This document shows, one piece after another, positions 1-64,000 of a stretch of 64,000 nucleotides of DNA. The notes under the pieces are model-generated. The model was not told the DNA's origin. It did not search any database and worked only from the letters and a program-made list of their open reading frames with translations. Position numbers and translations under genes: made by a program. Every line of letters starts with the position of its first letter. The stretch's first letter is position 1. Source of the DNA: Niabella soli DSM 19437 (GTDB lineage Bacteria; Bacteroidota; Bacteroidia; Chitinophagales; Chitinophagaceae); assembly GCF_000243115.2 (NCBI RefSeq), contig NZ_CP007035.1, forward strand, positions 4,340,001 to 4,404,000. The letters run 5' to 3'.

Positions 1-127
1 ACTAAAACTCTGTGTTTCAGTGGTTCAGTGACGTTTGTCAATTTTTATCGGCAAACTGGCTTTTTTATCGTACATTTAGTCTGCTAAGAGCATATAACCT
101 ATTTAACCACAGACAAACCCTCATGCT

Positions 128-1972
128 ATGCCCCAGTTAACCCAACCTATGTTCAGCATTAACGGTACACCGTTGCTGCAGTTTACTTCCTTTTGTTTAC
201 GACAAAGTATTTTCGATCATCATCAATTTACACTGACGGTTCCTGCCCAGGCAATTGATGGCAAGGCCGGAATGTTTACCCGCTCCGGGGATATGATCGG
301 TGGTAGTTTCGGCGCGCGGATCGATGGGGTGGGGCTTTCGGGAACCGTACTTTTCAACGGCATCATTACCGGTGTGGAAACGGCGCGGTTCACGGGTCAC
401 CAGGGTGATGTGCTCATCACAGGTAACAGTCCTACCATCATAATGGACAGCGGCCCGCATTGCAAAAGCTGGGAGAAAAAAGCGATCAAAAATATTGCAC
501 AGGATGTGCTGAAGTTTTTCCCCCAAAACCTGCTCGAACCCCAAGTGCAGCCGTTATATGGCGCAACACTGGCCTATACCGTGCAGTATAAAGAAACGGC
601 CTGGCAGTTTTTAAAACGGCTGACCGCCACTTTTGGGGAATGGTTGTTTTGGGATGGCAGAAACCTGGTGATCGGCCCTCCGCGCGACAGCAAAAAAACG
701 TCGCTGGTATATGGACAGCATTTAAGCCGGTTTAACGTTGCGCTACAGGCGCGGCCCACTCAAATGCAATTGATGGCCTGGGATTATTTAAACAGCAAAA
801 TATATACAAGTGAACCGCAGGGCGTGGAGCAAAAAGCCGGCCTGAATGGTTGGGGCGAACAGGTGTATAAAGCAGCCCGGACGGTATACGGTACCCGACC
901 CAAACAATGGAATAACCGGTTTTTGACGAATAAGAAACAACAGGATGATCTCGTGAATTTGCACAGCGCAATGGAAAGCAGCAAGCTGGTACGGTTCAAT
1001 GGCCAGAGCGGCCACCCCGGCGTGGCCATTGGCACCCGGATCGATGTGAGCGGCAACAATGTTTTTACGACGGGCAACGAAGGGTATGGAGAATACCTGG
1101 TAACTGCTGTCAACCATTATGCAGATGGCCAGGGGCATTATGAGAATGATTTTACTGCGGTACCCTCAGGTATCAAAGTGCCGCCGGTAATAGTACCAGC
1201 GGACCCCGTCTGTGAAACGCAAAGCGCTATTGTGACGGATAATAACGATTATAATGGCCTGGGCAGGGTGCGGGTGAAATTTCACTGGATGAACGGATCG
1301 GAGCAAACGCCCTGGATCAGGGTGGCAAGCCCGCACGGCGGGGGTTCCAAGGGGCATTTTTTTATGCCGGAGATTGGTGAAGAGGTAATGGTTGGTTTTG
1401 AGAGTGATAGTGCCACCAAACCTTATGTGATCGGCACCGTATACCACGGCGCGGCAAATAACGGTTTCAGCAATGCCGGCAATGATATTAAAACTATTCA
1501 AACCCGGAGCGGCACCAAAATACGGATGAACGATGCTGAAGGTTCGGTATTTGTGGAGGATCCCAGCGGCAATACCTGGTTTATGGATGGCAAAGGAAAT
1601 ATCAATGTGAACGCGCCGGAAACGATGACATTTACGTGTAAGAATATGAACATTAATGTGCAGGAAAATATGAGCACTTATGTGGGGCAGGACAATTCGC
1701 AGACCGTTGGTATGAATAATACGATTGGTGTGGGGGCCAACCACAGCGCCAGTGTGGGAATGATGAACAGCCTTACAGTAGGTGGTGATAGCCTGCACAC
1801 GATCACTGGCACTTTTACAGAAATGATCGAGGGGGATTTTATCTCGGAATCGAAGCAGGAGCGAAAGGAGATCAGTGAAAAGGGGATTGAGATTTCAAGC
1901 AATGACAGCATTGCCAAGCACGCTCAAAAGGAAATTCACAATAACAGCTTTGGAAACACAAAAGCCAACTAA
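128..1972 (+). CDS. vgrG: Type VI secretion system spike protein VgrG
   Basis: Trimeric spike of the contractile type VI secretion apparatus; it caps the Hcp tube and carries effectors into a neighbouring cell. The 614-residue protein has a gp27-like N-terminal half. A gp5-type OB-fold follows at about residues 365-442 (it contains GLGRVRVKFHW, EIGEEVMVGFE and IGTVYHG). The C-terminal needle is rich in short Asn/Val/Gly repeats, as expected for a beta-helix. The next gene starts 5 bases after the stop, and a PAAR-like tip protein lies downstream, so this is a spike-plus-effector cassette. One counted 60-base stretch (841-900) is 58% GC, well above the effector tail that follows. No sheath, baseplate or ClpV genes are in the window, so this is probably an orphan vgrG island. 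The family call is firm; the cargo assignment is inferred from neighbours. Confidence 0.93.
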   Translation: MPQLTQPMFSINGTPLLQFTSFCLRQSIFDHHQFTLTVPAQAIDGKAGMFTRSGDMIGGSFGARIDGVGLSGTVLFNGIITGVETARFTGHQGDVLITGNSPTIIMDSGPHCKSWEKKAIKNIAQDVLKFFPQNLLEPQVQPLYGATLAYTVQYKETAWQFLKRLTATFGEWLFWDGRNLVIGPPRDSKKTSLVYGQHLSRFNVALQARPTQMQLMAWDYLNSKIYTSEPQGVEQKAGLNGWGEQVYKAARTVYGTRPKQWNNRFLTNKKQQDDLVNLHSAMESSKLVRFNGQSGHPGVAIGTRIDVSGNNVFTTGNEGYGEYLVTAVNHYADGQGHYENDFTAVPSGIKVPPVIVPADPVCETQSAIVTDNNDYNGLGRVRVKFHWMNGSEQTPWIRVASPHGGGSKGHFFMPEIGEEVMVGFESDSATKPYVIGTVYHGAANNGFSNAGNDIKTIQTRSGTKIRMNDAEGSVFVEDPSGNTWFMDGKGNINVNAPETMTFTCKNMNINVQENMSTYVGQDNSQTVGMNNTIGVGANHSASVGMMNSLTVGGDSLHTITGTFTEMIEGDFISESKQERKEISEKGIEISSNDSIAKHAQKEIHNNSFGNTKAN

Positions 1973-1977
1973 AACCC

Positions 1978-3390
1978 ATGAGCCACACAAGATATGTAAA
2001 AGGAAAAATCGTTAAGCGTACCGACGGCAGGCATAATATGTATGCACAGGAGTCGATCGTTTTTAACGCGGAAGACACTATTGATGAATGGGGAAAAGAA
2101 GGGGGCACGAGGTTTGGAGAGCCAGAGCGCTATCAGGGAAGGGACCAAGAATTTGAGATTACTTTTTCATTAGACAAGTCCGATAAAACATTTGTACCGC
2201 TGGGCGTATTGGACTTTAAAAATAATATTGAAAATGGATATTTTAAATTTAATTACAGCTTGTTTGGTGAAAGTATAGATTCGCTTGAGTTTAGAATATT
2301 GGATGATAATGGAAACGCCCTTTATATTGAGACCAATATTAAGCCCGTGACCATTCATGCTGATCAAAAACAATCGTTTCTGAATGATATGAAATCAAAG
2401 GCAAAACAAATTTCGGACCCAAGTGTAAAGAAAAATATTTTCGATATTAATTATGTATTACAGTCCTATACAGGAGTATCTGGCTATACAGAACCGGGGC
2501 ACTACTCGATATATTGGGACGGGTTTACAGTAGATAAAGTATATGATAGCAGAAGTATTGCTGGGAAAAGATTGAAAGCAAAAATTACTGCCACAAAAAA
2601 TGGTGTTTCTAAAAGTCTGGAACAAGAATTCTTTGTTGTGCCTAGTGATGTAGATTGGGTTGATGTGAGAATTGATAGGGCAAATAAGATGATAAATATT
2701 GATCTGAAAATTAATCTTAGAAATGGAGGCGCCGAAGGGCTAAACAAAGATGGCGATGTGTCAAAAGAGGCAGTTGATTACTATCACAAACCTCCATTAA
2801 ATAAGCAAGCTGTATCCTATCAGGATTTAGAGGAGTATGCATTGGATGGAGTTGGGCAGTTTTGGTCGAGACATTCAGGGAATATTGGAAAAGGAATAAT
2901 GATCGGAAAGGATCTGTATCAGGTGTTTGTAAGAGCAAATTCAGATGAGCATGGAATGTTAGCTCCCCGAATTATTTATCAAACAAATCAAGAAGAGGGA
3001 AGGTCCAGAAATTGGGAATTATCACGGATTTTATATTTTGCGGATGGATATATATATCATCCCGGATGGGGAAAATATCCCGGTTCCATTATTTTTAATA
3101 CAAAAGGGTGGATGTTTGGTTCTAATATCCCGGATTTTAAAATGACCGCTGCACATGAAATCGGACATCAAATTCTATTAAGCTATGGTGGACAGGACTA
3201 TTCTAAGAGCCACAAGAAATCTTCTACTATTTTTACACAAAAGGTGCTTGATGACTCCCCGTCTATTCCAACTGCTGGTGAAATTGACCTGATGAAATAC
3301 TATCAAAATTATTATGATATTTCAAGAACTATAGCTGCGGAGTTTGATGTTGCAAAATTGATTTGGTTAACAAAATTAAAGATTCAGTAA
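1978..3390 (+). CDS. Putative T6SS effector with C-terminal zincin metallopeptidase motif
   Basis: Unnamed 470-residue protein placed directly behind VgrG. There is no signal peptide, which suits a T6SS cargo. The C-terminal third carries a zinc-peptidase motif HEIGH at residues 393-397, within AAHEIGHQILL; the third ligand could not be fixed by eye. The middle (about residues 165-260) looks like beta-rich linker domains, with DGFTVDKVYD and DWVDVRIDR, segments I recall from other Bacteroidota polymorphic toxins. The first 60 codons are of ordinary composition (one 60-base stretch at 2101-2160 is 55% GC). Afterwards the gene is AT-rich (2641-2700 is 33%), which suggests a toxin tail joined to a conserved delivery head. 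Its stop overlaps the start of the next gene, a small lipoprotein, by one base (TAATG). Effector role and proteolytic activity are inferred; the substrate is unknown. Confidence 0.7.
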   Translation: MSHTRYVKGKIVKRTDGRHNMYAQESIVFNAEDTIDEWGKEGGTRFGEPERYQGRDQEFEITFSLDKSDKTFVPLGVLDFKNNIENGYFKFNYSLFGESIDSLEFRILDDNGNALYIETNIKPVTIHADQKQSFLNDMKSKAKQISDPSVKKNIFDINYVLQSYTGVSGYTEPGHYSIYWDGFTVDKVYDSRSIAGKRLKAKITATKNGVSKSLEQEFFVVPSDVDWVDVRIDRANKMINIDLKINLRNGGAEGLNKDGDVSKEAVDYYHKPPLNKQAVSYQDLEEYALDGVGQFWSRHSGNIGKGIMIGKDLYQVFVRANSDEHGMLAPRIIYQTNQEEGRSRNWELSRILYFADGYIYHPGWGKYPGSIIFNTKGWMFGSNIPDFKMTAAHEIGHQILLSYGGQDYSKSHKKSSTIFTQKVLDDSPSIPTAGEIDLMKYYQNYYDISRTIAAEFDVAKLIWLTKLKIQ

Positions 3391-3752
3391 TGAAATATAT
3401 AATCAGCCTCATGGTTCTTATGTTAACACTAGCTTGTAGTACTAAGCAATTTCTGTATCGTAAACCTGTTATAGGGTACGTTTATATAAAGGGTCATGCG
3501 GTTACTGCACTATCTGTACGCTATGACTCAACAGATGTTTTAAGTAGACAGGATGTTGTAACAGACTTAAATGGACGGTTTGTAATGCCCAAAGTTGTAT
3601 TAAAAAATTATCAGGAGTTCAGGCGTATGAGTTCAAGAATTAATTCATGGCTGAATTTTTATAATAATGGGGGAAAAATATTTAGCATTGATCTTAAAAA
3701 ATATGATCTGTCAAATGATACCATCAATGTCGGTAAAATAAATATTGAATGA
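3390..3752 (+). CDS. Small lipoprotein, candidate immunity protein for the zincin effector
   Basis: A 120-residue predicted lipoprotein. The ATG at 3390 shares its A with the upstream stop, so the two genes are translationally coupled. Residues 1-15 are a hydrophobic export signal ending in the lipobox LTLAC, with Cys16 as the lipidation site. The rest contains a pattern reminiscent of carboxypeptidase-regulatory-like beta domains (VVTDLNGRFVMPKV). A start further upstream at 3363 is possible but would bury the signal. The AT-rich composition matches the effector tail, so the pair probably moved together. An immunity role is inferred from position, coupling and periplasmic localisation only; no immunity family was recognised. 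Confidence 0.6.
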   Translation: MKYIISLMVLMLTLACSTKQFLYRKPVIGYVYIKGHAVTALSVRYDSTDVLSRQDVVTDLNGRFVMPKVVLKNYQEFRRMSSRINSWLNFYNNGGKIFSIDLKKYDLSNDTINVGKINIE

Positions 3753-3911
3753 TATCGGTTCAGGGTTTAGATGCAGAGAGAGGAAAAGTTGAAAAAAAAG
3801 TATCAGAAAGAAGCAAGGCCATAAAGGAAGCCGGTTGACAATTAAGCGCATTTCGGAAGTAGCTTAACTATCCTTAATCCTTCATGTTTTAATTCCTTGA
3901 TAAATGTAATC

Positions 3912-4754
3912 ATGATAAAAGAAAAAAAATATCAGGATTGGCGATTTTTACAACAGTGGCCGGAAAGCCTGTCTCCTGGCAAAAGCTTTTATTATGATTA
4001 TTGTGTAAGTACCGGCAATGAAGCAGCGGAGCAGTTCACAGCCACTATCAGGTTGACGGCGATTGTGGGCCAAGATGGTATAAGAAAAGGAATAATTTAC
4101 GAGAGGGCTCCTATACTGGGTGGTAATATGAACCCATTCCTGGAGCTGGCTTATTTTTCAGGCAAATGCTTTTATCCGGTTCAGCTTTTTCAAAAGAACA
4201 ATGAATGGGAGGTTGTAAATATAAATACGCTAAATGAAAACTGGCGGCAGATAAAAGAGCAATTATTGCTGGAGTTCGAAGGGGCTGTGACCGCTTCGGT
4301 GATCCGGCAGACAGAAGCTGTTTTGGAAAACCCCGTGCTGCTTGGAAAAATTTATGATGAAGACCTGTTTCTCAAGCTGTATTTTTTCTTGATCCGTGAA
4401 CAACGGGCAACGGATACCTTCTTTCAATTTAGCCTGCCCCTGGTTCCAGATGCAGATGCTGTGTCGTTTAAAGGAATGCCTTCAGTTACATCAATTGAAG
4501 AGGACCTGATCTCGCTGTCCTTCGATGCGGAGTGTATGGACACCAGAACCCACGGAGCATTGATCTATGGGAAATGCAGGAGTGCATCCGCTACCCGGAA
4601 TGAGTTAGCTGTTAAAGGCTTGGCCAGGTTCCGGTACCAGTTAGATGCGGGAACCTTGTTAATTAAAAAGATTACGGCCAATATTGAATTAAGTGAACCG
4701 TCCGGGGCACCAAAGTTCTGGCAAATAAAAATAAACACCTATAACTATGAATGA
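3912..4754 (+). CDS. Conserved-looking protein of unknown function in the T6SS island
   Basis: A 280-residue soluble protein that I do not recognise. The ATG at 3912 is preferred over an in-frame TTG at 3897. There is no signal peptide or membrane segment. It is rich in aromatic and acidic residues and begins MIKEKKYQDWRFLQQWP. Composition is ordinary for the genome, unlike the AT-rich effector and lipoprotein before it, so it looks like part of the spike backbone rather than a swapped module. Its 3' end overlaps the DUF4280 gene by 8 bases, indicating co-translation with the PAAR-like tip. Position between spike, tip and effectors makes an effector-loading adaptor or chaperone plausible, but no adaptor family was recognised. 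Confidence 0.55.
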   Translation: MIKEKKYQDWRFLQQWPESLSPGKSFYYDYCVSTGNEAAEQFTATIRLTAIVGQDGIRKGIIYERAPILGGNMNPFLELAYFSGKCFYPVQLFQKNNEWEVVNINTLNENWRQIKEQLLLEFEGAVTASVIRQTEAVLENPVLLGKIYDEDLFLKLYFFLIREQRATDTFFQFSLPLVPDADAVSFKGMPSVTSIEEDLISLSFDAECMDTRTHGALIYGKCRSASATRNELAVKGLARFRYQLDAGTLLIKKITANIELSEPSGAPKFWQIKINTYNYE

Positions 4755-5220
4755 AAAACATGTAGTCGTGCAGGGGGCACTTTGCAAATGTCTTTATGGA
4801 ACAGTTCCCGACGGGCTTTCTGTTCAATCGCATCACAAAGAAATGGCTAATGATGGAAGCGGGTCAAAAAAATTAATAGCCACCACAAAAGATACGGGTG
4901 CCACATTTAAAAACAACAGTTTTGGTTCCTGTGCTAAAATGAACCATAAGCCATGTAAACCGCTGGTACAGCAATGGGTGAATTTTTATGAGCGGGTAAC
5001 GCTTACACACGGAGGAAATATTTTATTGGAAGACAGTAAAGCAGCTTGCGCCGTTGCGGGCGATGCCTGCATAAGTATTGCCTGGCATGGGCAAACAGGC
5101 GTTCCGGCCGCAAAACAGGCGGAGCAGTCAGATGAGTGCATGCTAAAAGAATGGAATCCTGCGATCAGCAAAGACGCAATTGAAGCGGAGCTAAATGAAC
5201 ATAATTGGGAAGCCCTTTAA
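4747..5220 (+). CDS. DUF4280 PAAR-like protein, probable T6SS spike tip
   Basis: A 157-residue cysteine-rich protein with the features of the DUF4280 PAAR-like family: an N-terminal VVVQGALCKCLYG segment, a central FGSCAKMN and KPCKP pair, and a later KAACAVAGDACIS segment. Cys pairs and glycines recur at the turns of the expected small beta cone. Members sit on top of VgrG and sharpen the spike, and often connect it to effectors. It overlaps the preceding gene by 8 bases and is followed 10 bases later by the large cell-wall effector, which it may carry. Family call from motif pattern and T6SS context; direct binding to the downstream effector is inferred. Confidence 0.82.
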   Translation: MNEKHVVVQGALCKCLYGTVPDGLSVQSHHKEMANDGSGSKKLIATTKDTGATFKNNSFGSCAKMNHKPCKPLVQQWVNFYERVTLTHGGNILLEDSKAACAVAGDACISIAWHGQTGVPAAKQAEQSDECMLKEWNPAISKDAIEAELNEHNWEAL

Positions 5221-5230
5221 ATACCATCCT

Positions 5231-7441
5231 ATGAGTACAAAAACAGGTGTGGCAGGCATCAGCGGAAACCACCATCCCCGTATAGGCGATAAGACGTCTT
5301 TTGATATAACGGGCTGGTACCCGGACACCCCGGCGCATTTGCGCCATGAAAAAAACATCACCTGGGAGCTTTTTAAGCGGCGCGATGACGGCCACTATAC
5401 CACTACGGGTATCAAAAAGAAAGGAGAAAGTTTTTTCATCTTTGGGCAAACGGCTTTAGGACATCAGTACCGGGTGGAAGGCTATTTAACTCAACCCGAA
5501 GGAAGAGCACCCATGGCGATGGACGTGGTACCGGTTGATACCAATACTCCACATTTTACAGGGATTGAGATCTATGACGCCGCCGGCAACCGGGTAAAAG
5601 GCCCCCTGCAATATGGAATGAAAGTGAAGATAGTGGTATTGTCTGTAGGGATGCCCGGCAAAAATATCAAGATCAGTTTATGGGAGGATACGGGACCCAA
5701 CTGGCCAAAGCTGCCCCACTATGCCGAAGGGGTTAAAGCTACCATCAATAAAAACGGGGTGGCAAAAGCAGAATTTGTTTTGAAGCCCGATTTTAAAAAG
5801 CTGACCGCCGCCGCAGATCAGTTGCATGCCTATTACATAACGGTGGAATACTGGAGCAGTCCGGATAAAAAGGCATTCCTGGCAAGTGATCATATCAACC
5901 TGATAAATCCGGATTTTCGGAAATACGACTTGTTTGAACGACCGAAGCCTGTAAAGACCGCCCTGCCTTTAAAGACACAACAGCAGGTAAAGGACCACCT
6001 GCCCACACCGGCGTTAAAAGCAACGGACTGGACGGAAAGCCCGTTATTCATTGCCGGCAGCGCCTTCCGTCAATGGACGGTGGCCAAGGGGAGCCAGAAG
6101 TATATGGTGGGAGGGAAGGAGACCGCAAGTAAAAATACAAAGTGCTTGTGTGAGGAATATGATTTGATTTGGGGAGACAAAGTATCGTGCGGATTTAGAA
6201 AAAAGGTTGTAGAAATTTCTAAAGAAATTTGGCCAAATGACTACCGGAATATGGCTAACAATTTAATGGCATGTATGGCTTTAGAAACTGGCGGAACTTT
6301 TAATCCACATGATTCCAATAAAAACGGGTATTTTGGTCTTATTGGATTTGGTGATGGGAGTGTAATGGATATTGGCACTACCCGTGAAAATATTATGACA
6401 ATTGATGGAATATCGCAGTTGAATTGGGTTAAAAAAAGACTTCAGTATGTTCAGAAATACTTAATGAATAACGGGAAAGGAGGTGTTCTGCGAGACTTTA
6501 CAGACCTTTACTTAGCAGTAATTTATCCTACAAAATCAGGATTACTCCAAAATGAAGATGCAAAAACAAAGATAATCTTCGATGCGTCTATAGACAAAAA
6601 GCATATGTTGGAGTACCGACAGAACCCGACATTTATGAAAGAACAAGGAGAATATAATAATAAACAGGAAGTCACATTTAAGCGAAGAGGAAAGGATGGT
6701 GAACTAAAAGATGTAACAGAGGTGTTACGGGGGTATGCTGAGGAAACTAAAGGGAAAACCTATCGATGGGAAATAACTGCTACTGTCGAAAGCTGGCATG
6801 AGAATGGGAAAAACAATAAAATAAATGTTTTCAGTTGTAAAGAACAGGAGCAAGACAGTAAATCTTCACAATGTCCTACTGACTGTTCGCAGTGTTTTGA
6901 CTATGCCGATGTGTGGAATAATCCTGAAATCAGTGATGATAATGGTGGTAAAAACAATAATCGTTTTGGGTTTAATTCTAGTAGGGGGCACAAGGGCATT
7001 GATATTTTGTCTGGGCCTATGTATAAGACTGTACATTCGCTGATGTGTGGTGAAGTGGTTTCGGTGGTTGATACTTTTAAGACCAATGAATATAAAGAGC
7101 ATAGTTTGGGGAATACACTTATGATTAAGTCTAAGGATAAAAATGGGAAAGAGGTTTTTATTTTGTACTGTCATCTCGATAAGATTTATGTTAAGAAAGC
7201 ACAGAAAGTTAAACATGGGCAAGCAATAGCTCTTTCTGGTTCTACCGGAAATGCGTCATATGCTGGTCTGGCTAACGGTAAACCTGAGCACGGCATAAAT
7301 AATAAATATTGGCACTGTCATATTGAAGCCGCAACAAAAGGAGAAGGGTATAATAATTTTTATTCGTTAGGAAGCTTTCGTATAAAAGCTGAAGATTATA
7401 TGAAAACGAAATTTGATAAAAATGGAAATGCGATTAAATAA
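5231..7441 (+). CDS. Putative T6SS peptidoglycan-degrading effector: lysozyme-like plus M23 endopeptidase
   Basis: Large (736-residue) putative secreted toxin without a signal peptide. The ATG at 5231 is preferred; an in-frame ATG at 5195 would overlap the PAAR-like gene. Residues 1-240 are beta-rich delivery domains. From about residue 310 comes a lysozyme/transglycosylase-like stretch, with a likely catalytic Glu352 in ALETGGTFNP and a later FTDLYLAVIYP. The C-terminus is an M23 (LytM) peptidase: metal ligands H587 and D591 in GHKGID, then HLD, then H695 and H697 in HCHIE. Together these would cut glycan strands and peptide cross-links. GC falls from 50% in a counted stretch at 5581-5640 to 32% at 7081-7140, with the change near 6120. 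That points to a replaced toxin tail on a conserved head. The next gene overlaps and encodes a lipoprotein, a likely immunity factor. Confidence 0.8.
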   Translation: MSTKTGVAGISGNHHPRIGDKTSFDITGWYPDTPAHLRHEKNITWELFKRRDDGHYTTTGIKKKGESFFIFGQTALGHQYRVEGYLTQPEGRAPMAMDVVPVDTNTPHFTGIEIYDAAGNRVKGPLQYGMKVKIVVLSVGMPGKNIKISLWEDTGPNWPKLPHYAEGVKATINKNGVAKAEFVLKPDFKKLTAAADQLHAYYITVEYWSSPDKKAFLASDHINLINPDFRKYDLFERPKPVKTALPLKTQQQVKDHLPTPALKATDWTESPLFIAGSAFRQWTVAKGSQKYMVGGKETASKNTKCLCEEYDLIWGDKVSCGFRKKVVEISKEIWPNDYRNMANNLMACMALETGGTFNPHDSNKNGYFGLIGFGDGSVMDIGTTRENIMTIDGISQLNWVKKRLQYVQKYLMNNGKGGVLRDFTDLYLAVIYPTKSGLLQNEDAKTKIIFDASIDKKHMLEYRQNPTFMKEQGEYNNKQEVTFKRRGKDGELKDVTEVLRGYAEETKGKTYRWEITATVESWHENGKNNKINVFSCKEQEQDSKSSQCPTDCSQCFDYADVWNNPEISDDNGGKNNNRFGFNSSRGHKGIDILSGPMYKTVHSLMCGEVVSVVDTFKTNEYKEHSLGNTLMIKSKDKNGKEVFILYCHLDKIYVKKAQKVKHGQAIALSGSTGNASYAGLANGKPEHGINNKYWHCHIEAATKGEGYNNFYSLGSFRIKAEDYMKTKFDKNGNAIK

Positions 7442-8321
7442 ATCAATACTGCTTTTTTTTGTGTTGATCTTTTCCCTTTCATGCAATGGAATATCGCAGG
7501 CTGATAGGGGAAAAAATGAATTGGATAGTCAGTATAAGCATCCGGTTGATTTTTTGGACAAAAAGTATAGTTCAAAATATCAACTAATTATTGACGAATC
7601 TAATATATCTGATCATCCCTTTTTTAGTTATTTGGATTGTAAGAAAGAAGGATATTTTGTCGTGCATTATGTTCCGAAGTCAATAAAATTAAGAAATTTC
7701 TGGAAAAGCAAATTTTATGAGAATACGCGTTTAGATACTTATGATTTTGATAAAGATGATCAAAAGATCAGAAGCTTATTAAATAAGGATCTAAAGAGTT
7801 ATAATATTTTCTGCGTCTATTTGAGCACCGAAGAATTGGATTCGAACGGAGATTGTACAAAGGAGACCGTTCATGCCAAAAAGGATGCAATCTCCCTTTT
7901 CTATATCTACAATCAGGATGATGGTAAATGGACAGAACTCAAAAGGCTGAAAATTGTAATGCTTCCTCCTTATGTCAACGACAGTTTTTTTGTACGTCAG
8001 TTCCCGGCCTTTTTCAACGTTGACAATAGCAATGTCAAAATTCCTAATAATATCTATGGTTTTTGCCATCCTGATATTCGAACGGATACAATTAAATCTG
8101 AAACTTGCTACGATATTAAAATTCAGGATACGGCTGCTATAGTTAAAGGAAACACATTAGAACACGTTGGTGAGTATAAGTTGTATTATACTAAACTTGG
8201 CGAAGCAGAATTAAGGAATTCAGAAGAGGGTGAATACGTTTTTAAAATAAGAAAGGATGGCGATGACTACTGGGTAATAGAAAAAGATGCTAGCCAATGG
8301 TACAAGTTAAAGAAGGAATAA
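7428..8321 (+). CDS. Lipoprotein, candidate immunity protein for the cell-wall effector
   Basis: A 297-residue predicted lipoprotein. The ATG at 7428 gives a clean signal MRLNKSILLFFVLIFSLSC, with lipidation at Cys19; another ATG at 7422 and a TTG at 7413 are in frame. The start lies inside the last codons of the effector gene (14-base overlap), so the two are co-translated. The remainder is rich in charged and aromatic residues without a recognised domain. It is AT-rich like the effector tail. A periplasm-facing lipoprotein is the expected kind of protection against a peptidoglycan-cutting toxin delivered from outside. That role is inferred from context alone. Confidence 0.6.
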   Translation: MRLNKSILLFFVLIFSLSCNGISQADRGKNELDSQYKHPVDFLDKKYSSKYQLIIDESNISDHPFFSYLDCKKEGYFVVHYVPKSIKLRNFWKSKFYENTRLDTYDFDKDDQKIRSLLNKDLKSYNIFCVYLSTEELDSNGDCTKETVHAKKDAISLFYIYNQDDGKWTELKRLKIVMLPPYVNDSFFVRQFPAFFNVDNSNVKIPNNIYGFCHPDIRTDTIKSETCYDIKIQDTAAIVKGNTLEHVGEYKLYYTKLGEAELRNSEEGEYVFKIRKDGDDYWVIEKDASQWYKLKKE

Positions 8322-8340
8322 AATAACCTATCTTCATAAC

Positions 8341-9888
8341 ATGTTGGTGAAAGTTAATGGTAGTGCGGTTTATGGCGTTGAAGCAATACCGATTATTGTG
8401 GAAGTAAACTGGATGGGCTCCGGAAAAGATCCTATGATTGTCGGCCTGCCCGATAATGCCGTAAAGGAGAGCCTGCAGCGCATAGAAAGTACTTTTAAAA
8501 CGAACGGCTTTGAAATGCCACGCACCAAAATAGTAGTCAACATGGCTCCCGCAGACATTAAGAAAAGCGGTACTGCTTTTGATCTTCCCATCGCCATTGG
8601 AATATTAGCCGCATCAGAACAAATAGAAAATGCAGCAGCCCTTGCTAATTACGTGATCATGGGGGAACTGAGCCTTGATGGTGCCGTGCGGCCGATAAAA
8701 GGGGCATTGCCCATTGCCATCCAGGCACGCAAACAAGGGTTTAAAGGGCTCATTGTACCAAAGGTTAACGCGCGGGAGGCGGGTATCGTAAATAACCTGG
8801 AAGTATTTGGGGTGACAGATATCAATGAATTGGTCCGTTTTTTTGAGGACGGAGAAAAGGGTTTAACGCCGGAGGTAGTAGATACAAGGGATGAGTTTTT
8901 TCATTCTCAGTACGATTTTGAAATCGATTTTGCAGATGTAAAAGGCCAGGAAAACATAAAGAGAGCCATGGAAATTGCCGCGGCAGGCGGACATAATGCC
9001 ATTCTGATTGGCCCTCCCGGGGCGGGCAAAACCATGCTGGCGAAGCGATTGCCTACCATCCTTCCGCCACTTACCTTGCAGGAGGCCCTGGAAACAACAA
9101 AGATCCATTCGGTAGCCGGTAAACTGCCGGAGAACGCCACGCTTATTTCCCGGCGGCCTTTTCGCTCACCCCACCACACGGTTTCCGACGTGGCTTTAGT
9201 GGGGGGTGGAGGAAACCCGCAACCCGGTGAGATCTCTTTGGCACATAACGGCGTGCTGTTCCTGGATGAACTGCCGGAGTTTAAACGAAGCGTACTGGAA
9301 GTAATGCGGCAACCCATGGAAGAACGCCGCGTTACCATTTCCCGTGCAAAAATGGCCATCGATTTTCCCGCCAGCTTTATGCTGATCGCCTCCATGAATC
9401 CCTGCCCCTGCGGGTTTCATAATCACCCCGAACGGGAATGCACCTGCCCTCCGGGTGCCGTGCAAAAATACCTGAATAAGATTTCGGGGCCATTGCTGGA
9501 CCGCATCGATCTGCATGTAGAAGTAACGCCTGTTCCGTTTAGCGAATTGTCGGTCAAGAAGGAAGAGAAAGGCTCTTCGGAGATCCGGGAAAGAGTGATC
9601 CGCGCCCGGGAGCTCCAGGCGGAACGATACAAGGAAACGCCGGGTATTTACTGCAATGCTCAGATGAGCAGTAAGCAATTAAAAGAAATAGCTGTTATTG
9701 ATACCATTGGTCATGCTTTATTAAAAAGGGCCATGGAAAAACTGAACCTTTCGGCCAGGGCTTATGATCGTATCCTTAAAGTATCCAGAACTATAGCCGA
9801 CCTCGAAGAGTCGGAAGTGATTAAACCGGAGTATCTTGCAGAAGCGATCCAATACCGCAGCCTGGACCGGGAAGGCTGGAGTGGATGA
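8341..9888 (+). CDS. comM: YifB/ComM family Mg-chelatase-like AAA+ ATPase
   Basis: A 515-residue protein with an N-terminal Lon-protease-like fold (begins MLVKVNGSAVYGVEAIPI), a central AAA+ domain and a C-terminal Mg-chelatase helical region. Walker A is GPPGAGKT at residues 224-231; Walker B ends in LFLDEL with D309. A CPCGFHNHPERECTCPPG cysteine cluster follows, as is usual in the family. ComM is a hexameric helicase that drives branch migration during integration of transformed DNA. The gene starts 19 bases after the AT-rich immunity gene and has normal composition, so it marks the end of the T6SS island. Family call is firm; the role in transformation comes from studied relatives in other phyla. 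Confidence 0.93.
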   Translation: MLVKVNGSAVYGVEAIPIIVEVNWMGSGKDPMIVGLPDNAVKESLQRIESTFKTNGFEMPRTKIVVNMAPADIKKSGTAFDLPIAIGILAASEQIENAAALANYVIMGELSLDGAVRPIKGALPIAIQARKQGFKGLIVPKVNAREAGIVNNLEVFGVTDINELVRFFEDGEKGLTPEVVDTRDEFFHSQYDFEIDFADVKGQENIKRAMEIAAAGGHNAILIGPPGAGKTMLAKRLPTILPPLTLQEALETTKIHSVAGKLPENATLISRRPFRSPHHTVSDVALVGGGGNPQPGEISLAHNGVLFLDELPEFKRSVLEVMRQPMEERRVTISRAKMAIDFPASFMLIASMNPCPCGFHNHPERECTCPPGAVQKYLNKISGPLLDRIDLHVEVTPVPFSELSVKKEEKGSSEIRERVIRARELQAERYKETPGIYCNAQMSSKQLKEIAVIDTIGHALLKRAMEKLNLSARAYDRILKVSRTIADLEESEVIKPEYLAEAIQYRSLDREGWSG

Positions 9889-9930
9889 AAAATAAAGAAT
9901 AATAAATTTAGAACAAGGAATGTAAAGGAT

Positions 9931-10854
9931 ATGAATAAGAATTATTTTATTGCCATATGTGTTGTAATGCTTTTTTGCAGCGGTGCAGCGGCACAGGTTC
10001 ACAAAGGGGAATCAGCCGTTGCGTACAATATTCCTTTTCATCTTACCGGTCATAACAATATTGTGATCAGCGCTGTTATAAACAATACGGATACCGTTAA
10101 CCTGATGCTTCATACGGCGTCAAGCGATATTACATTAACGAAAGAGGGGCTTGCAAAAACAAAAACGATAAACATAACGGGCACTGTAGATAGCATAAAA
10201 AGCTGGGGCGGAAGCACTAATTCCTCTGGCTATAGTACCGGCAACAGACTTCAGTTGGCAGGCCAGCATTGGGACAAGGTTACGATTTGGGAAGATGAAC
10301 TTTCCGGTCAGCAGACCGATGGAAAGATCGGCCTTAATTTTTTTGACAAAAAAATACTCGTATTTGATTTTGATAAAAACCAATTGACGGTAAAAAATGA
10401 GTTGCCCCGGAAGATAACCGGTTACCAAAAATTGAGACTGAGAGTGGCAAATGATAATTTGTTTATTAAGCTGATCTGCAAGGCGGGAGATGAAGCGTTT
10501 GAAAACGAGTTTCTGATCCATTCGGGGTACGGGGGCATCCTTTTGTTTGACGATGCAACAGTTCAAAATTACCGTCTTGATAAAAAGATTAGGATCACCG
10601 GGCGAAAACAATTGAAAGACGCATACGGAAATGTTTTAACAACCGTAAATGGGATTTTGCCACATTTGAATATGGGAAAGGTATCTGTTAAAAATGTTCC
10701 GGTTGGTTTTTTTACAGGTGCCATCGGAAGACAGCAAATGAGCGTTCTGGGAGGAGGGCTTTTAAAAAAATTTAACTTTGTTTTGGATAAAGAGCGTCAG
10801 AATTTATACATCAGGCCGAATCACTTTTACAATGCTCCCTTTCCGGCTACATAA
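9931..10854 (+). CDS. Secreted retropepsin-like protein with both catalytic Asp positions replaced
   Basis: A 307-residue exported protein with an N-terminal signal ending near CSGAAAQ. Two homologous lobes resemble bacterial retropepsin-like aspartyl proteases: beta strands, then a short catalytic-type turn, then a Gly-rich psi loop. At the turn where family members have an Asp (as in DTG or DSG), lobe one has LHTASSD with His61 and lobe two has IHSGYGG with His197. If the alignment is right, both catalytic aspartates are gone and the protein is a binding or scaffold relative rather than a protease. It follows comM by 42 bases and ends at a hairpin terminator. Fold assignment is by eye and moderate; the paired replacement is directly visible but depends on that alignment. 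Confidence 0.55.
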   Translation: MNKNYFIAICVVMLFCSGAAAQVHKGESAVAYNIPFHLTGHNNIVISAVINNTDTVNLMLHTASSDITLTKEGLAKTKTINITGTVDSIKSWGGSTNSSGYSTGNRLQLAGQHWDKVTIWEDELSGQQTDGKIGLNFFDKKILVFDFDKNQLTVKNELPRKITGYQKLRLRVANDNLFIKLICKAGDEAFENEFLIHSGYGGILLFDDATVQNYRLDKKIRITGRKQLKDAYGNVLTTVNGILPHLNMGKVSVKNVPVGFFTGAIGRQQMSVLGGGLLKKFNFVLDKERQNLYIRPNHFYNAPFPAT

Positions 10855-10879
10855 ACCTTAACCTAAATTATTTGTTATT

Positions 10880-10916
10880 AAAAATCCTTGATGCAACTTT
10901 GCATCTCGGGATTTTT
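10880..10916 (+). terminator. Rho-independent terminator after the retropepsin-like gene
   Basis: Inverted repeat with AAAAATCC pairing with GGATTTTT on the outside and GATGCAA with TTGCATC on the inside, separated by a small internal mismatch, with a run of T at the 3' side. It lies 26 bases after the stop at 10854 and just before the ABC transporter start. Confidence 0.7.
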
Positions 10917-10929
10917 AACAAGAAAGTAT

Positions 10930-12732
10930 ATGCGCATTCTTCTTCAATATTTAAAACCCTATAAATGGCTGGTGGCGCTGGCTTTGTTACTGGCGGCCAT
11001 CAACCAGGTATTCTCGCTTTTTGCACCCATGATCAGCGGGCGGTTGCTGGACCTTTTCGCCAACCATCCGCATCATTTTGATAAGGCAAAAACCATCCCG
11101 CGCAGCGGCCATGAATATTTATTCGGCGGTAACGGCTATCGAGGTCTGATTTTCTTTTTATTGCTGTTAATTGGTACGGCCATGGTGAGCCGCATTGCCA
11201 AAGCCTTCCAGGACTATTTTGTAAATGTGGTGATCCAGAAATTTGGCGCTACCATTTTTACAGATGGACTAAAACATTCCATGCGGCTGCCCTATCAGGA
11301 TTTTGAAGATCAGCGCAGTGGCGAGACACTTTCCATATTAACAAAAGTGCGTACGGATACGGAGAAATTTATTACCAATTTTATTAATGTGTTTTTTGCG
11401 ATTATTGTCAGTATCGTTTTCGTGTCCATCTACGCCTTTCAGTTACATTGGGCCATTATGCCGGTGTATACGGTGGGCATTTTTGCCATTGCTGTTGTTA
11501 CCAGTTTATTGAGCAAGCGCATCAAAGTGATCCAGCGGCGCATCGTTTCAGAAACAACAGCGCTGGCGGGCACTACAACGGAAAGCCTCCGGAATATTGA
11601 AATTGTGAAAAGCCTGGGATTGACCGAGCAGGAAGTGAAACGGTTAAATAACAACACTTTTAAGATCCTGGGGCTTGAGCTCAAAAAAGTAAAGAGTATC
11701 CGGGCGCTGAGTTTTATCCAGGGTACCATGGTTAACTTTTTGCAACAGGTTATTGCTTTCACCCTGCTATGGCTGATCTTTGGCGATGCCATTACACCGG
11801 GGCAATATTTATCGCTTTCATTTTACGGGTTCTTTATTTTCGGGCCGATGCAGGAAATGGGCAATATTATCATTTCTTATCGTGAAGCAGAGGCCTCGCT
11901 AAATAATTTTCATAACCTGATGTTACGCAAGGCGGAGCTGAAACCGCTTATGCCGAAGCATATTGGCCTGTTGGAACGGTTGCAATTTAAAACGGTGGCT
12001 TTCCGGCACCAGACGGCCCACTTTAATGCGCTGAATAATATTTCCTTTGATGTGAGCAAGGGTGAAACGATTGCTTTTGTAGGGCCGAGCGGTTCGGGGA
12101 AAAGCACCCTGGTTAAGTTACTGGTGGGCCTGTACCGGCCGGCAAAAGGGACCATTAATTATAACGGCATCGATGGAAATGATATTGACTTTGACGAGTT
12201 ACGCCGGCAGTTGGGTTTTGTAACGCAGGACACACAGTTGTTCGCAGGCCCTATTAAAGATAACCTACTGTTTGTAAATCCCCGGGCAACGGAAGAACAG
12301 TTGCAGGCTGCATTGGAAAAAGCCAGTTGCCTGAAGTTACTGCAGCGCGCCGAAAATGGAATGAATACAGTTATTGGAGAAGGCGGATTGAAATTAAGCG
12401 GTGGCGAGCGTCAGCGTATTGCTATTGCCCGCGCCCTATTGCGTAACCCGCACCTGCTGATATTTGATGAGGCTACTTCGGCCCTCGATTCTATTACGGA
12501 GGAGGAAATAACCAAAACCATACGGGATGTGTCTTCCAAAGGCAACCAGATCACCGTTTTAATTGCCCACCGGCTGAGCACTATCATGCACGCCGATCGT
12601 ATCTATGTTTTGGAGCGCGGCGATATTGTTGAAACGGGTAATCATGATGAGTTGCTGGAGCGTAAAGGGCTGTATTATGCGATGTGGCGGCAGCAGATAG
12701 GCGAGCGGCGGAAAGAAGTGCTGGTCGGTTGA
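10930..12732 (+). CDS. ABC transporter, fused permease and ATPase (exporter type)
   Basis: A 600-residue half-transporter. The ATG at 10930 (MRILLQYLKPYKW) is chosen because a TTG at 10888 would lie inside the upstream terminator. Residues 1-310 form the six-helix transmembrane domain of type IV exporters. The nucleotide-binding domain has Walker A GPSGSGKST at 385-393, signature LSGGERQRIAIARALL, Walker B LLIFDEATSALD and the switch histidine in IAHRLST. Such proteins work as homo- or heterodimers exporting lipids, peptides or drugs; the substrate cannot be read from sequence. No partner half-transporter is adjacent, so a homodimer is likely. Family call is firm. Confidence 0.93.
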   Translation: MRILLQYLKPYKWLVALALLLAAINQVFSLFAPMISGRLLDLFANHPHHFDKAKTIPRSGHEYLFGGNGYRGLIFFLLLLIGTAMVSRIAKAFQDYFVNVVIQKFGATIFTDGLKHSMRLPYQDFEDQRSGETLSILTKVRTDTEKFITNFINVFFAIIVSIVFVSIYAFQLHWAIMPVYTVGIFAIAVVTSLLSKRIKVIQRRIVSETTALAGTTTESLRNIEIVKSLGLTEQEVKRLNNNTFKILGLELKKVKSIRALSFIQGTMVNFLQQVIAFTLLWLIFGDAITPGQYLSLSFYGFFIFGPMQEMGNIIISYREAEASLNNFHNLMLRKAELKPLMPKHIGLLERLQFKTVAFRHQTAHFNALNNISFDVSKGETIAFVGPSGSGKSTLVKLLVGLYRPAKGTINYNGIDGNDIDFDELRRQLGFVTQDTQLFAGPIKDNLLFVNPRATEEQLQAALEKASCLKLLQRAENGMNTVIGEGGLKLSGGERQRIAIARALLRNPHLLIFDEATSALDSITEEEITKTIRDVSSKGNQITVLIAHRLSTIMHADRIYVLERGDIVETGNHDELLERKGLYYAMWRQQIGERRKEVLVG

Positions 12733-12846
12733 TATGTTAACAAGTTTATGGGTTGACAGGGCCCTTCAACCATCGTTGGTGTGGTGTGCGGAAAGAGTGT
12801 ACGGGGCTCCTGTAAACCTATCAACATTTCAACCTGCCAACTGATC
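12733..12846. repeat. Intergenic word repeat, GTTGACAGG type, between convergent genes
   Basis: Imperfect inverted repeat between the convergent ABC transporter and cysteine desulfurase genes. The left arm contains TATGGGTTGACAGG; the right arm, CCTATCAACATTTCAACCTG, is a degenerate reverse complement. It is one member of the intergenic word-repeat vocabulary seen across the window and may act as a bidirectional stem-loop terminator. Confidence 0.45.
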
Positions 12847-12848
12847 GT

Positions 12849-13976
12849 TTACATCAACTCCTTCAGCTTTTCAATCGTATAATCAACCTCTTCCTTTGTA
12901 TTATACTTACTGAAAGAAAAGCGTACGGGTACGGTATCAGCACTGTTATTCAGGGCTGCAATTACGTGTGACCCCTGGCTGGCCCCGCTGCTGCAGGCGC
13001 TTCCGCCGGAAACACAAATGCCATTAATATCCAGGTTAAATAACAACATCTCCGATCGGTCTGTTTTTGGAAAAGAAGCACTCAGCACGGTGTACAGGCA
13101 ACTGCCGTTATAATCGCCATTGAATGTCACCAAGGGGATGGCTTCCTGCAATTGTCCGATCATATAGGCTTTCAGCTCTTTGATATAAGCCGATTCCTTT
13201 TCATAATGGGTCATGGCGGCGTCCAGTGCTTTTGCAAAGCCAACGATGCCATAAACATTTTCGGTGCCCGCACGCATATTACGTTCCTGGCCGCCCCCAT
13301 AAATAAAGGGTTTTATTTGCAGCTTGCTGTTGACATACAAAATGCCGGCGCCCTTAGGACCGTGAAATTTGTGCCCGGAGGCCGAAATAAAATCAATGTC
13401 GATCCGTTGCAGGTCAATCGGGTAATGCCCTACGGTCTGTACGCAATCGGAATGAAAAACAGCGTCATATTTTCTGCACAATGCACTCACCGCATTAATA
13501 GAGAGCAAATTTCCTATTTCGTTATTGGCGTGCATCAGGCTAACCAGGCACTTTTTACCAATGGTGGCCAGTTGCGCTTCCAGATCTTTTAGATCTACAT
13601 GTCCGTTGGGCAATAACTTCACCAGACTATGGGTAATGGCGTTTCCATCGCAGTAATGTTCCACCGTATGTAGCACGGCATGGTGCTCGATGGGCGAGGT
13701 GATGATGTGCGTGCAACCCAGGTCGCGAAGGGAAGCACTGATAGCGGTATTATTGCTTTCCGTGCCGCCGCTGGTAAAGAATATTTCGCCGGGTTTTACA
13801 TTTAAATGTTTTGCCACGGTTTTGCGGGCGGTTTCCACTGCAAGCCGGGTCTCCCGTCCGTACGAATACACGGAAGAGGGGTTTCCAAAGCTTGTGGTCA
13901 TATAAGGGAGCATTGCATCCAGCACTTCTTTATCCAGGCTGGTGGTAGCGGCATTGTCTAAATAAATTATTGTCAT
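12849..13976 (-). CDS. Cysteine desulfurase (NifS/IscS family)
   Basis: PLP enzyme that removes sulfur from L-cysteine to form alanine and an enzyme persulfide, supplying Fe-S cluster and thio-cofactor synthesis. The 375-residue protein starts with the typical YLDNAATT. It carries the PLP lysine K203 in SASGHKFHGPKG and the persulfide Cys328 in SGGSACSSG. The loop around that Cys is short and resembles the NifS/IscS group rather than SufS. It is transcribed alone, convergent with the ABC transporter. A -7 element lies at 14027-14034, and an unusually good Shine-Dalgarno GGAGG sits 7 bases before the ATG. No IscU or regulator is adjacent, so its partner scaffold is unknown. Family call is firm; the exact paralog is not assigned. 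Confidence 0.93.
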   Translation of the reverse strand: MTIIYLDNAATTSLDKEVLDAMLPYMTTSFGNPSSVYSYGRETRLAVETARKTVAKHLNVKPGEIFFTSGGTESNNTAISASLRDLGCTHIITSPIEHHAVLHTVEHYCDGNAITHSLVKLLPNGHVDLKDLEAQLATIGKKCLVSLMHANNEIGNLLSINAVSALCRKYDAVFHSDCVQTVGHYPIDLQRIDIDFISASGHKFHGPKGAGILYVNSKLQIKPFIYGGGQERNMRAGTENVYGIVGFAKALDAAMTHYEKESAYIKELKAYMIGQLQEAIPLVTFNGDYNGSCLYTVLSASFPKTDRSEMLLFNLDINGICVSGGSACSSGASQGSHVIAALNNSADTVPVRFSFSKYNTKEEVDYTIEKLKELM

Positions 13977-13983
13977 CTAACGT

Positions 13984-13988
13984 CCTCC
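13984..13988 (-). promoter_or_regulatory. Strong Shine-Dalgarno site of the cysteine desulfurase gene
   Basis: On the minus strand the leader reads AAAAGGAGGACGTTAGATG. GGAGG is 7 bases from the ATG. Most other genes in this window lack such a site, as is usual for Bacteroidota. Confidence 0.6.
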
Positions 13989-14026
13989 TTTTACCCGGGT
14001 TGTCTCTCCCCGTAAAAAATGAGCCG

Positions 14027-14034
14027 CAAAGTTA
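14027..14034 (-). promoter_or_regulatory. Bacteroidota-type -7 promoter element for the cysteine desulfurase gene
   Basis: On the minus strand this is TAACTTTG within GTAACTTTGCGGC, matching TAnnTTTG exactly. It lies about 50 bases before the ATG at 13976. No clear -33 TTTG was found. Confidence 0.6.
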
Positions 14035-14073
14035 CGAAAGCCTTGGCATATGATTTTTGTAGACTATGCTCGG

Positions 14074-14175
14074 GGTTACAGGTTGCTGGTTACAAGTTTT
14101 TCGACTCTGGATTCTGGATACTCGATATCGGAGCATCGAGTGTCTTGTATCAAGCATCCAGAAACAAGCATCCGT
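14074..14175. repeat. Intergenic word repeat with GGATACTCGATA-type inverted arms
   Basis: Stretch between the cysteine desulfurase promoter and the 3' end of the GlmM gene. It opens with GGGTTACAGGTTGCTGGTTAC, a word also found near 15783, 16120 and 18090. Next is an imperfect inverted repeat whose left arm starts ATTCTGGATACTCGATATCG and whose right arm ends GTATCAAGCATCCAGAA. It probably folds as a stem-loop at the end of the GlmM transcript. Confidence 0.45.
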
Positions 14176-14176
14176 T

Positions 14177-15565
14177 CTACATATTCTCCTTAATATCCTG
14201 CATCAGCTTATGGGCAATGTTTTTGGCTTTTACCTCGTAGTCGCTCTCCGAATAAATGCGGATGATGGGTTCGGTATTGGACATGCGCAGATGCACCCAG
14301 TCGTCGTCAAATTCAATTTTCAGCCCGTCTTCATCATTTACCGGCAGTTTGCTGTATTTCTGTTTGATCTTGGTGAGGATGGTGGGAAGATCCGTTCCTT
14401 TATCTAATTCAATTTTATTCTTACTAATAAAATAATCAGGATATAAGCGTCGCAATGATTTGATACTTCCTTTTTGTGTGGCCAGATGGCTCAGGAATAA
14501 TGCAATGCCGATCAGCGCATCACGGCCGTAATGAAAATCGGGTACAATGATACCACCGTTGCCCTCGCCGCCAATAACCGCATCTACTGCCTTCATTTTC
14601 GTCACCACGTTCACCTCGCCCACGGCGGAAGGGTAATAAGTGCCGCCATGCTTTAATGTAATTTCTTTTAAAGCCTTGGTGCTGCTCATATTGCTAACGG
14701 TATTTCCTTTGCGTTGCGAAAGAATATAATCTGCAACGGCTACCAGCGTATATTCTTCACCAAACATACTGCCATCTTCGTTTACAAAACAAAGACGGTC
14801 TACATCGGGGTCCACAGCAATACCGAGGTCTGCTTTTTCCCTTACCACCGTACTGGACAACTCTGCAAGGTGATCGGGTAGGGGTTCCGGATTATGTGCA
14901 AAATTCCCGGAAACGTCACTGTTTAACACAATAATATTGGTAACCCCCAGCGCTTTTAATAAGGCAGGTACAAAAGTAGCGCCGGTAGAATTGATGGCGT
15001 CCACTACTATCTTAAAATTCTTTTTAGCAATAGCATCTTTCTTTACCAGGGCATAGGCCAATATGGCGTCAATATGCTTTTGCAGGTAAGAATCATCCTG
15101 TTTAATAGTACCCAGTTTATCAACCGCTACAAAGTCAAAATCTTCAGCGGCGGCAATTTCCAGCAATTGCTTGCCCAGCTCTGCAGAAATAAATTCGCCC
15201 TCGCTATTTAAAAGTTTTAAAGCATTCCATTCCTTGGGATTGTGGCTGGCGGTAAGGATAATACCTCCTTCTGCTTTTTCCCTTGGCACGGCAATTTCTA
15301 CCGTAGGGGTGGTGCTTAGTCCCAAATCAATAACATCGATGCCTAATGCATTTAAGGTTGCGGTAACCAGGCTGCTCACCAGGGGGCCGCTAATGCGTCC
15401 ATCCCGTCCTACTACCACTTTTATTTTCTTTCTGCTGCCGGCAGCTTTCCGGAGAATAGTACCGTACGCCGCTGTAAATTTCACAATATCAACTGGTGAC
15501 AGCGTCTCACCTGTTTTCCCGCCAATGGTTCCACGAATTCCTGATATGCTTTTTATAAGAGACAT
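14177..15565 (-). CDS. glmM: Phosphoglucosamine mutase / alpha-D-phosphohexomutase
   Basis: Interconverts glucosamine-6-phosphate and glucosamine-1-phosphate on the way to UDP-GlcNAc for peptidoglycan and lipid A. The 462-residue protein has the four phosphohexomutase landmarks: phosphoserine S107 in LTASHNP; a metal loop DPDVDR with D252, D254 and D256; a sugar-specificity loop GEGNGG; and a C-terminal phosphate-binding RMSNTEPIIRIYSES. The metal loop is DPDVDR rather than the enterobacterial DGDADR, and the length matches the Bacteroidota group usually annotated as glmM. A wider phosphomannomutase specificity cannot be excluded. It has its own -7 element at 15608-15615 and ends at a word-repeat stem-loop. 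Family call is firm, exact substrate likely. Confidence 0.88.
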   Translation of the reverse strand: MSLIKSISGIRGTIGGKTGETLSPVDIVKFTAAYGTILRKAAGSRKKIKVVVGRDGRISGPLVSSLVTATLNALGIDVIDLGLSTTPTVEIAVPREKAEGGIILTASHNPKEWNALKLLNSEGEFISAELGKQLLEIAAAEDFDFVAVDKLGTIKQDDSYLQKHIDAILAYALVKKDAIAKKNFKIVVDAINSTGATFVPALLKALGVTNIIVLNSDVSGNFAHNPEPLPDHLAELSSTVVREKADLGIAVDPDVDRLCFVNEDGSMFGEEYTLVAVADYILSQRKGNTVSNMSSTKALKEITLKHGGTYYPSAVGEVNVVTKMKAVDAVIGGEGNGGIIVPDFHYGRDALIGIALFLSHLATQKGSIKSLRRLYPDYFISKNKIELDKGTDLPTILTKIKQKYSKLPVNDEDGLKIEFDDDWVHLRMSNTEPIIRIYSESDYEVKAKNIAHKLMQDIKENM

Positions 15566-15607
15566 GTTCTGTATGATTTCCTTTTACGGCCATAAGCAGC
15601 CGGGGAG

Positions 15608-15615
15608 CAAATTTA
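15608..15615 (-). promoter_or_regulatory. -7 promoter element for glmM
   Basis: The minus strand reads TAAATTTG in CGTAAATTTGCTCC, an exact TAnnTTTG match about 43 bases before the ATG at 15565. A purine-rich AAAAGGAAAT stretch lies between them. Confidence 0.55.
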
Positions 15616-15734
15616 CGGATGGGCGGTTATATTTAGGGACTTGTGGATAAGATTGACGCCCGTTGGCGTGATGGATAGTTGTTGTTGTTTAATAATCAGT
15701 ATCTTACGGGAGATAGCCGGATTTGGGTATGAGA

Positions 15735-16135
15735 ATGCTAAACGCTTAACGCTTAACGTCCAACGCGTAATGCTTAACGCTTGTAACCCGAAACCTGCAA
15801 CTTGAAACGATAGCAAACGTCAAACGAGAGACTATAAACTGGAAACCGTTCCGGAAGAAAGTCCTCAACATTAAACTTGAACCCTGGAAGCTGAATGCGC
15901 AACGCACAACGCCTGTAACCTGCAACGATAACAAACGTCAAACGATAGACGCGGGAAACGATAAATTGCGGTACAGGACGAACTTTGAGTGCGGAACACT
16001 AAACGCTGAGCGCCCGACCATAAACTATCAGACATTCCCCCAAGTTTCACATTTCAACATCACCACATTCCTACATTTGAGTTCTTATTTGTTATTCGGT
16101 TCTCGAAACCAGTACCCAGAAACCTGCAACCTGCA
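15735..16135. repeat. Large block of intergenic word repeats (AACGC / CCTGCAAC / AACGTCAAACGATA)
   Basis: Gene-free 400-base block between the divergent glmM and PAP2 genes. It is built from recurring words: GCTTAACGCTTAACG near 15744; GTAACCCGAAACCTGCAAC at 15783; GTAACCTGCAACGATAAC near 15915; CAAACGTCAAACGA twice; AAACGATAAATTGCG at 15956-15970; CCTGCAACCTGCAACCAG near 16122. Several words recur as exact reverse complements at 18082-18290, on the other side of the next two genes. No ORF here looks real. Confidence 0.7.
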
Positions 16136-16156
16136 ACCAGTCTCCTCCCTAATCCC

Positions 16157-16164
16157 TACATTTG
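16157..16164 (+). promoter_or_regulatory. -7 promoter element directly before the PAP2 gene
   Basis: TACATTTG matches TAnnTTTG exactly and ends only 4 bases before the ATG at 16169. If functional, transcription would begin at or next to the start codon, giving a leaderless mRNA. Confidence 0.4.
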
Positions 16165-16168
16165 CAGG

Positions 16169-16786
16169 ATGGCCTGTTTCCTGTATATACCGCTCCCCGA
16201 CTGGTTTGTAAAACCGGATCGCTGGTTGTTTGAGCTGGTTAATGTAAAAATGGCAAATCCTTTTATGGATGGCGTAATGCCATTATTCAGGAATCCGTTT
16301 ATCTGGGCGCCGCTTTATCTTTTTGCGATAGCCTTTGTACTGATAAATTTTAAGCAGAAAGGCGCCTGGTGGCTGTTGTTGTTTATTTGCACGGCAGCCA
16401 GTACTGATCTGATCGGGGTGCATGCTTTTAAAGATGTTTTTGAGCGGTTACGGCCCTGCAATGACCCTGTAATGACTGGTCATGTAAGAATGGTATTGGG
16501 TCGCTGCTCCGGCGGGTTCAGTTTTGTATCGAACCACGCCATCAATCATTTTGGCATTGCCACTTTCTTTTTTGTAACCTTCCGGTCTTTTTTCCGCTAT
16601 GCATGGGTGTTGCTGGTGTGGGCAGGCATTATCGGCTTTGCCCAGATCTATGTGGGCGTACATTATCCTTTTGATGTACTTGCGGGCTCCCTCCTGGGCG
16701 TTCTTATCGGGGTATTCTGGGGGAACCTTTTTAATAAAAGATTTGGATTTGTTATCTTCGATAAGCAATCAACTCAATTAGATTAA
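16169..16786 (+). CDS. PAP2-family membrane phosphatase
   Basis: Integral membrane lipid-phosphate phosphatase of the PAP2 superfamily; members act on phosphatidic acid, PGP or undecaprenyl diphosphate. The 205-residue protein has about five to six hydrophobic helices and the three PAP2 signature blocks: K88 and R95-P96 (KDVFERLRP); S121-N122-H123 (FSFVSNHA); and H165 with D169 (VGVHYPFD). In block three the usual SR pair is A158-Q159, a substitution I recall from other Bacteroidota members. The stop overlaps the next ATG by one base (TAATG), so it is coupled to the CorC-type gene. Family call is firm; the substrate is unknown. Confidence 0.88.
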   Translation: MACFLYIPLPDWFVKPDRWLFELVNVKMANPFMDGVMPLFRNPFIWAPLYLFAIAFVLINFKQKGAWWLLLFICTAASTDLIGVHAFKDVFERLRPCNDPVMTGHVRMVLGRCSGGFSFVSNHAINHFGIATFFFVTFRSFFRYAWVLLVWAGIIGFAQIYVGVHYPFDVLAGSLLGVLIGVFWGNLFNKRFGFVIFDKQSTQLD

Positions 16787-18081
16787 TGGAATTATTTATA
16801 ATAGCCTTGTTGATTTTACTCAATGGACTATTTTCTATGGCTGAAATAGCCCTTGTGTCAGCCCGGAAAGCACGATTGGAGGCGCAGGCAGCTAAAGGCG
16901 ATAAAGAAGCGGAAGAAGCGCTTAAGCTGGCCAATCATCCTGATATTTTTCTTTCCACTGTGCAAATAGGCATTACGCTTATTGGCATCCTTACCGGTAT
17001 TTATTCCGGGGAGAAGATCACCGGGCATATTGTCGATTTTTTGAACAAATTTCCTGCTGTTGCGCCATACAGTAAAGGGGTGGCCACCACTACGGTGGTG
17101 ATCCTGATCACCTATTTTACACTTATTTTCGGTGAGTTGGTGCCCAAGCGCATCGGCTTGTCCCGCCCCGAGAAGATCGCCAAATTTGTGGCGCGCCCCA
17201 TGCGGCTGATCAGTATGATCACCTATCCGTTCATATGGCTGCTGACCAAATCCAGTAGTTTGATCAGCAAACTATTAAACATTAAAACGGAGGACAACCA
17301 GGTAACGGAAGAGGAAATAAAAGCCATGATCAATGAGGGAACTGAGCAGGGAACGCTGGAAGAGACCGAGCAGGAGATCATTGAGCGGGTATTTCACCTG
17401 AGCGACCGGAACATCACCTCACTGATGACCCACCGCAGTGATATTGTGTGGTTTAATGTGGATGATACGGAGGAAACGATCCGGGAAAAGATCCTGAGTG
17501 AACCACATTCTATTTACCCCATTTGCGACGGGGAGATCGACCATATTAAAGGGGTGATTTCTTTAAAGGATCTGTACACCAATAAACATACGGTTCCGCT
17601 GAAAGACCTGATGCGGCCGGCACTTTTTGTTCCTGAGAATAATACAGCCTTCCGGGTAATGGAAAAGTTTAAAGAATCGCAACTGCATTCCTGCTTTATT
17701 GTGGATGAATATGGCAGTGTGCTGGGGATGATCACACTAAATGATATCCTGGAAGCGATCATCGGCGATATGCCTGAGGAAAATGAGGATGACTATGAAA
17801 TAACCGAACGGGAAGACGGGTCGTTCCTGGTGGATGCACAGATCCCGTTTTATGACTTCCTGTCTTATTTTGATAAGGCGGAATGGATGAACGAAGGCGA
17901 ACAGGAATTTGATACGCTGGCGGGATTCATCCTGCACCGGTTAAAACAGATCCCGGTCACGGGTGATAAGCTGGACTGGAACGGATTTGACCTGGAGATC
18001 GTGGATATGGACGGCCACCGGATCGATAAAGTACTGGTAACGATCAGCCAGGAGCTAAGGGATGAGATGGAGGAGGAGTAA
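16786..18081 (+). CDS. CNNM/CorC-type membrane protein (hemolysin family, DUF21 plus CBS)
   Basis: A 431-residue protein with the standard order: a DUF21 membrane domain of about four helices (residues 1-190), a CBS pair (about 205-325) and a C-terminal CorC_HlyC domain (about 340-425). The first CBS begins after the acidic linker EETEQEIIERVFHLSDR; the second contains SCFIVDEYGSVLGMITLNDI. Family members are Mg2+ or Co2+ export or homeostasis proteins; the old name hemolysin reflects one early report. It is coupled to the PAP2 gene by a one-base overlap. The gene pair is bracketed by inverted copies of the same intergenic words. Family call is firm; the transported ion is inferred from relatives. 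Confidence 0.9.
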   Translation: MELFIIALLILLNGLFSMAEIALVSARKARLEAQAAKGDKEAEEALKLANHPDIFLSTVQIGITLIGILTGIYSGEKITGHIVDFLNKFPAVAPYSKGVATTTVVILITYFTLIFGELVPKRIGLSRPEKIAKFVARPMRLISMITYPFIWLLTKSSSLISKLLNIKTEDNQVTEEEIKAMINEGTEQGTLEETEQEIIERVFHLSDRNITSLMTHRSDIVWFNVDDTEETIREKILSEPHSIYPICDGEIDHIKGVISLKDLYTNKHTVPLKDLMRPALFVPENNTAFRVMEKFKESQLHSCFIVDEYGSVLGMITLNDILEAIIGDMPEENEDDYEITEREDGSFLVDAQIPFYDFLSYFDKAEWMNEGEQEFDTLAGFILHRLKQIPVTGDKLDWNGFDLEIVDMDGHRIDKVLVTISQELRDEMEEE

Positions 18082-18290
18082 GCGAGTTACAAGTTGCAGG
18101 TTTCGGGTTACAGGTGTTGAGCGTTCGGCGTCCGGGGTGTAAAAGTTTAAGGTTCAATGTTCGTTCCGTAACGCAATTTATCGTTTATCGTCTGACGTTT
18201 ATCGTTAGGCGACTGTTTCAAATCACCGGGGTTCCGCATTTGGCATTATGCGTTCAGCATTGCGCGTTTTGCATTCAGCATTCCGCTAAA
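18082..18290. repeat. Intergenic word-repeat block, inverted copy of the 15735-16135 family
   Basis: Lies between the convergent CorC-type and DUF6702 genes. Positions 18090-18111 are a perfect 22-bp reverse complement of 15783-15804, and 18172-18186 is a perfect 15-bp reverse complement of 15956-15970. The right half uses the words GCATTATGCGTTCAGCATT and GCATTCAGCATTCCGC, which also occur near 28220-28245. Possibly a transcript-end structure for both neighbours. Confidence 0.7.
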
Positions 18291-18813
18291 AACTAAACCC
18301 CACCTTCCGTTCGGGATAATTCAACTTACTGCTTTTCCGGTTTCCGTTCACAATGAAATGTACAATGTTCAGTTGGTCTTCAAAAAGATCATACAGAATG
18401 GTATTTTCCACCGTGATATTTTTAGCATCGAAATTGGGCGCGGCTGCCGTTGTGTAAATATATACGGCCTCGTGGTCCACTTCCCAGCCAAAAAATTTAA
18501 GGGGCAGCAACCGGCCGTTGGTGCGTACGCTTAAATGTGTGGTAATATATTGCGTTACCAGCCCGTTCATCTGTGGTTTTAAGGTTTTGTTATTAAAATC
18601 TGCTTTTGTCTTATAGAGGCGTTCCAGCACTTTTTCAAAGTCGTCCGTAAAGATCTTGCTGCTGATTTCCAGCCGGTTCTCTTTGGCATTGTATTCGATC
18701 TCCGAAGCGCTTACATGAAAAGGATGCAGGGCAGTGGAACTGAAAGAACCTCCGGTCACCAGCAGGGAAAGCACCAATAAAAAAAAGCGCCATTTATTGA
18801 TCCATTTAGCCAT
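18286..18813 (-). CDS. DUF6702 family exported protein
   Basis: A 175-residue exported protein with an N-terminal signal or anchor (hydrophobic residues 9-25 after MAKWINKWR). It has the pattern I associate with DUF6702: HPFHVSASEIEYN, then LEISSKIFTDDFEKVL. The function of the family is unknown. It is divergent from the HupE/UreJ-like gene with a 59-base gap, next to an M1 peptidase, a neighbourhood I recall in other Bacteroidota. Repeat words begin immediately after its stop. Family call moderate to good; role unknown. Confidence 0.75.
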   Translation of the reverse strand: MAKWINKWRFFLLVLSLLVTGGSFSSTALHPFHVSASEIEYNAKENRLEISSKIFTDDFEKVLERLYKTKADFNNKTLKPQMNGLVTQYITTHLSVRTNGRLLPLKFFGWEVDHEAVYIYTTAAAPNFDAKNITVENTILYDLFEDQLNIVHFIVNGNRKSSKLNYPERKVGFSF

Positions 18814-18849
18814 TAATATATTTCATTTAATAGTGTAAAGATGGTTAAT

Positions 18850-18857
18850 TATATTTG
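18850..18857 (+). promoter_or_regulatory. -7 promoter element for the HupE/UreJ-like gene
   Basis: TATATTTG, an exact TAnnTTTG match, ends 15 bases before the chosen ATG at 18873. It overlaps the TTG at 18855, which supports rejecting that TTG as the start. Confidence 0.55.
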
Positions 18858-18872
18858 ATCGTTGTCTGTCAT

Positions 18873-19454
18873 ATGAATAGTTTTATTTTCTATTTTGCTG
18901 AAGGGTGGAAACACATCATCAGTTGGGATGCTTTGGATCACCAACTGTTTATAGTAGCATTAGCCATAATTTACACGTTCCGGGATTGGAAAAAAGTGCT
19001 GGTTCTGGTGACCGCTTTTACTATTGGTCATTCGGTTACCCTGGCATTAAGTGTTTTCGATATTATTCGTGTTCCATCTGCCTGGATAGAGTTCCTGATC
19101 CCGGTAACAATCCTGATCACTGCACTCTGGAATATGCTGCGCGGGAAGCAGTTGAAAAAAATAAATGGTAATTATTTTATGGCCTTATTTTTTGGATTGA
19201 TCCACGGCCTGGGTTTTGCCAATGCGCTCCGCATCATGATCGCCGGCGACCAATCCATTGGCATGAGCCTGCTGGGTTTTAACCTGGGCCTGGAAGCGGG
19301 ACAGGTGCTCGTCGTTTTCCTGATCCTCGTGGTTTCGAAACTAATCCTCGATACTATAAAAATTCCTCAACAAATCTATATTTTTGCGGTTTCCGCAATA
19401 GTTTTCCTTTTATCGGTAAAGATGGCTATTGAGCGAATCCCTTCATTGAGTTAA
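18873..19454 (+). CDS. HupE/UreJ family membrane protein
   Basis: A 193-residue polytopic membrane protein of about six helices. The start is set at the ATG at 18873 (MNSFIFYFAEGWKHI) because the TTG at 18855 lies inside a -7 promoter element. Family hallmarks are GWKHIISWDALDHQLF near the start, FTIGHSVTLALS, and GLIHGLGFANALR with conserved histidines. HupE and UreJ proteins are nickel permeases in hydrogenase and urease operons, but no nickel enzyme is encoded here. It is divergent from the DUF6702 gene and 9 bases upstream of the M1 peptidase. Family call is firm; metal specificity unknown. Confidence 0.85.
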   Translation: MNSFIFYFAEGWKHIISWDALDHQLFIVALAIIYTFRDWKKVLVLVTAFTIGHSVTLALSVFDIIRVPSAWIEFLIPVTILITALWNMLRGKQLKKINGNYFMALFFGLIHGLGFANALRIMIAGDQSIGMSLLGFNLGLEAGQVLVVFLILVVSKLILDTIKIPQQIYIFAVSAIVFLLSVKMAIERIPSLS

Positions 19455-19463
19455 ACTGAAAAA

Positions 19464-21824
19464 ATGAGAAAAATTCTTTTGGCTATTGTTTGTTTTTGTG
19501 CGGTACAATCCCAGGCGCAAAATATTCAGAATAATCCCCAAAGCAACCATGGTAACAAGTTTGAGCAACTGGGCACCATATTACCTACCCCTAATGAATA
19601 CCGTACTGCCAGCGGCGCCCCCGGCCCAAAATACTGGCAGCAACGCTGCGATTATGTGATCAAAGCCACGCTGGATGAAAAAAATCTGAAGCTGACGGGT
19701 AGTGAAACCCTTAATTATTTTAATAACTCACCAGACCCCTTAACCTATATATGGATCCAACTGGATGAAAATGAGCATAGCAATATTAATAATGCTGACT
19801 ACCAGAACAGTTCCGTGTTGCCGGAAGCCATTACCGATAAAATGGTGGCAAAAATGGACGCAGACGCCGGGCCGGATAACGGCTACGGGCATAAAATAAA
19901 GGCGATCACCGACATGAGCGGGAAAGCGATACCGTACACCATCAATAAGACGATGATGCGGGTAGACCTGCCGGCTCCACTGAAACCGGGTCAGCGTTTT
20001 CAGTTTAAAATAGATTGGTCGTATAAGATATCCGATCGCATGGCCTATGGTGGCCGTGGCGGGTATGAATATTTTCCGGGGGATGGCAATTGCCTGTTTA
20101 CAATGACCCAATGGTACCCCCGGGTTTGTGTGTACAGCGATTTCCAGGGCTGGCAGAACCACCAGTTTACCGGTAGGGGAGAATTTGCGCTGACCTTCGG
20201 CAATTTTGATGTGGAAATGACCGTACCCGCCGATCATATTATCGGCAGCACCGGCGAATGCCAGAACTATGCGCAGGTGTTATCAAAGACACAAATGGAA
20301 CGCTATAAACTGGCATCCAATGCTAAGGAGCCTGTTGAGATCGTGACGCTGGAGGAAGCCACTGCCGCAGAAAAAAATAAAAGCGCTCAAACAAAGACAT
20401 GGCATTTTAAAGCCGATAATGTGCGCGATTTTGCGTGGACAAGCTCCCGTAAATTTATTTGGGACGGTATGCCACAGCTTATTAATGGCAAAAAGGTCAT
20501 GTGCATGAGCTTTTATGGAAAAGAGGCCTATGGCTTGTATCGTAAATTTTCAACCAGGGCGGTGGCGCACACGATTAAAACCTATTCTTCTTTTACCTTT
20601 CCTTATCCCTATCCCGTGGCGCAAAGCATAGAAGCCGCTAATGGGATGGAATATCCCATGATCTGTTTCAACTACGGGCGTACAGAAAAAGACGGCACCT
20701 ATAGCGAAGCCACGAAGAACGGGATGCTGGGCGTGATCATTCACGAAGTGGGACATAACTTTTTCCCGATGATCGTAAACAGCGATGAACGCCAATGGAC
20801 CTGGATGGACGAAGGCCTGAACACTTTTGTGCAATATCTTACGGAAGAGTTATGGGATAACAAATTTCCGAGTAAACGCGGACCAGCCTGGGCCATTGTG
20901 GATTATATGAAACTGCCTAAAAACCAACTGGAGCCCATAATGACCAACTCAGAAAATATTGAGCTGTTTGGTCCGAATGCTTATTCCAAACCGGCAACCG
21001 GACTGAATATTTTGCGGGAGACCATTATGGGCAGGGATTTATTTGATTATTCCTTTAAAGAATATGCGCGTCGCTGGGCCTTTAAGCATCCTACGCCTGC
21101 CGACCTGTTCCGGACAATGGAAGACGCCAGTGGCGAGGATCTAGACTGGTTTTGGCGGGGCTGGTTTTACGGGATAGATCCGGTTGATATTTCGCTGGAC
21201 TCAGTAAAATTTGCTAAAGCCGATTTGAACAGCCCACTACCCCAACCCAGAAAAATAGTGAAGAAGATGGATGCACCGGAGGTGAATGCCTTCGAGGATA
21301 TTTCCAAGATCCGGAACAGGGAAGACAAGAAAATAACTTTTTATACGGATACCGATAAGGGTGCGCGCGACTTTTACTGGCGCTATGACCGTGGGCAGGA
21401 AAAATACGATTCCACTAAAAAAGTAACAATAGAACTACCTCAGACCGTTGATGCGTTAACACCGGAAACAAAACAAAAGCTTGGCGACAGTTATTTTTAT
21501 GAGCTCAGCCTTTCTAACAAAGGCGGAATGGTAATGCCGGTCATCATTGAATGGACGTTTAAAGACGGTTCAAAAGAGACAGACCGCATTCCCGCGCAAA
21601 TTTGGCGGCATAATGAGCAGAAAGTAAAGAAACTCTTTATGAAGCATAAGGAAGTAGCAGCTATTCGCCTGGATCCTTTGCGTGAAACAGCGGATATTGA
21701 TGAGTCGAACAATGTATGGCAAACCCTGCCAGCGCCAACGAAATTCAAAGCCTACTCGCAAAAGCAGGCAATGGCCCGTGGACAGAGTTTTGGTACCAAC
21801 CCCATGCAGCAGGCAAAGCAATAG
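19464..21824 (+). CDS. Secreted M1-family zinc metallopeptidase (aminopeptidase-like)
   Basis: A 786-residue exported protease with signal peptide MRKILLAIVCFCAVQSQAQ. Residues 60-370 are the beta-sandwich N-terminal domain. The gluzincin core has HEVGH at 427-431 and the third ligand E450, with exactly 18 residues between, in the typical GVIIHEVGHNFFP and WMDEGLNTF context. The GAMEN exopeptidase motif is replaced by EAANGMEYPM, as in several bacterial M1 proteins, so strict aminopeptidase activity is not certain. The C-terminal 200 residues are a beta domain. It follows the HupE/UreJ gene by 9 bases and may share its promoter. Family call is firm; substrates are probably peptides in the periplasm. 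Confidence 0.92.
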   Translation: MRKILLAIVCFCAVQSQAQNIQNNPQSNHGNKFEQLGTILPTPNEYRTASGAPGPKYWQQRCDYVIKATLDEKNLKLTGSETLNYFNNSPDPLTYIWIQLDENEHSNINNADYQNSSVLPEAITDKMVAKMDADAGPDNGYGHKIKAITDMSGKAIPYTINKTMMRVDLPAPLKPGQRFQFKIDWSYKISDRMAYGGRGGYEYFPGDGNCLFTMTQWYPRVCVYSDFQGWQNHQFTGRGEFALTFGNFDVEMTVPADHIIGSTGECQNYAQVLSKTQMERYKLASNAKEPVEIVTLEEATAAEKNKSAQTKTWHFKADNVRDFAWTSSRKFIWDGMPQLINGKKVMCMSFYGKEAYGLYRKFSTRAVAHTIKTYSSFTFPYPYPVAQSIEAANGMEYPMICFNYGRTEKDGTYSEATKNGMLGVIIHEVGHNFFPMIVNSDERQWTWMDEGLNTFVQYLTEELWDNKFPSKRGPAWAIVDYMKLPKNQLEPIMTNSENIELFGPNAYSKPATGLNILRETIMGRDLFDYSFKEYARRWAFKHPTPADLFRTMEDASGEDLDWFWRGWFYGIDPVDISLDSVKFAKADLNSPLPQPRKIVKKMDAPEVNAFEDISKIRNREDKKITFYTDTDKGARDFYWRYDRGQEKYDSTKKVTIELPQTVDALTPETKQKLGDSYFYELSLSNKGGMVMPVIIEWTFKDGSKETDRIPAQIWRHNEQKVKKLFMKHKEVAAIRLDPLRETADIDESNNVWQTLPAPTKFKAYSQKQAMARGQSFGTNPMQQAKQ

Positions 21825-21835
21825 AAGAACGCATT

Positions 21836-22170
21836 ATCGTCATTTCGACGCGTCCGCCTAAAGCGGAGGGTTGCCAATGACATATGTTTTAAGTTATGAA
21901 AACCAATCATTAATGTTGCCGTCGTTTCGACGGAACGAGCCCCGGCGAAAGTCGGGAGAAGTGGCCGGAGAAATCTCGTTCTTTAATGATGGGATTTACC
22001 TTCGGTGAAAAAGTTCTCTTCGCCCTCCTTCGCCTGGCTCATCGTAATGACGGTACAGGCAATGCTGGTCTTTGTCTGAAATAATGCAGTTTTCTATTTT
22101 ATGCAAATCTGAGGGATCTCCTGTGAGAACTTTTGCGTCTTTACGTGCAGCAAACCTGGCGTATTTGCCA
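21836..22170. repeat. Bacteroidota intergenic repeats (TTTCGACGGAACGAG type and TTGCGTCTTTACG type)
   Basis: Gene-free 360-base stretch between the convergent M1 and TraB genes. Words include CGTCATTTCGACG near 21838, CGTCGTTTCGACGGAACGAG near 21919, then GAGAAATCTCGTTC near 21968 and GGCTCATCGTAATGACGG near 22036. These form imperfect inverted arms. A second word family, GAACTTTTGCGTCTTTACG, lies near 22126. I recognise both types as common untranslated repeats in this phylum; no gene is seen. Confidence 0.55.
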
Positions 22171-22184
22171 GCAATCAAAATCTC

Positions 22185-23063
22185 CTAATTATACACCGGA
22201 GTAAGGGTGTATCCTTTTTTTTGCAACAGGCTGATCAGCCCATCGGCGCCCCCTAGGTGGCCGGCGCCCACGGCAAAAAGGGTAGGGCTGTTTTTCATTT
22301 TCCCGGGCATAATAGCAACCCAGTTTTTGTTGCGTTTTTTTAGCAGCTTTATTTCGTCGGCTGTGCTCATAAAGCGGGGATCATTCATAAGGGCTGTAAG
22401 CTTCGGCAAATTTTCGTTCCGGTAATCCAGCACTAATTGTTTGGTGAATGCCGGTGCCGTTTTCATGTCCTGCATGGATGCAATCAGATCATCAATGGTA
22501 TTCGTTGATTGAATTAATCCGATCTGGAAATCGACCGATTCCAGGTGATCCACCTGCAGGGAATAGTTCTGTGCTATAGTATACAGTTCCGGCTCCATCA
22601 TTTTCATACCCGATGCATTGGGGCAGTTAAATGTTTTCACCGTCAAAATAGACATCAGGCCGAAGGGGGAAGTATAGCTTAATGCATCCCGCGTCAGGTT
22701 ATTCTCTTTAAATAAACTGTCCAGCAATTTTAACTTACCGGGTTTCAGGGTATCCAGGATCCCCGGAACCGGCTTCGTTAGCTCAATAAGCTTATCGCTT
22801 CCCTGAGTATTATTAATATCCGCTTCAAACGTGATGGTTCTTACCAGTTGCATCACCGCCTTAACTTTGGGTTTGATCTCGAAATCTTCGCCGCAGGCAA
22901 TATGTAAGGTGCCCAACAGGTACGACGGCGCATTTAAATGATTCCCGGTGATGCGCCACAGTACGGAATTGGCTTGCGTTGTTTGCTGGCCGCTGCCAAC
23001 CGCGCAGCGCAGCATCAATCCTAGCAAAATAAAAAGGGTTGGTATATTTCGCCTGTAAATCAT
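22185..23063 (-). CDS. TraB/GumN family exported protein
   Basis: A 292-residue exported protein; the first 25 residues are a signal sequence. TraB/GumN landmarks are SYLLGTLHIACGEDFEI near the N-terminus (GxxH motif), internal helices with LLKKRNKNWVAIM, and the C-terminal FAVGAGHLGGADGLISLLQKKGY (second GxxH). The fold is related to the Tiki metalloproteases, so a metal-dependent peptidase activity is plausible but unproven. It is a single gene with a terminator of the upstream gene between them and a -7 element 5 bases before its ATG. Family call is firm. Confidence 0.88.
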   Translation of the reverse strand: MIYRRNIPTLFILLGLMLRCAVGSGQQTTQANSVLWRITGNHLNAPSYLLGTLHIACGEDFEIKPKVKAVMQLVRTITFEADINNTQGSDKLIELTKPVPGILDTLKPGKLKLLDSLFKENNLTRDALSYTSPFGLMSILTVKTFNCPNASGMKMMEPELYTIAQNYSLQVDHLESVDFQIGLIQSTNTIDDLIASMQDMKTAPAFTKQLVLDYRNENLPKLTALMNDPRFMSTADEIKLLKKRNKNWVAIMPGKMKNSPTLFAVGAGHLGGADGLISLLQKKGYTLTPVYN

Positions 23064-23067
23064 ACCT

Positions 23068-23075
23068 CAAAGTTA
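23068..23075 (-). promoter_or_regulatory. -7 promoter element directly before the TraB/GumN gene
   Basis: The minus strand reads TAACTTTG, then AGGT, then ATG at 23063. An exact TAnnTTTG match this close implies a very short or absent leader. Confidence 0.4.
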
Positions 23076-23106
23076 TTTATACAGTAACCAAATGGAATCA
23101 TAAAAA

Positions 23107-23125
23107 AGCGGCCCCCGGGGCCGCT
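23107..23125 (-). terminator. GC-rich terminator after the DUF6515 gene
   Basis: AGCGGCCCC and GGGGCCGCT pair perfectly over 9 bp around a single central base. Read on the minus strand the hairpin is followed by a run of T. It lies about 45 bases beyond the stop of the gene ending at 23171. Confidence 0.85.
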
Positions 23126-23170
23126 ATACCACTTTTGCTACAACAAGCGCCAAACGCGCGTTAAAATAGT

Positions 23171-24037
23171 TTACCTTTTATTATCTGTTACCTCATAAAC
23201 GGTCTTCCCCTCTACTGTTACCGTTTTATAATAGGTTCCGGCGGGCGATACATATACCCGTTTGCCGTCCAGGTTTACCGCTTTGCTGTTTTTAGGCAAT
23301 TGATCAAACTGGTCGCCCACCTGTGGCCGGTTATCATAAACGGCATTTGTATCGTCATTGCCATTGTTCTCCATCGGGGCTGTATTTTCCTGGCGGTTAT
23401 TGTCATCACTATTATAATTATAGTCCGGCGTCTGCTGCAGGGGCATATCGGACCGGTTGTTATTTGGGTCTTCGCGGTAATTCTGATTGTTTTCTGCGCC
23501 TGCACGGGCCTTGTCTGCTTCATCCAGGTTCAGTTCGCCATTGGTGCCTATCACTACATAATACTTATGGCCGTTACCATCTATATCCGGCGAAAAATAC
23601 GTGCCATTGAATTCATAGTAGTTCTGCCCGTTGATCTTTACGAGGCGGGTACCTCTTGGTAACCGCTCCAGTGTGCCGCCCAACGGAGGAGCCACTACTT
23701 CATATCCCTGGTTATTTTGGACATAGTAGGTATTATCATAGTAATAATAAGGAACCCCGCCAAAGTAAAAACGGGAATAGCCAATTGGCAGCGATCCATA
23801 AAAAGCACCGATAGGGAGCCCAAAGCCGAAAGAAAAACCAGGACGCCCATAACCATAATAAGGACGCACGGGGCCATATCCTCCAATCCCGATACCTACA
23901 GATACCCTTGGGGCCGACCGGTAATGGTAGTACCTCGGCCGGGGCGCATGTCTTCTGTATTGAGCAAAACTGCTGTTGGCTAACAGAAGCAAGGCTCCTA
24001 AAAGAAACATGCCAAATTTTATAATATTCTTGTTCAT
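23171..24037 (-). CDS. DUF6515 family secreted protein
   Basis: A 288-residue exported protein with a 25-residue signal (ends SSFAQ). An Arg/Tyr/Gly-rich stretch (residues 27-80) contains GFGLPIGAFYGSLPIGY. A repeated module then follows in two copies, about residues 118-175 and 235-288: each has a LPRGTRLVKINGQNYYE-like or LPKNSKAVNLDGKRVYV-like core and then an aromatic FSPD or VSPAGTYY turn. Between them lies a low-complexity Asn/Asp-rich linker. I recall DUF6515 for this pattern; its function is unknown, with surface or envelope localisation likely. It is the first of four neighbouring minus-strand genes for aromatic-rich exported proteins, each apparently with its own terminator or gap. 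Confidence 0.7.
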   Translation of the reverse strand: MNKNIIKFGMFLLGALLLLANSSFAQYRRHAPRPRYYHYRSAPRVSVGIGIGGYGPVRPYYGYGRPGFSFGFGLPIGAFYGSLPIGYSRFYFGGVPYYYYDNTYYVQNNQGYEVVAPPLGGTLERLPRGTRLVKINGQNYYEFNGTYFSPDIDGNGHKYYVVIGTNGELNLDEADKARAGAENNQNYREDPNNNRSDMPLQQTPDYNYNSDDNNRQENTAPMENNGNDDTNAVYDNRPQVGDQFDQLPKNSKAVNLDGKRVYVSPAGTYYKTVTVEGKTVYEVTDNKR

Positions 24038-24188
24038 GGTTTTTTAGTTGTACTAATTTGACGCTGAGAATTAAAAAAAGTGCAGCCGGATACCAGTGGG
24101 AAATGATAAAAAAAAGCTAAAATTGATCTGTGTGACAAAAGCCCGCCTACTGGATGGAAGCTTTCGAAAAGACCCTTGCGCAAAATAA

Positions 24189-24220
24189 AAGCCGTAAAAC
24201 CATTTACAGGTTTACGGCTT
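24189..24220 (-). terminator. Terminator after the Tyr/Gly-rich lipoprotein gene
   Basis: GCCGTAAAACC on the left pairs with GGTTTACGGC on the right with one bulge. On the minus strand the stem is followed by TTTTATTTTG. It is 20 bases past the stop at 24241. Confidence 0.8.
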
Positions 24221-24240
24221 TGAAAAGCTTTTGCTGATGG

Positions 24241-24786
24241 TTACCTGCGACGGCCGCCACCGCTGCCACTGCTGTATCCGCCGCCTCTTCCCGAACTACC
24301 GCTGTATCCACCACTGCTGCGCATAGGGGGAGCGCTGTAAGAGCGTTGTGGCGCTGTCTGCATCCGTTGTGTCTGCATCCGTTGTGGAGGCGCTTGTTGC
24401 ACCCTGTTACTATTGTTCCGCGGGCTATTAACAGTTGTATTTGCCCGGTTATTGCTGTAGTTCCGGGAGGCATTTGCATTTGCATTCGCCCTGGAGGTGC
24501 TGACCCTTGCCCGGGAATCATTCTGACCATAGCGTCCGTAAGACCTCCGGTAATAGCGGCCATTATTATAATAATAATTATTGTAACCGCCGCCATAATA
24601 GCCGTAATAGCCATAATAGCCGGGCCAGTAACCATAACCATAGTAGCCGGGGTAATATCCGTAATCGTCATAGTATCCATCATTATACGGATAATAGCTG
24701 GATGCACAGGAACTGAACCCCACTACTACCAAAACTGCCAGTCCCAAATAGGTAGCCTTTGTTTTTTTGAATATTGAAGTTTTCAT
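24241..24786 (-). CDS. Tyr/Gly-rich low-complexity lipoprotein
   Basis: A 181-residue predicted lipoprotein. The ATG at 24786 (MKTSIFKKTKATYLG) is used; an extension to 24846 is open but would hide the signal. The lipobox is GFSSC at Cys27. A 55-residue zone of Tyr, Gly and Asp follows, with repeats like YYGYYGYYGGG, then Asn/Arg-rich and Gln/Met-rich parts, and a Gly/Ser/Arg tail. No enzymatic domain is visible. Such composition suggests an extended surface or matrix protein. It belongs to the group of aromatic-rich exported proteins at 23171-25781. Confidence 0.65.
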   Translation of the reverse strand: MKTSIFKKTKATYLGLAVLVVVGFSSCASSYYPYNDGYYDDYGYYPGYYGYGYWPGYYGYYGYYGGGYNNYYYNNGRYYRRSYGRYGQNDSRARVSTSRANANANASRNYSNNRANTTVNSPRNNSNRVQQAPPQRMQTQRMQTAPQRSYSAPPMRSSGGYSGSSGRGGGYSSGSGGGRRR

Positions 24787-24849
24787 TTTTGAAAATTGGA
24801 TTTTATATTGTAAAGTTAAACTTTTTATTAAAAGTGAACCCCGCAACTA

Positions 24850-25149
24850 TTAATCCCTGTACCGGTTATGCCCCCTTCCCCTGTAGCCATAATATTTTTT
24901 AGCCTGGCCGGGAGGCATATGGCGATAACGGTAAGAATAATAATTTCCATAGTAGCGCGGACGGTAATGCCTGTGATGATAATAGGCCGGTCTGTAACCT
25001 GAATAATATACTATGCTCACAGCGGGACGATGCGGACGATAATAATGGCGGGAATAATTTCTTTCATACCGATAATGCTGCGCATTTGCCCGGAGCGTAC
25101 CAAAGCCCACCAACACCAGCGCCAACATAAGAATAAGTTTCATTTTCAT
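24850..25149 (-). CDS. Small secreted Tyr/Arg/His-rich protein with PPGQAKK motif
   Basis: A 99-residue exported protein with signal MKMKLILMLALVLVGFGTLRANAQ. The mature 75 residues are almost half Tyr, Arg and His, and end with HMPPGQAKKYYGYRGRGHNRYRD. The MPPGQAKKYYGYR segment matches LPPGQAKKIYGYK in the gene at 25392, so the two are paralogs around one conserved motif. I do not know its function; a basic, aromatic, metal-binding-type composition is visible. Start at 25149 or the next ATG at 25143 are both possible. Confidence 0.6.
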   Translation of the reverse strand: MKMKLILMLALVLVGFGTLRANAQHYRYERNYSRHYYRPHRPAVSIVYYSGYRPAYYHHRHYRPRYYGNYYSYRYRHMPPGQAKKYYGYRGRGHNRYRD

Positions 25150-25264
25150 AATAAATATTTTTAAGGTTACTGATTAAAGCACTGCTACTTGTTAGACGAT
25201 GTAAAATTGCTGATCGGTGTTAATGAAAAGAAAATGTTTAAACGCTAATTGTAACAGGATAAGG

Positions 25265-25373
25265 AAAAGCCGCCTCAAAAAAATTATCGAAAACACTGCT
25301 CTGGATTTTAGACCAGAAATGCCAGAGGGAGTTTAATGCAATGCTTTCTAAATAAGTTTTTGAAACGGCTTTT
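25265..25373 (-). repeat. Long-range inverted repeat in the 3' region of the gene at 25392
   Basis: Positions 25265-25281 and 25357-25373 are reverse complements over 17 bases with two adjacent mismatches (AAAAGCCG..TCAAAAA). The 75-base loop contains a second complementary set (CTCTGG, CCAGA, CCAGAG). On the minus strand it begins 18 bases beyond the stop of the secreted protein, so it may be a structured 3' UTR or terminator. Confidence 0.5.
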
Positions 25374-25391
25374 CATCAGGGGTAGCAGCTA

Positions 25392-25781
25392 TTAATACCC
25401 TAACAGGGATCCTAATACATTGGTCAGCGTATTTGACTGATAATAGCCCTGGTTGTAGTACCGGTTGTCCTCATACCGGTATCTTTTTTTCTGTTGACCC
25501 GGAGCAAAATATTTTGCTGATTTATACCCATATATTTTTTTGGCCTGGCCGGGAGGCAGACTGCGATAGTACCCATAATCATTACCCCGGTAATACCGAC
25601 GGCGGCCGCCCTGGTCATCATCGTCATCCCTGTCGTGGCGGTAGCCATAATTGCCCCGGCGTTCATACCGCCTATCATCATGATCTTTGTGTTTATAATA
25701 ACCCTTACCCTGTGCCTGTGCAGGCTGTACGGCGCCGAAGACGGCCATAGCCAATGCGAATAAAAAAAGTTTTGATTTCAT
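25392..25781 (-). CDS. Secreted Arg/Asp/Tyr-rich protein with PPGQAKK motif
   Basis: A 129-residue exported protein with signal MKSKLFLFALAMAVFGAVQPAQAQ. The mature part starts with a His/Lys/Asp-rich zone containing a run of five Asp, then carries SLPPGQAKKIYGYK and a degenerate second copy KYFAPGQQKKRYRYED. The end is Tyr/Asn/Gln-rich with a short hydrophobic tail LGSLLGY. It shares the PPGQAKK core with the gene at 24850, which points to a small paralog family. No known enzyme domain; envelope or matrix role is a guess. Confidence 0.6.
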   Translation of the reverse strand: MKSKLFLFALAMAVFGAVQPAQAQGKGYYKHKDHDDRRYERRGNYGYRHDRDDDDDQGGRRRYYRGNDYGYYRSLPPGQAKKIYGYKSAKYFAPGQQKKRYRYEDNRYYNQGYYQSNTLTNVLGSLLGY

Positions 25782-25904
25782 AATTACGGATTTTGAGATT
25801 AAAAATTGCTTTACAACACAGACGCAAGTTTACAACCAATGGGTGTTAAGGAAAACGCAATTTTAATGGCTGGAAACGCGTATGCTAATTTGGCTTTGTT
25901 GCTG

Positions 25905-25952
25905 CCTGGATGAGATCCTTCACTCCGCTGCGCTTCGTTCAGGATGACGTTT
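25905..25952. repeat. Intergenic repeat of the GGATGAGATCCTTCACTCCGC type
   Basis: The stretch ends in GCGCTTCGTTCAGGATGACG. I recognise this as a common untranslated repeat in Bacteroidota genomes. It lies in the gene-poor gap between 25782 and 26905; nothing else was seen from 25953 to 26110. Confidence 0.5.
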
Positions 25953-26110
25953 ACGTTGTGAGGAGTGGTTCAACCTCATAGGCGGGGGTGCTATAGTTGT
26001 AAAATGGCGCTAACTTAATACCGGAAAGAACAGCAAATGCTCCCAGTAGTACTGAAGCTGATCCCGATAGCGGCCCTATCGTGTGGACACAAAATATTGC
26101 TTTTTATATT

Positions 26111-26682
26111 TTTCTACTTTTTCCCCGATCAATCGGGGCCAAAAAGTAGCGCAAAAAGGGCAGGGTCAAACGAACGCCTCTGGCCGTTTGACCGCCCACG
26201 CCCACGAACCTACATTACGAAAAGTGGCAGCAAGGCCTTTTTGAAGGGGTTGGTCGAAGCCCCCGCTGTTTGATTGTTGTTCAGCCTTCCCTGCGCTGAT
26301 TTTTTCCCTGCATAATTTGTCTGAATACAAAACATCCGTTGGGTAAAAAATAGGCACCCTGGATCCGTTGATTCCCGAAGTTGCAATTACGTAAAAGAAA
26401 TACCCACGATGAAAAACAGTTGTTTGTTCCGAACGGATGCGGCTTGGAAGGGGTTTCGCCGGACAGTGAAAGAACAAATCAAGCGGAATGGCGGTTTTGA
26501 CGCCGCGGGCGACTTTTCAAAAATAGAAAAGCAGGGAGGCGTCATAACCAGGCCTGTAGCGCAGATTGGTTCGGTTCCGTCGCAGCCCGGCCACGAAACA
26601 GGCGGCGGAATTCACCTACCGGCGGAAAAAGATTTTTTGCTCCACTTTTTTATTCCCGATTGATCGGGATAAAAAGTGGAAA
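26111..26682. mobile_element. Non-autonomous element of 572 bp with ~48-bp terminal inverted repeats
   Basis: The left end (26111-26157) and right end (26633-26682) are reverse complements with a few differences: TTTCTACTTTTTCCCCGATC on the left matches TTTCCACTTTTTATCCCGATC read inward from the right. Each end has its own palindrome (CCCCGATCAATCGGGG; TCCCGATTGATCGGGA). The interior has overlapping ORFs on both strands (84 and 103 codons) that look like no known protein and no transposase. It resembles a MITE or a large palindromic repeat. An exact target duplication was not found. Confidence 0.55.
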
Positions 26683-26784
26683 TATGCAATTAGACAACAC
26701 TCTATTCATCTTTTTCGATGATTATTGGAAAGAGTACACATCTATAGATCTCACCCACAGGTCTTAAGCCGGCCCCTCCGGGGA

Positions 26785-26905
26785 ATATTAAATAAGGAAT
26801 AAAGAATTTTAAATGTAGCAGTGAATTATCTTTTAGAAATGAAAACTTCTAGTCTAATGGGATGCCCCTTTCTCATTCCTTATTTTTCATTTCTTATTCT
26901 ATATT
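26785..26905. repeat. AT-rich intergenic word repeat beside the thiolase gene
   Basis: The left arm AATAAGGAATAAAGAATTTT and the right arm CTTATTTTTCATTTCTTATT are loose reverse complements across about 60 bases. The right arm ends at the thiolase stop. The same kind of words (ATAAAGAATATAAAATG, TATTTTATATTTTGCATTCC) appear at 46190-46484. Confidence 0.45.
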
Positions 26906-28081
26906 TTACATTCTCTCAATAATGCCTGCAATGCCCTGCCCGCCGCCAACACAGGCGGCTACCATTCCGTATTTTTTGTTGAGGCGTTTCAGATCGCTGA
27001 GGATCTGGACGGTCAGTTTGCAACCGGTGCACCCCAGCGGATGGCCCAATGCAATGGCCCCGCCGTTAATATTTACTTTTTCCGGATCCAATTGTGCTTG
27101 TTGTATTACCGCAAGGGATTGAGCGGCGAAGGCCTCGTTCAATTCGATAAGGTCGATGTCGTTTAAAGACATACCTGCGCGGCTCAATGCTTTAGGAATG
27201 GCGTGTACCGGGCCGATGCCCATAATGCGTGGATGCACGCCGGCTACTGCGGTGGACACTAATCTTCCGATGGGGTTTAGCTGCAGTTCGTTCATCATTT
27301 TTTCGCCCATCACTATTACAAAGGCAGCGCCGTCACTTGTTTGCGAGGAGTTGCCCGCCGTTACCACACCATCAGCGGCAAATACCGGTTTCAGTTTTTG
27401 CAGGGCCTCCAGGGAAGTGTCGGCGCGGGGCCCTTCATCTGTATCAACGGTAAATTGTTTTACCTGTCGTTTTCCTTTTTCATCAATAGTAATCGCTTCA
27501 ACGTTGACGGGCAGAATGCCTTCTTTGAAATAACCATTACTGATGGCGTTGATTGCTTTTTTGTGCGAGTTCAGGCTGAAGGCATCGGCTGCTTCGCGGC
27601 TAATATTAAATTCTTTGGAAACGGCCTCGGCGGTAAGCCCCATGTTCAGGTAATAATCCGGATCGTCGCTGGCGATCTGGAAGGAGGGGACGGTTTTCCA
27701 GCCCGATGCCGGTACCATGCTCATGCTTTCGGTGCCACCGGCGATGATACAGTCTGCCTGGCCGGTACGGATCTTAGCGGTGGCGATGGCGATCGTCTCC
27801 AATCCTGAGGCACAATAACGATTAACGGTAGCGCCCGGTACTTCAATACCCAGGGCACGGGCGGCAATGATGCGCCCCACCTGCAGGCCCTGCTCCGCTT
27901 CGGGCACGGCATTACCCACGAGCACATCGTCTACCTGTTTAGCATCCAGTTGGGGTACGGCGGCCATAAGGCCTTTAATAACAGTTATGGCCAGGTCGTC
28001 CGGGCGATAAAAGCGGAACCCGCCTTTTTTGGCTTTTGCCACCGCGGTGCGATATCCCGCAACAATATAGGCTTCCTGCAT
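26906..28081 (-). CDS. Acetyl-CoA C-acyltransferase (thiolase)
   Basis: Thiolase catalysing reversible thiolytic cleavage of 3-ketoacyl-CoA, the last step of fatty acid beta-oxidation. The 391-residue protein has the nucleophile Cys90 in VNRYCASGLE, the GGTESMS block, the His347 loop GGAIALGHPLGCTG and the second catalytic Cys377 in ACVGGGQG. Length and motifs fit the degradative FadA/acetyl-CoA acyltransferase group. A biosynthetic acetoacetyl-CoA thiolase is less likely but not excluded. There is no other beta-oxidation gene in the window. A -7 element lies at 28133-28140. Family call is firm. Confidence 0.92.
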   Translation of the reverse strand: MQEAYIVAGYRTAVAKAKKGGFRFYRPDDLAITVIKGLMAAVPQLDAKQVDDVLVGNAVPEAEQGLQVGRIIAARALGIEVPGATVNRYCASGLETIAIATAKIRTGQADCIIAGGTESMSMVPASGWKTVPSFQIASDDPDYYLNMGLTAEAVSKEFNISREAADAFSLNSHKKAINAISNGYFKEGILPVNVEAITIDEKGKRQVKQFTVDTDEGPRADTSLEALQKLKPVFAADGVVTAGNSSQTSDGAAFVIVMGEKMMNELQLNPIGRLVSTAVAGVHPRIMGIGPVHAIPKALSRAGMSLNDIDLIELNEAFAAQSLAVIQQAQLDPEKVNINGGAIALGHPLGCTGCKLTVQILSDLKRLNKKYGMVAACVGGGQGIAGIIERM

Positions 28082-28132
28082 ATGAGATGATTAATATTTG
28101 AAATAATTAGTTGTTTATGCAACTTTTATTAC

Positions 28133-28140
28133 CAAATATA
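28133..28140 (-). promoter_or_regulatory. -7 promoter element for the thiolase gene
   Basis: The minus strand reads TATATTTG, an exact TAnnTTTG match, about 50 bases before the ATG at 28081. Confidence 0.5.
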
Positions 28141-28151
28141 ATGATTTTTTG

Positions 28152-28250
28152 AGTTACCAGTTATCAGTGCTGAACGCGTAACGCGTAATGCATAACGCTG
28201 GTTCTATTACAGACTGGCGTTTAGCATTCAGCGTTCAGCATTCCCGCGTT
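28152..28250. repeat. Intergenic word-repeat hairpin (GAACGCGTAACGCGTAATGC type)
   Basis: Imperfect hairpin between the divergent thiolase and DeoR-type genes. The left arm reads CTGAACGCGTAACGCGTAATGC; the right arm GCGTTTAGCATTCAGCGTTC is its degenerate reverse complement. It uses the same AACGC and TTCAGCATT words as 15735-16135, 18082-18290 and 57230-57305. Confidence 0.6.
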
Positions 28251-28281
28251 TGCCCGCCGGTAAATGCAGGATTTTCTTTTT

Positions 28282-28330
28282 TTTTGCATGTTTTTTTTGA
28301 ATTTTGCATGTTTTTGCTGTTTTTGTATTT
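28282..28330 (+). promoter_or_regulatory. Phased TTTTGCATG direct repeats before the DeoR-type regulator
   Basis: TTTTGCATGTTTTT occurs at 28282-28295 and again at 28302-28315, exactly 20 bp apart. A partial copy, TTTTGCTG, starts at 28312, 10 bp later. The even helical spacing suits a protein bound on one DNA face. It could be the autoregulatory operator of the following regulator. Confidence 0.4.
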
Positions 28331-28354
28331 ATCTTTAAAACAAAATTAACAGCC

Positions 28355-29104
28355 TTGCTGAAGAAAGAACGACAAGCTTACATACTCCACCGGCTCAATC
28401 TGCATAATAAAGTATTGAGTACCAAACTCGGTGAGGACATGAAGGTTTCTGAGGATACGGTGCGGAGGGATCTGCAGGAACTGGCCAATGCAGGGAAGCT
28501 GATTAAAGTGCATGGCGGGGCGTTATCGTTGGCGTTCAATGAAGTTCAGTTTACTAATGGAACCATCTATTCTCAATCGCAGAAAGCAATAATTGCGCAG
28601 AAAGCCATTGGGCTGATCAAAGAACAGATGTACGTGCTTACAAGCGGGGGGACCACTATTATCGAAATGGCTAAACAACTGCCGCCGCATTTGAAAGCAA
28701 CGTTTATAACGGGGAGCATACCGGTGTTGAATGCCTATGTGTCGCACCCGAACATTAACGTGATCGTGGTGGGCGACCGGGTAAACAAGGAAGCGCGGAT
28801 CACCGTAGGGGCGAGTGCCATAGCAAAGATCAGGGAAGTAAATGCAGATTTATGCATCCTTGGTACCAACGCCATTGACCTGCAAAGGGGGATAACGGAC
28901 AGCGATTGGGAGGTGGTGGAATTAAAGAAGGCGATGATTGCTTCATCAGCAAAAACAGTTTGCCTGACGATTGCGGAGAAACTGAATTCTTTTGAAGCGC
29001 TGCAGGTATGCGGGTTACAACAGATCGACTATCTGGTAACCGAGCTGGACCCGGACGACAAATTGTTACGCCCCTATGTGAAAGCAGGGGTGACGGTTTT
29101 ATAG
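28355..29104 (+). CDS. DeoR/GlpR-family transcriptional regulator
   Basis: About 249 residues. The N-terminal DeoR helix-turn-helix covers roughly residues 1-57 (LKKERQAYILHRL, then KVSEDTVRRDLQEL and the GKLIKVHGGAL wing). The C-terminal DeoRC sugar-phosphate sensor contains TSGGTTIIEMAKQLP, VVGDRVNKEARITVG and LGTNAIDLQRGI. No ATG lies before the helix-turn-helix. The likely start is TTG at 28355 or CTG at 28358; the TTG at 28304 lies within the operator-like repeats. Family members repress sugar genes until a phosphorylated sugar binds. It reads directly into two SusC/SusD pairs (22-base gap), so it probably controls them. Family call is firm; effector unknown. Confidence 0.88.
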   Translation: MLKKERQAYILHRLNLHNKVLSTKLGEDMKVSEDTVRRDLQELANAGKLIKVHGGALSLAFNEVQFTNGTIYSQSQKAIIAQKAIGLIKEQMYVLTSGGTTIIEMAKQLPPHLKATFITGSIPVLNAYVSHPNINVIVVGDRVNKEARITVGASAIAKIREVNADLCILGTNAIDLQRGITDSDWEVVELKKAMIASSAKTVCLTIAEKLNSFEALQVCGLQQIDYLVTELDPDDKLLRPYVKAGVTVL

Positions 29105-29126
29105 AAAAAAACATAAAAATAGAAAT

Positions 29127-32100
29127 ATGCAAAAGATCAAAGCTTTTCTTGTACTGCTATTGCTATCCTGTTGGGTATTGCCTGCTGCCCTGTTTGCCCA
29201 AAAGCAAACAATATCGGGTAAAGTAGTGTCGGATGACCAGACGCCGCTGGCAGGGGTAACTATATCCGTTAAAGGGTCTACAATAGCGGCCCTGACCGAT
29301 AACAGCGGTGCCTTTTCCGTGCAGGCTTCCGTGGGACAAACATTGGAAGTGAGCTATGTCGGTTTTAAGACCCAGTCATTTGTAATAGCCAACGGCAAGC
29401 CGGTACAGATCACATTGTCCAGGTCTTCAGAAAAATCGCAGTTGGATGAAGTGGTGGTGGTGGGGTATGGTACGCAAAAGAAAGGTAATCTTACCGGAGC
29501 GGTAGCTACCGTTGATGTGAATAAAACACTTACCGGCCGTCCCATTGCGGATGTGGGCAGAGGGCTGCAGGGCGCTGTGTCGGGCTTAAGCATAACGATC
29601 CCCAGTGGGGAAGTAGGTTCTGATCCGTTAATTAAAATAAGAGGTCAGATCACTTCTTTTCAGGGTTCTACCAAGCCGCTGATCTTATTGGATAACGTTG
29701 AGATACCCAGCATACAGGTGGTAAACCCCAATGATATTGCCTCTATAAGCGTTTTAAAAGATGCTGCTGCTGCATCGATATATGGTGCTAAGGCCTCCAA
29801 TGGGGTTATTCTGATCACCACCAAAAAAGGTTCCGGCACTTCCAAGCCGCAGATCAATTATTCCAATAACTTTTCCTGGCAAAATGTATGGAAGGACCTG
29901 CAAATGGCAGACGTAGATGCCCTGAAGTATACCATTGATGCAACAAGGCGCATTGGTATTACCACTCCCGTAGGGGCCTTTTATTATGTGGACAGCGCCA
30001 GCTATATGAGAGCGGTGGCCTGGAAACAAAAATATGGCAGCACCATCGGACCCGATGATCCAACCGTTTTTGGCCGCGACTGGTATGTGCAGGGAGCTAA
30101 TAACCAAAAAATGGGTGTAAGAACGTACAATCCGTATGACTATATGGTAAAGGAATGGGCGCCTACGCAGCAGCATGATATTACTATCGGCCAAACCCTT
30201 GGGAAAACTTCTTATAATATTGGATTGGGTGTACTGGATCAGAGCGGTATGATAAAGCCGGCAAAAAAAGATGAGTTTACCCGGTATAACGCCTCGTTGA
30301 GAGTGTCAAGCGAGTTAAACAAGTTTATAACGGTAAGAGCTGGGGCCATGTACTCCCGGAGAAATAAAGAATACCCATATATAACAAGTTCCACCACCGC
30401 CGATCCCTGGTTATACCTGTATCGCTGGTCCCCGGTCTATCCGTTTGGGGATGACCAAAATGGTAACCCCATACGTAGCCCTGTGAGTGAAGCCGCAGCC
30501 GCTAATACTGCTAATATTTTGCAGAACTATATGAATATCAGTTTAGGATCCACACTCAATTTTACCAAAAACTGGAAATTTGATTTTGACTATACTTACA
30601 CCAGCCAGGAAGAAATATGGAGACGACCCGGAACAAGATATACAGCAGCCAATTCATGGGTGGCCCCCAAAGCCCGCGTGGATGCCAACGGGCAGCCGGT
30701 GTATGTAGACAGCACAGGAGCCGTTGTACCGGGTACGACTCCCGGTGCGATACGGGCATTTGACTTATCGAATGATATGTATACCGCGCTGGGTGCTAAT
30801 CCTGATCACCTGTTCCGCCAGGTTACGGACTACACAAGCAGTACGATAAATGCTTACACTACTTACAACTGGAATGTAAACCAGGATCATAATTTTAAAT
30901 TTATTTTAGGCCTTAACCGGGTTGCTGCTAACACGGAATGGCAATCTCAGCAAGTAAACCAGCTAACAGACATTAATAATCCGCAATTCAATTTTGCAGT
31001 AGGGGCGCCTCCTATTGTTTTTGGCGATAAAACATGGGAGTCGCAATTGGGCTATTTTGGACGGGTCAACTACGCGTATAAGAACAAGTATCTGTTTGAA
31101 GGCAATTTGCGTTATGATGGATCCTCTAAATTTCCATCGGAGCTTTGGTGGAGATGGTACCCTTCATTTTCTGCAGGTTGGGTGATCAGCGAAGAGAAAT
31201 TTATGGAATTTGCAAAGCCGGTGATCAGCTTTCTTAAATTCAGGGGATCCTGGGGAACCATCGGGGACCAGACGGTACCCAATACTTTTTACCTGCCGTT
31301 AATGACAAGCGGCCTTACCAGTTGGATAGGAGCCAATGGACAAAAATCACCCTATGTGGGCACCCCTCAGGCGATAGTAAGAGATATAACCTGGCAGGAT
31401 GTTGAAACCAAAAATTTTGGGATAGATCTGGGGTTACTGCAAAATAAAATAAATGCAACCTTTGATATTTATCAGAGAAATACCAATAACATGATTGTTC
31501 CAATGGAGGGTATTCCGCTAACCTTTGGGACCGGCGCCCCCCAGGGTAATTTTGGTTCTTTATCAACAAACGGATGGGAATTAAGCCTGGATTTCAATCA
31601 CCGGTTTGAAAATGGTTTGGGAATTAACCTGCGGGGAAATATTTCCAATTCAAAAACTAACATAAAACAATACGGTTCTTCCACGCTTGTTAATGGTAAT
31701 TATAACGGGAAAGATATCGGAGAGATCTGGGGCTACCGCACGGACCGGTTGTATCAGAAAAGCGACTTTGATTTAGATGCGAACGGAAATCTTCAGTTGA
31801 TAACCCTCACGGCAAATGATGTACCTGCTAAATATGTGGGTAAAAAAGCATACAAATTAAAGGCCGGGGCCGACGGGCAAAAGCCGGTATACCAGGTTTT
31901 TTTACAGAACTCATCCAACTTTTATTTTGGGCCGGGGGATGTCAAATTTAAAGATTTGAACGGCGATGGCATTATCGACAACGGAAGCGCGTCATTAACA
32001 GACCATGGAGATCTGGCTGTTATCGGCAACTCTAACCCAAGATATGAGTATGGCTTTAGATTGGGAGCCGATTATAAGGGAGTGGATTTTAGCGTATTCT

Positions 32101-32570
32101 TTCAGGGAGTAGGCAGCCGCCAGGTATGGGGCGATGGATTTCTGGCGATACCGGGTTATAATTCATCCGATGGTGCAATGCCCGAAGCCATTGCAGGCAA
32201 TTATTGGACCCCCGCTACTCCTAACGCGTTTTATCCTGCTGCGTATAACAATGCCGGTAGTAATAGCGCTAATAATATGCAGGTGCAGGACAGGTACCTG
32301 TTGAATATGGCTTATTTCAGACTTAAAAATCTGACGATCGGCTATTCCCTGCCGCAAAATTTATTAAAGAAGATATGGGTTAATTCATTTAGAGTATATG
32401 GCGCATTAGAAAACTTTTTTACCTGGGATCATTTGCGGGGTCTGCCTATAGATCCTGAAAGCATCAGCGGGTATTCTATGTGGAATACTTCCAATTATAA
32501 TTTGGGGCGTATCGGAGAAGGCGTTCCGGCATTTAAAAGTATTTCTTTTGGCGTTCAGTTAACCTTTTAA
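29127..32570 (+). CDS. SusC/RagA-family TonB-dependent outer membrane transporter
   Basis: A 1147-residue outer membrane transporter of the SusC type. The signal ends at LFAQ (residue 25). A carboxypeptidase-regulatory-like beta domain at about 27-98 is followed by the SusC-specific TonB-box region DEVVVVGYGTQKKG at 107-120, then the plug and a 22-strand barrel ending in an aromatic residue (VQLTF). It forms a pedal-bin pair with the SusD lipoprotein encoded 10 bases downstream and imports oligosaccharides or other bulky nutrients using TonB energy. It is the first transporter after the DeoR-type regulator. Substrate cannot be read; no glycosidase lies near. Confidence 0.95.
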   Translation: MQKIKAFLVLLLLSCWVLPAALFAQKQTISGKVVSDDQTPLAGVTISVKGSTIAALTDNSGAFSVQASVGQTLEVSYVGFKTQSFVIANGKPVQITLSRSSEKSQLDEVVVVGYGTQKKGNLTGAVATVDVNKTLTGRPIADVGRGLQGAVSGLSITIPSGEVGSDPLIKIRGQITSFQGSTKPLILLDNVEIPSIQVVNPNDIASISVLKDAAAASIYGAKASNGVILITTKKGSGTSKPQINYSNNFSWQNVWKDLQMADVDALKYTIDATRRIGITTPVGAFYYVDSASYMRAVAWKQKYGSTIGPDDPTVFGRDWYVQGANNQKMGVRTYNPYDYMVKEWAPTQQHDITIGQTLGKTSYNIGLGVLDQSGMIKPAKKDEFTRYNASLRVSSELNKFITVRAGAMYSRRNKEYPYITSSTTADPWLYLYRWSPVYPFGDDQNGNPIRSPVSEAAAANTANILQNYMNISLGSTLNFTKNWKFDFDYTYTSQEEIWRRPGTRYTAANSWVAPKARVDANGQPVYVDSTGAVVPGTTPGAIRAFDLSNDMYTALGANPDHLFRQVTDYTSSTINAYTTYNWNVNQDHNFKFILGLNRVAANTEWQSQQVNQLTDINNPQFNFAVGAPPIVFGDKTWESQLGYFGRVNYAYKNKYLFEGNLRYDGSSKFPSELWWRWYPSFSAGWVISEEKFMEFAKPVISFLKFRGSWGTIGDQTVPNTFYLPLMTSGLTSWIGANGQKSPYVGTPQAIVRDITWQDVETKNFGIDLGLLQNKINATFDIYQRNTNNMIVPMEGIPLTFGTGAPQGNFGSLSTNGWELSLDFNHRFENGLGINLRGNISNSKTNIKQYGSSTLVNGNYNGKDIGEIWGYRTDRLYQKSDFDLDANGNLQLITLTANDVPAKYVGKKAYKLKAGADGQKPVYQVFLQNSSNFYFGPGDVKFKDLNGDGIIDNGSASLTDHGDLAVIGNSNPRYEYGFRLGADYKGVDFSVFFQGVGSRQVWGDGFLAIPGYNSSDGAMPEAIAGNYWTPATPNAFYPAAYNNAGSNSANNMQVQDRYLLNMAYFRLKNLTIGYSLPQNLLKKIWVNSFRVYGALENFFTWDHLRGLPIDPESISGYSMWNTSNYNLGRIGEGVPAFKSISFGVQLTF

Positions 32571-32580
32571 ATCAAATACA

Positions 32581-34422
32581 ATGAATAACTATAAATATAT
32601 CTTTGGTTTTTGTATAGCGAGCCTGTTTTTTGTTTCCTGTAATAAGGATTTATTAGACCGGCCTCCTTTAACCAGTTATATAGACGACCCGTCTAAATTC
32701 TGGAGAGGCGAGGATGATATCCGTATGTTCGCCAATGGGTTTTATACGAATTATTTCAATGGCTATGGTCAAAGTTTCACCTGGGATTATGCGCCAGCTA
32801 TGGGCTATAATTTTAATGATGATGTAACGGGTAAAAATGTGCAATCAAATTTTGAAAGCACCATTCCTTCTTCACGTGGCTCCTCTTCTGAAGGAGCTGC
32901 CTGGATGTCGCAATATGCAGGTCCTACATGGGATTTTGCCTGGGTGCGGAAAGCGAATCTCTTTATTAACCGGGTGGATAGTGTTGCCAAGCCAAAAATT
33001 ACAGATGAAGCCTATAAACATTGGAGCGCCGTGGCCCGGTTCTTCAGAGGGTACGAATATGCGCGCCTGGTGAGCGTATTTGGCGATGTACCGTATTTCG
33101 ATAAGGTAATTTCTGAAACAGACCTGCCAACATTATACAAGGACAGGGATAGCAGGGGAGTGGTAATGGATAAAGTATACGACGATTTTAAATATGTTTT
33201 GGCCAATATCAGAACGAATGATGGGGCACAATATTTAAACCAGTATATAGCTGCTGCCTTTATTTCAAGGTTTATGTTATTTGAGGGAACTTATGAACAT
33301 TACCGGGGTATGGACGTGGCGAGAGTTCAAAAATACCTTCAGTTTGCGGTTGATGCAGCAGCGATTGTGATGAGCAATCCGGCGTATAAATTTTCAAGTG
33401 ATTTTAAAGCCCTTTTTGCATCAGATAATTTGGCAGGCAACCCTGAAGTCCTTTTATACCGGGCTTATGATGCCTCTTTGCAGGTAACCCATTCGATCGG
33501 TTCTTACTCTAACGGAACAGAAACCGACGGAGTTGATGGAAATCTGGTCCTGATGAAATCTTTTATTGCTACTGACGGACAGAACTGGCAAAATTCAACG
33601 GTTCCTAATGCAGCCAGCTTTTCGATGGCCGATCTTATTAAAACAAGGGACCCGCGTTTTGAAGCCTCTTTTATTGATAAGGTTAATCCGGCTTCTGCCA
33701 CTCTTTTATACCAGTATAAATTCGCATCAAGAGACGCGATTACTTACATTGGTAAAACTTATCCGGCGGCCTGGGGTAGCAATACCAATACAAGCGATGC
33801 GCCGGTGATACGTTTAGCCGAGGTGGTGCTAAACTGGATTGAAGCAAAAGCTATACTGGCCCAAAACTACGGCGGCCCGGCAGTAACACAGGCCGACCTG
33901 GATAAATCTATTAATGCAATCCGCGATCGTCCTCTGGATGCTGCCGCTGCTGCAAAAGGCGTGCAAAAAACCGCTCATTTACAATTGGCTTCATTGCCCA
34001 ATGACCCTGCAAGAGATGTAGACGTGCCGGCGCTGATATGGGAAATACGCAGGGAGCGGCGTATGGAGTTTGCGTTCGAAGGTTTCCGTTTGCTGGATCT
34101 GAAAAGGTGGAAGAAGCTAAATTATATGGATTACAGTACCAATGCGGATTACTTCCTTGGTCCCTGGGTTAATATCCCTGCTGAACTTCCAACAGCATTA
34201 ACCACCGCAACAAAAGGAACGGTGAAAGTAAAAAAAGCGGATGGTAGCATTGTTACCTGGGATGGAACGAACGCAAGCGCAATGGTAGGTTTTTGGGTGG
34301 TGCAGAATGGCCAAAACCGGCTGGGTTTCTCTGATAAAAATTATTTGTCACCTGTAGGTACCCAACAAATAAACGAATATAAGAACAAAGGATTCACGCT
34401 CACCCAGACAACGGGCTGGTAA
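32581..34422 (+). CDS. SusD/RagB-family outer membrane nutrient-binding lipoprotein
   Basis: A 613-residue surface lipoprotein with lipobox FFVSC at Cys20. SusD landmarks are the TPR-like helices (HWSAVARFFRGYEYARLVSVFGDVPY), a variable binding region, and near the C-terminus the typical IRRERRMEFAFEGFRLLDLKRW. It caps the SusC barrel encoded just upstream and captures the nutrient. It belongs to the PF07980/PF14322 type rather than the SusD-like type of the second pair. Family call is firm; ligand unknown. Confidence 0.95.
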   Translation: MNNYKYIFGFCIASLFFVSCNKDLLDRPPLTSYIDDPSKFWRGEDDIRMFANGFYTNYFNGYGQSFTWDYAPAMGYNFNDDVTGKNVQSNFESTIPSSRGSSSEGAAWMSQYAGPTWDFAWVRKANLFINRVDSVAKPKITDEAYKHWSAVARFFRGYEYARLVSVFGDVPYFDKVISETDLPTLYKDRDSRGVVMDKVYDDFKYVLANIRTNDGAQYLNQYIAAAFISRFMLFEGTYEHYRGMDVARVQKYLQFAVDAAAIVMSNPAYKFSSDFKALFASDNLAGNPEVLLYRAYDASLQVTHSIGSYSNGTETDGVDGNLVLMKSFIATDGQNWQNSTVPNAASFSMADLIKTRDPRFEASFIDKVNPASATLLYQYKFASRDAITYIGKTYPAAWGSNTNTSDAPVIRLAEVVLNWIEAKAILAQNYGGPAVTQADLDKSINAIRDRPLDAAAAAKGVQKTAHLQLASLPNDPARDVDVPALIWEIRRERRMEFAFEGFRLLDLKRWKKLNYMDYSTNADYFLGPWVNIPAELPTALTTATKGTVKVKKADGSIVTWDGTNASAMVGFWVVQNGQNRLGFSDKNYLSPVGTQQINEYKNKGFTLTQTTGW

Positions 34423-34571
34423 CAGGAAAATTATTGACTGAACTGGGTAGGATCAACAGCCGTAACCAGGATAAATAAAAACAGGCGCACCCTGAGCCGA
34501 GATTTAACTGATTCGTAAGGCAGGGGTAATGGTTGGGTGGCTTTTATACAAAAAAACAAAAAAGTAAAGGT

Positions 34572-37500
34572 ATGAGAAAACGGAAGCTTTTTAGTTGGAT
34601 CATGTTGGTGTTATTCGGCATGATTACGAACAATCTGATAGCTCAAAGAACCTCCATTAGTGGAACGGTGCTATCTGATGAGGGTACGCCGCTGGCAGGC
34701 GTAACGGTAGCAGTAAGCGGCACTTCCAGGGCTACAACTACCAATAGCGACGGTAAATTTACCATTGACGCGAGCGGAAACGCATTGCTGGAATTCAGCT
34801 ATGTAGGGTATACAACGCAAAAAATAAACGCCAGGGCGGGTATGGAGGTGCATTTGTCAAAAGGAGCCTCCGGCCAGTTAAGCGATGTGGTGGTTACGGC
34901 AATGGGTATTAAAAAAGAACGAAAAGCCCTGGGCTATTCTGTGACGGAACTGAGCGCGCAAGAGTTGATGAAAAATAAAAATACCAACGTTGTTAATTCT
35001 TTAGCGGGTAAGGTTCCGGGTGTAAACATTACGCAGTTTAGTGGTTCTGCGGGCGCGGGGGCATCAATCACGATCCGTGGTGGTAACTCCACATCAGAGG
35101 GCCGCCAGAATCAGCCGTTATTTGTTATCGACGGTATTATATATGACAACTCCACTACAGTTACCGGTAATACAGGTACCGATGGTTTGTCCCGGAGCAA
35201 TACCACGTATTCTAATCGCATCATGGATGTTAACCCCGAGGATATTGAAAGCCTTTCGGTTTTGAAGGGAGCAGCGGCCGCCGCGTTATATGGCTCCCGT
35301 GCGGCTGACGGTGTGGTGATCATTACTACAAAAAAAGGAGCAGAAGGCCGGGTTACGGTTAGCGTGAATAGTAAAGTGAGCACTTCCTGGGCAAATAAGC
35401 TACCCGAATCTCAAACGGTATTTGGTAATGGAACCAATGCTGCCAACGGTGTTCTTAATACGACTACCTATAGTAACTGGGGACAAAAAATTCCGACCGA
35501 CAGTACGATATACGATAATGTGGGTAATTTTTTTCAAAACGGCATCGTGTATGATAATAACGTAAACGTAACAGGCGGTACCAAAAACGGCTCTTTTTAT
35601 TTGTCGGCGTCTAACTATGACCAAACCGGGATTGTTCCTAACACCGGTTATGATAAAACTACTTTTCGCTTTAACGGGGAACAAAAATACGGGCGCCTGA
35701 CGCTGAATGCCAACGTTGCCTATTCTATTGCCAACACTAACCGGACATTGACTACTGCCGGATTGTGGTCGGGTGGGGGCTATAATGGTGTAGGTAGTAT
35801 GCAGGCTTTGTATACCTGGCCTCGTACGTTTGATATCAGGAATTATATAAATCCGGACGGCTCACAACACCGGATATTTGGCGGAACGCTTCCTTTGGAA
35901 GGCGATATTGACAACCCTTACTGGATTATTAACAAGGATAACTTGACCTCTCAAACAAAACGTTTTACCGGGGGCGTAAATGCTAATTATAAAGTGGCCG
36001 ATTGGTGGGATCTTATTGCCCGCCTGGGTTATGACCAGTATGCAACGAATGATTATACCTATATCGCTCCAGGTTCTGCGGTAGCGCCATTGTATCAAAA
36101 CGGCCGCCTGAGCAAAGACCTGGTTGACTACACGTATATTACCACAACTGTAATGAGTAATTTTCATAAAACATTTGGTGATTTTGATACACACCTGATG
36201 TTGGGTACTACATCGGAAAATACCCAAATAGGCAATCAGAATCATTGGGGCTATAACTTTATTACAGCGGGTACGATCAGTTTTAATAATATAGCCACAA
36301 CCAATAAGTTTTTTACTGATGCTACAACAAGAAAGCGACTGGTAGGCGCTTATGGCGAAATTGGCGTATCATACAAGAATATTGCATTTCTTACTGCAAC
36401 CGGGCGTAACGACTGGTCGTCTACCTTACCCATAGAGAACCGGTCTTATTTTTATCCTTCTATTAGCGGCTCTTTTGTGTTTACAGAGTTATTGCCCAAG
36501 AATGATATTCTCTCCTTTGGTAAAGTGCGGGCAAGCTGGGCACAGGTAGGTAAAGATGCCAACGCCTATGCTACGAATACTTATGTAAATCCTCCTTATA
36601 CTATTGGCTCTTTTACTGCGGTGGGGAATCAATGGGCAGCAGGCAATCCTATTTTAAAACCCGAAATTCAAAATTCATGGGAAATTGGAGGGGAGTTCCG
36701 GTTCCTGAAAGGTCGCATTGGTTTGGATTATACCTACTATCATAGCCAGACAGAGAATCAGATCGGACAACCGCGTTTGGCACAATCCGGAGGGTTTATT
36801 TTCAGCACCCTTAATTCGGGTTCTGTTATTAACAAGGGTATGGAAATTGCGCTTACGGGAAAACCGATTGTACAACAGGATTTTGGATGGGAAACAATGC
36901 TTAACTTTTCCTATAATAAAGGCCGGTTGGGCGCCTTTATACCAGGCATAGCTTATTTTTACCCCACTGATGCCCAGTTTGGAACGGTGAAAGCTGCTTC
37001 CATTCCCAATGGTGGTTATTTTCTTGGAATGACCGGTCAACCCTATTTGCGTGAACTGGATGCCAACGGCAAAGAAATTCCGAACGGGCGTTACCAGGTT
37101 GATCCTACTACCGGATTGTATAAGCTGAACACGACTAACCCGGTTGTGGGTAATCGCGAGCCTGATTTTATTGCAGGTTTCAACAATACGTTGCGGTACA
37201 AACACCTTTCATTGTCTTTCCTGCTTGATATCCGCAAGGGCGGCGATGTATACAATGGTACCGAGTATGCGATGGTCGTGAACGGGTTGAGCAAAAAAAC
37301 ATTGCTGAATGACCGGCAATCGGTAACGGTAACCGGCGTTAACAGCCAGACGGGCCAGGATTTCACCCAAACATATCAGGCGGGTCAAACCTATACAATT
37401 GGTGGAAAAACCTATGCCGGAACCTATATGGTTCAACAGTATTGGGCTAACTACGCGGCCAATTCCCTGAATTTTATTACTTCTGTGAACTGGCTCAAAC

Positions 37501-37736
37501 TGCGCTCCCTGTCTATGACGTACGACTTCTCTGATATGCTGAAGAATAAAAAAGTTATTAAGGCGCTTTCTGCAACGGCCGTAGGTACCAATTTATTTAC
37601 CCTTACCAATTACAAAGGGATGGATCCCGAGGTAAGCGCTGCAGGTGGCACCGGAGGTTCCGGCTCTACCGGTATTGATTATTTAGGTGTGCCCGCAGTT
37701 GCAAGTTTCACATTCGGGGTAAATCTTACATTTTAA
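34572..37736 (+). CDS. Second SusC/RagA-family TonB-dependent transporter
   Basis: A 1054-residue SusC-type transporter. The ATG at 34572 (MRKRKLFSWIMLVLFG) is preferred over a TTG at 34533 because it gives a clean signal ending NLIAQ. The carboxypeptidase-like domain is at 27-98 and the junction LSDVVVTAMGIKKERKALGY at 103-122. This differs from the DEVVVVGYG type of the first pair and is common in the other large SusC subgroup. The barrel ends FGVNLTF. It is 149 bases downstream of the first susD and 20 bases upstream of its own susD-like partner. Two unlike pairs behind one regulator suggest two ligands or two stages of one uptake route. Confidence 0.95.
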   Translation: MRKRKLFSWIMLVLFGMITNNLIAQRTSISGTVLSDEGTPLAGVTVAVSGTSRATTTNSDGKFTIDASGNALLEFSYVGYTTQKINARAGMEVHLSKGASGQLSDVVVTAMGIKKERKALGYSVTELSAQELMKNKNTNVVNSLAGKVPGVNITQFSGSAGAGASITIRGGNSTSEGRQNQPLFVIDGIIYDNSTTVTGNTGTDGLSRSNTTYSNRIMDVNPEDIESLSVLKGAAAAALYGSRAADGVVIITTKKGAEGRVTVSVNSKVSTSWANKLPESQTVFGNGTNAANGVLNTTTYSNWGQKIPTDSTIYDNVGNFFQNGIVYDNNVNVTGGTKNGSFYLSASNYDQTGIVPNTGYDKTTFRFNGEQKYGRLTLNANVAYSIANTNRTLTTAGLWSGGGYNGVGSMQALYTWPRTFDIRNYINPDGSQHRIFGGTLPLEGDIDNPYWIINKDNLTSQTKRFTGGVNANYKVADWWDLIARLGYDQYATNDYTYIAPGSAVAPLYQNGRLSKDLVDYTYITTTVMSNFHKTFGDFDTHLMLGTTSENTQIGNQNHWGYNFITAGTISFNNIATTNKFFTDATTRKRLVGAYGEIGVSYKNIAFLTATGRNDWSSTLPIENRSYFYPSISGSFVFTELLPKNDILSFGKVRASWAQVGKDANAYATNTYVNPPYTIGSFTAVGNQWAAGNPILKPEIQNSWEIGGEFRFLKGRIGLDYTYYHSQTENQIGQPRLAQSGGFIFSTLNSGSVINKGMEIALTGKPIVQQDFGWETMLNFSYNKGRLGAFIPGIAYFYPTDAQFGTVKAASIPNGGYFLGMTGQPYLRELDANGKEIPNGRYQVDPTTGLYKLNTTNPVVGNREPDFIAGFNNTLRYKHLSLSFLLDIRKGGDVYNGTEYAMVVNGLSKKTLLNDRQSVTVTGVNSQTGQDFTQTYQAGQTYTIGGKTYAGTYMVQQYWANYAANSLNFITSVNWLKLRSLSMTYDFSDMLKNKKVIKALSATAVGTNLFTLTNYKGMDPEVSAAGGTGGSGSTGIDYLGVPAVASFTFGVNLTF

Positions 37737-37756
37737 CTAATGCAAAAAGGTAAATT

Positions 37757-39781
37757 ATGAAACAATTAAAATATATCATACTCGGTTGTATATTGGTATC
37801 AGGGCTGGCTTCCTGTAAAAAGTGGCTGGATGTGAATACGGATCCGGATAATCCGAATAACCAAAGTGTGTTAATTGAGAACCGGCTGCCATGGATCGAG
37901 CATTTTTATCAATATTCGTCGGGGGTTACCAATTTTCGTACGTCGTGCCAGTCGGGAGTTTATTACAGTACTACCGCCGGCGCCAATACTTTTAGCACCA
38001 CCTGGCAATGCTCCAGCGCTAATTCAACCACTCCTTATCAAACCTGGTTTGTTGCGGTATCTTCGAATGTAGTTGATATGTATAACGCCGCCCAGAAAAA
38101 AGGAGCCTATCATTATATGGGGGTGGCTGATGTAATCAATGCATTAGGTTTCATGGAAATGCTTGATCTTTATGGTGAGATGCCTTTCACCGAGGCTGCA
38201 ACCGGAAACCCAAGTCCCAAGCCTGATGATGGCAAAACGATTTTTAACGGATGTATGGCCAAGTTAAATGAAGCCATCGTTCTGTTCAGCAAAGCACAGG
38301 AAGCAGGGGCGCCGGCGCTTACCACCGGAGATATGTGGAATACGGCCGGCGACGTAAACAAATGGATAAAACTAGCCTGGGGATTAAAAGCCCGTTACAT
38401 GCTCAAATTATCGAAAAAGACAGATTTGTATAACGCAGATTCTATATTGTATTGTTTGTCAAAAGGACCGCAATCTATTGCCGATAATGTAGTAGGACCT
38501 GGCTTAAATAATAGTACCGTAACCGACTACCTGGTGGGAGATCCTGTTGTAACCAATGGTAATTTTGATTATGCGGGATACGGCAGTTCCAATCGCATTG
38601 CTCAGTTCTATTATAACCTGCTCACCAATATGCGCGCTGCTGGTATTAAGGATCCCCGTATGACGAAAATTGTACCCGCAGCCATGTCTAACATTAAATT
38701 AGATGCTAATGGGAAAGTGGCCTCTTATACCTGGAATCGTTCTGTGGGCGTTGATTCTTATGGTCCTTCCACCCGTTTAGTAAAAGGAGGGCCGGCCACT
38801 ATTGCAACCACAAGTTATGCCGCCGTAAGTACAAATGTTAAGTACACGATCGCAGACGCGACAGAACGTGCCAATTTTATTGCTGCCCAAACTGCAGCGG
38901 GACGCGCGTTTACCAACAGTGGAAACGATGTAACAGTCACCTACGCTCCGGGTTCCCTTTATATCAACAACACTAATTATCTGTATGCCGGGGATACTGT
39001 TTATGTAAACCTGCGCAGCAGCGCTATGGCCACATCCGGAATCCCTGCCCAGGGTGCCCTGGACGTGAATTGGTATCCTGCTGCTGCCAGTGCACTTGGC
39101 GCCACACCTGCTGTTGCAGTTGGGTTTAATGCCGGAGCGATCGGCTCTACAGGTTCGTTCCAGATCCGCCCGGTTTCCGATCAGGAGATACTCACCTACC
39201 ATGAGATGTGTTTTATTAAGGCAGAAGTGTATATGCGAAAAGGAGATGCTGGCAGTGCTTATACAGCGTACAGGGCAGGTATCCAGGCGCATTTGGATAT
39301 GATGCAGGCCAAATTATCCCAATGGCAGGCCGCCCAGTATAATAATCCTGATATGTGGCCAATGGACCCGACTGCCATCAGCACTTATCTTTCCAGCGCT
39401 GCGGTTTGCCAGGGTGCAGGGGATCTGAAAATGGCCGATATTATGCTGCAAAAATATATTGCTATGGGTTGCAGTATTGAGAACTGGAATGATATGCGCC
39501 GGTTCAACTTCAGCGCAGGTAATGTGGGTGGCTTTGGTGTGGTTTATCCTGGTTACCAGCGGGGGCCGTTATTTACCGGCCAGGCACAGCTCACCGGCGC
39601 GGGGGCTACCGATGCCCGGTATTGGATGCGCCGCTGGATGCTGCCGCCAACCTATGAAATAAATTATAACTCCGTAAACACACTAGCTTTAAATCCCCAT
39701 GCAGCCGACCCCAATATCTGGAGTATGCCGGTTTGGTGGGATTGTGCTACCGATGCGGAATATTACGGATATCTTAAGTAG
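37757..39781 (+). CDS. SusD-like (SusD/RagB) outer membrane lipoprotein, second pair
   Basis: A 674-residue surface lipoprotein with lipobox GLASC at Cys20. It begins KKWLDVNTDPDNPNNQS, which is typical of the SusD-like family (PF12771 type), not of classical SusD. Helical repeat motifs include YHYMGVADVINALGFMEMLDLYGEMPF and a late MLQKYIAMGCSIENWNDMRRF. A roughly 80-residue insertion near residues 350-440 (Ala/Thr/Asn-rich beta segment) makes it longer than average. It follows its SusC by 20 bases and is the last gene of the unit before a terminator. Family call is firm; ligand unknown. Confidence 0.92.
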   Translation: MKQLKYIILGCILVSGLASCKKWLDVNTDPDNPNNQSVLIENRLPWIEHFYQYSSGVTNFRTSCQSGVYYSTTAGANTFSTTWQCSSANSTTPYQTWFVAVSSNVVDMYNAAQKKGAYHYMGVADVINALGFMEMLDLYGEMPFTEAATGNPSPKPDDGKTIFNGCMAKLNEAIVLFSKAQEAGAPALTTGDMWNTAGDVNKWIKLAWGLKARYMLKLSKKTDLYNADSILYCLSKGPQSIADNVVGPGLNNSTVTDYLVGDPVVTNGNFDYAGYGSSNRIAQFYYNLLTNMRAAGIKDPRMTKIVPAAMSNIKLDANGKVASYTWNRSVGVDSYGPSTRLVKGGPATIATTSYAAVSTNVKYTIADATERANFIAAQTAAGRAFTNSGNDVTVTYAPGSLYINNTNYLYAGDTVYVNLRSSAMATSGIPAQGALDVNWYPAAASALGATPAVAVGFNAGAIGSTGSFQIRPVSDQEILTYHEMCFIKAEVYMRKGDAGSAYTAYRAGIQAHLDMMQAKLSQWQAAQYNNPDMWPMDPTAISTYLSSAAVCQGAGDLKMADIMLQKYIAMGCSIENWNDMRRFNFSAGNVGGFGVVYPGYQRGPLFTGQAQLTGAGATDARYWMRRWMLPPTYEINYNSVNTLALNPHAADPNIWSMPVWWDCATDAEYYGYLK

Positions 39782-39825
39782 TAAGGGAAAAGAAGCAACA
39801 CCCATCTGCTAAAATATAAAAGAGG

Positions 39826-39860
39826 AAGCCGTAGCAAAATAATTTTGCTGCGGCTTTTTG
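39826..39860 (+). terminator. Terminator at the end of the SusC/SusD unit
   Basis: AAGCCGTAGCAAAA and TTTTGCTGCGGCTT pair over 14 bp with one mismatch and are followed by TTTTTG. It sits 45 bases after the last susD stop, between convergent genes. Confidence 0.85.
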
Positions 39861-39867
39861 TTCCCGC

Positions 39868-42726
39868 TTACCCAAACAACCATTCCACATCTTCCTGGCT
39901 GAGGCTTTTCATAAAGCCTTCATCCGTGCTGATAAGATCAGCGGCAAGGTTTTGTTTGCGCTCCTGGAGCCTGAGGATCTTTTCTTCGATACTATTGCGA
40001 CAGATCATCTTATAGGCAAAGACATTTTTTTGCTGGCCGATGCGGTGCGTGCGGTTGATAGCCTGCTGCTGCACCGCTTCGTTCCACCAGGGGTCAAATA
40101 AAAATACATAGTCGGCTGCAGTAAGCGTCAGGCCTGCGTTCCCGGCCTTCAGACTAATGAGGAAGAGGTTGGTGGTATTGCCGGGTTGTTGAAAGGTCTC
40201 CACCATTTGGGCACGTTGCGCCGGCGGGGTTTGCCCGTCAAAATGAAAATAAGAAATGTTGTTCTGATCGCAGGTTTCGGCTAAAAGATCCAGCATGCGC
40301 GTAAACTGGGAGAAAACCAATACTTTGTGTTGAGAGCGTATTGGCTCCAGTTCGTCAAACAGTATATTCATTTTTATAGCATCCGAACTAAAGGCGGCTG
40401 CCTCTTCCACCAGCAGCGGACTGTTGCAGATCTGTCGCAGTTTTAAAATTCCCTGCAATACGTTCAACTTACTTTTAGCAATGCCATTGGTTTTGATGCC
40501 TGAAAATACTTCACCACGGATCTGTTCCTTTACCTCCTCATAGGCGGCCCGCTGACTTTCGCCCATATCGCACCAAAGAATGGTTTCCATCTTTTCGGGA
40601 AGATCGGTGGCTACCTGCTCCTTGGTGCGTCTTAGTACAAAAGGCGCGATCAGTTTTTGTAATTGCTGTTGCTTCACTTCATCGGCATAGCGGTCAATAG
40701 GATCGGCGTATTCCCGCTTAAAAAACTCCCGGGAGCCAAAAAGTCCGGGCAATACGGTGTTTAGTTGCGCGTAAAGGTCAAATGTATTATTAACCACCGG
40801 CGTTCCACTTAATGCAAAGAAAAGATCGCCCCGCAGGTTGCCGACGGCCCGGGTTATTTTAGCCGCCGGGTTTTTTATATTATGACTTTCATCAATAAAA
40901 ACGACTTTATAAGGAATGACAGCGAACCGTTCTTCTGCCGCACGAAGCGTACCATAGCTGGTGATAATAACCTGTGCAGCCGGATCATCAATAGTAGCCG
41001 TGCGCTGTGCGCCGTGATACACGACAGTGCGTAAATGTGGTGCAAATTTTTTTAGCTCCTGCTCCCAGTTATAAATTAGTGAGGCCGGACATACAACCAA
41101 AGCCTGTGCCCCCGGGTGTTCTTCCAGTATTTTGGTAATAAAGCAGATCGATTGCAGCGTTTTGCCCAATCCCATATCATCCGCCAGGCAACCACCGGCG
41201 CCTGCTGCTGCCATCAGGCACAGCCAATCGTAGCCTTTTTGCTGATAGGACCTCAAACTTGCATTAATGGAAGCGGGCACAGGATGTACGGTCTGGCCCT
41301 GCTGCCACTGTTGCCAGCGTTGCCACCACGTCGTTACTTCCCCTTCTGTTGGGCGGCCGGTCTGTTCGGAAGCTTGCAAGGACAATTGCAGCCAGCGGGA
41401 AACAACCAAATGCTGTTTGGTGACTTTGCCATGTTTGATAAGCGTTGCGTATTGTTGCATCCAATCAGCGTTGAGCAATCCCAATGAGCCGTCTTTCAGC
41501 AATACGGCTGTTTGCCCGCCCCATAATACTTTTTGCAGTTCGGCTGTCGAAAGCGTTTCTTTTCCAAACTGCACGACTAATTTGTAGGTGCAGGAACGGC
41601 CGTCTTCCGTAACCAACTCCATATCGGTTTCAGGAAGATGTTGTGAGTAGCGGAAATGTTTTAACAGGTCCATGCCCGCCAGCTCGATGCCTGAAGTCAG
41701 CAATTGATGATAGGCCCTGGGAAACCATTGCCGTTTTTGGGCTTCGGCAAATGAAAGATAATAATAGCCCCTTTTTTGATCGGCGAATTTGGGGTGCAGG
41801 GAAAGCAGGAGGGTTGTTAATTTTTCTTCGGCAGCTTTATTCCGGGAAATGATCAGCGCGGTATCTTTTTGATGAATAGTGGTTTCAGGCTCCCAATCGC
41901 CCTCCACCAGCCAGCCATCGTACAGCCACTGCGGAGTGAACATTAAAAAAGAGTCGTTTAGCTCGCTTAGCAGCACGCGCGGTTGCGGCAACACCTCAAT
42001 TGTTTCCTTGCGTTCCCATTCATTACGGTTTACAGGGTATTTATCCTGTAAGGTGTCCAATATCAGACCCAATTGATTTTTATCTTTGAATTGACTGTAA
42101 TGGAGCAATTGTGCTTCCAGCCAATCCAGTGTTTGTGCATCGCGGAGCGGAAGAAAATAATAGTTGTTGTCTTTTTGGATGAAGAAGGCATCCCGTTGAA
42201 AAGCGTTCAGCGGATAATCTGAATTCTTTAATTCAATGATTGTTTCGATAACATAATGCGCATCTTCCCTCGCCACATTAAATTTAAGGAAGGGGCGTTC
42301 CATGCAGAGTTGGCAAGGCGCCGTAATCATTCGCCCCCCTGCCCCCGGGTAGGTATGGTACCATTTAATAGTACCCATAAAAGGCTTCAGTTCCCGGAAC
42401 AGATCATATTGATGCCGGATTAATTCTTTTTTTTGGAAAGCAGGGTATGCTAAATCATTTTGTTGCGCATCATATAATTGTTTAATGGGGACCGTTGTTT
42501 TCATCATCGATTCCTCACTAAATAAATTAAAGAGTTTTAGTAGCTTATCCGGTAGCCTGCCGAAGGCTCCTATAGCAAGCCGGGAATTGATGGGTTCTGT
42601 TTTATATACTGGCGGATGAATGGTTTTATCTACCGTCAGAATTTGTAATAACCCTTTCTTTTCACCGGTTTTGCCGGGTGATAATAGTAATGCGCTTGTT
42701 TTTTGATCTGTTATGCTCGGCTTCAT
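39868..42726 (-). CDS. SNF2-family DEAD/DEAH-box helicase-like ATPase
   Basis: A 952-residue SNF2/RapA-type ATPase. The start is set at the ATG at 42726 (MKPSITDQKTSALLL); a GTG at 42774 is also in frame. The long N-terminal half (about 1-500) is specific to the bacterial group and contains CQLCMERPF. The helicase core has motif I ADDMGLGKT with K522, motif II DESH at 612-615, motif III LSGTPVVNN, and the C-terminal lobe with FSQFTRMLD, KAGNAGLTLTAADYV and QAINRTHRIGQ. These proteins are DNA translocases that strip or remodel bound proteins such as stalled RNA polymerase; the role here is not known. Family call is firm. Confidence 0.93.
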   Translation of the reverse strand: MKPSITDQKTSALLLSPGKTGEKKGLLQILTVDKTIHPPVYKTEPINSRLAIGAFGRLPDKLLKLFNLFSEESMMKTTVPIKQLYDAQQNDLAYPAFQKKELIRHQYDLFRELKPFMGTIKWYHTYPGAGGRMITAPCQLCMERPFLKFNVAREDAHYVIETIIELKNSDYPLNAFQRDAFFIQKDNNYYFLPLRDAQTLDWLEAQLLHYSQFKDKNQLGLILDTLQDKYPVNRNEWERKETIEVLPQPRVLLSELNDSFLMFTPQWLYDGWLVEGDWEPETTIHQKDTALIISRNKAAEEKLTTLLLSLHPKFADQKRGYYYLSFAEAQKRQWFPRAYHQLLTSGIELAGMDLLKHFRYSQHLPETDMELVTEDGRSCTYKLVVQFGKETLSTAELQKVLWGGQTAVLLKDGSLGLLNADWMQQYATLIKHGKVTKQHLVVSRWLQLSLQASEQTGRPTEGEVTTWWQRWQQWQQGQTVHPVPASINASLRSYQQKGYDWLCLMAAAGAGGCLADDMGLGKTLQSICFITKILEEHPGAQALVVCPASLIYNWEQELKKFAPHLRTVVYHGAQRTATIDDPAAQVIITSYGTLRAAEERFAVIPYKVVFIDESHNIKNPAAKITRAVGNLRGDLFFALSGTPVVNNTFDLYAQLNTVLPGLFGSREFFKREYADPIDRYADEVKQQQLQKLIAPFVLRRTKEQVATDLPEKMETILWCDMGESQRAAYEEVKEQIRGEVFSGIKTNGIAKSKLNVLQGILKLRQICNSPLLVEEAAAFSSDAIKMNILFDELEPIRSQHKVLVFSQFTRMLDLLAETCDQNNISYFHFDGQTPPAQRAQMVETFQQPGNTTNLFLISLKAGNAGLTLTAADYVFLFDPWWNEAVQQQAINRTHRIGQQKNVFAYKMICRNSIEEKILRLQERKQNLAADLISTDEGFMKSLSQEDVEWLFG

Positions 42727-42835
42727 CTGCTTCCTGTTGTTGTCCTGTTCCCATTGGAGGTTGGGAAACCGCACAAGATAGAAAAAGATGCTGAGCCGCG
42801 GGTAAAATAAAAAGGACGGGGCTGAAATATTGCTT

Positions 42836-42925
42836 CATACTATTGTTCCTCACAGATTCCGCAGATTTGCACAGATCATAAAAGCCTTCTGTGAGAATCC
42901 GTGCAATCTGTGAGCTCCTCTTCTG
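42836..42925. repeat. Intergenic word repeat, ATCTGTGAG / GCAGATTTGCACAGA type
   Basis: The left arm TCACAGATTCCGCAGATTTG and the right arm AATCCGTGCAATCTGTGAG are loose reverse complements around TAAAAGCCTTC. The arms read like the 62210-62282 block (CTGTGCAAATCTGCGGAATC). It lies between the 5' region of the SNF2 gene and the stop of the carboxylate-amine ligase gene. Confidence 0.5.
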
Positions 42926-44038
42926 CTACTGTGCACCCTCTAAAAAGCTTTCGCTGATATACCTTCCCACATCGGTCAGGTTTTTGGTTTGTTCAAAGAT
43001 CGCCAACTGCCGGTCTGCCCCCGTGCCCCGTTCTAAAATTTTATGCACATAATCGATGCGGTGGCGACTGCCCAGGTGATCGATAACAGGGTCCAGGAAA
43101 TCGAGCAATTCATAGATCAGGGCCCGGGTGTTTACTTCTTCTTCCTTTCCAAAATCGATCAGGTGCCCATCGATACCATAGCGGCTTGCCCGCCATTTGT
43201 TTTCATTAATCAGCGGGCGTGAATATTGAATATAGTTCATATTCTTGCTGCGCAACATATAAATACGCGCGCAAACTGCCTGGAACAAAGCTGCTATCGC
43301 GATGGTTTCATCCACCGTCATCGGTATATCGCAAATGCGAAATTCAACAGTATTGAAAAAGGGGTGTACCCGCAGGTCCCACCAGATCTTTTTGGCATTA
43401 TCGATACAATTGGTTTTGATGAGCATTTTCACGTAGTTGTCATACGCTTCAATGCTTTCAAAAGCATCGGGTATGCCCGTTCGGGGAAATTTATCAAAAA
43501 CCTTGGTGCGGTACGATTTATAGCCCGTGGTTCTTCCTTCCCAAAAGGGGGAATTGGTGCTCAGTGCAAAAATATGCGGCAGGAAATAACGTGTTGAATT
43601 TGCGATGTGATTGGCCAGCTCCCGGCTTTCCATGCCCACATGCACGTGCAGGCCGAAGATGAGGTTACTGCGGGCAGCCTCCTGGAGCTCGTTTACAATT
43701 TCGTTATAGCGGATATGATCGGTGATCAGTTGTTTTTCCCAATGGCTAAAGGGGTGGGTGCCCGAAGCGCCCAGGGTAAGGTCAAGCGACCCGGCAATAT
43801 CGGAGATGGTCTTTCTCAACAACGAAACATCTTTGAACGCTTCGTCAATGTCCTGGCAGATATCAGTACCAACTTCCACTACAGCCTGGTGCATTTCCGC
43901 CTTTACCTTATCCTTGATGATCTTTTGTCCCTCCTGTACAATGCGCTGCTCGTGGCTCTTCAGCTCAAAGGTATCCTTATCCAATACCATGTATTCTTCT
44001 TCTACCCCAAGGGTGAATGTTTTATAATTGATGCTCAT
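42926..44038 (-). CDS. Carboxylate-amine ligase (GCS2 / YbdK family)
   Basis: A 370-residue member of the GCS2 glutamate-cysteine ligase family, of the YbdK-like group. Landmarks are the ATP/metal segment GVEEEYMVLD near residues 11-20, LGASGTHPFSHW, FGLHVHVGM and the arginine-rich substrate region RVHPFFNTVEFRICD. Such enzymes join an amino group to a glutamate-like carboxylate at ATP cost; YbdK itself has weak gamma-glutamylcysteine activity. It is followed on the same strand, with a 122-base gap, by an ATP-grasp gene upstream in transcription, and an esterase lies divergent beyond that. The three may form a small-peptide pathway. Family call is firm; substrate unknown. Confidence 0.88.
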   Translation of the reverse strand: MSINYKTFTLGVEEEYMVLDKDTFELKSHEQRIVQEGQKIIKDKVKAEMHQAVVEVGTDICQDIDEAFKDVSLLRKTISDIAGSLDLTLGASGTHPFSHWEKQLITDHIRYNEIVNELQEAARSNLIFGLHVHVGMESRELANHIANSTRYFLPHIFALSTNSPFWEGRTTGYKSYRTKVFDKFPRTGIPDAFESIEAYDNYVKMLIKTNCIDNAKKIWWDLRVHPFFNTVEFRICDIPMTVDETIAIAALFQAVCARIYMLRSKNMNYIQYSRPLINENKWRASRYGIDGHLIDFGKEEEVNTRALIYELLDFLDPVIDHLGSRHRIDYVHKILERGTGADRQLAIFEQTKNLTDVGRYISESFLEGAQ

Positions 44039-44039
44039 T

Positions 44040-44160
44040 TTATTAATGTGAGAATGTGAGAATGTGAAAATGTGGGAATTTGAGAATGAATTGATTTTTG
44101 TAAATGTGCGTATTTATTTGAACGAGCGCATAATTATCACATTACCACATTTTCAAATTT
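44040..44160. repeat. Intergenic word repeat, GAAAATGTGGGAATTTGAG type
   Basis: The left arm has ATGTGAGAATGTGAGAATG and TGTGAAAATGTGGGAATTTG. The right arm has TCACATTACCACATTTTC followed by AAATTTTCAAATTAG. The arms are loose reverse complements around a TGAACGAGCG loop, giving a stem-loop between the ATP-grasp gene and the carboxylate-amine ligase gene. Confidence 0.55.
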
Positions 44161-45108
44161 TCAAATTAGTCTTCCGGCGCTTTCCTTCACATACCTCCCC
44201 CAGGTAAGGTTGTCGGTGCCCGGCTGGTTGGCCTGTGCCTTTTCTATTGCATAGTTAGCGGCCGTTTCCACTACCCATTCAAAATTTTCAGCGCCCACGC
44301 TTTTGATATCGGCATCCGGCGCCGGGTTACAAAAGTCAATGGCATAAGGCACGCCGTTCCTCAGCGCCAGTTCCACCGTATTAAAATCATATCCTAAATA
44401 ACTGTTGATCTTAAGAACGATCTCAGTCATTTCCTGTAATTTTTCCGGTGTCGGAGAGAAGTCGGCTACATAACGCAGGTGATGGGGGTTACGGGGTTCG
44501 TAAGGCATAATGCGCACATATTTTCCGCCGATGCAATAACAGCGATAATACTCTTCAAATACAATTTCTTCCTGCAGCAGCATTACCAGTTGGCCGGTTT
44601 CCCGGTGCTTTTCGAAAAATTCTTCTTTATCATTTAATCTGTACACATGCTTCCACCCGCCGCCTGCGAAGGGTTTCATATAAGCGGGAAATCCTACTTC
44701 ATTAAAGATCGCTTCCCAATCCAAAGGATAGGCCAGGTTGCTGAATGAGGAATCAGAAGTATCGTCGGGGTGCTCATTGGAAGGGATGATGGCGGTTTTC
44801 GGAACCGGAACGCCTATCTGTGTCATCAGGCAGTTGTTAAAATACTTATCGTCTGCGCTCCACCAAAAGGGGTTGTTGATCACCGCAGTACCCGTGAGTG
44901 CTGCATTCTTTAACCAGGTGCGGTAGAACGGAACATCCTGGCTGATGCGATCAATGATCACACTGTAACCCGATGGCTGGCCCTGCAATGCCTTATCGAT
45001 CCGAACGGGCTCGGCCATGATACCCTCTATATTTTTGCTGTTCACCCGTTGTACAAATGCTTCGGGAAATGAACGCTCTTTTCCAAAAAGAATTCCGATT
45101 TTTTTCAT
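44161..45108 (-). CDS. ATP-grasp family ligase-like protein
   Basis: A 315-residue protein with an ATP-grasp core: an N-terminal Rossmann-like domain (MKKIGILFGKERSFPEAFV), then DKYFNNCLMTQIGVPVPKT, the lysine strand FPAYMKPFAGGGWKHVY, LLQEEIVFEEYYRCYCIG, and the metal-binding end VELALRNGVPYAIDFCNPAPD. The fold resembles RimK and glutathione-synthase-like ligases that form amide bonds through acyl-phosphates. It precedes the GCS2-family gene on the same strand, so the two ligases could act in order, as gamma-glutamylcysteine ligase and glutathione synthetase do. Substrate unknown. Family call good. Confidence 0.78.
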   Translation of the reverse strand: MKKIGILFGKERSFPEAFVQRVNSKNIEGIMAEPVRIDKALQGQPSGYSVIIDRISQDVPFYRTWLKNAALTGTAVINNPFWWSADDKYFNNCLMTQIGVPVPKTAIIPSNEHPDDTSDSSFSNLAYPLDWEAIFNEVGFPAYMKPFAGGGWKHVYRLNDKEEFFEKHRETGQLVMLLQEEIVFEEYYRCYCIGGKYVRIMPYEPRNPHHLRYVADFSPTPEKLQEMTEIVLKINSYLGYDFNTVELALRNGVPYAIDFCNPAPDADIKSVGAENFEWVVETAANYAIEKAQANQPGTDNLTWGRYVKESAGRLI

Positions 45109-45354
45109 TTTTTATTTTTTTAATGGTCAGAGATGTTTTTAATGGAACAGAAAAGTCTCTGGCTCCTTTCGGTTATTTAATTTTTTAACAGGTGAAGATA
45201 AAAAGAGCAGTCGGTGAATGTCTTCATTAATGCCGCTTTCAAAGGCATCGTATTTATGACAACTATTCAATTGTCAATATAAGCCATTCCGTATTTATCC
45301 GCAAAAAAATATTATAGGCTCAGGAAATTCCAGATCCGGAAACCGGTATTTTAT

Positions 45355-45362
45355 TATTTTTG
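45355..45362 (+). promoter_or_regulatory. -7 promoter element directly before the esterase gene
   Basis: TATTTTTG fits TAnnTTTG and ends 5 bases before the ATG at 45368, again implying a leaderless or nearly leaderless transcript. The 259-base gap to the divergent ATP-grasp gene shows nothing else clear. Confidence 0.35.
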
Positions 45363-45367
45363 AGCGG

Positions 45368-46189
45368 ATGAGTATCGTTAATGAATTGGACTATCGGGTA
45401 GAAGGGGCATTGTTTACCTCCACCTGTCTGAAAAGGGATGTTATCCTGGATTTTTACCTGCCCACAGGCGTGGAAGATTTGTCGGAGCTCAGTCTTTTAC
45501 TGATCAACGATGGACAGGACCTTCAAGCGATGGATTTTAAAACGATTCTTTCTGATCGCTATTCCGGCGGAGCGATTGGCCCCGTGCTTTGCGCCGGTAT
45601 TACAGCAGGCGCTGATCGCAAACGGGAATATGGCGTTGCCGCCACCACTGATTATTTGGGGCGGGGCGACCGGGCAGGTAGCTATACAACTTTTATTATT
45701 AATGAACTGCTGCCGTTTATTGCTGAAAAATACAATGTAAAAACATTCAGGGATAAGGCCTTCGCCGGTTTTTCGCTCGGCGGCCTTAGCGCCCTGGATA
45801 TTGTATGGAATCATCCGGAGGTATTCTCAAAAGCGGCCGTTTTTTCGGGATCATTATGGTGGCGGAGCATCGATCAGGACGATCCGGCCTATGACGATGA
45901 CAAGGACCGCATTATGCAACAACAGATCCGCAACGGTGCCTATGCGCCGGGGTTGAAATTTTTCTTACAATGCGGCTTATTGGATGAAGCTCAGGATCGC
46001 AACAATAATGGTATTATCGACGCCGTGGACGATACCCGTGATACTGTAGCAGAACTTATGAAAAAAGGGTACCAGCCTGAAGATCTTTTTTATCTGGAAC
46101 TGGACGAGGGTAAGCATGACGTGGCTACCTGGGGCAAGGCGATGCCGGTTTTCTTGGAATGGAGCTGGCCGGGAGGAAATCAAAAATAA
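45368..46189 (+). CDS. Alpha/beta-hydrolase-fold putative esterase (esterase D type)
   Basis: A 273-residue cytoplasmic alpha/beta hydrolase of the putative-esterase (PF00756) type; no signal peptide. The nucleophile elbow is GFSLGG with S136, the catalytic His is probably H250 in EGKHDVATW, and the acid lies between them, likely in the Asp-rich stretch near residue 220. Members hydrolyse formylglutathione, siderophore esters or acyl thioesters. It is divergent from the ATP-grasp/GCS2 pair; a link to their product is possible. Family call is firm; substrate unknown. Confidence 0.85.
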   Translation: MSIVNELDYRVEGALFTSTCLKRDVILDFYLPTGVEDLSELSLLLINDGQDLQAMDFKTILSDRYSGGAIGPVLCAGITAGADRKREYGVAATTDYLGRGDRAGSYTTFIINELLPFIAEKYNVKTFRDKAFAGFSLGGLSALDIVWNHPEVFSKAAVFSGSLWWRSIDQDDPAYDDDKDRIMQQQIRNGAYAPGLKFFLQCGLLDEAQDRNNNGIIDAVDDTRDTVAELMKKGYQPEDLFYLELDEGKHDVATWGKAMPVFLEWSWPGGNQK

Positions 46190-46484
46190 TAAATAAAGAA
46201 TATAAAATGTAGAAGTGGCTTCCAGGATTATGATTCCGTTCAATTCACTGATATATCGTTTTCGCAACAGACCCTGGTTTTAGAATGGCATTAAATTCCG
46301 ATGGTTTTACATTTAAAATTCTGAATTTAATATTTTCAATTGCGAACCACTCTATAGCGGCGCAAGCTTTGTAGAAAAATGTTTCACAAATGATTTGGCG
46401 TGCCGTAGGTGCGCCACGGCAATGCGAAATAATTAATGTTTACATTCGTAATTCAAAATTCGATATTTTATATTTTGCATTCCA
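46190..46484. repeat. AT-rich intergenic word-repeat block before the YyaL-type gene
   Basis: Gene-free 295 bases with words AATAAATAAAGAATATAAAA at the start, TACATTTAAAATTCTGAATTT in the middle, and GTAATTCAAAATTCG followed by TATTTTATATTTTGCATTCC up to the next ATG. The first and last words are loose reverse complements. The promoter of the next gene must lie here; TATATTTTGC near 46469 is one base from the -7 consensus. Confidence 0.45.
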
Positions 46485-48548
46485 ATGTCTAATCATCTTA
46501 TACACGAAACAAGCCCGTATTTATTGCAGCACGCGCATAACCCGGTGGATTGGTATCCCTGGGGAGAGAAAGCCTTGCAAAAAGCAATTAATGAGGATAA
46601 GCCCATCCTGGTAAGCATCGGCTATGCAGCGTGTCACTGGTGCCATGTAATGGAACGGGAAAGTTTTGAAGATGCAGCAACGGCGGCCCTGATGAACGAA
46701 CATTTTATCAATATAAAGGTAGACCGGGAAGAACGCCCGGATATCGATCATATTTATATGGATGCGGTGCAGACCATGACAGGAAGTGGTGGCTGGCCGC
46801 TGAATGTTTTTCTTACGCCGGATAAAAAGCCTTTTTATGGCGGTACCTATTACCCGCCCGTATCCTATGCCAATCGCCCCTCCTGGAAAGACGTGTTAAC
46901 GGCAGTGTCGGATGCTTTTCAAAATAAAAGAACGGCGATTCAGCAACAAGCCGAAGGACTAACACAACAACTGGTGGATGCCAATTCGTTTGGGATCGGT
47001 GACGGATCAGGGGCGGATTTTCTGCGGGATGAGGTGGATGCAGCCTGCTCAGCTATTTTAAAGCAGGCCGATACTAGTTGGGGCGGTTTTGGCCGGGCGC
47101 CTAAATTTCCGCAAACCCAAACGATCCGGTTTCTTTTGAGGTATCATTATGCTGAAAAGGATCGTCCTGATAGCTTTGCCGATAACGCCCTGCAGCAGGC
47201 ATTGCTGAGTCTGGATAAAATGATGGAAGGAGGGATTTATGACCAGGTGGGCGGGGGCTTTGCGCGTTATGCAACGGATACTGAATGGCTGGCGCCCCAT
47301 TTTGAAAAAATGCTTTATGATAATGCATTGCTGGTCGTTACTTTAAGTGAGGCCTACCAGGTTACCCGGGATGAACGGTATCGCGGCTGCATTGAGCAAA
47401 CAATCGCATTTATTGAACGGGAGTTAACGGATGCCAGCGGTGGATTTTACGCAGCCCTGGATGCAGATAGCGAGGGAGAAGAAGGTAAGTTTTATGTATG
47501 GAGTAAAAAAGAAATAGAGGAACTGCTACGGGAAGATGCCGACCTGTTTTGCCGTTATTATGATATAACCGAAAGCGGGAACTGGGAGGGGAAGAATATC
47601 CTGAGAATCCTGACTCCGTTGAAAGAATTTGCTGCAACGAACGAGATCAATGAAACCCTACTGGAGGCGCTGTTGGAAAAAGGGCGGCTGCAATTGCTTG
47701 TTGCCAGGGCACACCGGATCCGCCCGGCATTAGATGATAAAATAATTTTGGGGTGGAACGCGCTCATGAACACTGCGTACAGCAAGGCTTTTGAAGCCAC
47801 CGGCAATGAGGCTTATTTGCAGCGGGCTACGGATAATATGCGGTTTCTGCTGAATGCTTTTGAAAATACAGACGGCAGTTTTGCTCATGTGTGGAAAGCG
47901 GGCGTTGCAAAGTACCCGGCATTTTTAGATGACTACGCCTATCTTATAGAGGCCCTCCTGCAGTTGGCGCGCGTAACGGCCGATTACTCTTATCTGGAAA
48001 AGGCGCGGGCGTTGTGCCAGGGAATACAGGAACATTTTGCTGAATCCGAAACGGGCTACTTCTTTTACACGCCCCAAAACCAGGGGGATGTTATTCTTAG
48101 GAAAAAAGAAGTGTATGATGGCGCCACGCCATCAGGTAATGCAGTGATGGCGGCTAATTTGTTGCACCTATCGGTATGTTTTGATTTGCCGGAATGGCGT
48201 GTGCAAGCGGAGCAAATGATTGTGCAACTGGCAAATGCGATCATAAAATATCCAACCTCTTTTGGCGCCTGGATGCTGGCTTTTTATAGGGTGCAGCAGG
48301 GGAGCAAAGAGATAGCATTGATAGGTGATTATAAAAGCAGTTTGCAGGAATTACTGCACCATTTTTTACCCGGTGCAATTATTATGGCGGGGCCGAACGC
48401 CGATGCACACTATCCTTTATTGGCTGATAAGCGGGCCGGAAACCCTTTGCTGATCTATCTTTGCGAGCACTATGCCTGCCGGCAACCGGTGGATAACCTT
48501 ACCGAATTGTTTAACCTGTTAAAAATGCATGATAATGGAAGGGTATAA
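46485..48548 (+). CDS. Thioredoxin-domain protein of the YyaL / DUF255 family
   Basis: A 687-residue protein. The N-terminal thioredoxin-like domain (residues 1-160) opens with [21 protein letters not shown] and contains the CxxC site C50-H-W-C53 in AACHWCHVM. An (alpha/alpha)6-barrel of the glycosidase or epimerase type follows, with [22 protein letters not shown] and [11 protein letters not shown]. The family (human SPATA20) has no firmly assigned reaction. The last codons overlap the start of the DUF1543 gene by 14 bases. Family call is firm. Confidence 0.92.
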
Positions 48549-49101
48549 ACTATTTTACCTGTTGCTGGGGTGCACTCCTCCCGGGAGACATACAGAACAG
48601 CATGATGTGTTTTTTTGTATTGGCAAAAGCCTGGCCGAACTTGTTCCACACATCCATGCGTTCTGGCCGGAAGCGGAAGGCAAGATTCACATCGATGCCT
48701 GGCGGGAAGTAAATACCGTAAAGGGTTATAAAATAAGTGTAACAGCACGTGGAACGCAGGCGCCAAAATCAGCGCAATTGTTTTTTATAAACCTGGGAGG
48801 CTACCAACCGGGAGTATTTGAAGAATACCATTATAAATTACTGGCGGTGGCAAAGAACCTCGGCGAGGCCGTACAACAGGCAAAACAAACTTCTTTTTAC
48901 AAGGAATACAACGCCGCAGCGCAGGCAGCAAGTCATGTTGATAATAAATACGGCGTGGATGTAGATGAAGTGTTTACGGTTGAAGACATCCTGCCTGCCG
49001 CGCAAAAAAAGCAATTTGCCCTAACCCTGCAGCAGGAAGAACAGCTAACAGAAGATACCTTGCGTATCGGCTATTTAAAATTGTCGAAACTGGAAGTTTG
49101 A
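48535..49101 (+). CDS. DUF1543 family protein
   Basis: A 188-residue soluble protein; the ATG at 48535 ([25 protein letters not shown]) fits the family better than one two codons earlier. DUF1543 features are [18 protein letters not shown], a repeated half-domain with IDAWREV and KGYKISV, and [20 protein letters not shown]. The function is unknown. The start overlaps the end of the YyaL-type gene, so the two are co-translated. Family call good. Confidence 0.8.
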
Positions 49102-49134
49102 TCCTTTTTTAGGATGAACGCCTAAATCCAAAAG

Positions 49135-49345
49135 CGGCCATCCCGATAGCTATCGGGACACGAATGAATAAGCTAATGGAGGTGTTTTCAAAGAAAACAG
49201 ACACGAATATTACGCGCCTTTGACGCACTTTGTGGCCCGCAGATTACGCATCCCGATGGCTATCGGGAGCGCCGATGGCGCGGCGCGGATTACACTTCAT
49301 TTTTCTGCGAAAGTTTGCTCCCGATAGCCATCGGGATGCGGGAGA
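49135..49345. repeat. Cluster of TCCCGATAGCTATCGGGA palindromes with a perfect 24-bp inverted repeat
   Basis: Three copies of the word occur: 49141-49158 (self-complementary over all 18 bases), 49251-49268 and 49319-49336. Positions 49247-49270 and 49317-49340 are perfect reverse complements over 24 bp with a 46-base spacer that contains its own CGCCGATGGCGCGGCGCGG stem. This is a REP-like element after the DUF1543 gene; the same CCCGAT..ATCGGG core ends the element at 26111-26682. Confidence 0.7.
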
Positions 49346-49665
49346 CTTTTTTGGCCACTGATCTGTAGGAATCATTTTCGTTGTATCCTTAAATCATGCT
49401 GCAACCCTCCGCCTCTGGAGGATTCGTGGCATTCGACAATAGCATTACAGACATTAAATTGGCATACGATACCAGCCATTTTGTTCGTCCACCCCGGATC
49501 CTTTTTTCAAGGTTTGAGCTGCTGACCGGTCAGGAGGCCGGTCCCTGTTGCTTTTGCTGAATTTATCCACAACTGTGCATATTTAGCACTGGGAAACATG
49601 GCTTTGCTAAGGTAAATTCGTTAACCACACATGGTTTCTAAACTTAACCAACCAAACGTAAAAAT
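49346..49665. other. Upstream region of the ribonucleotide reductase gene, no gene seen
   Basis: Positions 49524-49543 form a perfect 6-bp stem (GACCGG/CCGGTC) with loop TCAGGAGG. It looks superficially like the cobalamin-riboswitch B12 box, but the other conserved parts of that riboswitch are missing. CTCCGCCTCTGGAG near 49409 is a second small hairpin. No -7 consensus close to the start was identified. Confidence 0.4.
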
Positions 49666-52600
49666 ATGGCGCCATCTAAAAAACAAAACCACAAAGGCCT
49701 GAGCTTTACCAGGAAGTATACTCAGGAAGGAATGAGTCCCTACGATCAGTTTAAATATGATTTTCGTACTTCTGTGATCAAGAACCCCAGCGGCGAGGTG
49801 GTCTTCCAGATGGATGATGTGGAGGTTCCTCAGCAGTGGAGCCAGATCGCAACAGATATATTGGCGCAGAAATATTTTCGCCGGGCAGGCGTGCCGCAAG
49901 CCGATGGCACAACCGGCAGGGAAAAAAGCATTAAACAGGTAGCGCACCGCCTGGCCCATTGCTGGCGCATGTGGGGTGAGCGGTATGATTATTTTGCATC
50001 TGCCGGAGATGCACAGGTTTTTTACGACGAGCTGGTGTATTCTATCTTGAATCAATCCTGCGCGCCCAACAGCCCGCAATGGTTTAATACCGGTTTGCAT
50101 GAAGTATATGGAATAAGTGGCAAGCCCCAGGGGCATTATTTTGTGGATCAGCGGGACGGGCAGTTAAAAAAGTCAACATCGGCTTACGAGCGGCCGCAGC
50201 CGCATGCCTGTTTTATTTTAAGTGTAGAGGACGACCTGGTGAATGATGGCGGTATTATGGATCTGTGGGTGCGGGAAGCACGCATTTTTAAATATGGCAG
50301 CGGTGTGGGCACCAATTATAGCAGCATCCGCGGTGAGGGCGAAAAGCTCAGTGGGGGTGGCACTTCCAGCGGGCTGATGAGCTTTCTTAAAATAGGCGAT
50401 CGTGCCGCAGGGGCCATTAAGAGCGGCGGCACTACCCGCCGTGCAGCCAAAATGGTTTGCCTGGACCTGGATCACCCGGAAATTGTGGATTTTGTAAACT
50501 GGAAAGTGGAAGAAGAAAAAAAGGTAGCGGCTCTGATTGCTGCCGGTTATTCTAACGATTATGAAGGCGAAGCTTATCGCACGGTAAGCGGGCAAAACAG
50601 CAATAATTCGGTTCGCATTCCTAATGCATTTTTTAAGGCATTAGCGGAAGAGGGCGACTGGGAATTAAAAGCCCGGAGCACCGGGAAAACGATGCGCACG
50701 GTTAAAGCTAAAGACCTGTGGGATCAGATCAATTATGCCGCCTGGCGTTGTGCGGATCCGGGTACCCAGTTCGATACAACCATCAACGAATGGCATACCT
50801 GCCCGGAAGGCGGCCCCATCCGCGCCAGCAACCCCTGCAGTGAGTATATGTTCCTGGATAATACGGCTTGTAACCTGGCCAGTGTAAACCTGCGCAAATT
50901 CTTTAATGAAACGGATAATCTTTTTGATGTATCGGGTTTTGAATACACCTGCCGTCTTTGGACGGTGGTGCTGGAGATCTCTGTATTGATGGCACAATTT
51001 CCCTCAAAAGAAGTAGCGCAACTGAGTTATGATTACCGCACGCTGGGATTAGGGTATGCCAATATCGGCTCGATGCTGATGGTAAATGGTATTCCTTATG
51101 ACAGTGATGCAGCGCGCGGGATTGCCGGAGCCATTACGGCTATTATGACCGGTGTTGCGTATGCTACCTCTGCGGAGATGGCAGCTAACCTCGGCGCCTT
51201 TCCAAAATACGAAGAAAATAAAACGCACATGTTGCGGGTAATGCGCAACCACCGGGCTGCGGCTTATGATGCTGGTGAAGCTTATGAAGGCATCCAGATC
51301 AACCCCCAGGGAATTAATGCCACCTATTGCCCGGATTATTTATTAACCGCCGCAACCAAAGCCTGGGATAATGCGGTACAGTGGGGCGAGCAACATGGGT
51401 ACCGCAATGCGCAAACCACTGTTATTGCGCCCACGGGAACCATTGGCCTGGTAATGGATTGTGATACCACAGGGGTAGAACCTGATTTTGCATTGGTGAA
51501 GTTTAAAAAACTAAGCGGTGGTGGGTACTTTAAAATTATTAACCAAAGTGTGCCGCAGGCCTTGCGCAGATTGGGCTATAATGAGAGCGAATCCGAAGCC
51601 ATTGTCAACTATGCAAAAGGCCATGCTACCTTAAATGAGGCTCCCTATATCAATAGGGATACACTCATCGCCAAGGGCTTTACCGCAGCAGAAGTGGATA
51701 AACTGAACGCCGCCATGGCAACAGCCTTTGAAATTTCTTTTGCTTTTAATGTGTTTACGCTTGGGGAAGCCTGCTTGCAGCGCCTGGGATTCAGCCCCGA
51801 TCAATACAATGATTTTAGTTGGAATATGCTGAACGCCCTGGGTTTTTCAGATAAAGAAATTGAAGCCGCTAATATCTATGTGTGCGGTACCATGACGATT
51901 GAGGGCGCGCCTTATCTGAAAGAGTCCGACTATCCTGTTTTTGATTGTGCCAATAAATGCGGGCAAACCGGCCAACGCTATATTCATGCGCACGGTCATA
52001 TCCGGATGATGGCGGCTGCACAACCCTTCCTGAGCGGGGCGATCAGTAAAACCATCAACCTGCCTAATGAAGCAACGGTGGAAGAAATCGCAGATTCTTA
52101 TAAATTGAGTTGGGAGCTGGGGCTGAAAGCCTGTGCGTTGTACAGGGATGGCTCTAAACTAAGCCAGCCTTTGAGCAATAAAGCCGACACCAAAAAACAG
52201 AAGGAAGCCACGGAAGAAGTTATAGCCGAATCGCCCATTGTTGATTTGGGAAAACTGACGATTGATGAATTACTGGAGGAAGTGAACCACCGGGTGCAGA
52301 ACAGCAAAGACACTTCTTTAAAACGCCAACTGGCAATGATCGTTGAGCGGCGCTCGCTTCCGGCTAAACGCAGGGGCTATACCCAGAAAGCAAAGATCAA
52401 CGGCCAAACCCTGTTCCTGCGTACCGGGGAATATAGTGATGGTACTTTAGGCGAGATCTTTATTGACATGGCAAAGGAAGGCGCTACCATGCGGAGCATG
52501 CTCAACTGTTTTGCAATCGCGGTTTCTATAGGTTTGCAATACGGCGTTCCCCTGGAAGAATTTGTAGAAAAATTTGTATTTACCCGGTTTGAACCTGCGG

Positions 52601-53010
52601 GAATGGTGCAGCACCCCAATATAAAATCGACCACATCCATTATTGATTTTATGTTCCGTGCGTTGGCTTATGAATATCTGGGCCGTGCAGACCTGGTGCA
52701 TGTGTTGGATAAACCAAACGAGACTGTCTTGGAGGATGAGGTGGATAATGATGAAGCGTGGAGTGAGCGTACGCCAACAATTGGCGAAAGGGTGCCGGAG
52801 TTAAGTGAAGTAAGAGTGGTGGGACGCGTGGCACCCAAACCCGAAGTGGTAGCACACACGCATGTGCATAACGGCCTGGACGCCGTTAACAAGGCAGCAG
52901 CTTCCATGCAATCGGATGCGCCGGCCTGCAATGTTTGCGGACATATTACGGTAAGAAGCGGTACCTGTTATAAATGTATGAACTGCGGCAATAGTTTGGG
53001 TTGCAGTTAA
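49666..53010 (+). CDS. nrdJ: Adenosylcobalamin-dependent (class II) ribonucleotide reductase
   Basis: Reduces ribonucleotides to deoxyribonucleotides using a thiyl radical generated from adenosylcobalamin; it works with or without oxygen. The 1114-residue protein has the redox pair C132 ([13 protein letters not shown]) and C402, and the radical Cys391 in NPCSE with N389 and E393, spaced like characterised NrdJ. Other hallmarks are [13 protein letters not shown] and [21 protein letters not shown]. Residues about 900-1020 are an extra C-terminal domain, and the end is a zinc-ribbon-like CNVCGH then CYKCMNCG. A terminator follows. No B12 riboswitch was confirmed upstream. Family call is firm. 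Confidence 0.95.
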
Positions 53011-53030
53011 CGGGAGGTACTAAAAAAACA

Positions 53031-53070
53031 AAAGCCCTGCACTATTTAAAAATCAGTGCAGGGCTTTTTT
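53031..53070 (+). terminator. Terminator after the ribonucleotide reductase gene
   Basis: AAAGCCCTGCACT and AGTGCAGGGCTTT pair perfectly over 13 bp around an AT-rich loop and are followed by TTT. It begins 21 bases after the stop. Confidence 0.92.
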
Positions 53071-53234
53071 ATTGGCGGCCTACGGGTTTTCCTTCAGTGC
53101 TTCTGTGTTTCATAATGAACCGGTATCAAAATTATCCTAATGGACTTATGGATTCTCCTTCATTGTGATCAAAGCAGGCGGGGTGCTCGTTAGCTAAGAG
53201 CAATAGCAGGCCTGGGGTTGCTTTCGAAATGGGT

Positions 53235-53435
53235 CGTGCCGATGGCACTCAATCCCCTATATTTGGCTCATTACTTCGGAATAAATTCCGAAGTTACCTG
53301 AAGAATGCAAGCCTCTGGCTTTCTGTCACATTGAGCATATGATTAAACTAGTTGAAACCTCCAGTCAGTGAACGTTGAAGAGGCGCAGCCACGGTTTAAT
53401 GGGTTAACAAGGAACTTTAGTTTCTTGTTAAAAAC
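53235..53435. repeat. Set of small hairpins in the gap after nrdJ
   Basis: Gene-free 510-base stretch (53071-53583) with three hairpins. These are GTGCCGATGGCAC near 53236; ACTTCGGAATAAATTCCGAAGT at 53273-53294 (10-bp perfect arms); and TTAACAAG paired with CTTGTTAA around 53405-53432. These look like REP-type elements between convergent genes. No ORF looks real. Confidence 0.5.
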
Positions 53436-53583
53436 GCGCAACTAAAAGTAGAGAGCCATCGGCCCGGCCTATAAGTTGATCCTGCAGCGATACCCCATTA
53501 GTCAATCAGCATCACAAGTATTTTAATAAAATTGATACCGGTTTATTATCAGTGGCAAAAAAATACGACGGCGTAAAAATCGC

Positions 53584-54525
53584 CTACCGGATCTCTATAT
53601 TACTATAACTGCTTTTTATTGAAAAGCTGGACGCGCCGTTTCCGATAGTGGAGGTAAAGGACCGGGTAAAAGTAGGGCCGTACCGCGTCTCTTTTGTGAT
53701 GTCCTGGATGTTGATGGAAGAGCGGTTCTTCAGATCAGAAAAACTATTACGGATGCTCAAAGTAGTATTTAAGTTCGACGGAATATTCAGGATCATATTG
53801 GTATAGGAAGTATTGAGCTGCACATCCCGGGTATTCCGGTCGAACCCGATCTCCGAGTTCTTGCAAAATTTAAGTGTTGCCTTTACATCTCCCGACAGGG
53901 CGTCTATTTTAACGGTTGAAAACTCTACGGTAAGATCCGGGTCGATAATTTTTTTGGATAGCAACTTCCCGAACTTAACGGTAATGCCCTTGTTTTTTGA
54001 AATAATGCCGGTTGTCAGATCGCCGAAAGATTCATCAATATGTAAGTCGCCCCGCCAGTCCGGTACCAATACGGGGCCAAACTTGTTGGTGATTTTTAAT
54101 GAGGTTGTTTCCGGAAGGTACACCTCGTAATTGATCTCCATAGAAGAAGAGCTGTTCCGGTATTCTTTTTTATTACCGGAACTGGTATAATTGTTATTAT
54201 TATTTGAATTTATTTTGGTTTCGAAACTGATGGTAGCGCCGTCATTCGAAAGAATACGGATCCCATCTAAAATGTCCTGTGTTTTTGCTTCCTGGTTCGA
54301 TTTTGCAGTGATGGTCACATCTACCTTAACCTCGCCCCGGCGCCAGGTATGAATAACAATTCTTCCAAAGCTGTTTTTTAAGGAGACTTCTTTATTGCCT
54401 GCCAGCGAATAGGTTTGCGTAAAGGTCTTCTTCTTTTCAAATTCAAAATCATCTGCTGCAACTGCCTGCCGGGTGATAAAGATCAGCAGTAACAGTACGC
54501 TAAATATTTTTAAACTGCGCTTCAT
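53584..54525 (-). CDS. Exported beta-helix-like protein (DUF4097-like) of the sigma operon
   Basis: A 313-residue exported protein with signal ending TRQAVAADD. The mature part consists of repeating short beta strands with alternating hydrophobic residues (LKNSFGRIVIHTW, ITNKFGPVLVPDW, DESFGDLTTGIISK, SSYSNIEIR at the end), like the DUF4097 or putative auto-transporter-adhesin beta helices. Its start lies inside the end of the anti-sigma gene (26-base overlap), so it is the third gene of a sigma, anti-sigma, surface-protein operon. The role is probably envelope sensing or structure. Family call moderate. Confidence 0.65.
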   Translation of the reverse strand: MKRSLKIFSVLLLLIFITRQAVAADDFEFEKKKTFTQTYSLAGNKEVSLKNSFGRIVIHTWRRGEVKVDVTITAKSNQEAKTQDILDGIRILSNDGATISFETKINSNNNNNYTSSGNKKEYRNSSSSMEINYEVYLPETTSLKITNKFGPVLVPDWRGDLHIDESFGDLTTGIISKNKGITVKFGKLLSKKIIDPDLTVEFSTVKIDALSGDVKATLKFCKNSEIGFDRNTRDVQLNTSYTNMILNIPSNLNTTLSIRNSFSDLKNRSSINIQDITKETRYGPTFTRSFTSTIGNGASSFSIKSSYSNIEIR

Positions 54526-55204
54526 TTTTTTGTTTTTTGATTTTTTTTGTAATTTCCAATTGCTTGTTCAACACCTCTGTTTGTAGCTTCAGGTTCTCAA
54601 TCATAGCGCTTAACAGTTGTTCACTGTTGAGTCCCTCATCATATTGTTTTTTAAGGGAGCTGTAAGAACTGTTCAGTGTAGTAAGGTCCTGGGAAAACTG
54701 TTCAAATAATTCGGGGTGGTTATTTTTTAACGTAGCAATTTCCTTTTGTTTAATTTCTATCAGGCGGGCATAGTGATACAATTCTTCTTTTGCTGTTCCA
54801 TCCGGTTGTACATTTTCAACCGTAACATTATTTTGCTTAGGTTCCTGTTCGCCCCGCTGTTTGGGATGGTTTTCCCCGTGGGCCAGGGAGGGTTGTGTTG
54901 CTTCCAAAGTATCCCTGCCCGGTTCCTGTGTGTTGGTATCCTTTTCGTTGGGCGCCTGTAATGCAACCGGCATGGCCGGATCAGAGCGGTGCTGCCAATA
55001 AGGGCGGCTTAATACGCCGGCAGTGATAATGATCATAGCGGCGGCGGCCCATTTCCACCAATTAATTTTAACCACCGGGGCAGGATCAGGGGTTTCCATT
55101 CCCTGCATTTTTTTTTCCAGACGCTTCCATAAGGCCCCGGAAGGCTCATGGTCGTCAAACGCCTGTTTATTCTTACGTATAAAATCTTCCAGTTTATTAC
55201 TCAT
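54500..55204 (-). CDS. Membrane protein, probable anti-sigma factor
   Basis: A 234-residue protein with a short cytoplasmic head (residues 1-50, DFIRKNKQAFDDHEPS), one membrane segment at about 52-67 (KWAAAAMIIITAGVLS) and a periplasmic tail. The tail has a Pro/Gln/Asn-rich stretch and a coiled-coil-like end (KIKKQKNEAQFKNI). It overlaps the sigma factor gene by 8 bases and the next gene by 26, which is typical for an ECF sigma and its membrane-bound inhibitor. The head does not show a clear zinc-binding HxxxCxxC motif, so the assignment rests on gene order and topology. Confidence 0.65.
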   Translation of the reverse strand: MSNKLEDFIRKNKQAFDDHEPSGALWKRLEKKMQGMETPDPAPVVKINWWKWAAAAMIIITAGVLSRPYWQHRSDPAMPVALQAPNEKDTNTQEPGRDTLEATQPSLAHGENHPKQRGEQEPKQNNVTVENVQPDGTAKEELYHYARLIEIKQKEIATLKNNHPELFEQFSQDLTTLNSSYSSLKKQYDEGLNSEQLLSAMIENLKLQTEVLNKQLEITKKIKKQKNEAQFKNI

Positions 55205-55751
55205 TCGGGGTTGTATTTAATATGTCCAGCACCTTTTTCTTTGCGCGATGGTAGATGGTGCGCACATTATTATGGGAAATGTTTAATAGTGAAGCGATTT
55301 CTTCCTGCTTCAGCTCATCAATAACAAACAAATTAAAAATGACCCGGTAGTTGTCGGGCAACATTTTTATCGCAGCTTTTATGCGAACGATATCTGATGC
55401 AAAGGCCTCTTCATTAACAGCGTCCGCATCAGTGATGCTGGCATTACTGAGGTCCTTATCTGTCCAGTTTATTTTTTGCTTCCGCAGCAGGCTGATCGAT
55501 TTGTTAATAACGATCCTGCGCAGCCAGGCCTCAAAAGAACTTTTATAGGTAAAGGATTCCAGGTTGTTAAAAGCATCTATAAAGGCTTCCTGTACCATAT
55601 CTTCCGCGTCCGCTATATTATTTAAAATGCGCATGCTGCTGTTCAGCATGGGTTTCGCATAACGCTCATATATTTCAAAATAGGCCGATTTGTCGCCTTT
55701 TTTACAAAGTTCAACTTGCTCATCTATTGCTATTGCTAAAGCCTGGTTCAA
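55197..55751 (-). CDS. ECF-type RNA polymerase sigma factor
   Basis: A 184-residue sigma-70 of the extracytoplasmic function group: region 2 (about residues 22-90, DKSAYFEIYERYAKPML, AEDMVQEAFIDAFNNLESF, FEAWLRRIVINKSISLLRK) and region 4 (about 125-178, LPDNYRVIFNLFVIDELKQEEIASLL then ISHNNVRTIYHRAKKKV). No ATG is available before region 2; the ORF opens at TTG (55751) and an in-frame TAA lies just upstream, so TTG is the likely start. It overlaps its probable anti-sigma gene. It directs transcription of an unknown envelope regulon and probably its own operon. Confidence 0.92.
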   Translation of the reverse strand: MNQALAIAIDEQVELCKKGDKSAYFEIYERYAKPMLNSSMRILNNIADAEDMVQEAFIDAFNNLESFTYKSSFEAWLRRIVINKSISLLRKQKINWTDKDLSNASITDADAVNEEAFASDIVRIKAAIKMLPDNYRVIFNLFVIDELKQEEIASLLNISHNNVRTIYHRAKKKVLDILNTTPNE

Positions 55752-55912
55752 ACGTAATTACTGTTCTTTTATTAATAATAGTAAAAACTTTCAAAATGTT
55801 ACACTTTTTTCGGATTACTTTTGTTGTAGATTTAGAAAGAATTGAGCATTTGGTAAAATTTACTGCTTTGGGAAATACAGCCTGTTTGGCTGACTAATAC
55901 GTTTTGTTTTTT

Positions 55913-57226
55913 ATGTATATGAAAATCAGTCAATTATTCCGCCGCTATTGGGTCGGGATTGTCAATATGGGTATTGAGCCCGATTTGCCACTGCTTGAAT
56001 CCCGTCGCGTTCAGTTAATGAATATGCTGGCGGCCATTGCACTGCCCCTTGTATGTTTTTATCCTTTTTTGAATTGGATGCAGGGGCGCTATTTCCTTGC
56101 AGGGATCAATATCATTAACCTGCTGTCAATGTTGATGGTGCTGGTCTTTCATAAAAAGCACCGGTATATGGCCGCCCGGTATAGCCGGATCGGTTGCTGT
56201 CTTTTTGTTTATACCATTTCAGGCTGCTATTTTCATACAGGGGCAGAATATTATTTACTGAATACCCTGGTGCTTACGATCATCATATTTGACAATAAAT
56301 GGGTTATAGCGATTCTCAGTTCGCTTATCATTACGGCAACGGTATTGTCGTTAACCTTCCCCAGTCCGCTGCAAATAGGATCGCCGATGGGTACCGGCAG
56401 GGTGTGGAGCAATATTGCATTGTCGATGCTCTTTACTGTGCTGGCGTTGTACTTCTTTAAAAGTATTCAACAGGATTATCAGCAGGCAATCGAAAAACAA
56501 AAACAGACACTGTTCCACATGAATCAGGATAAAGAAAAATTATTTTCCATTATTGCGCACGATATCCGTAGCCCCCTGGCAAGCCTGGAAGTACTGATGG
56601 ACCAGTTTCAGGATGGCATGTTAAATGAGGCAGAACTAAATGAGGCTTCTTCAGTGATCCGGAGTCGCGTGGCAGGGCTCAATAAAACCATGGATAACCT
56701 GCTTCGCTGGAGTACGATCGGGATGAAGGGCATAAAAACGCACGCGGAGCATTTTTTAATTTTGCCCGTTGTAGAGGAGGTTATTCAGCTTTTTAAAGCG
56801 GTAGCTGCACAAAAGCGGATACACATTGAGGTGCAGGGCGATGAGGAGTTGGCGGTTTATGCAGACCTGGACCAGGTTTCGGTTATCCTGCGTAACCTGG
56901 TTAGCAATGCATTGAAATTTAGTTATGAAGACGGCAGGATCGTCATTACGGCGGATAAAATAGAAAACCAGGTATGGCTCCGGGTGGCCGATGAAGGCGT
57001 AGGGATGGATGAACAACGGGCCAAAGCATTATTCGCGGGACTGCAACAACCGGGATTTGGAACACATGGCGAAAGAGGTACAGGCCTGGGATTATTATTA
57101 TGCAAGGAATTTGCCCAGCGGAATAAAGGCGCTATACATGCAGAAAGTGAGGAGGGGGTGGGTACTACTTTTACGCTAACACTGCAAAAAGGCAGGATGG
57201 TTAGTGAAAAGGTTCCTATAAACTGA
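55913..57226 (+). CDS. Membrane sensor histidine kinase
   Basis: A 437-residue kinase. Of three in-frame starts (TTG 55904, ATG 55913, ATG 55919) the ATG at 55913 is used. The N-terminus has about six membrane helices (residues 35-190), then a short linker. The HisKA domain has the phosphorylated H216 in SIIAHDIRSPLASLEVL. The HATPase domain has N box LVSNALKFSYEDG, G1 VADEGVGMDE and G2 GERGTGLGLLLCKEF. No response regulator is adjacent, so it is an orphan kinase with a membrane-embedded sensor. It is divergent from the ECF sigma operon; the shared 161-base gap has TACTTTTG at 55816, a -7 match. Family call is firm; signal unknown. Confidence 0.92.
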   Translation: MYMKISQLFRRYWVGIVNMGIEPDLPLLESRRVQLMNMLAAIALPLVCFYPFLNWMQGRYFLAGINIINLLSMLMVLVFHKKHRYMAARYSRIGCCLFVYTISGCYFHTGAEYYLLNTLVLTIIIFDNKWVIAILSSLIITATVLSLTFPSPLQIGSPMGTGRVWSNIALSMLFTVLALYFFKSIQQDYQQAIEKQKQTLFHMNQDKEKLFSIIAHDIRSPLASLEVLMDQFQDGMLNEAELNEASSVIRSRVAGLNKTMDNLLRWSTIGMKGIKTHAEHFLILPVVEEVIQLFKAVAAQKRIHIEVQGDEELAVYADLDQVSVILRNLVSNALKFSYEDGRIVITADKIENQVWLRVADEGVGMDEQRAKALFAGLQQPGFGTHGERGTGLGLLLCKEFAQRNKGAIHAESEEGVGTTFTLTLQKGRMVSEKVPIN

Positions 57227-57229
57227 CGC

Positions 57230-57305
57230 CTCTTGAATGCCAAACGCTCAACGCGTAATGCAAAATGCCAACGCTAACGCAACCTGAAACCTGTAACCAG
57301 CAACT
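57230..57305. repeat. Intergenic word repeat between histidine kinase and PspC genes
   Basis: Contains GAATGCCAAACGCTCAACGCG, TAATGCAAAATGCCAACGC and AACCTGAAACCTGTAACCAG, the same words as at 15735-16135 and 28152-28250, here as a single half without an obvious complementary arm. Confidence 0.5.
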
Positions 57306-57527
57306 CTACAGATAATACCAAGGATTTCTTTTAGAAGAATTGATGTAATTTTTTACATTTTTGAAAAACGCCAGCACCAGGTAAATAATGATGGGGGACC
57401 CCATTGTTAACACCGAAGTGTAAATAAAATACTGGCGGATACGGCTGGGGGAGATACGCAGTTTGTTCCCGATAGAAGAACAAACGCCGAACGCATTCCA
57501 TTCAACAAAACTTTTAAGACGGTTCAT
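57306..57527 (-). CDS. Small PspC-domain membrane protein
   Basis: A 73-residue stand-alone PspC domain: GVCSSIGNKLRISPSRIRQYF, then a hydrophobic helix (VLTMGSPIIIYLVLAFF). PspC proteins are inner-membrane parts of the phage-shock envelope stress response, though stand-alone copies are common in Bacteroidota and their role is unclear. It is convergent with the histidine kinase. A -7 element and a small palindrome lie upstream. Family call good. Confidence 0.82.
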   Translation of the reverse strand: MNRLKSFVEWNAFGVCSSIGNKLRISPSRIRQYFIYTSVLTMGSPIIIYLVLAFFKNVKNYINSSKRNPWYYL

Positions 57528-57534
57528 AGTTAGG

Positions 57535-57550
57535 GTATCAAAATTGATAC
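57535..57550 (-). promoter_or_regulatory. Palindromic operator candidate before the PspC gene
   Basis: GTATCAA and TTGATAC are perfect 7-bp reverse complements around AA. The site lies between the -7 element and the ATG at 57527, where a bound repressor would block transcription. Confidence 0.35.
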
Positions 57551-57552
57551 TG

Positions 57553-57560
57553 CAAAAATA
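57553..57560 (-). promoter_or_regulatory. -7 promoter element for the PspC gene
   Basis: The minus strand reads TATTTTTG, a TAnnTTTG match, 25 bases before the ATG. Confidence 0.45.
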
Positions 57561-57657
57561 TTTAATATTTAATTAAATGACAATAATAATTGTTAATTAA
57601 TGCTTTTTAATTATCTTTCTACAAACACAAAACGTTGCCATTCAAAAAACTAACAAA

Positions 57658-59169
57658 ATGAAGCATCTTTTTTTGATGATTTTTCTTTCTGGGCAATTAC
57701 TTCATGCCATGGGCCAGGAAGCAGTCATTGTTGCGCGCTTCGGCAATATGAATGTAAAACAAATAGAAGTGCTTAACAATGATTATTCAAATCCTGAGGT
57801 CCTGTTTAAAAAAAGGTATTGGTCGGCGCCGCTCCGGGAAGGGGAAGTGATTCAAAAGTTCTCGTTGGCAAAACCAACGTTTATAGTCCTTGATTATGAA
57901 GATGTAACTATAAAAAAGAGTTCCCGCTATCAATTCCTGTTAACACCCGGCGATAGTTTGTTGTTTACCGTAAACCGGCAGCAAGCGGATTATTCAATAA
58001 CGGTTACCGGCAGAGGAAGTGAGAATAATCAACCGGCAATCCAGGGAATTTACAATAGTCTAGATCTGAAATCGTATGCAAGAGATTCCCTGCCAGAGCG
58101 GGTGCTTCAGGCGCTTTCGAAACAGAACGACAGAAATAAAATGGTGACACATGCCTATATTGACAAATATAAACCCACCCAGGCATTCGTGAAGCTGCTG
58201 CAATTGCATAACCGGTATTTTCCGGTTTGGGAATTTATTCAATTTAAAGGCCAGCAAAAATTTTCAGCCGGTGAGGCCTTTCGTCGCAACCAACAGACCT
58301 GGCAAACCGAAGAAGACGCGCTGGTGGCTGCGAACCCACTAAATGACCCCCAGGTATTGGATATTCCGGATTTTGTTTATTTTTTGCCGATGTACGTTTT
58401 TAGAAAGAAAGAGTCTTTATGGGAGGAAAGCCATAAAAATCCGGCTTCTTTTTATAAAGACTGGTATCATACCAGTGAACAGGAGGGGAAGAAGCTATTT
58501 CTAAGCGATATGGAAAATGATTTGCAGGAAAGGATCATCAATAGATATTTCCACGGGCAAACGGCGGAGTTCCTGTATGGGGCGCTTTTAAAGTCTACGA
58601 TGAATGACAAACAAGAAAGTGTTCCCGAAATTTTTGAGCGCTTCAGACGAAAATTTCCAAACAGCGCCTATTTACCTTACCTGGAGCCCTACGTAAAAAC
58701 GGTAAAGGAACAGGAAGCCCGGCCGCTTACCAACAAAATGGTATTAATAGAGAACCCGGATTCGTTAAAAACATTTGATGATTTGCTGAAACTGGTAAAA
58801 GGTAAAGCGGTATTACTGGATATGTGGGGCACCTGGTGTAGCCCCTGCAGACAGGAAATTCAGGAAAACAGTGCACCACTTAAGGAATATTTTAAAGATA
58901 AAGAGCTCAGTTTTGTATATGTGGCCAATCATGATCAGGCCAATATTGAGAAATGGGAAAAGCTTATTCCTTATTATAGCCTTACCGGTCTGCATATCCT
59001 GGCCAGCCCTGGTCTTACGAAAGATATTATGGATAAGGTAAAAGGCACCGGCTTTCCGACGTACATAGTAATAAAACCAGACGGGAGCTACGAGCTGGCG
59101 CGCAGCCAATACCCTATGAAACGAAGCGTTCTTATAAAACAATTGGAGGAGGCCTTATCCTCAAAATAA
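57658..59169 (+). CDS. TlpA-like thioredoxin-family protein with large N-terminal domain
   Basis: A 503-residue exported protein with a signal ending near HAMGQ. The first 360 residues are a Bacteroidota-specific domain seen before thioredoxin modules (VIVARFGNMNVKQIEV, LTPGDSLLFTVNRQ). The C-terminal 140 residues are a TlpA/ResA-type thioredoxin with the redox site WCSPC at C394 and C397 in LLDMWGTWCSPCRQE and the cis-Pro region GTGFPTYIVI. It probably acts as a periplasmic disulfide reductase. It is a single gene with a 90-base gap before aconitase. Family call is firm; target unknown. Confidence 0.9.
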   Translation: MKHLFLMIFLSGQLLHAMGQEAVIVARFGNMNVKQIEVLNNDYSNPEVLFKKRYWSAPLREGEVIQKFSLAKPTFIVLDYEDVTIKKSSRYQFLLTPGDSLLFTVNRQQADYSITVTGRGSENNQPAIQGIYNSLDLKSYARDSLPERVLQALSKQNDRNKMVTHAYIDKYKPTQAFVKLLQLHNRYFPVWEFIQFKGQQKFSAGEAFRRNQQTWQTEEDALVAANPLNDPQVLDIPDFVYFLPMYVFRKKESLWEESHKNPASFYKDWYHTSEQEGKKLFLSDMENDLQERIINRYFHGQTAEFLYGALLKSTMNDKQESVPEIFERFRRKFPNSAYLPYLEPYVKTVKEQEARPLTNKMVLIENPDSLKTFDDLLKLVKGKAVLLDMWGTWCSPCRQEIQENSAPLKEYFKDKELSFVYVANHDQANIEKWEKLIPYYSLTGLHILASPGLTKDIMDKVKGTGFPTYIVIKPDGSYELARSQYPMKRSVLIKQLEEALSSK

Positions 59170-59259
59170 TACGGAACCCTGCAGGAATTGATCCCGGATT
59201 TTAGACTAAATTTTTGTAAATTCGCGCCAATTCGTTCACATCCAATTAAATATTTTTCT

Positions 59260-61533
59260 ATGGCATTTGATATCGACCTGATTCAGAGGGCTTACGCGGG
59301 GTTTGCAGCTAAGGTAAATGAGGCGCGCAAGTTGGTAAATAAACCCTTAACCTATACCGAAAAAGTATTATATGCGCACCTGTCGGCTCCCGCAACAAAA
59401 GCGTATCAGCGCGGCGTCGATTATGTTGATTTCGCTCCGGATCGCGTTGCCATGCAGGATGCTACCGCGCAAATGGCGCTGTTGCAGTTTATGCAGGCCG
59501 GGCGCGATAAAGTGGCTGTTCCCTCCACCGTACATTGCGATCACCTGATCATGGCGCAAACAGGAGCCGGTAAAGATCTGGCCATTGCCAAACAGGAAAG
59601 CAGCGAAGTGTTTGATTTTCTTTCTTCTGTATCTAATAAATACGGTATCGGTTTCTGGAGACCCGGGGCGGGTATCATTCACCAGGTGGTATTGGAAAAT
59701 TATGCCTTTCCCGGCGGGATGATGATCGGTACCGACAGTCACACGGTAAACGCCGGCGGATTGGGGATGATCGCCATAGGCGTAGGCGGAGCCGATGCAT
59801 GTGACGTAATGAGTGGTCTTCCCTGGGAATTAAAAATGCCCAAACTGATCGGGATCAAATTAACCGGTAAATTAAACGGCTGGACCGCTGCAAAAGACGT
59901 GATCCTGAAAGTGGCCGGCATCCTGACCGTAAAAGGCGGAACCGGTTGTATCGTGGAATATTTTGGCGAAGGCGCTCAATCACTTAGCTGTACCGGCAAG
60001 GGCACTATTTGTAATATGGGCGCAGAAATTGGGGCTACCACCTCTACTTTTGCCTACGATGATAGCATGAGCCGCTACCTGAAAGCCACCGGGCGCGAAG
60101 ATGTGGCTGCTGCTGCTGATGCCATCAAAGATCAACTGACAGCAGATCCCGAAGTATATGCCAACCCCGAACAATATTTCGACCAGGTGATCGAAATTAA
60201 TTTAAGTGAGCTGGAACCCCACCTGAACGGACCGTTCACACCGGATCTGGCTACGCCGATCTCTAAAATGAAAGAAGTGGCCAAAGCCAACGAATGGCCA
60301 ACAAAAGTAGAAGTGGGTCTGATCGGGAGCTGCACCAACTCTTCTTATGAAGATATCGGTCGTGCCGTATCACTGGCAAAACAAGTGGCGGAAAAAGGGC
60401 TGAAAACAAAAGCAGAATTTACGATTACACCAGGCTCCGAGCAGGTGCGCTATACTATTGAGCGCGATGGGTTCCTGGATACTTTTGCCAGCATCGGTGC
60501 TACCGTATTTGCCAATGCCTGCGGACCTTGCATTGGTATGTGGAACCGCGTGGGGGCCGACAAACAGGAAAAGAATACCATCGTGCACTCGTTCAACCGG
60601 AATTTTGCCAAACGTGCCGACGGTAACCCGAATACTTACGCTTTTGTGGCTTCGCCTGAACTGGTAACGGCACTGGCCATTGCCGGGGATCTTACTTTTA
60701 ATCCGCTTACAGATACATTGGTAAACGAAAAAGGAGAAACCGTTAAACTGGATCCTCCCACAGGTGACGAACTGCCTGCAAAAGGATTTTCGGTAGATGA
60801 TCCCGGGTACCAGGCTCCCGCCGCAGATGGCTCTGGTGTGGAGGTGAAAGTGGCTCCGGACAGCAAGCGTTTGCAATTGTTAGATCCATTCCCAGCATGG
60901 GAAGGAACCGATCTGAAGGGATTGAAATTGCTGATCAAAGCAAAAGGAAAATGTACAACGGATCATATTTCCATGGCCGGCCCCTGGCTAAAGTTCCGCG
61001 GCCACCTGGACAATATCTCCAATAACCTGCTGATCGGCGCCGTGAATTTCTTCAACGACAAAACGGACAGTGTAAAGAACCAGTTGACGAGCGAATACGG
61101 TCCTGTGCCGGCAACGCAACGTGCGTATAAAGCGCAGGGGGTCGGTACGCTGATCGTAGGCGATGAAAACTATGGGGAAGGCAGCAGCCGCGAGCATGCC
61201 GCTATGGAGCCCCGTCATTTAGGTGCCCGTGCGGTGCTGGTAAAATCCTTTGCCCGTATCCACGAAACCAACCTGAAAAAACAGGGGATGCTGGCATTGA
61301 CGTTTGTAAATAAAGAAGATTACGATAAAATACAGGAAGATGATACTATTGATATCATCGGCCTTACTGAATTTGCACCGGACAAACCGTTGACCATCGT
61401 GTTGCATCACCAGGACGGATCTACAGAATCTTTCCCTGTAAATCATTCTTACAATGCACAGCAGATCGAATGGTTTAAGGCAGGTGCCGCATTAAACATT
61501 ATCCGCAGGGAATTTGCTGCAAAGCAGCAATAA
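59260..61533 (+). CDS. Aconitate hydratase
   Basis: TCA-cycle enzyme interconverting citrate and isocitrate through a [4Fe-4S] cluster. The ATG at 59260 ([15 protein letters not shown]) is used; the upstream in-frame start at 59188 would add residues unlike the family. The 757-residue protein has the cluster ligands C358 ([10 protein letters not shown]) and C421 with C424 ([11 protein letters not shown]), plus [26 protein letters not shown] and [11 protein letters not shown]. Its length and domain order suit the mitochondrial-type aconitase found in Bacteroidota rather than AcnB. It ends at two consecutive hairpins. Family call is firm. Confidence 0.95.
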
Positions 61534-61579
61534 ACCAATAAGGTTTTCCGCCACAGCGGACAAGCCAACCTTATTGGTT
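61533..61579 (+). repeat. Perfect 13-bp inverted repeat overlapping the aconitase stop
   Basis: AACCAATAAGGTT (61533-61545) and AACCTTATTGGTT (61567-61579) are exact reverse complements. The loop holds a second hairpin, TCCGC-CACA-GCGGA. It starts at the stop codon and precedes the terminator. Confidence 0.6.
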
Positions 61580-61586
61580 TCTCCTG

Positions 61587-61613
61587 AAAACGGCCTCATC
61601 GGGGCCGTTTTTT
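61587..61613 (+). terminator. Terminator after aconitase
   Basis: AAAACGGCC and GGCCGTTTT pair over 9 bp and run into TTTATTTA. Confidence 0.85.
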
Positions 61614-61670
61614 ATTTATGTAGCCCATATGGAAATGCGCGGCTTTTAGCTCTAAGCTTTAAAACTCAGC

Positions 61671-62153
61671 ATGAAAGTGATCATAATTATTTTCGGCATA
61701 TGCGTTTTAAATGCCTGCAAAGGAAAAGAGCTAAAAAAAGTACGGGGTAGCTATATCTCTTCGGTAGCAGATACAACTAAGATTGGGTGCAACTGCTTTT
61801 TTGAATCTTTTAAAAAAGATGCCAATGGCGATACGATTTTCAGAAAAACAACTACTGATCCGGTGTTTCCATTTGGAAGCGACTCATGCGCTCGTTTTCT
61901 AAACAAAAATATTAATCCGGCTATGCCGAAAAAGCTAGGAGCTCCGGCAGGCACATACCTGGTTGATGTAAGGCTTGTAGTGAGTAAAAAAGGCGGAATA
62001 AGCCAGTTGACAGCTCTAACAAAAAACGGGTATGGAATGGAGAAGGAAGTGGTGCGTGTTGTTAAAAAACTAAAACAATTTAAACCGGCTGAATTGAATG
62101 GACGTAATGTAGCGGCATATAAAGACGTTTTCTTTAGATTTAACGTTAAATAG
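61671..62153 (+). CDS. Lipoprotein with TonB C-terminal-like domain
   Basis: A 160-residue predicted lipoprotein with lipobox VLNAC at Cys16. The C-terminal 90 residues resemble the TonB C-terminal domain of energy transducers: AGTYLVDVRLVVSKKGGISQLTAL, then EKEVVRVVKKLKQFKPAELNGR and VFFRFNV. There is no membrane helix or Pro-rich spacer, and the protein would be lipid-anchored, so it cannot act as a normal TonB. No ExbB/ExbD is adjacent. It may be a decoy or a periplasmic binding version of the domain. Domain call moderate; role unknown. Confidence 0.6.
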   Translation: MKVIIIIFGICVLNACKGKELKKVRGSYISSVADTTKIGCNCFFESFKKDANGDTIFRKTTTDPVFPFGSDSCARFLNKNINPAMPKKLGAPAGTYLVDVRLVVSKKGGISQLTALTKNGYGMEKEVVRVVKKLKQFKPAELNGRNVAAYKDVFFRFNVK

Positions 62154-62209
62154 GCTGTAAATATTAGGAAGAAGATATGCATCGAAATGCATCGTTTACC
62201 AATATAAAA

Positions 62210-62282
62210 GGAAGATTCACTGATTGTACAAATTTTCACAGAACGTTTTTAAAATCTGTGCAAATCTGCGGAATCTGTGAGC
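62210..62282. repeat. Intergenic word repeat, CTGTGCAAATCTGCGGAATC type
   Basis: The left part TTCACTGATTGTACAAATTTTC and the right part CTGTGCAAATCTGCGG with TGTGAGC use the words of the 42836-42925 block in reverse order. Confidence 0.45.
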
Positions 62283-62341
62283 AAAAAAAAATCTCATTGA
62301 GCCCGGTCCTGCTGGGTTTTATCCATCTTTTATTTATTGTG

Positions 62342-62349
62342 TATATTTG
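62342..62349 (+). promoter_or_regulatory. -7 promoter element for the radical SAM gene
   Basis: TATATTTG matches TAnnTTTG exactly and ends 21 bases before the ATG at 62371. It covers the alternative TTG start at 62347, which is therefore rejected. Confidence 0.55.
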
Positions 62350-62370
62350 CAGTTTCAATTACATCGCACA

Positions 62371-63393
62371 ATGAATTGGCCCGATTCACTTAATTTACTG
62401 AGCAAACTCACCCCCCGGCGTGTCTGGAACGGACTGAAAGTATACAGCAGCTACCAGGTGGGGCGTCTTTTGAAAAAAGATATTCAGTGGGGATACCCTG
62501 TTTCTGTTTCCTTTGAGCCAACAACCAGTTGTAACCTGCGTTGCCCCGAGTGCCCCAGTGGCCTGCGGGCTTTTACCCGGCCAAAGGGTATGTTGCAGAA
62601 AGATTTCTTTACAAAAACGATTGATGAAATTCACAAAGAACTGCTGTACCTGATCTTTTATTTCCAGGGCGAGCCTTATTTGAACCCTGGTTTCCTGGAT
62701 ATGGTCCAATATGCTTCCTCCAAAAAGATCTATACTGCCACCAGTACCAACGGGCATTATATGACCAGTGAAATGGCGAAGCGCACCGTTGAAAGCGGTC
62801 TGGACCGGTTGATCATTTCTTTAGACGGAACCACGCAGGATGTATATGAACAGTACCGGGTGGGAGGGAACATCAATAAAGTGCTGGATGCTGCGCGCCA
62901 TATCGTAAAATGGAAAAAGGAGCTTAAGAGTAAAACGCCCTATGTTTTCTTCCAGTTCCTGGTAGTAAAACCCAATGAGCACCAGATTGAAGACGTAAAA
63001 AAACTGGCCGAAGAGATCGGGGTCGATGATATCCGCTTTAAAACAGCGCAGGTATACGATTACCAAACCGATCCCAATCAACTGATCCCCACCATCAATA
63101 AATACCGGCGCTATAAAAAGAATGACGATGGAACCTATTCCACTAAGAAAAAAATAGCGGGCAGTTGCTGGAAAATGCACCACGCCAATGTGATCACCTG
63201 GGACGGTCTGGTAGTGCCCTGTTGTTTTGACAAAGACGCTACGTACCGGTTAGGTAATTTAAAGGAGCAATCTTTTAAGGAGATCTGGAACAGCGGCCCG
63301 TATAAAAAGTTCCGCAAGGACCTGAGCAGCGGCCGGGGAAATATCGAGATCTGTGCCAACTGCAGTGAGGGCACCCGGGTTTGGGAGGACTAA
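62371..63393 (+). CDS. Radical SAM/SPASM-domain protein
   Basis: A 340-residue radical SAM enzyme starting at ATG 62371 (MNWPDSLNLLSKL). The cluster motif CNLRCPEC has C54, C58 and C61 (CxxxCxxC). The C-terminal SPASM region binds further Fe-S clusters, with Cys residues in GSCWKMHHA, VVPCCFD and ICANCSEG. Typical substrates of such proteins are peptides or small molecules modified by radical chemistry; the SPASM layout is closest to the generic anaerobic-maturase type. No precursor peptide was recognised next to it. It ends at a hairpin and is convergent with ychF. Family call is firm; substrate unknown. Confidence 0.9.
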   Translation: MNWPDSLNLLSKLTPRRVWNGLKVYSSYQVGRLLKKDIQWGYPVSVSFEPTTSCNLRCPECPSGLRAFTRPKGMLQKDFFTKTIDEIHKELLYLIFYFQGEPYLNPGFLDMVQYASSKKIYTATSTNGHYMTSEMAKRTVESGLDRLIISLDGTTQDVYEQYRVGGNINKVLDAARHIVKWKKELKSKTPYVFFQFLVVKPNEHQIEDVKKLAEEIGVDDIRFKTAQVYDYQTDPNQLIPTINKYRRYKKNDDGTYSTKKKIAGSCWKMHHANVITWDGLVVPCCFDKDATYRLGNLKEQSFKEIWNSGPYKKFRKDLSSGRGNIEICANCSEGTRVWED

Positions 63394-63399
63394 CGAAAA

Positions 63400-63430
63400 G
63401 ACCTGCGAGGTTTCTAAAACCTCACAGGTC
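63400..63430. terminator. Bidirectional terminator between the radical SAM gene and ychF
   Basis: GACCTGCGAGGTTT and AAACCTCACAGGTC pair over 14 bases with one mismatch around a 3-base loop. It lies between two convergent stops. Confidence 0.8.
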
Positions 63431-63440
63431 TCCCATACGT

Positions 63441-64000
63441 TTACACGTTAAACCGGAAGTGCATAATATCCCCATCCTTCACCAGGTATTCTTTTCCTTC
63501 AATACGCAGCTTGCCGGCATCGCGGGCGCCGGCTTCCGACTTATACTTTACAAAATCGTTATAGGCGATCACCTCCGCTTTAATGAACCCTTTTTCAAAA
63601 TCGGTATGGATCACCCCCGCGCACTGTGGTGCTTTCCAGCCATTATGAAAGGTCCAGGCGCGTACTTCCTGCACGCCGGCGGTAAAATATGTGTTTAACC
63701 CCAGTAGCTGGTAAGCCGAACGGATCAGGCGGTCCAGGGCAGGTTCTTTCATTTTATATTCATCCATAAATAAAGCCTTATCGTCCGGGTCTTCCATTTC
63801 AGAGATCTGGGCTTCTATAGAATTATTCATGATGATCACTTCTGCCGCTTCGTTCTTTACCGCTTCTTTCAGGGCTTCTGAAAATTTGTTGCCGGTATGC
63901 ATGGAAGGTTCATCTACATTGGCTACATACAGCACGGGTTTGTCTGTAAGCAGGAACAGGTCAGCAACAACGGCTTTGTCTTCTTTGCTCAGCTCCAGGG
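63441..64000 (-). CDS. ychF: Redox-regulated ATPase YchF, 3' part only
   Basis: The C-terminal 186 codons of the Obg-like GTPase-fold ATPase YchF; the start lies beyond the right window edge. The visible part has KPVLYVANVDEPS, then the family-specific LGLNTYFTAGVQEVRAWTF. It ends in the TGS domain KAPQCAGVIHTDFEKGFIKAEVI, with the end KDGDIMHFRFNV. YchF binds ribosomes and is linked to stress responses. The reading frame is open to base 64000, so the gene is partial only because of the window. Family call is firm. Confidence 0.93.
   Translation of the reverse strand, partial: LELSKEDKAVVADLFLLTDKPVLYVANVDEPSMHTGNKFSEALKEAVKNEAAEVIIMNNSIEAQISEMEDPDDKALFMDEYKMKEPALDRLIRSAYQLLGLNTYFTAGVQEVRAWTFHNGWKAPQCAGVIHTDFEKGFIKAEVIAYNDFVKYKSEAGARDAGKLRIEGKEYLVKDGDIMHFRFNV

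Follow-up and report, generated by a model that had tools for sequence, protein, structure and literature searches.

Analysis of a 64,000-nt stretch of the Niabella soli DSM 19437 chromosome (hereafter the window, at its full length) suggests, with a probability of roughly 0.6, that three of its genes (Table 1) belong to an amidoligase pathway of Bacteroidota that has four members or more, probably five, and encode two of its ligases and a hydrolase. The members would be GCS2, GRASP, an unnamed protein (UNK3), a class-I amidotransferase-fold (GATase) enzyme (GAT) and an esterase, and the pathway would yield a gamma-glutamyl-type oligopeptide or a peptidyl-amine rather than glutathione. The direct evidence consists of conserved linkage, co-occurrence, predicted folds and, in each of the five families, conserved residues that are candidates for the active site; from these we infer the reaction steps. 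The open reading frames, profile matches and predicted fold bore out the arrangement described in an earlier note on this DNA, namely a GCS2-type gene with an ATP-grasp gene 5' of it on the same strand (gap, 122 bp) and an esterase-fold gene diverging from the latter across the 259-bp intergenic region. The span from 42926 to 46189 given there was correct in its coordinates, but it covers only part of the gene set.

Table 1. Features of the gene set in the 64,000-nt window of Niabella soli DSM 19437 (window positions).
Feature	Position	Strand	Size	Source
GCS2, YbdK-type carboxylate-amine ligase (PRK13515 group)	42926-44038	-	370 aa	ORF list, Pfam, NCBIfam
GRASP, RimK-like ATP-grasp amidoligase	44161-45108	-	315 aa	ORF list, predicted fold
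Divergent intergenic region, GRASP/GCS2 pair to esterase	45109-45367	.	259 bp	
PF00756 alpha/beta-hydrolase esterase, divergent type B	45368-46189	+	273 aa	ORF list, Pfam

The earlier note had proposed checking whether the three genes stay together in other genomes, and they do. Among the best 80 of 576 confirmed GRASP relatives, GCS2 followed GRASP by 24-751 bp in 78 loci, the contig edge being reached in the remaining two, and a divergent esterase gene lay 116-477 bp from GRASP in 78. The arrangement is thus not due to chance. Of 57 distant loci, 32 had GCS2 within 1.5 kb downstream of GRASP, 30 had UNK3 downstream in the same orientation, 22 had GAT downstream, and 16 had all three. Many distant Bacteroidota genomes carry the genes as an operon in the order esterase, GRASP, GCS2, GAT and UNK3, with median gaps of 26, 43, 15 and -1 bp. 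Adjacency in the window genome is confined to GRASP, GCS2 and the esterase gene; UNK3 and GAT each lie elsewhere on the chromosome, UNK3 at 3.5 Mb from the window genes by the record coordinates. When small ORFs of 25-79 aa were sought up to 1.5 kb away from the gene set at the distant loci, 190 were found, in which the one recurrent family was a Cys-rich membrane-like peptide at three loci of a single family, and no LysW-like small carrier was seen.

The genes also occur together across the phylum, which was taken as Bacteroidota from the titles of the best 80 of the 576 GRASP relatives (79 naming Bacteroidota taxa and one an uncultured bacterium). In 395 genomes, GRASP was found in 134, GCS2 in 129, UNK3 in 114 and GAT in 86; GRASP and GCS2 were found together in 114 (just under a third of the sample), GRASP and UNK3 in 110, and GCS2 and UNK3 in 109. 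The phi values for these three genes were 0.80-0.86, calculated from genome counts, with kinship handled by family counting only; of the 26 families with UNK3, all have GRASP and 25 have GCS2. The co-occurrence holds also for unlinked genes, as on the one contig of a genome (G137) where the distance from GRASP is 260 kb to GCS2 and 745 kb to UNK3. Exceptions were GRASP without GCS2 (20 genomes), GRASP without UNK3 (24) and GCS2 without GRASP (15), suggesting that members are replaceable or that the pathway varies. The co-occurrence of GAT was weaker (phi, 0.59-0.71), and 45 of the 114 UNK3-containing genomes lack it. A search of 72,556 plasmid records with GRASP gave no match at E 1e-5.

GCS2 belongs to the YbdK/PRK13515 carboxylate-amine ligases, with scores of 513.4 bits for PRK13515 (cut-off, 371), 289.1 bits for TIGR02050 (cut-off, 176.4) and 193.7 bits for PF04107 (cut-off, 21), and residues 7-339 of its 370 align to YbdK (1r8g). 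In an alignment of 105 sequences (its own and 104 of 109 cluster members within the length filter), E13, E15, E48, H131, H133, R177, R186, D221, R223, E232 and R234 were identical in all and W220 was conserved in 104. The family motifs GVEEE, H-V-H and W-D-x-R, which we take to bind metal and substrate, are present and conserved. The scores for gamma-glutamylcysteine ligases fell far below the cut-offs (63.8 versus 249.05 bits for TIGR02048, gshA_cyano, and 19.7 versus 463.15 bits for plant-type TIGR01436). While the window GCS2 is tied to GRASP and UNK3, E. coli ybdK adjoins ybdJ and ybdF, and the annotation of the 10 kb examined there shows neither an ATP-grasp nor a GATase gene. In the five nearest loci showing both genes, GCS2 was better conserved than ribonucleotide reductase.

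UNK3 (about 395 aa) is predicted to adopt the fold of eukaryotic-type glutathione synthetase and the peptide-spermidine ligase YgiC. The model, which is that of a related protein with 59% identity to the copy in the window genome, had its best structural matches in YgiC and YjfC (Z, 22.6-23.3; for YgiC, Z 23.3 and rmsd 3.5 over 327), and glutathione synthetase entries had Z up to 21.8. There were 25 entries of the glutathione synthetase (GSS)/GspS kind at Z of at least 17.4, the next entry having Z 6.0, and in Foldseek the first 20 matches were of this kind, the 21st having E 0.21. The predicted likeness extends over the whole length in alignments to eukaryotic-type glutathione synthetase, GspS, trypanothione synthetase, YgiC/YjfC and Cp1B (Z, 17-23), but at 8-14% identity and without sequence-level membership of the group, and UNK3 lacks the amidase domain of GspS, whose chains have about 600 residues. 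Neither Pfam nor NCBIfam gave a match at E <= 0.1 for the copy at locus L073, and Pfam gave none at 0.01 for that of the window genome; the sole match of the UNK3 profile to PDB sequences was YgiC (E, 0.022), and profile comparison with GRASP revealed no similarity. In four distant loci (L138, L140, L150 and L165), whose genomes lack UNK3, its place is taken by a CP-ATP-grasp-like protein (c43; profile comparison with UNK3, probability 6%). For both UNK3 and GRASP, the confidence of the models is middling (pLDDT, 75-77) and the fold indicates the reaction class rather than the substrate.

The AlphaFold model of GRASP (pLDDT 76.6, pTM 0.75) has an ATP-grasp fold. Its best Foldseek match was RimK (5zk6; E 5.4e-12, Z 16.9, rmsd 4.0 over 262), and its nearest folds were RimK and ArgX/LysX (Z, 14-17), at 14-17% identity over the aligned fold. 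Sequence-level matches were weak: GRASP had no match in Pfam, a weak match to TIGR02144 in NCBIfam and a score of 35.4 bits for TIGR00768 (RimK family), far under the cut-off of 143.4; a profile search of PDB sequences gave no match at E <= 1, and a single-sequence search only matches at E 0.094-1. In an alignment of 134 sequences (its own and 133 of 136 cluster members), K145 and E246 were conserved in 132 each and D258 and N261 in 131 each; judged by eye, these are presumably the catalytic Lys and the acidic/Asn metal ligands of RimK, giving the predicted fold a candidate active site. The earlier note had cast this neighbouring ATP-grasp protein as a counterpart of glutathione synthetase, an identity that we rejected in view of its RimK-like predicted fold; going by the models, the glutathione-synthetase look-alike of the gene set is UNK3, not GRASP.

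GAT of the window genome scored 24.9 bits against PF00117 (cut-off, 22.8), and its Cys-His-Glu triad (C110, H213 and E215) was conserved in 45 of 45 sequences. In five loci, an M29 aminopeptidase gene is situated between GCS2 and UNK3, and the genomes concerned all lack GAT. Since the M29 peptidase replaces GAT there, GAT may act by hydrolysis rather than by transferring ammonia from glutamine. Some distant genomes (G098 and G103) carry GRASP, GCS2 and UNK3 at a locus that contains neither GAT nor an M29 gene, which counts against a fixed five-step scheme.

Based on these results, the pathway may proceed as described below. GCS2 would couple glutamate, through its gamma-carboxylate, to an amino acid or another amine, after which acyl-phosphate chemistry by UNK3 and by GRASP would each add one more residue or amine. 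An amide would be hydrolysed by GAT, or in some families by the M29 aminopeptidase, in the course of turnover or processing; the esterase would take off an ester- or amide-linked part. The conserved linkage, co-occurrence and candidate catalytic residues thus uphold the earlier idea of a small-peptide pathway, for which an amidoligase route to a peptide-like compound is the best reading, without the glutathione synthetase role then given to the adjacent ATP-grasp protein.

The substrates and purpose of the set may be read in other ways. In polyamine conjugation, GCS2 would form a gamma-glutamyl amide, UNK3 would join peptide and polyamine as YgiC/YjfC do, and GAT would hydrolyse the gamma-glutamyl amide in the manner of PuuD. 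The best structural matches of UNK3 and its sole PDB profile match agree with this, and PMC12568646 names YgiC and YjfC peptidylpolyamine synthetases. GspS and glutathione synthetase entries are, however, within 1-2 Z of YgiC, so that the fold is indifferent between amine and amino acid, and no polyamine enzyme was present among the annotated recurrent neighbour families (a subset of the recurrent families); we consider this reading doubtful. It also appears unlikely that the genes make a glutathione-like thiol, with GCS2 producing gamma-Glu-Cys, UNK3 adding a residue and GRASP extending it further. The pairing of one GCS2-class ligase with one GSS-fold ligase follows glutathione logic, and the title of a 2004 paper reportedly assigns gamma-glutamylcysteine ligase activity to E. 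coli YbdK, a relative of GCS2. Here, however, a third ligase is present, as is a GATase-fold enzyme, and GCS2 scores far under the gamma-Glu-Cys ligase equivalogs. The bacillithiol synthase BshC was over the cut-off in the window genome, and 291 of the 296 phylum genomes searched had a match to it; no GshB (TIGR01380) match at E <= 0.001 was found in the window genome; in that search, 8 of 14 control genomes matched, three of them over the cut-off. A published census assigned bacillithiol and not glutathione genes to Bacteroidetes (PMC6282198). Of the thiol or dipeptide proposed in the earlier note, the peptide-like product stands, and BshC, nearly universal in the phylum sample and present here, makes it less probable that a new compound serves as the main thiol.

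Modification of a protein or carrier protein, in which GRASP would act on a protein tail and the other ligases would build or trim the tag, is distinctly unlikely. RimK and LysX/ArgX, on which GRASP models best, act on protein substrates, and the PDB titles of its structural matches name RimK-RpsF and ArgX-LysW. Unlike LysX/ArgX, GRASP has no LysW-like partner seen nearby, the small-ORF scan of distant loci covering linked carriers only, and protein modification is not known for GCS2- or GSS-type enzymes, although PafA, a relative of theirs, carries it out. That the genes are mere neighbours with unrelated jobs would suit their dispersal in part of the genomes, including the window genome, but it is highly improbable in view of the phi values, the operon-like gaps and the co-occurrence of unlinked genes.

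Within the preferred amidoligase reading, we tentatively entertain, as an outside chance, a trypanothione- or glutathionylspermidine-like metabolite that is widespread in Bacteroidota beside bacillithiol, is under very strong selection and has its own hydrolase. UNK3 would then cap a gamma-glutamyl peptide with an amine or amino acid, and GRASP would extend it. If true, this would be an undescribed, cofactor-like compound; one of such weight in a major phylum would be worth identifying, and the gene set makes deletions and metabolomics feasible. The general idea resembles that of Iyer and colleagues (Mol Biosyst 2009), who reportedly predicted amidoligase systems in operons that combine ATP-grasp and glutamine-synthetase-fold ligases with peptidases. 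The enzyme kinds are already known; outside that survey, we found no description of the five-enzyme combination in the literature covered, including passages of PMC4431377, PMC2922099 and PMC2588565.

The intergenic region presumably holds promoters for both directions. A scan for TAnnTTTG, which we take to be the Bacteroidetes-type promoter pattern, gave a sole match, whose end is 5 bases from the start codon of the esterase gene on its upstream side, and none on the other strand; since this match abuts the start, no convincing promoter emerged. No Rfam family was found at the gathering score between 42000 and 47000. The only Pfam match of the esterase was to PF00756, a general family (90 bits; cut-off, 22). 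The earlier note had likened its fold to formylglutathione hydrolase, a comparison that the profiles did not favour: no model named S-formylglutathione hydrolase was among the NCBIfam matches at E <= 0.001, and the best was a sub-cut-off enterochelin esterase (43 versus 222 bits). Two esterase types can be told apart, A in the operon and B divergent, which are barely alike (28% identity over 74 residues) yet were joined by clustering; in this merged cluster, S136 and H250 were each conserved in 115 of 117 sequences. A protein 44% identical to the window esterase occupies the same divergent position in another family (L115), and the window genome also encodes a 33% identical homolog of the type A operon esterase (G000:C1:283739-284449; E 1.8e-36).

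The ORF listing bore out the places, strands and arrangement that an earlier note had given for three genes of the window, a YbdK-type carboxylate-amine ligase gene (GCS2), a RimK-like ATP-grasp gene (GRASP) and an esterase gene. GCS2, present as one copy in the window genome, belongs to the PRK13515/YbdK carboxylate-amine ligases (513 bits, cut-off 371), is far under the cut-offs of the cyanobacterial and plant gamma-glutamylcysteine ligase models, and has residues 7-339 of its 370 aligned to YbdK of E. coli (1r8g). GRASP had no match in Pfam and was weakly matched by RimK/LysX models. On the other side of the esterase gene (window 46485-53010) come a DUF255/thioredoxin-like gene (Thioredox_DsbH), an overlapping DUF1543 gene and then the gene for a class II ribonucleotide reductase, an order preserved in the Niabella relatives L002-L004 and L006.

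Genes of the set in the window and elsewhere in the window genome (G000)
Feature	Coordinates	Strand	Remarks
GCS2	42926-44038	-	ORF listing
GRASP	44161-45108	-	ORF listing; directly upstream of GCS2
Esterase (PF00756)	45368-46189	+	ORF listing, Pfam; divergent from GRASP/GCS2
UNK3 (unnamed protein)	G000:C1:868567-869757	-	away from the window
GAT (class-I amidotransferase-fold enzyme)	G000:C1:1368565-1369410	+	away from the window

A scan of genome contigs yielded at least 576 confirmed GRASP relatives, the best 80 of which were retained as near loci. Among these best 80, GCS2 lay 24-751 bp after GRASP in 78 and a divergent esterase gene lay 116-477 bp from GRASP in 78, and the three genes are thus conserved together. 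In the two near loci without GCS2, the contig stops 705 and 189 bases past GRASP. One of the two that show no esterase gene begins at a contig edge; the other, L013, does not have the gene. Within the family of the window genome, GRASP was present in 70 of 98 genomes. In the five nearest loci showing the ribonucleotide reductase gene (L002-L006; PF02867), identity to the window copies was 95-98% for GCS2 and 90-96% for GRASP; the reductase reached 86-95% and the esterase 73-89%. Both ligases seem, from these sequences, to be under unusually strong selection. Eight of the 80 near loci carry a gene for a Uma2-type putative nuclease (PF05685 on the L059 copy), inserted between GRASP and GCS2 in L014, L016, L030, L034 and L046 and found also in L041, L059 and L065.

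A GRASP search of 395 genomes of the phylum gave 134 positives (best E of each <1e-50), from which 60 neighbourhoods picked for breadth were fetched as distant loci. Clustering of ORFs of at least 80 aa across the 60 distant and 80 near loci revealed two more recurrent genes, GAT and UNK3, and in many distant families the order on a single strand is esterase, GRASP, GCS2, GAT, UNK3. Among the 57 distant loci with a called GRASP ORF, GCS2 lay within 1.5 kb downstream of GRASP in 32, while up to 9 kb downstream, on the strand of GRASP, UNK3 was found in 30 and GAT in 22; in 16 loci all three followed GRASP in this way. Of the near loci, whose contigs often end early, 79 have a GRASP ORF; the corresponding counts there were 74 for GCS2, 14 for UNK3, 18 for GAT and 14 for all three. 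Median gaps in distant loci, for pairs between -200 and 600 bp only, were 26 bp from GRASP to GCS2 (n = 32), 43 bp from GCS2 to GAT (n = 18), 15 bp from GAT to UNK3 (n = 19) and -1 bp from GCS2 to UNK3 (n = 7).

Searches of the 395 genomes (E <= 1e-10) found GCS2 in 129, UNK3 in 114 and GAT in 86. GRASP and GCS2 occurred together in 114 genomes (phi 0.80), GRASP and UNK3 in 110 (phi 0.84), and GCS2 and UNK3 in 109 (phi 0.86); the co-occurrence of GAT was weaker (phi 0.59-0.71), and 64 genomes had all four. Since Fisher values for co-occurrence ignore kinship, families with at least one positive were counted: 36 for GRASP, 33 for GCS2 and 26 for UNK3. GRASP was present in all 26 UNK3 families and GCS2 in 25, and the GCS2 copies of the four families having GCS2 without GRASP are distant (33-40% identity). 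The co-occurrence holds even for widely separated genes; G137, a genome in one contig, has GCS2 260 kb and UNK3 745 kb away from GRASP. Against it count the genomes having GRASP without GCS2 (20), GRASP without UNK3 (24) and GCS2 without GRASP (15). Seven genomes (G014, G181, G251, G376, G444, G456 and G476) with divergent GRASP relatives (33-41% identity) had no GCS2 or UNK3 matches, and these relatives are possibly paralogs with another job.

AlphaFold models were built on alignments of a subset of loci. The fold closest to the GRASP model (pLDDT 76.6, pTM 0.75) was RimK (Foldseek E 5.4e-12; Z 16.9, rmsd 4.0 over 262 residues), followed by ArgX, PsnB and LysX (Z 14-15.5). UNK3 (~395 aa) had no match in Pfam or NCBIfam, and its sequence profile matched only YgiC in the PDB (E 0.022). 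Its model, made from the L073 copy (59% identical to that of the window genome; pLDDT 75.1, pTM 0.79), matched in Foldseek glutathione synthetases, nematode glutathione-synthetase-like effectors, glutathionylspermidine synthetases, YgiC, YjfC and Cp1B, this kind filling the top 20 places (E 1.4e-13 to 6.5e-8; 21st, E 0.21). In VIA-align the same kind plus trypanothione synthetases filled the top 25 (Z 23.3 to 17.4; 26th, Z 6.0), headed by YgiC with ADP (rmsd 3.5 over 327). The fold of GAT is that of class-I glutamine amidotransferases (PF00117). Conserved residues of all five families are candidate active-site residues, judged from alignments limited to rows within set lengths, each count including the own sequence: E13, E15, H131, H133, D221, R223 and others of GCS2 (105/105), D94, E111, Q113, K265, K298, Q329, E348 and R350 of UNK3 (44/44), C110, H213 and E215 of GAT (45/45), K145 and E246 (each 132 of 134) and D258 and N261 (each 131) of GRASP, and S136 and H250 of the esterase (each 115/117), the rows for GRASP, GCS2 and the esterase coming mostly from near loci. 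Their metal- or substrate-binding roles are ones that we assume from the families.

The gene set is probably part of a conserved pathway whose kinds of enzyme are known, a better finding than the three genes at first appeared. Three enzymes of amide-forming classes (GCS2, the RimK-like ATP-grasp enzyme and the glutathione-synthetase-type UNK3) are carried together with a GATase-fold cysteine enzyme and an esterase, and ligases of such families activate a carboxylate as an acyl phosphate. Read most simply, the five enzymes would form a pathway producing a hypothetical small compound of gamma-glutamyl type, containing two or three amide bonds, and processing or recycling it. We found no description of this enzyme combination in the accessible literature. 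The analogy with glutathione synthesis drawn in the earlier note was right in spirit and misnamed the ATP-grasp partner, since the neighbour of GCS2 is RimK-like and the glutathione-synthetase-type enzyme is UNK3. As to a thiol product, the window genome has the bacillithiol synthase BshC above its cut-off and no GshB was found in it; BshC was matched in 291 of 296 phylum genomes, a smaller draw than the 395, and was above the cut-off in 285. The accessible text of PMC6282198 describes N-methyl-bacillithiol shown by chemistry in one Bacteroidetes strain and bacillithiol genes in others. The resemblance of the modelled UNK3 to YgiC points to polyamine conjugation instead of a thiol; the accessible text of PMC12568646, citing a 2023 paper, gives YgiC and YjfC the name peptidylpolyamine synthetases.

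In five distant loci (L139, L151, L158, L164 and L166), the position between GCS2 and UNK3 that GAT occupies in relatives is taken by a gene for an M29 aminopeptidase (PF02073 in the L158 copy; the other four by clustering), and no GAT was found at E 1e-10 in these five genomes. These five cases, with M29 genes sought within the locus, suggest that GAT is a hydrolase rather than an ammonia donor, but in G098 and G103 both genes are missing from the locus. An M17 leucyl aminopeptidase, a further ATP-grasp ligase (PF13535; both annotated on L120 copies) and an esterase adjoin the set in L118-L120 (family f4) and L125 (f5). The esterases are of two types, type A (~235 aa) within the operon and type B, the divergent one of the window, which retains its place in L115 (44% identical).

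In L138, L140, L150 and L165, from genomes without UNK3, the gene beside GRASP encodes a protein with a weak likeness to type 2 circularly permuted ATP-grasp enzymes (L150 copy, 20.9 bits, under the cut-off of 32); profile comparison with UNK3 gave a probability of 6%. This unnamed family (~450-475 aa, e.g. L138:8955-10367) adjoins GRASP and GAT. An amidohydrolase (PF07969; 17 of 140 clustered loci) and an amidase (PF01425; 8 of 140), annotated on the L049 copies (L049:11616-14906) and present likewise in similar near loci, are several times encoded between GCS2 and GAT and may belong to the pathway. Just downstream of the set, on the side of UNK3, L115, L116 and L117, all of one family, encode a Cys-rich, membrane-like peptide of 52-53 aa, which we take to resemble a FeoB-associated peptide.
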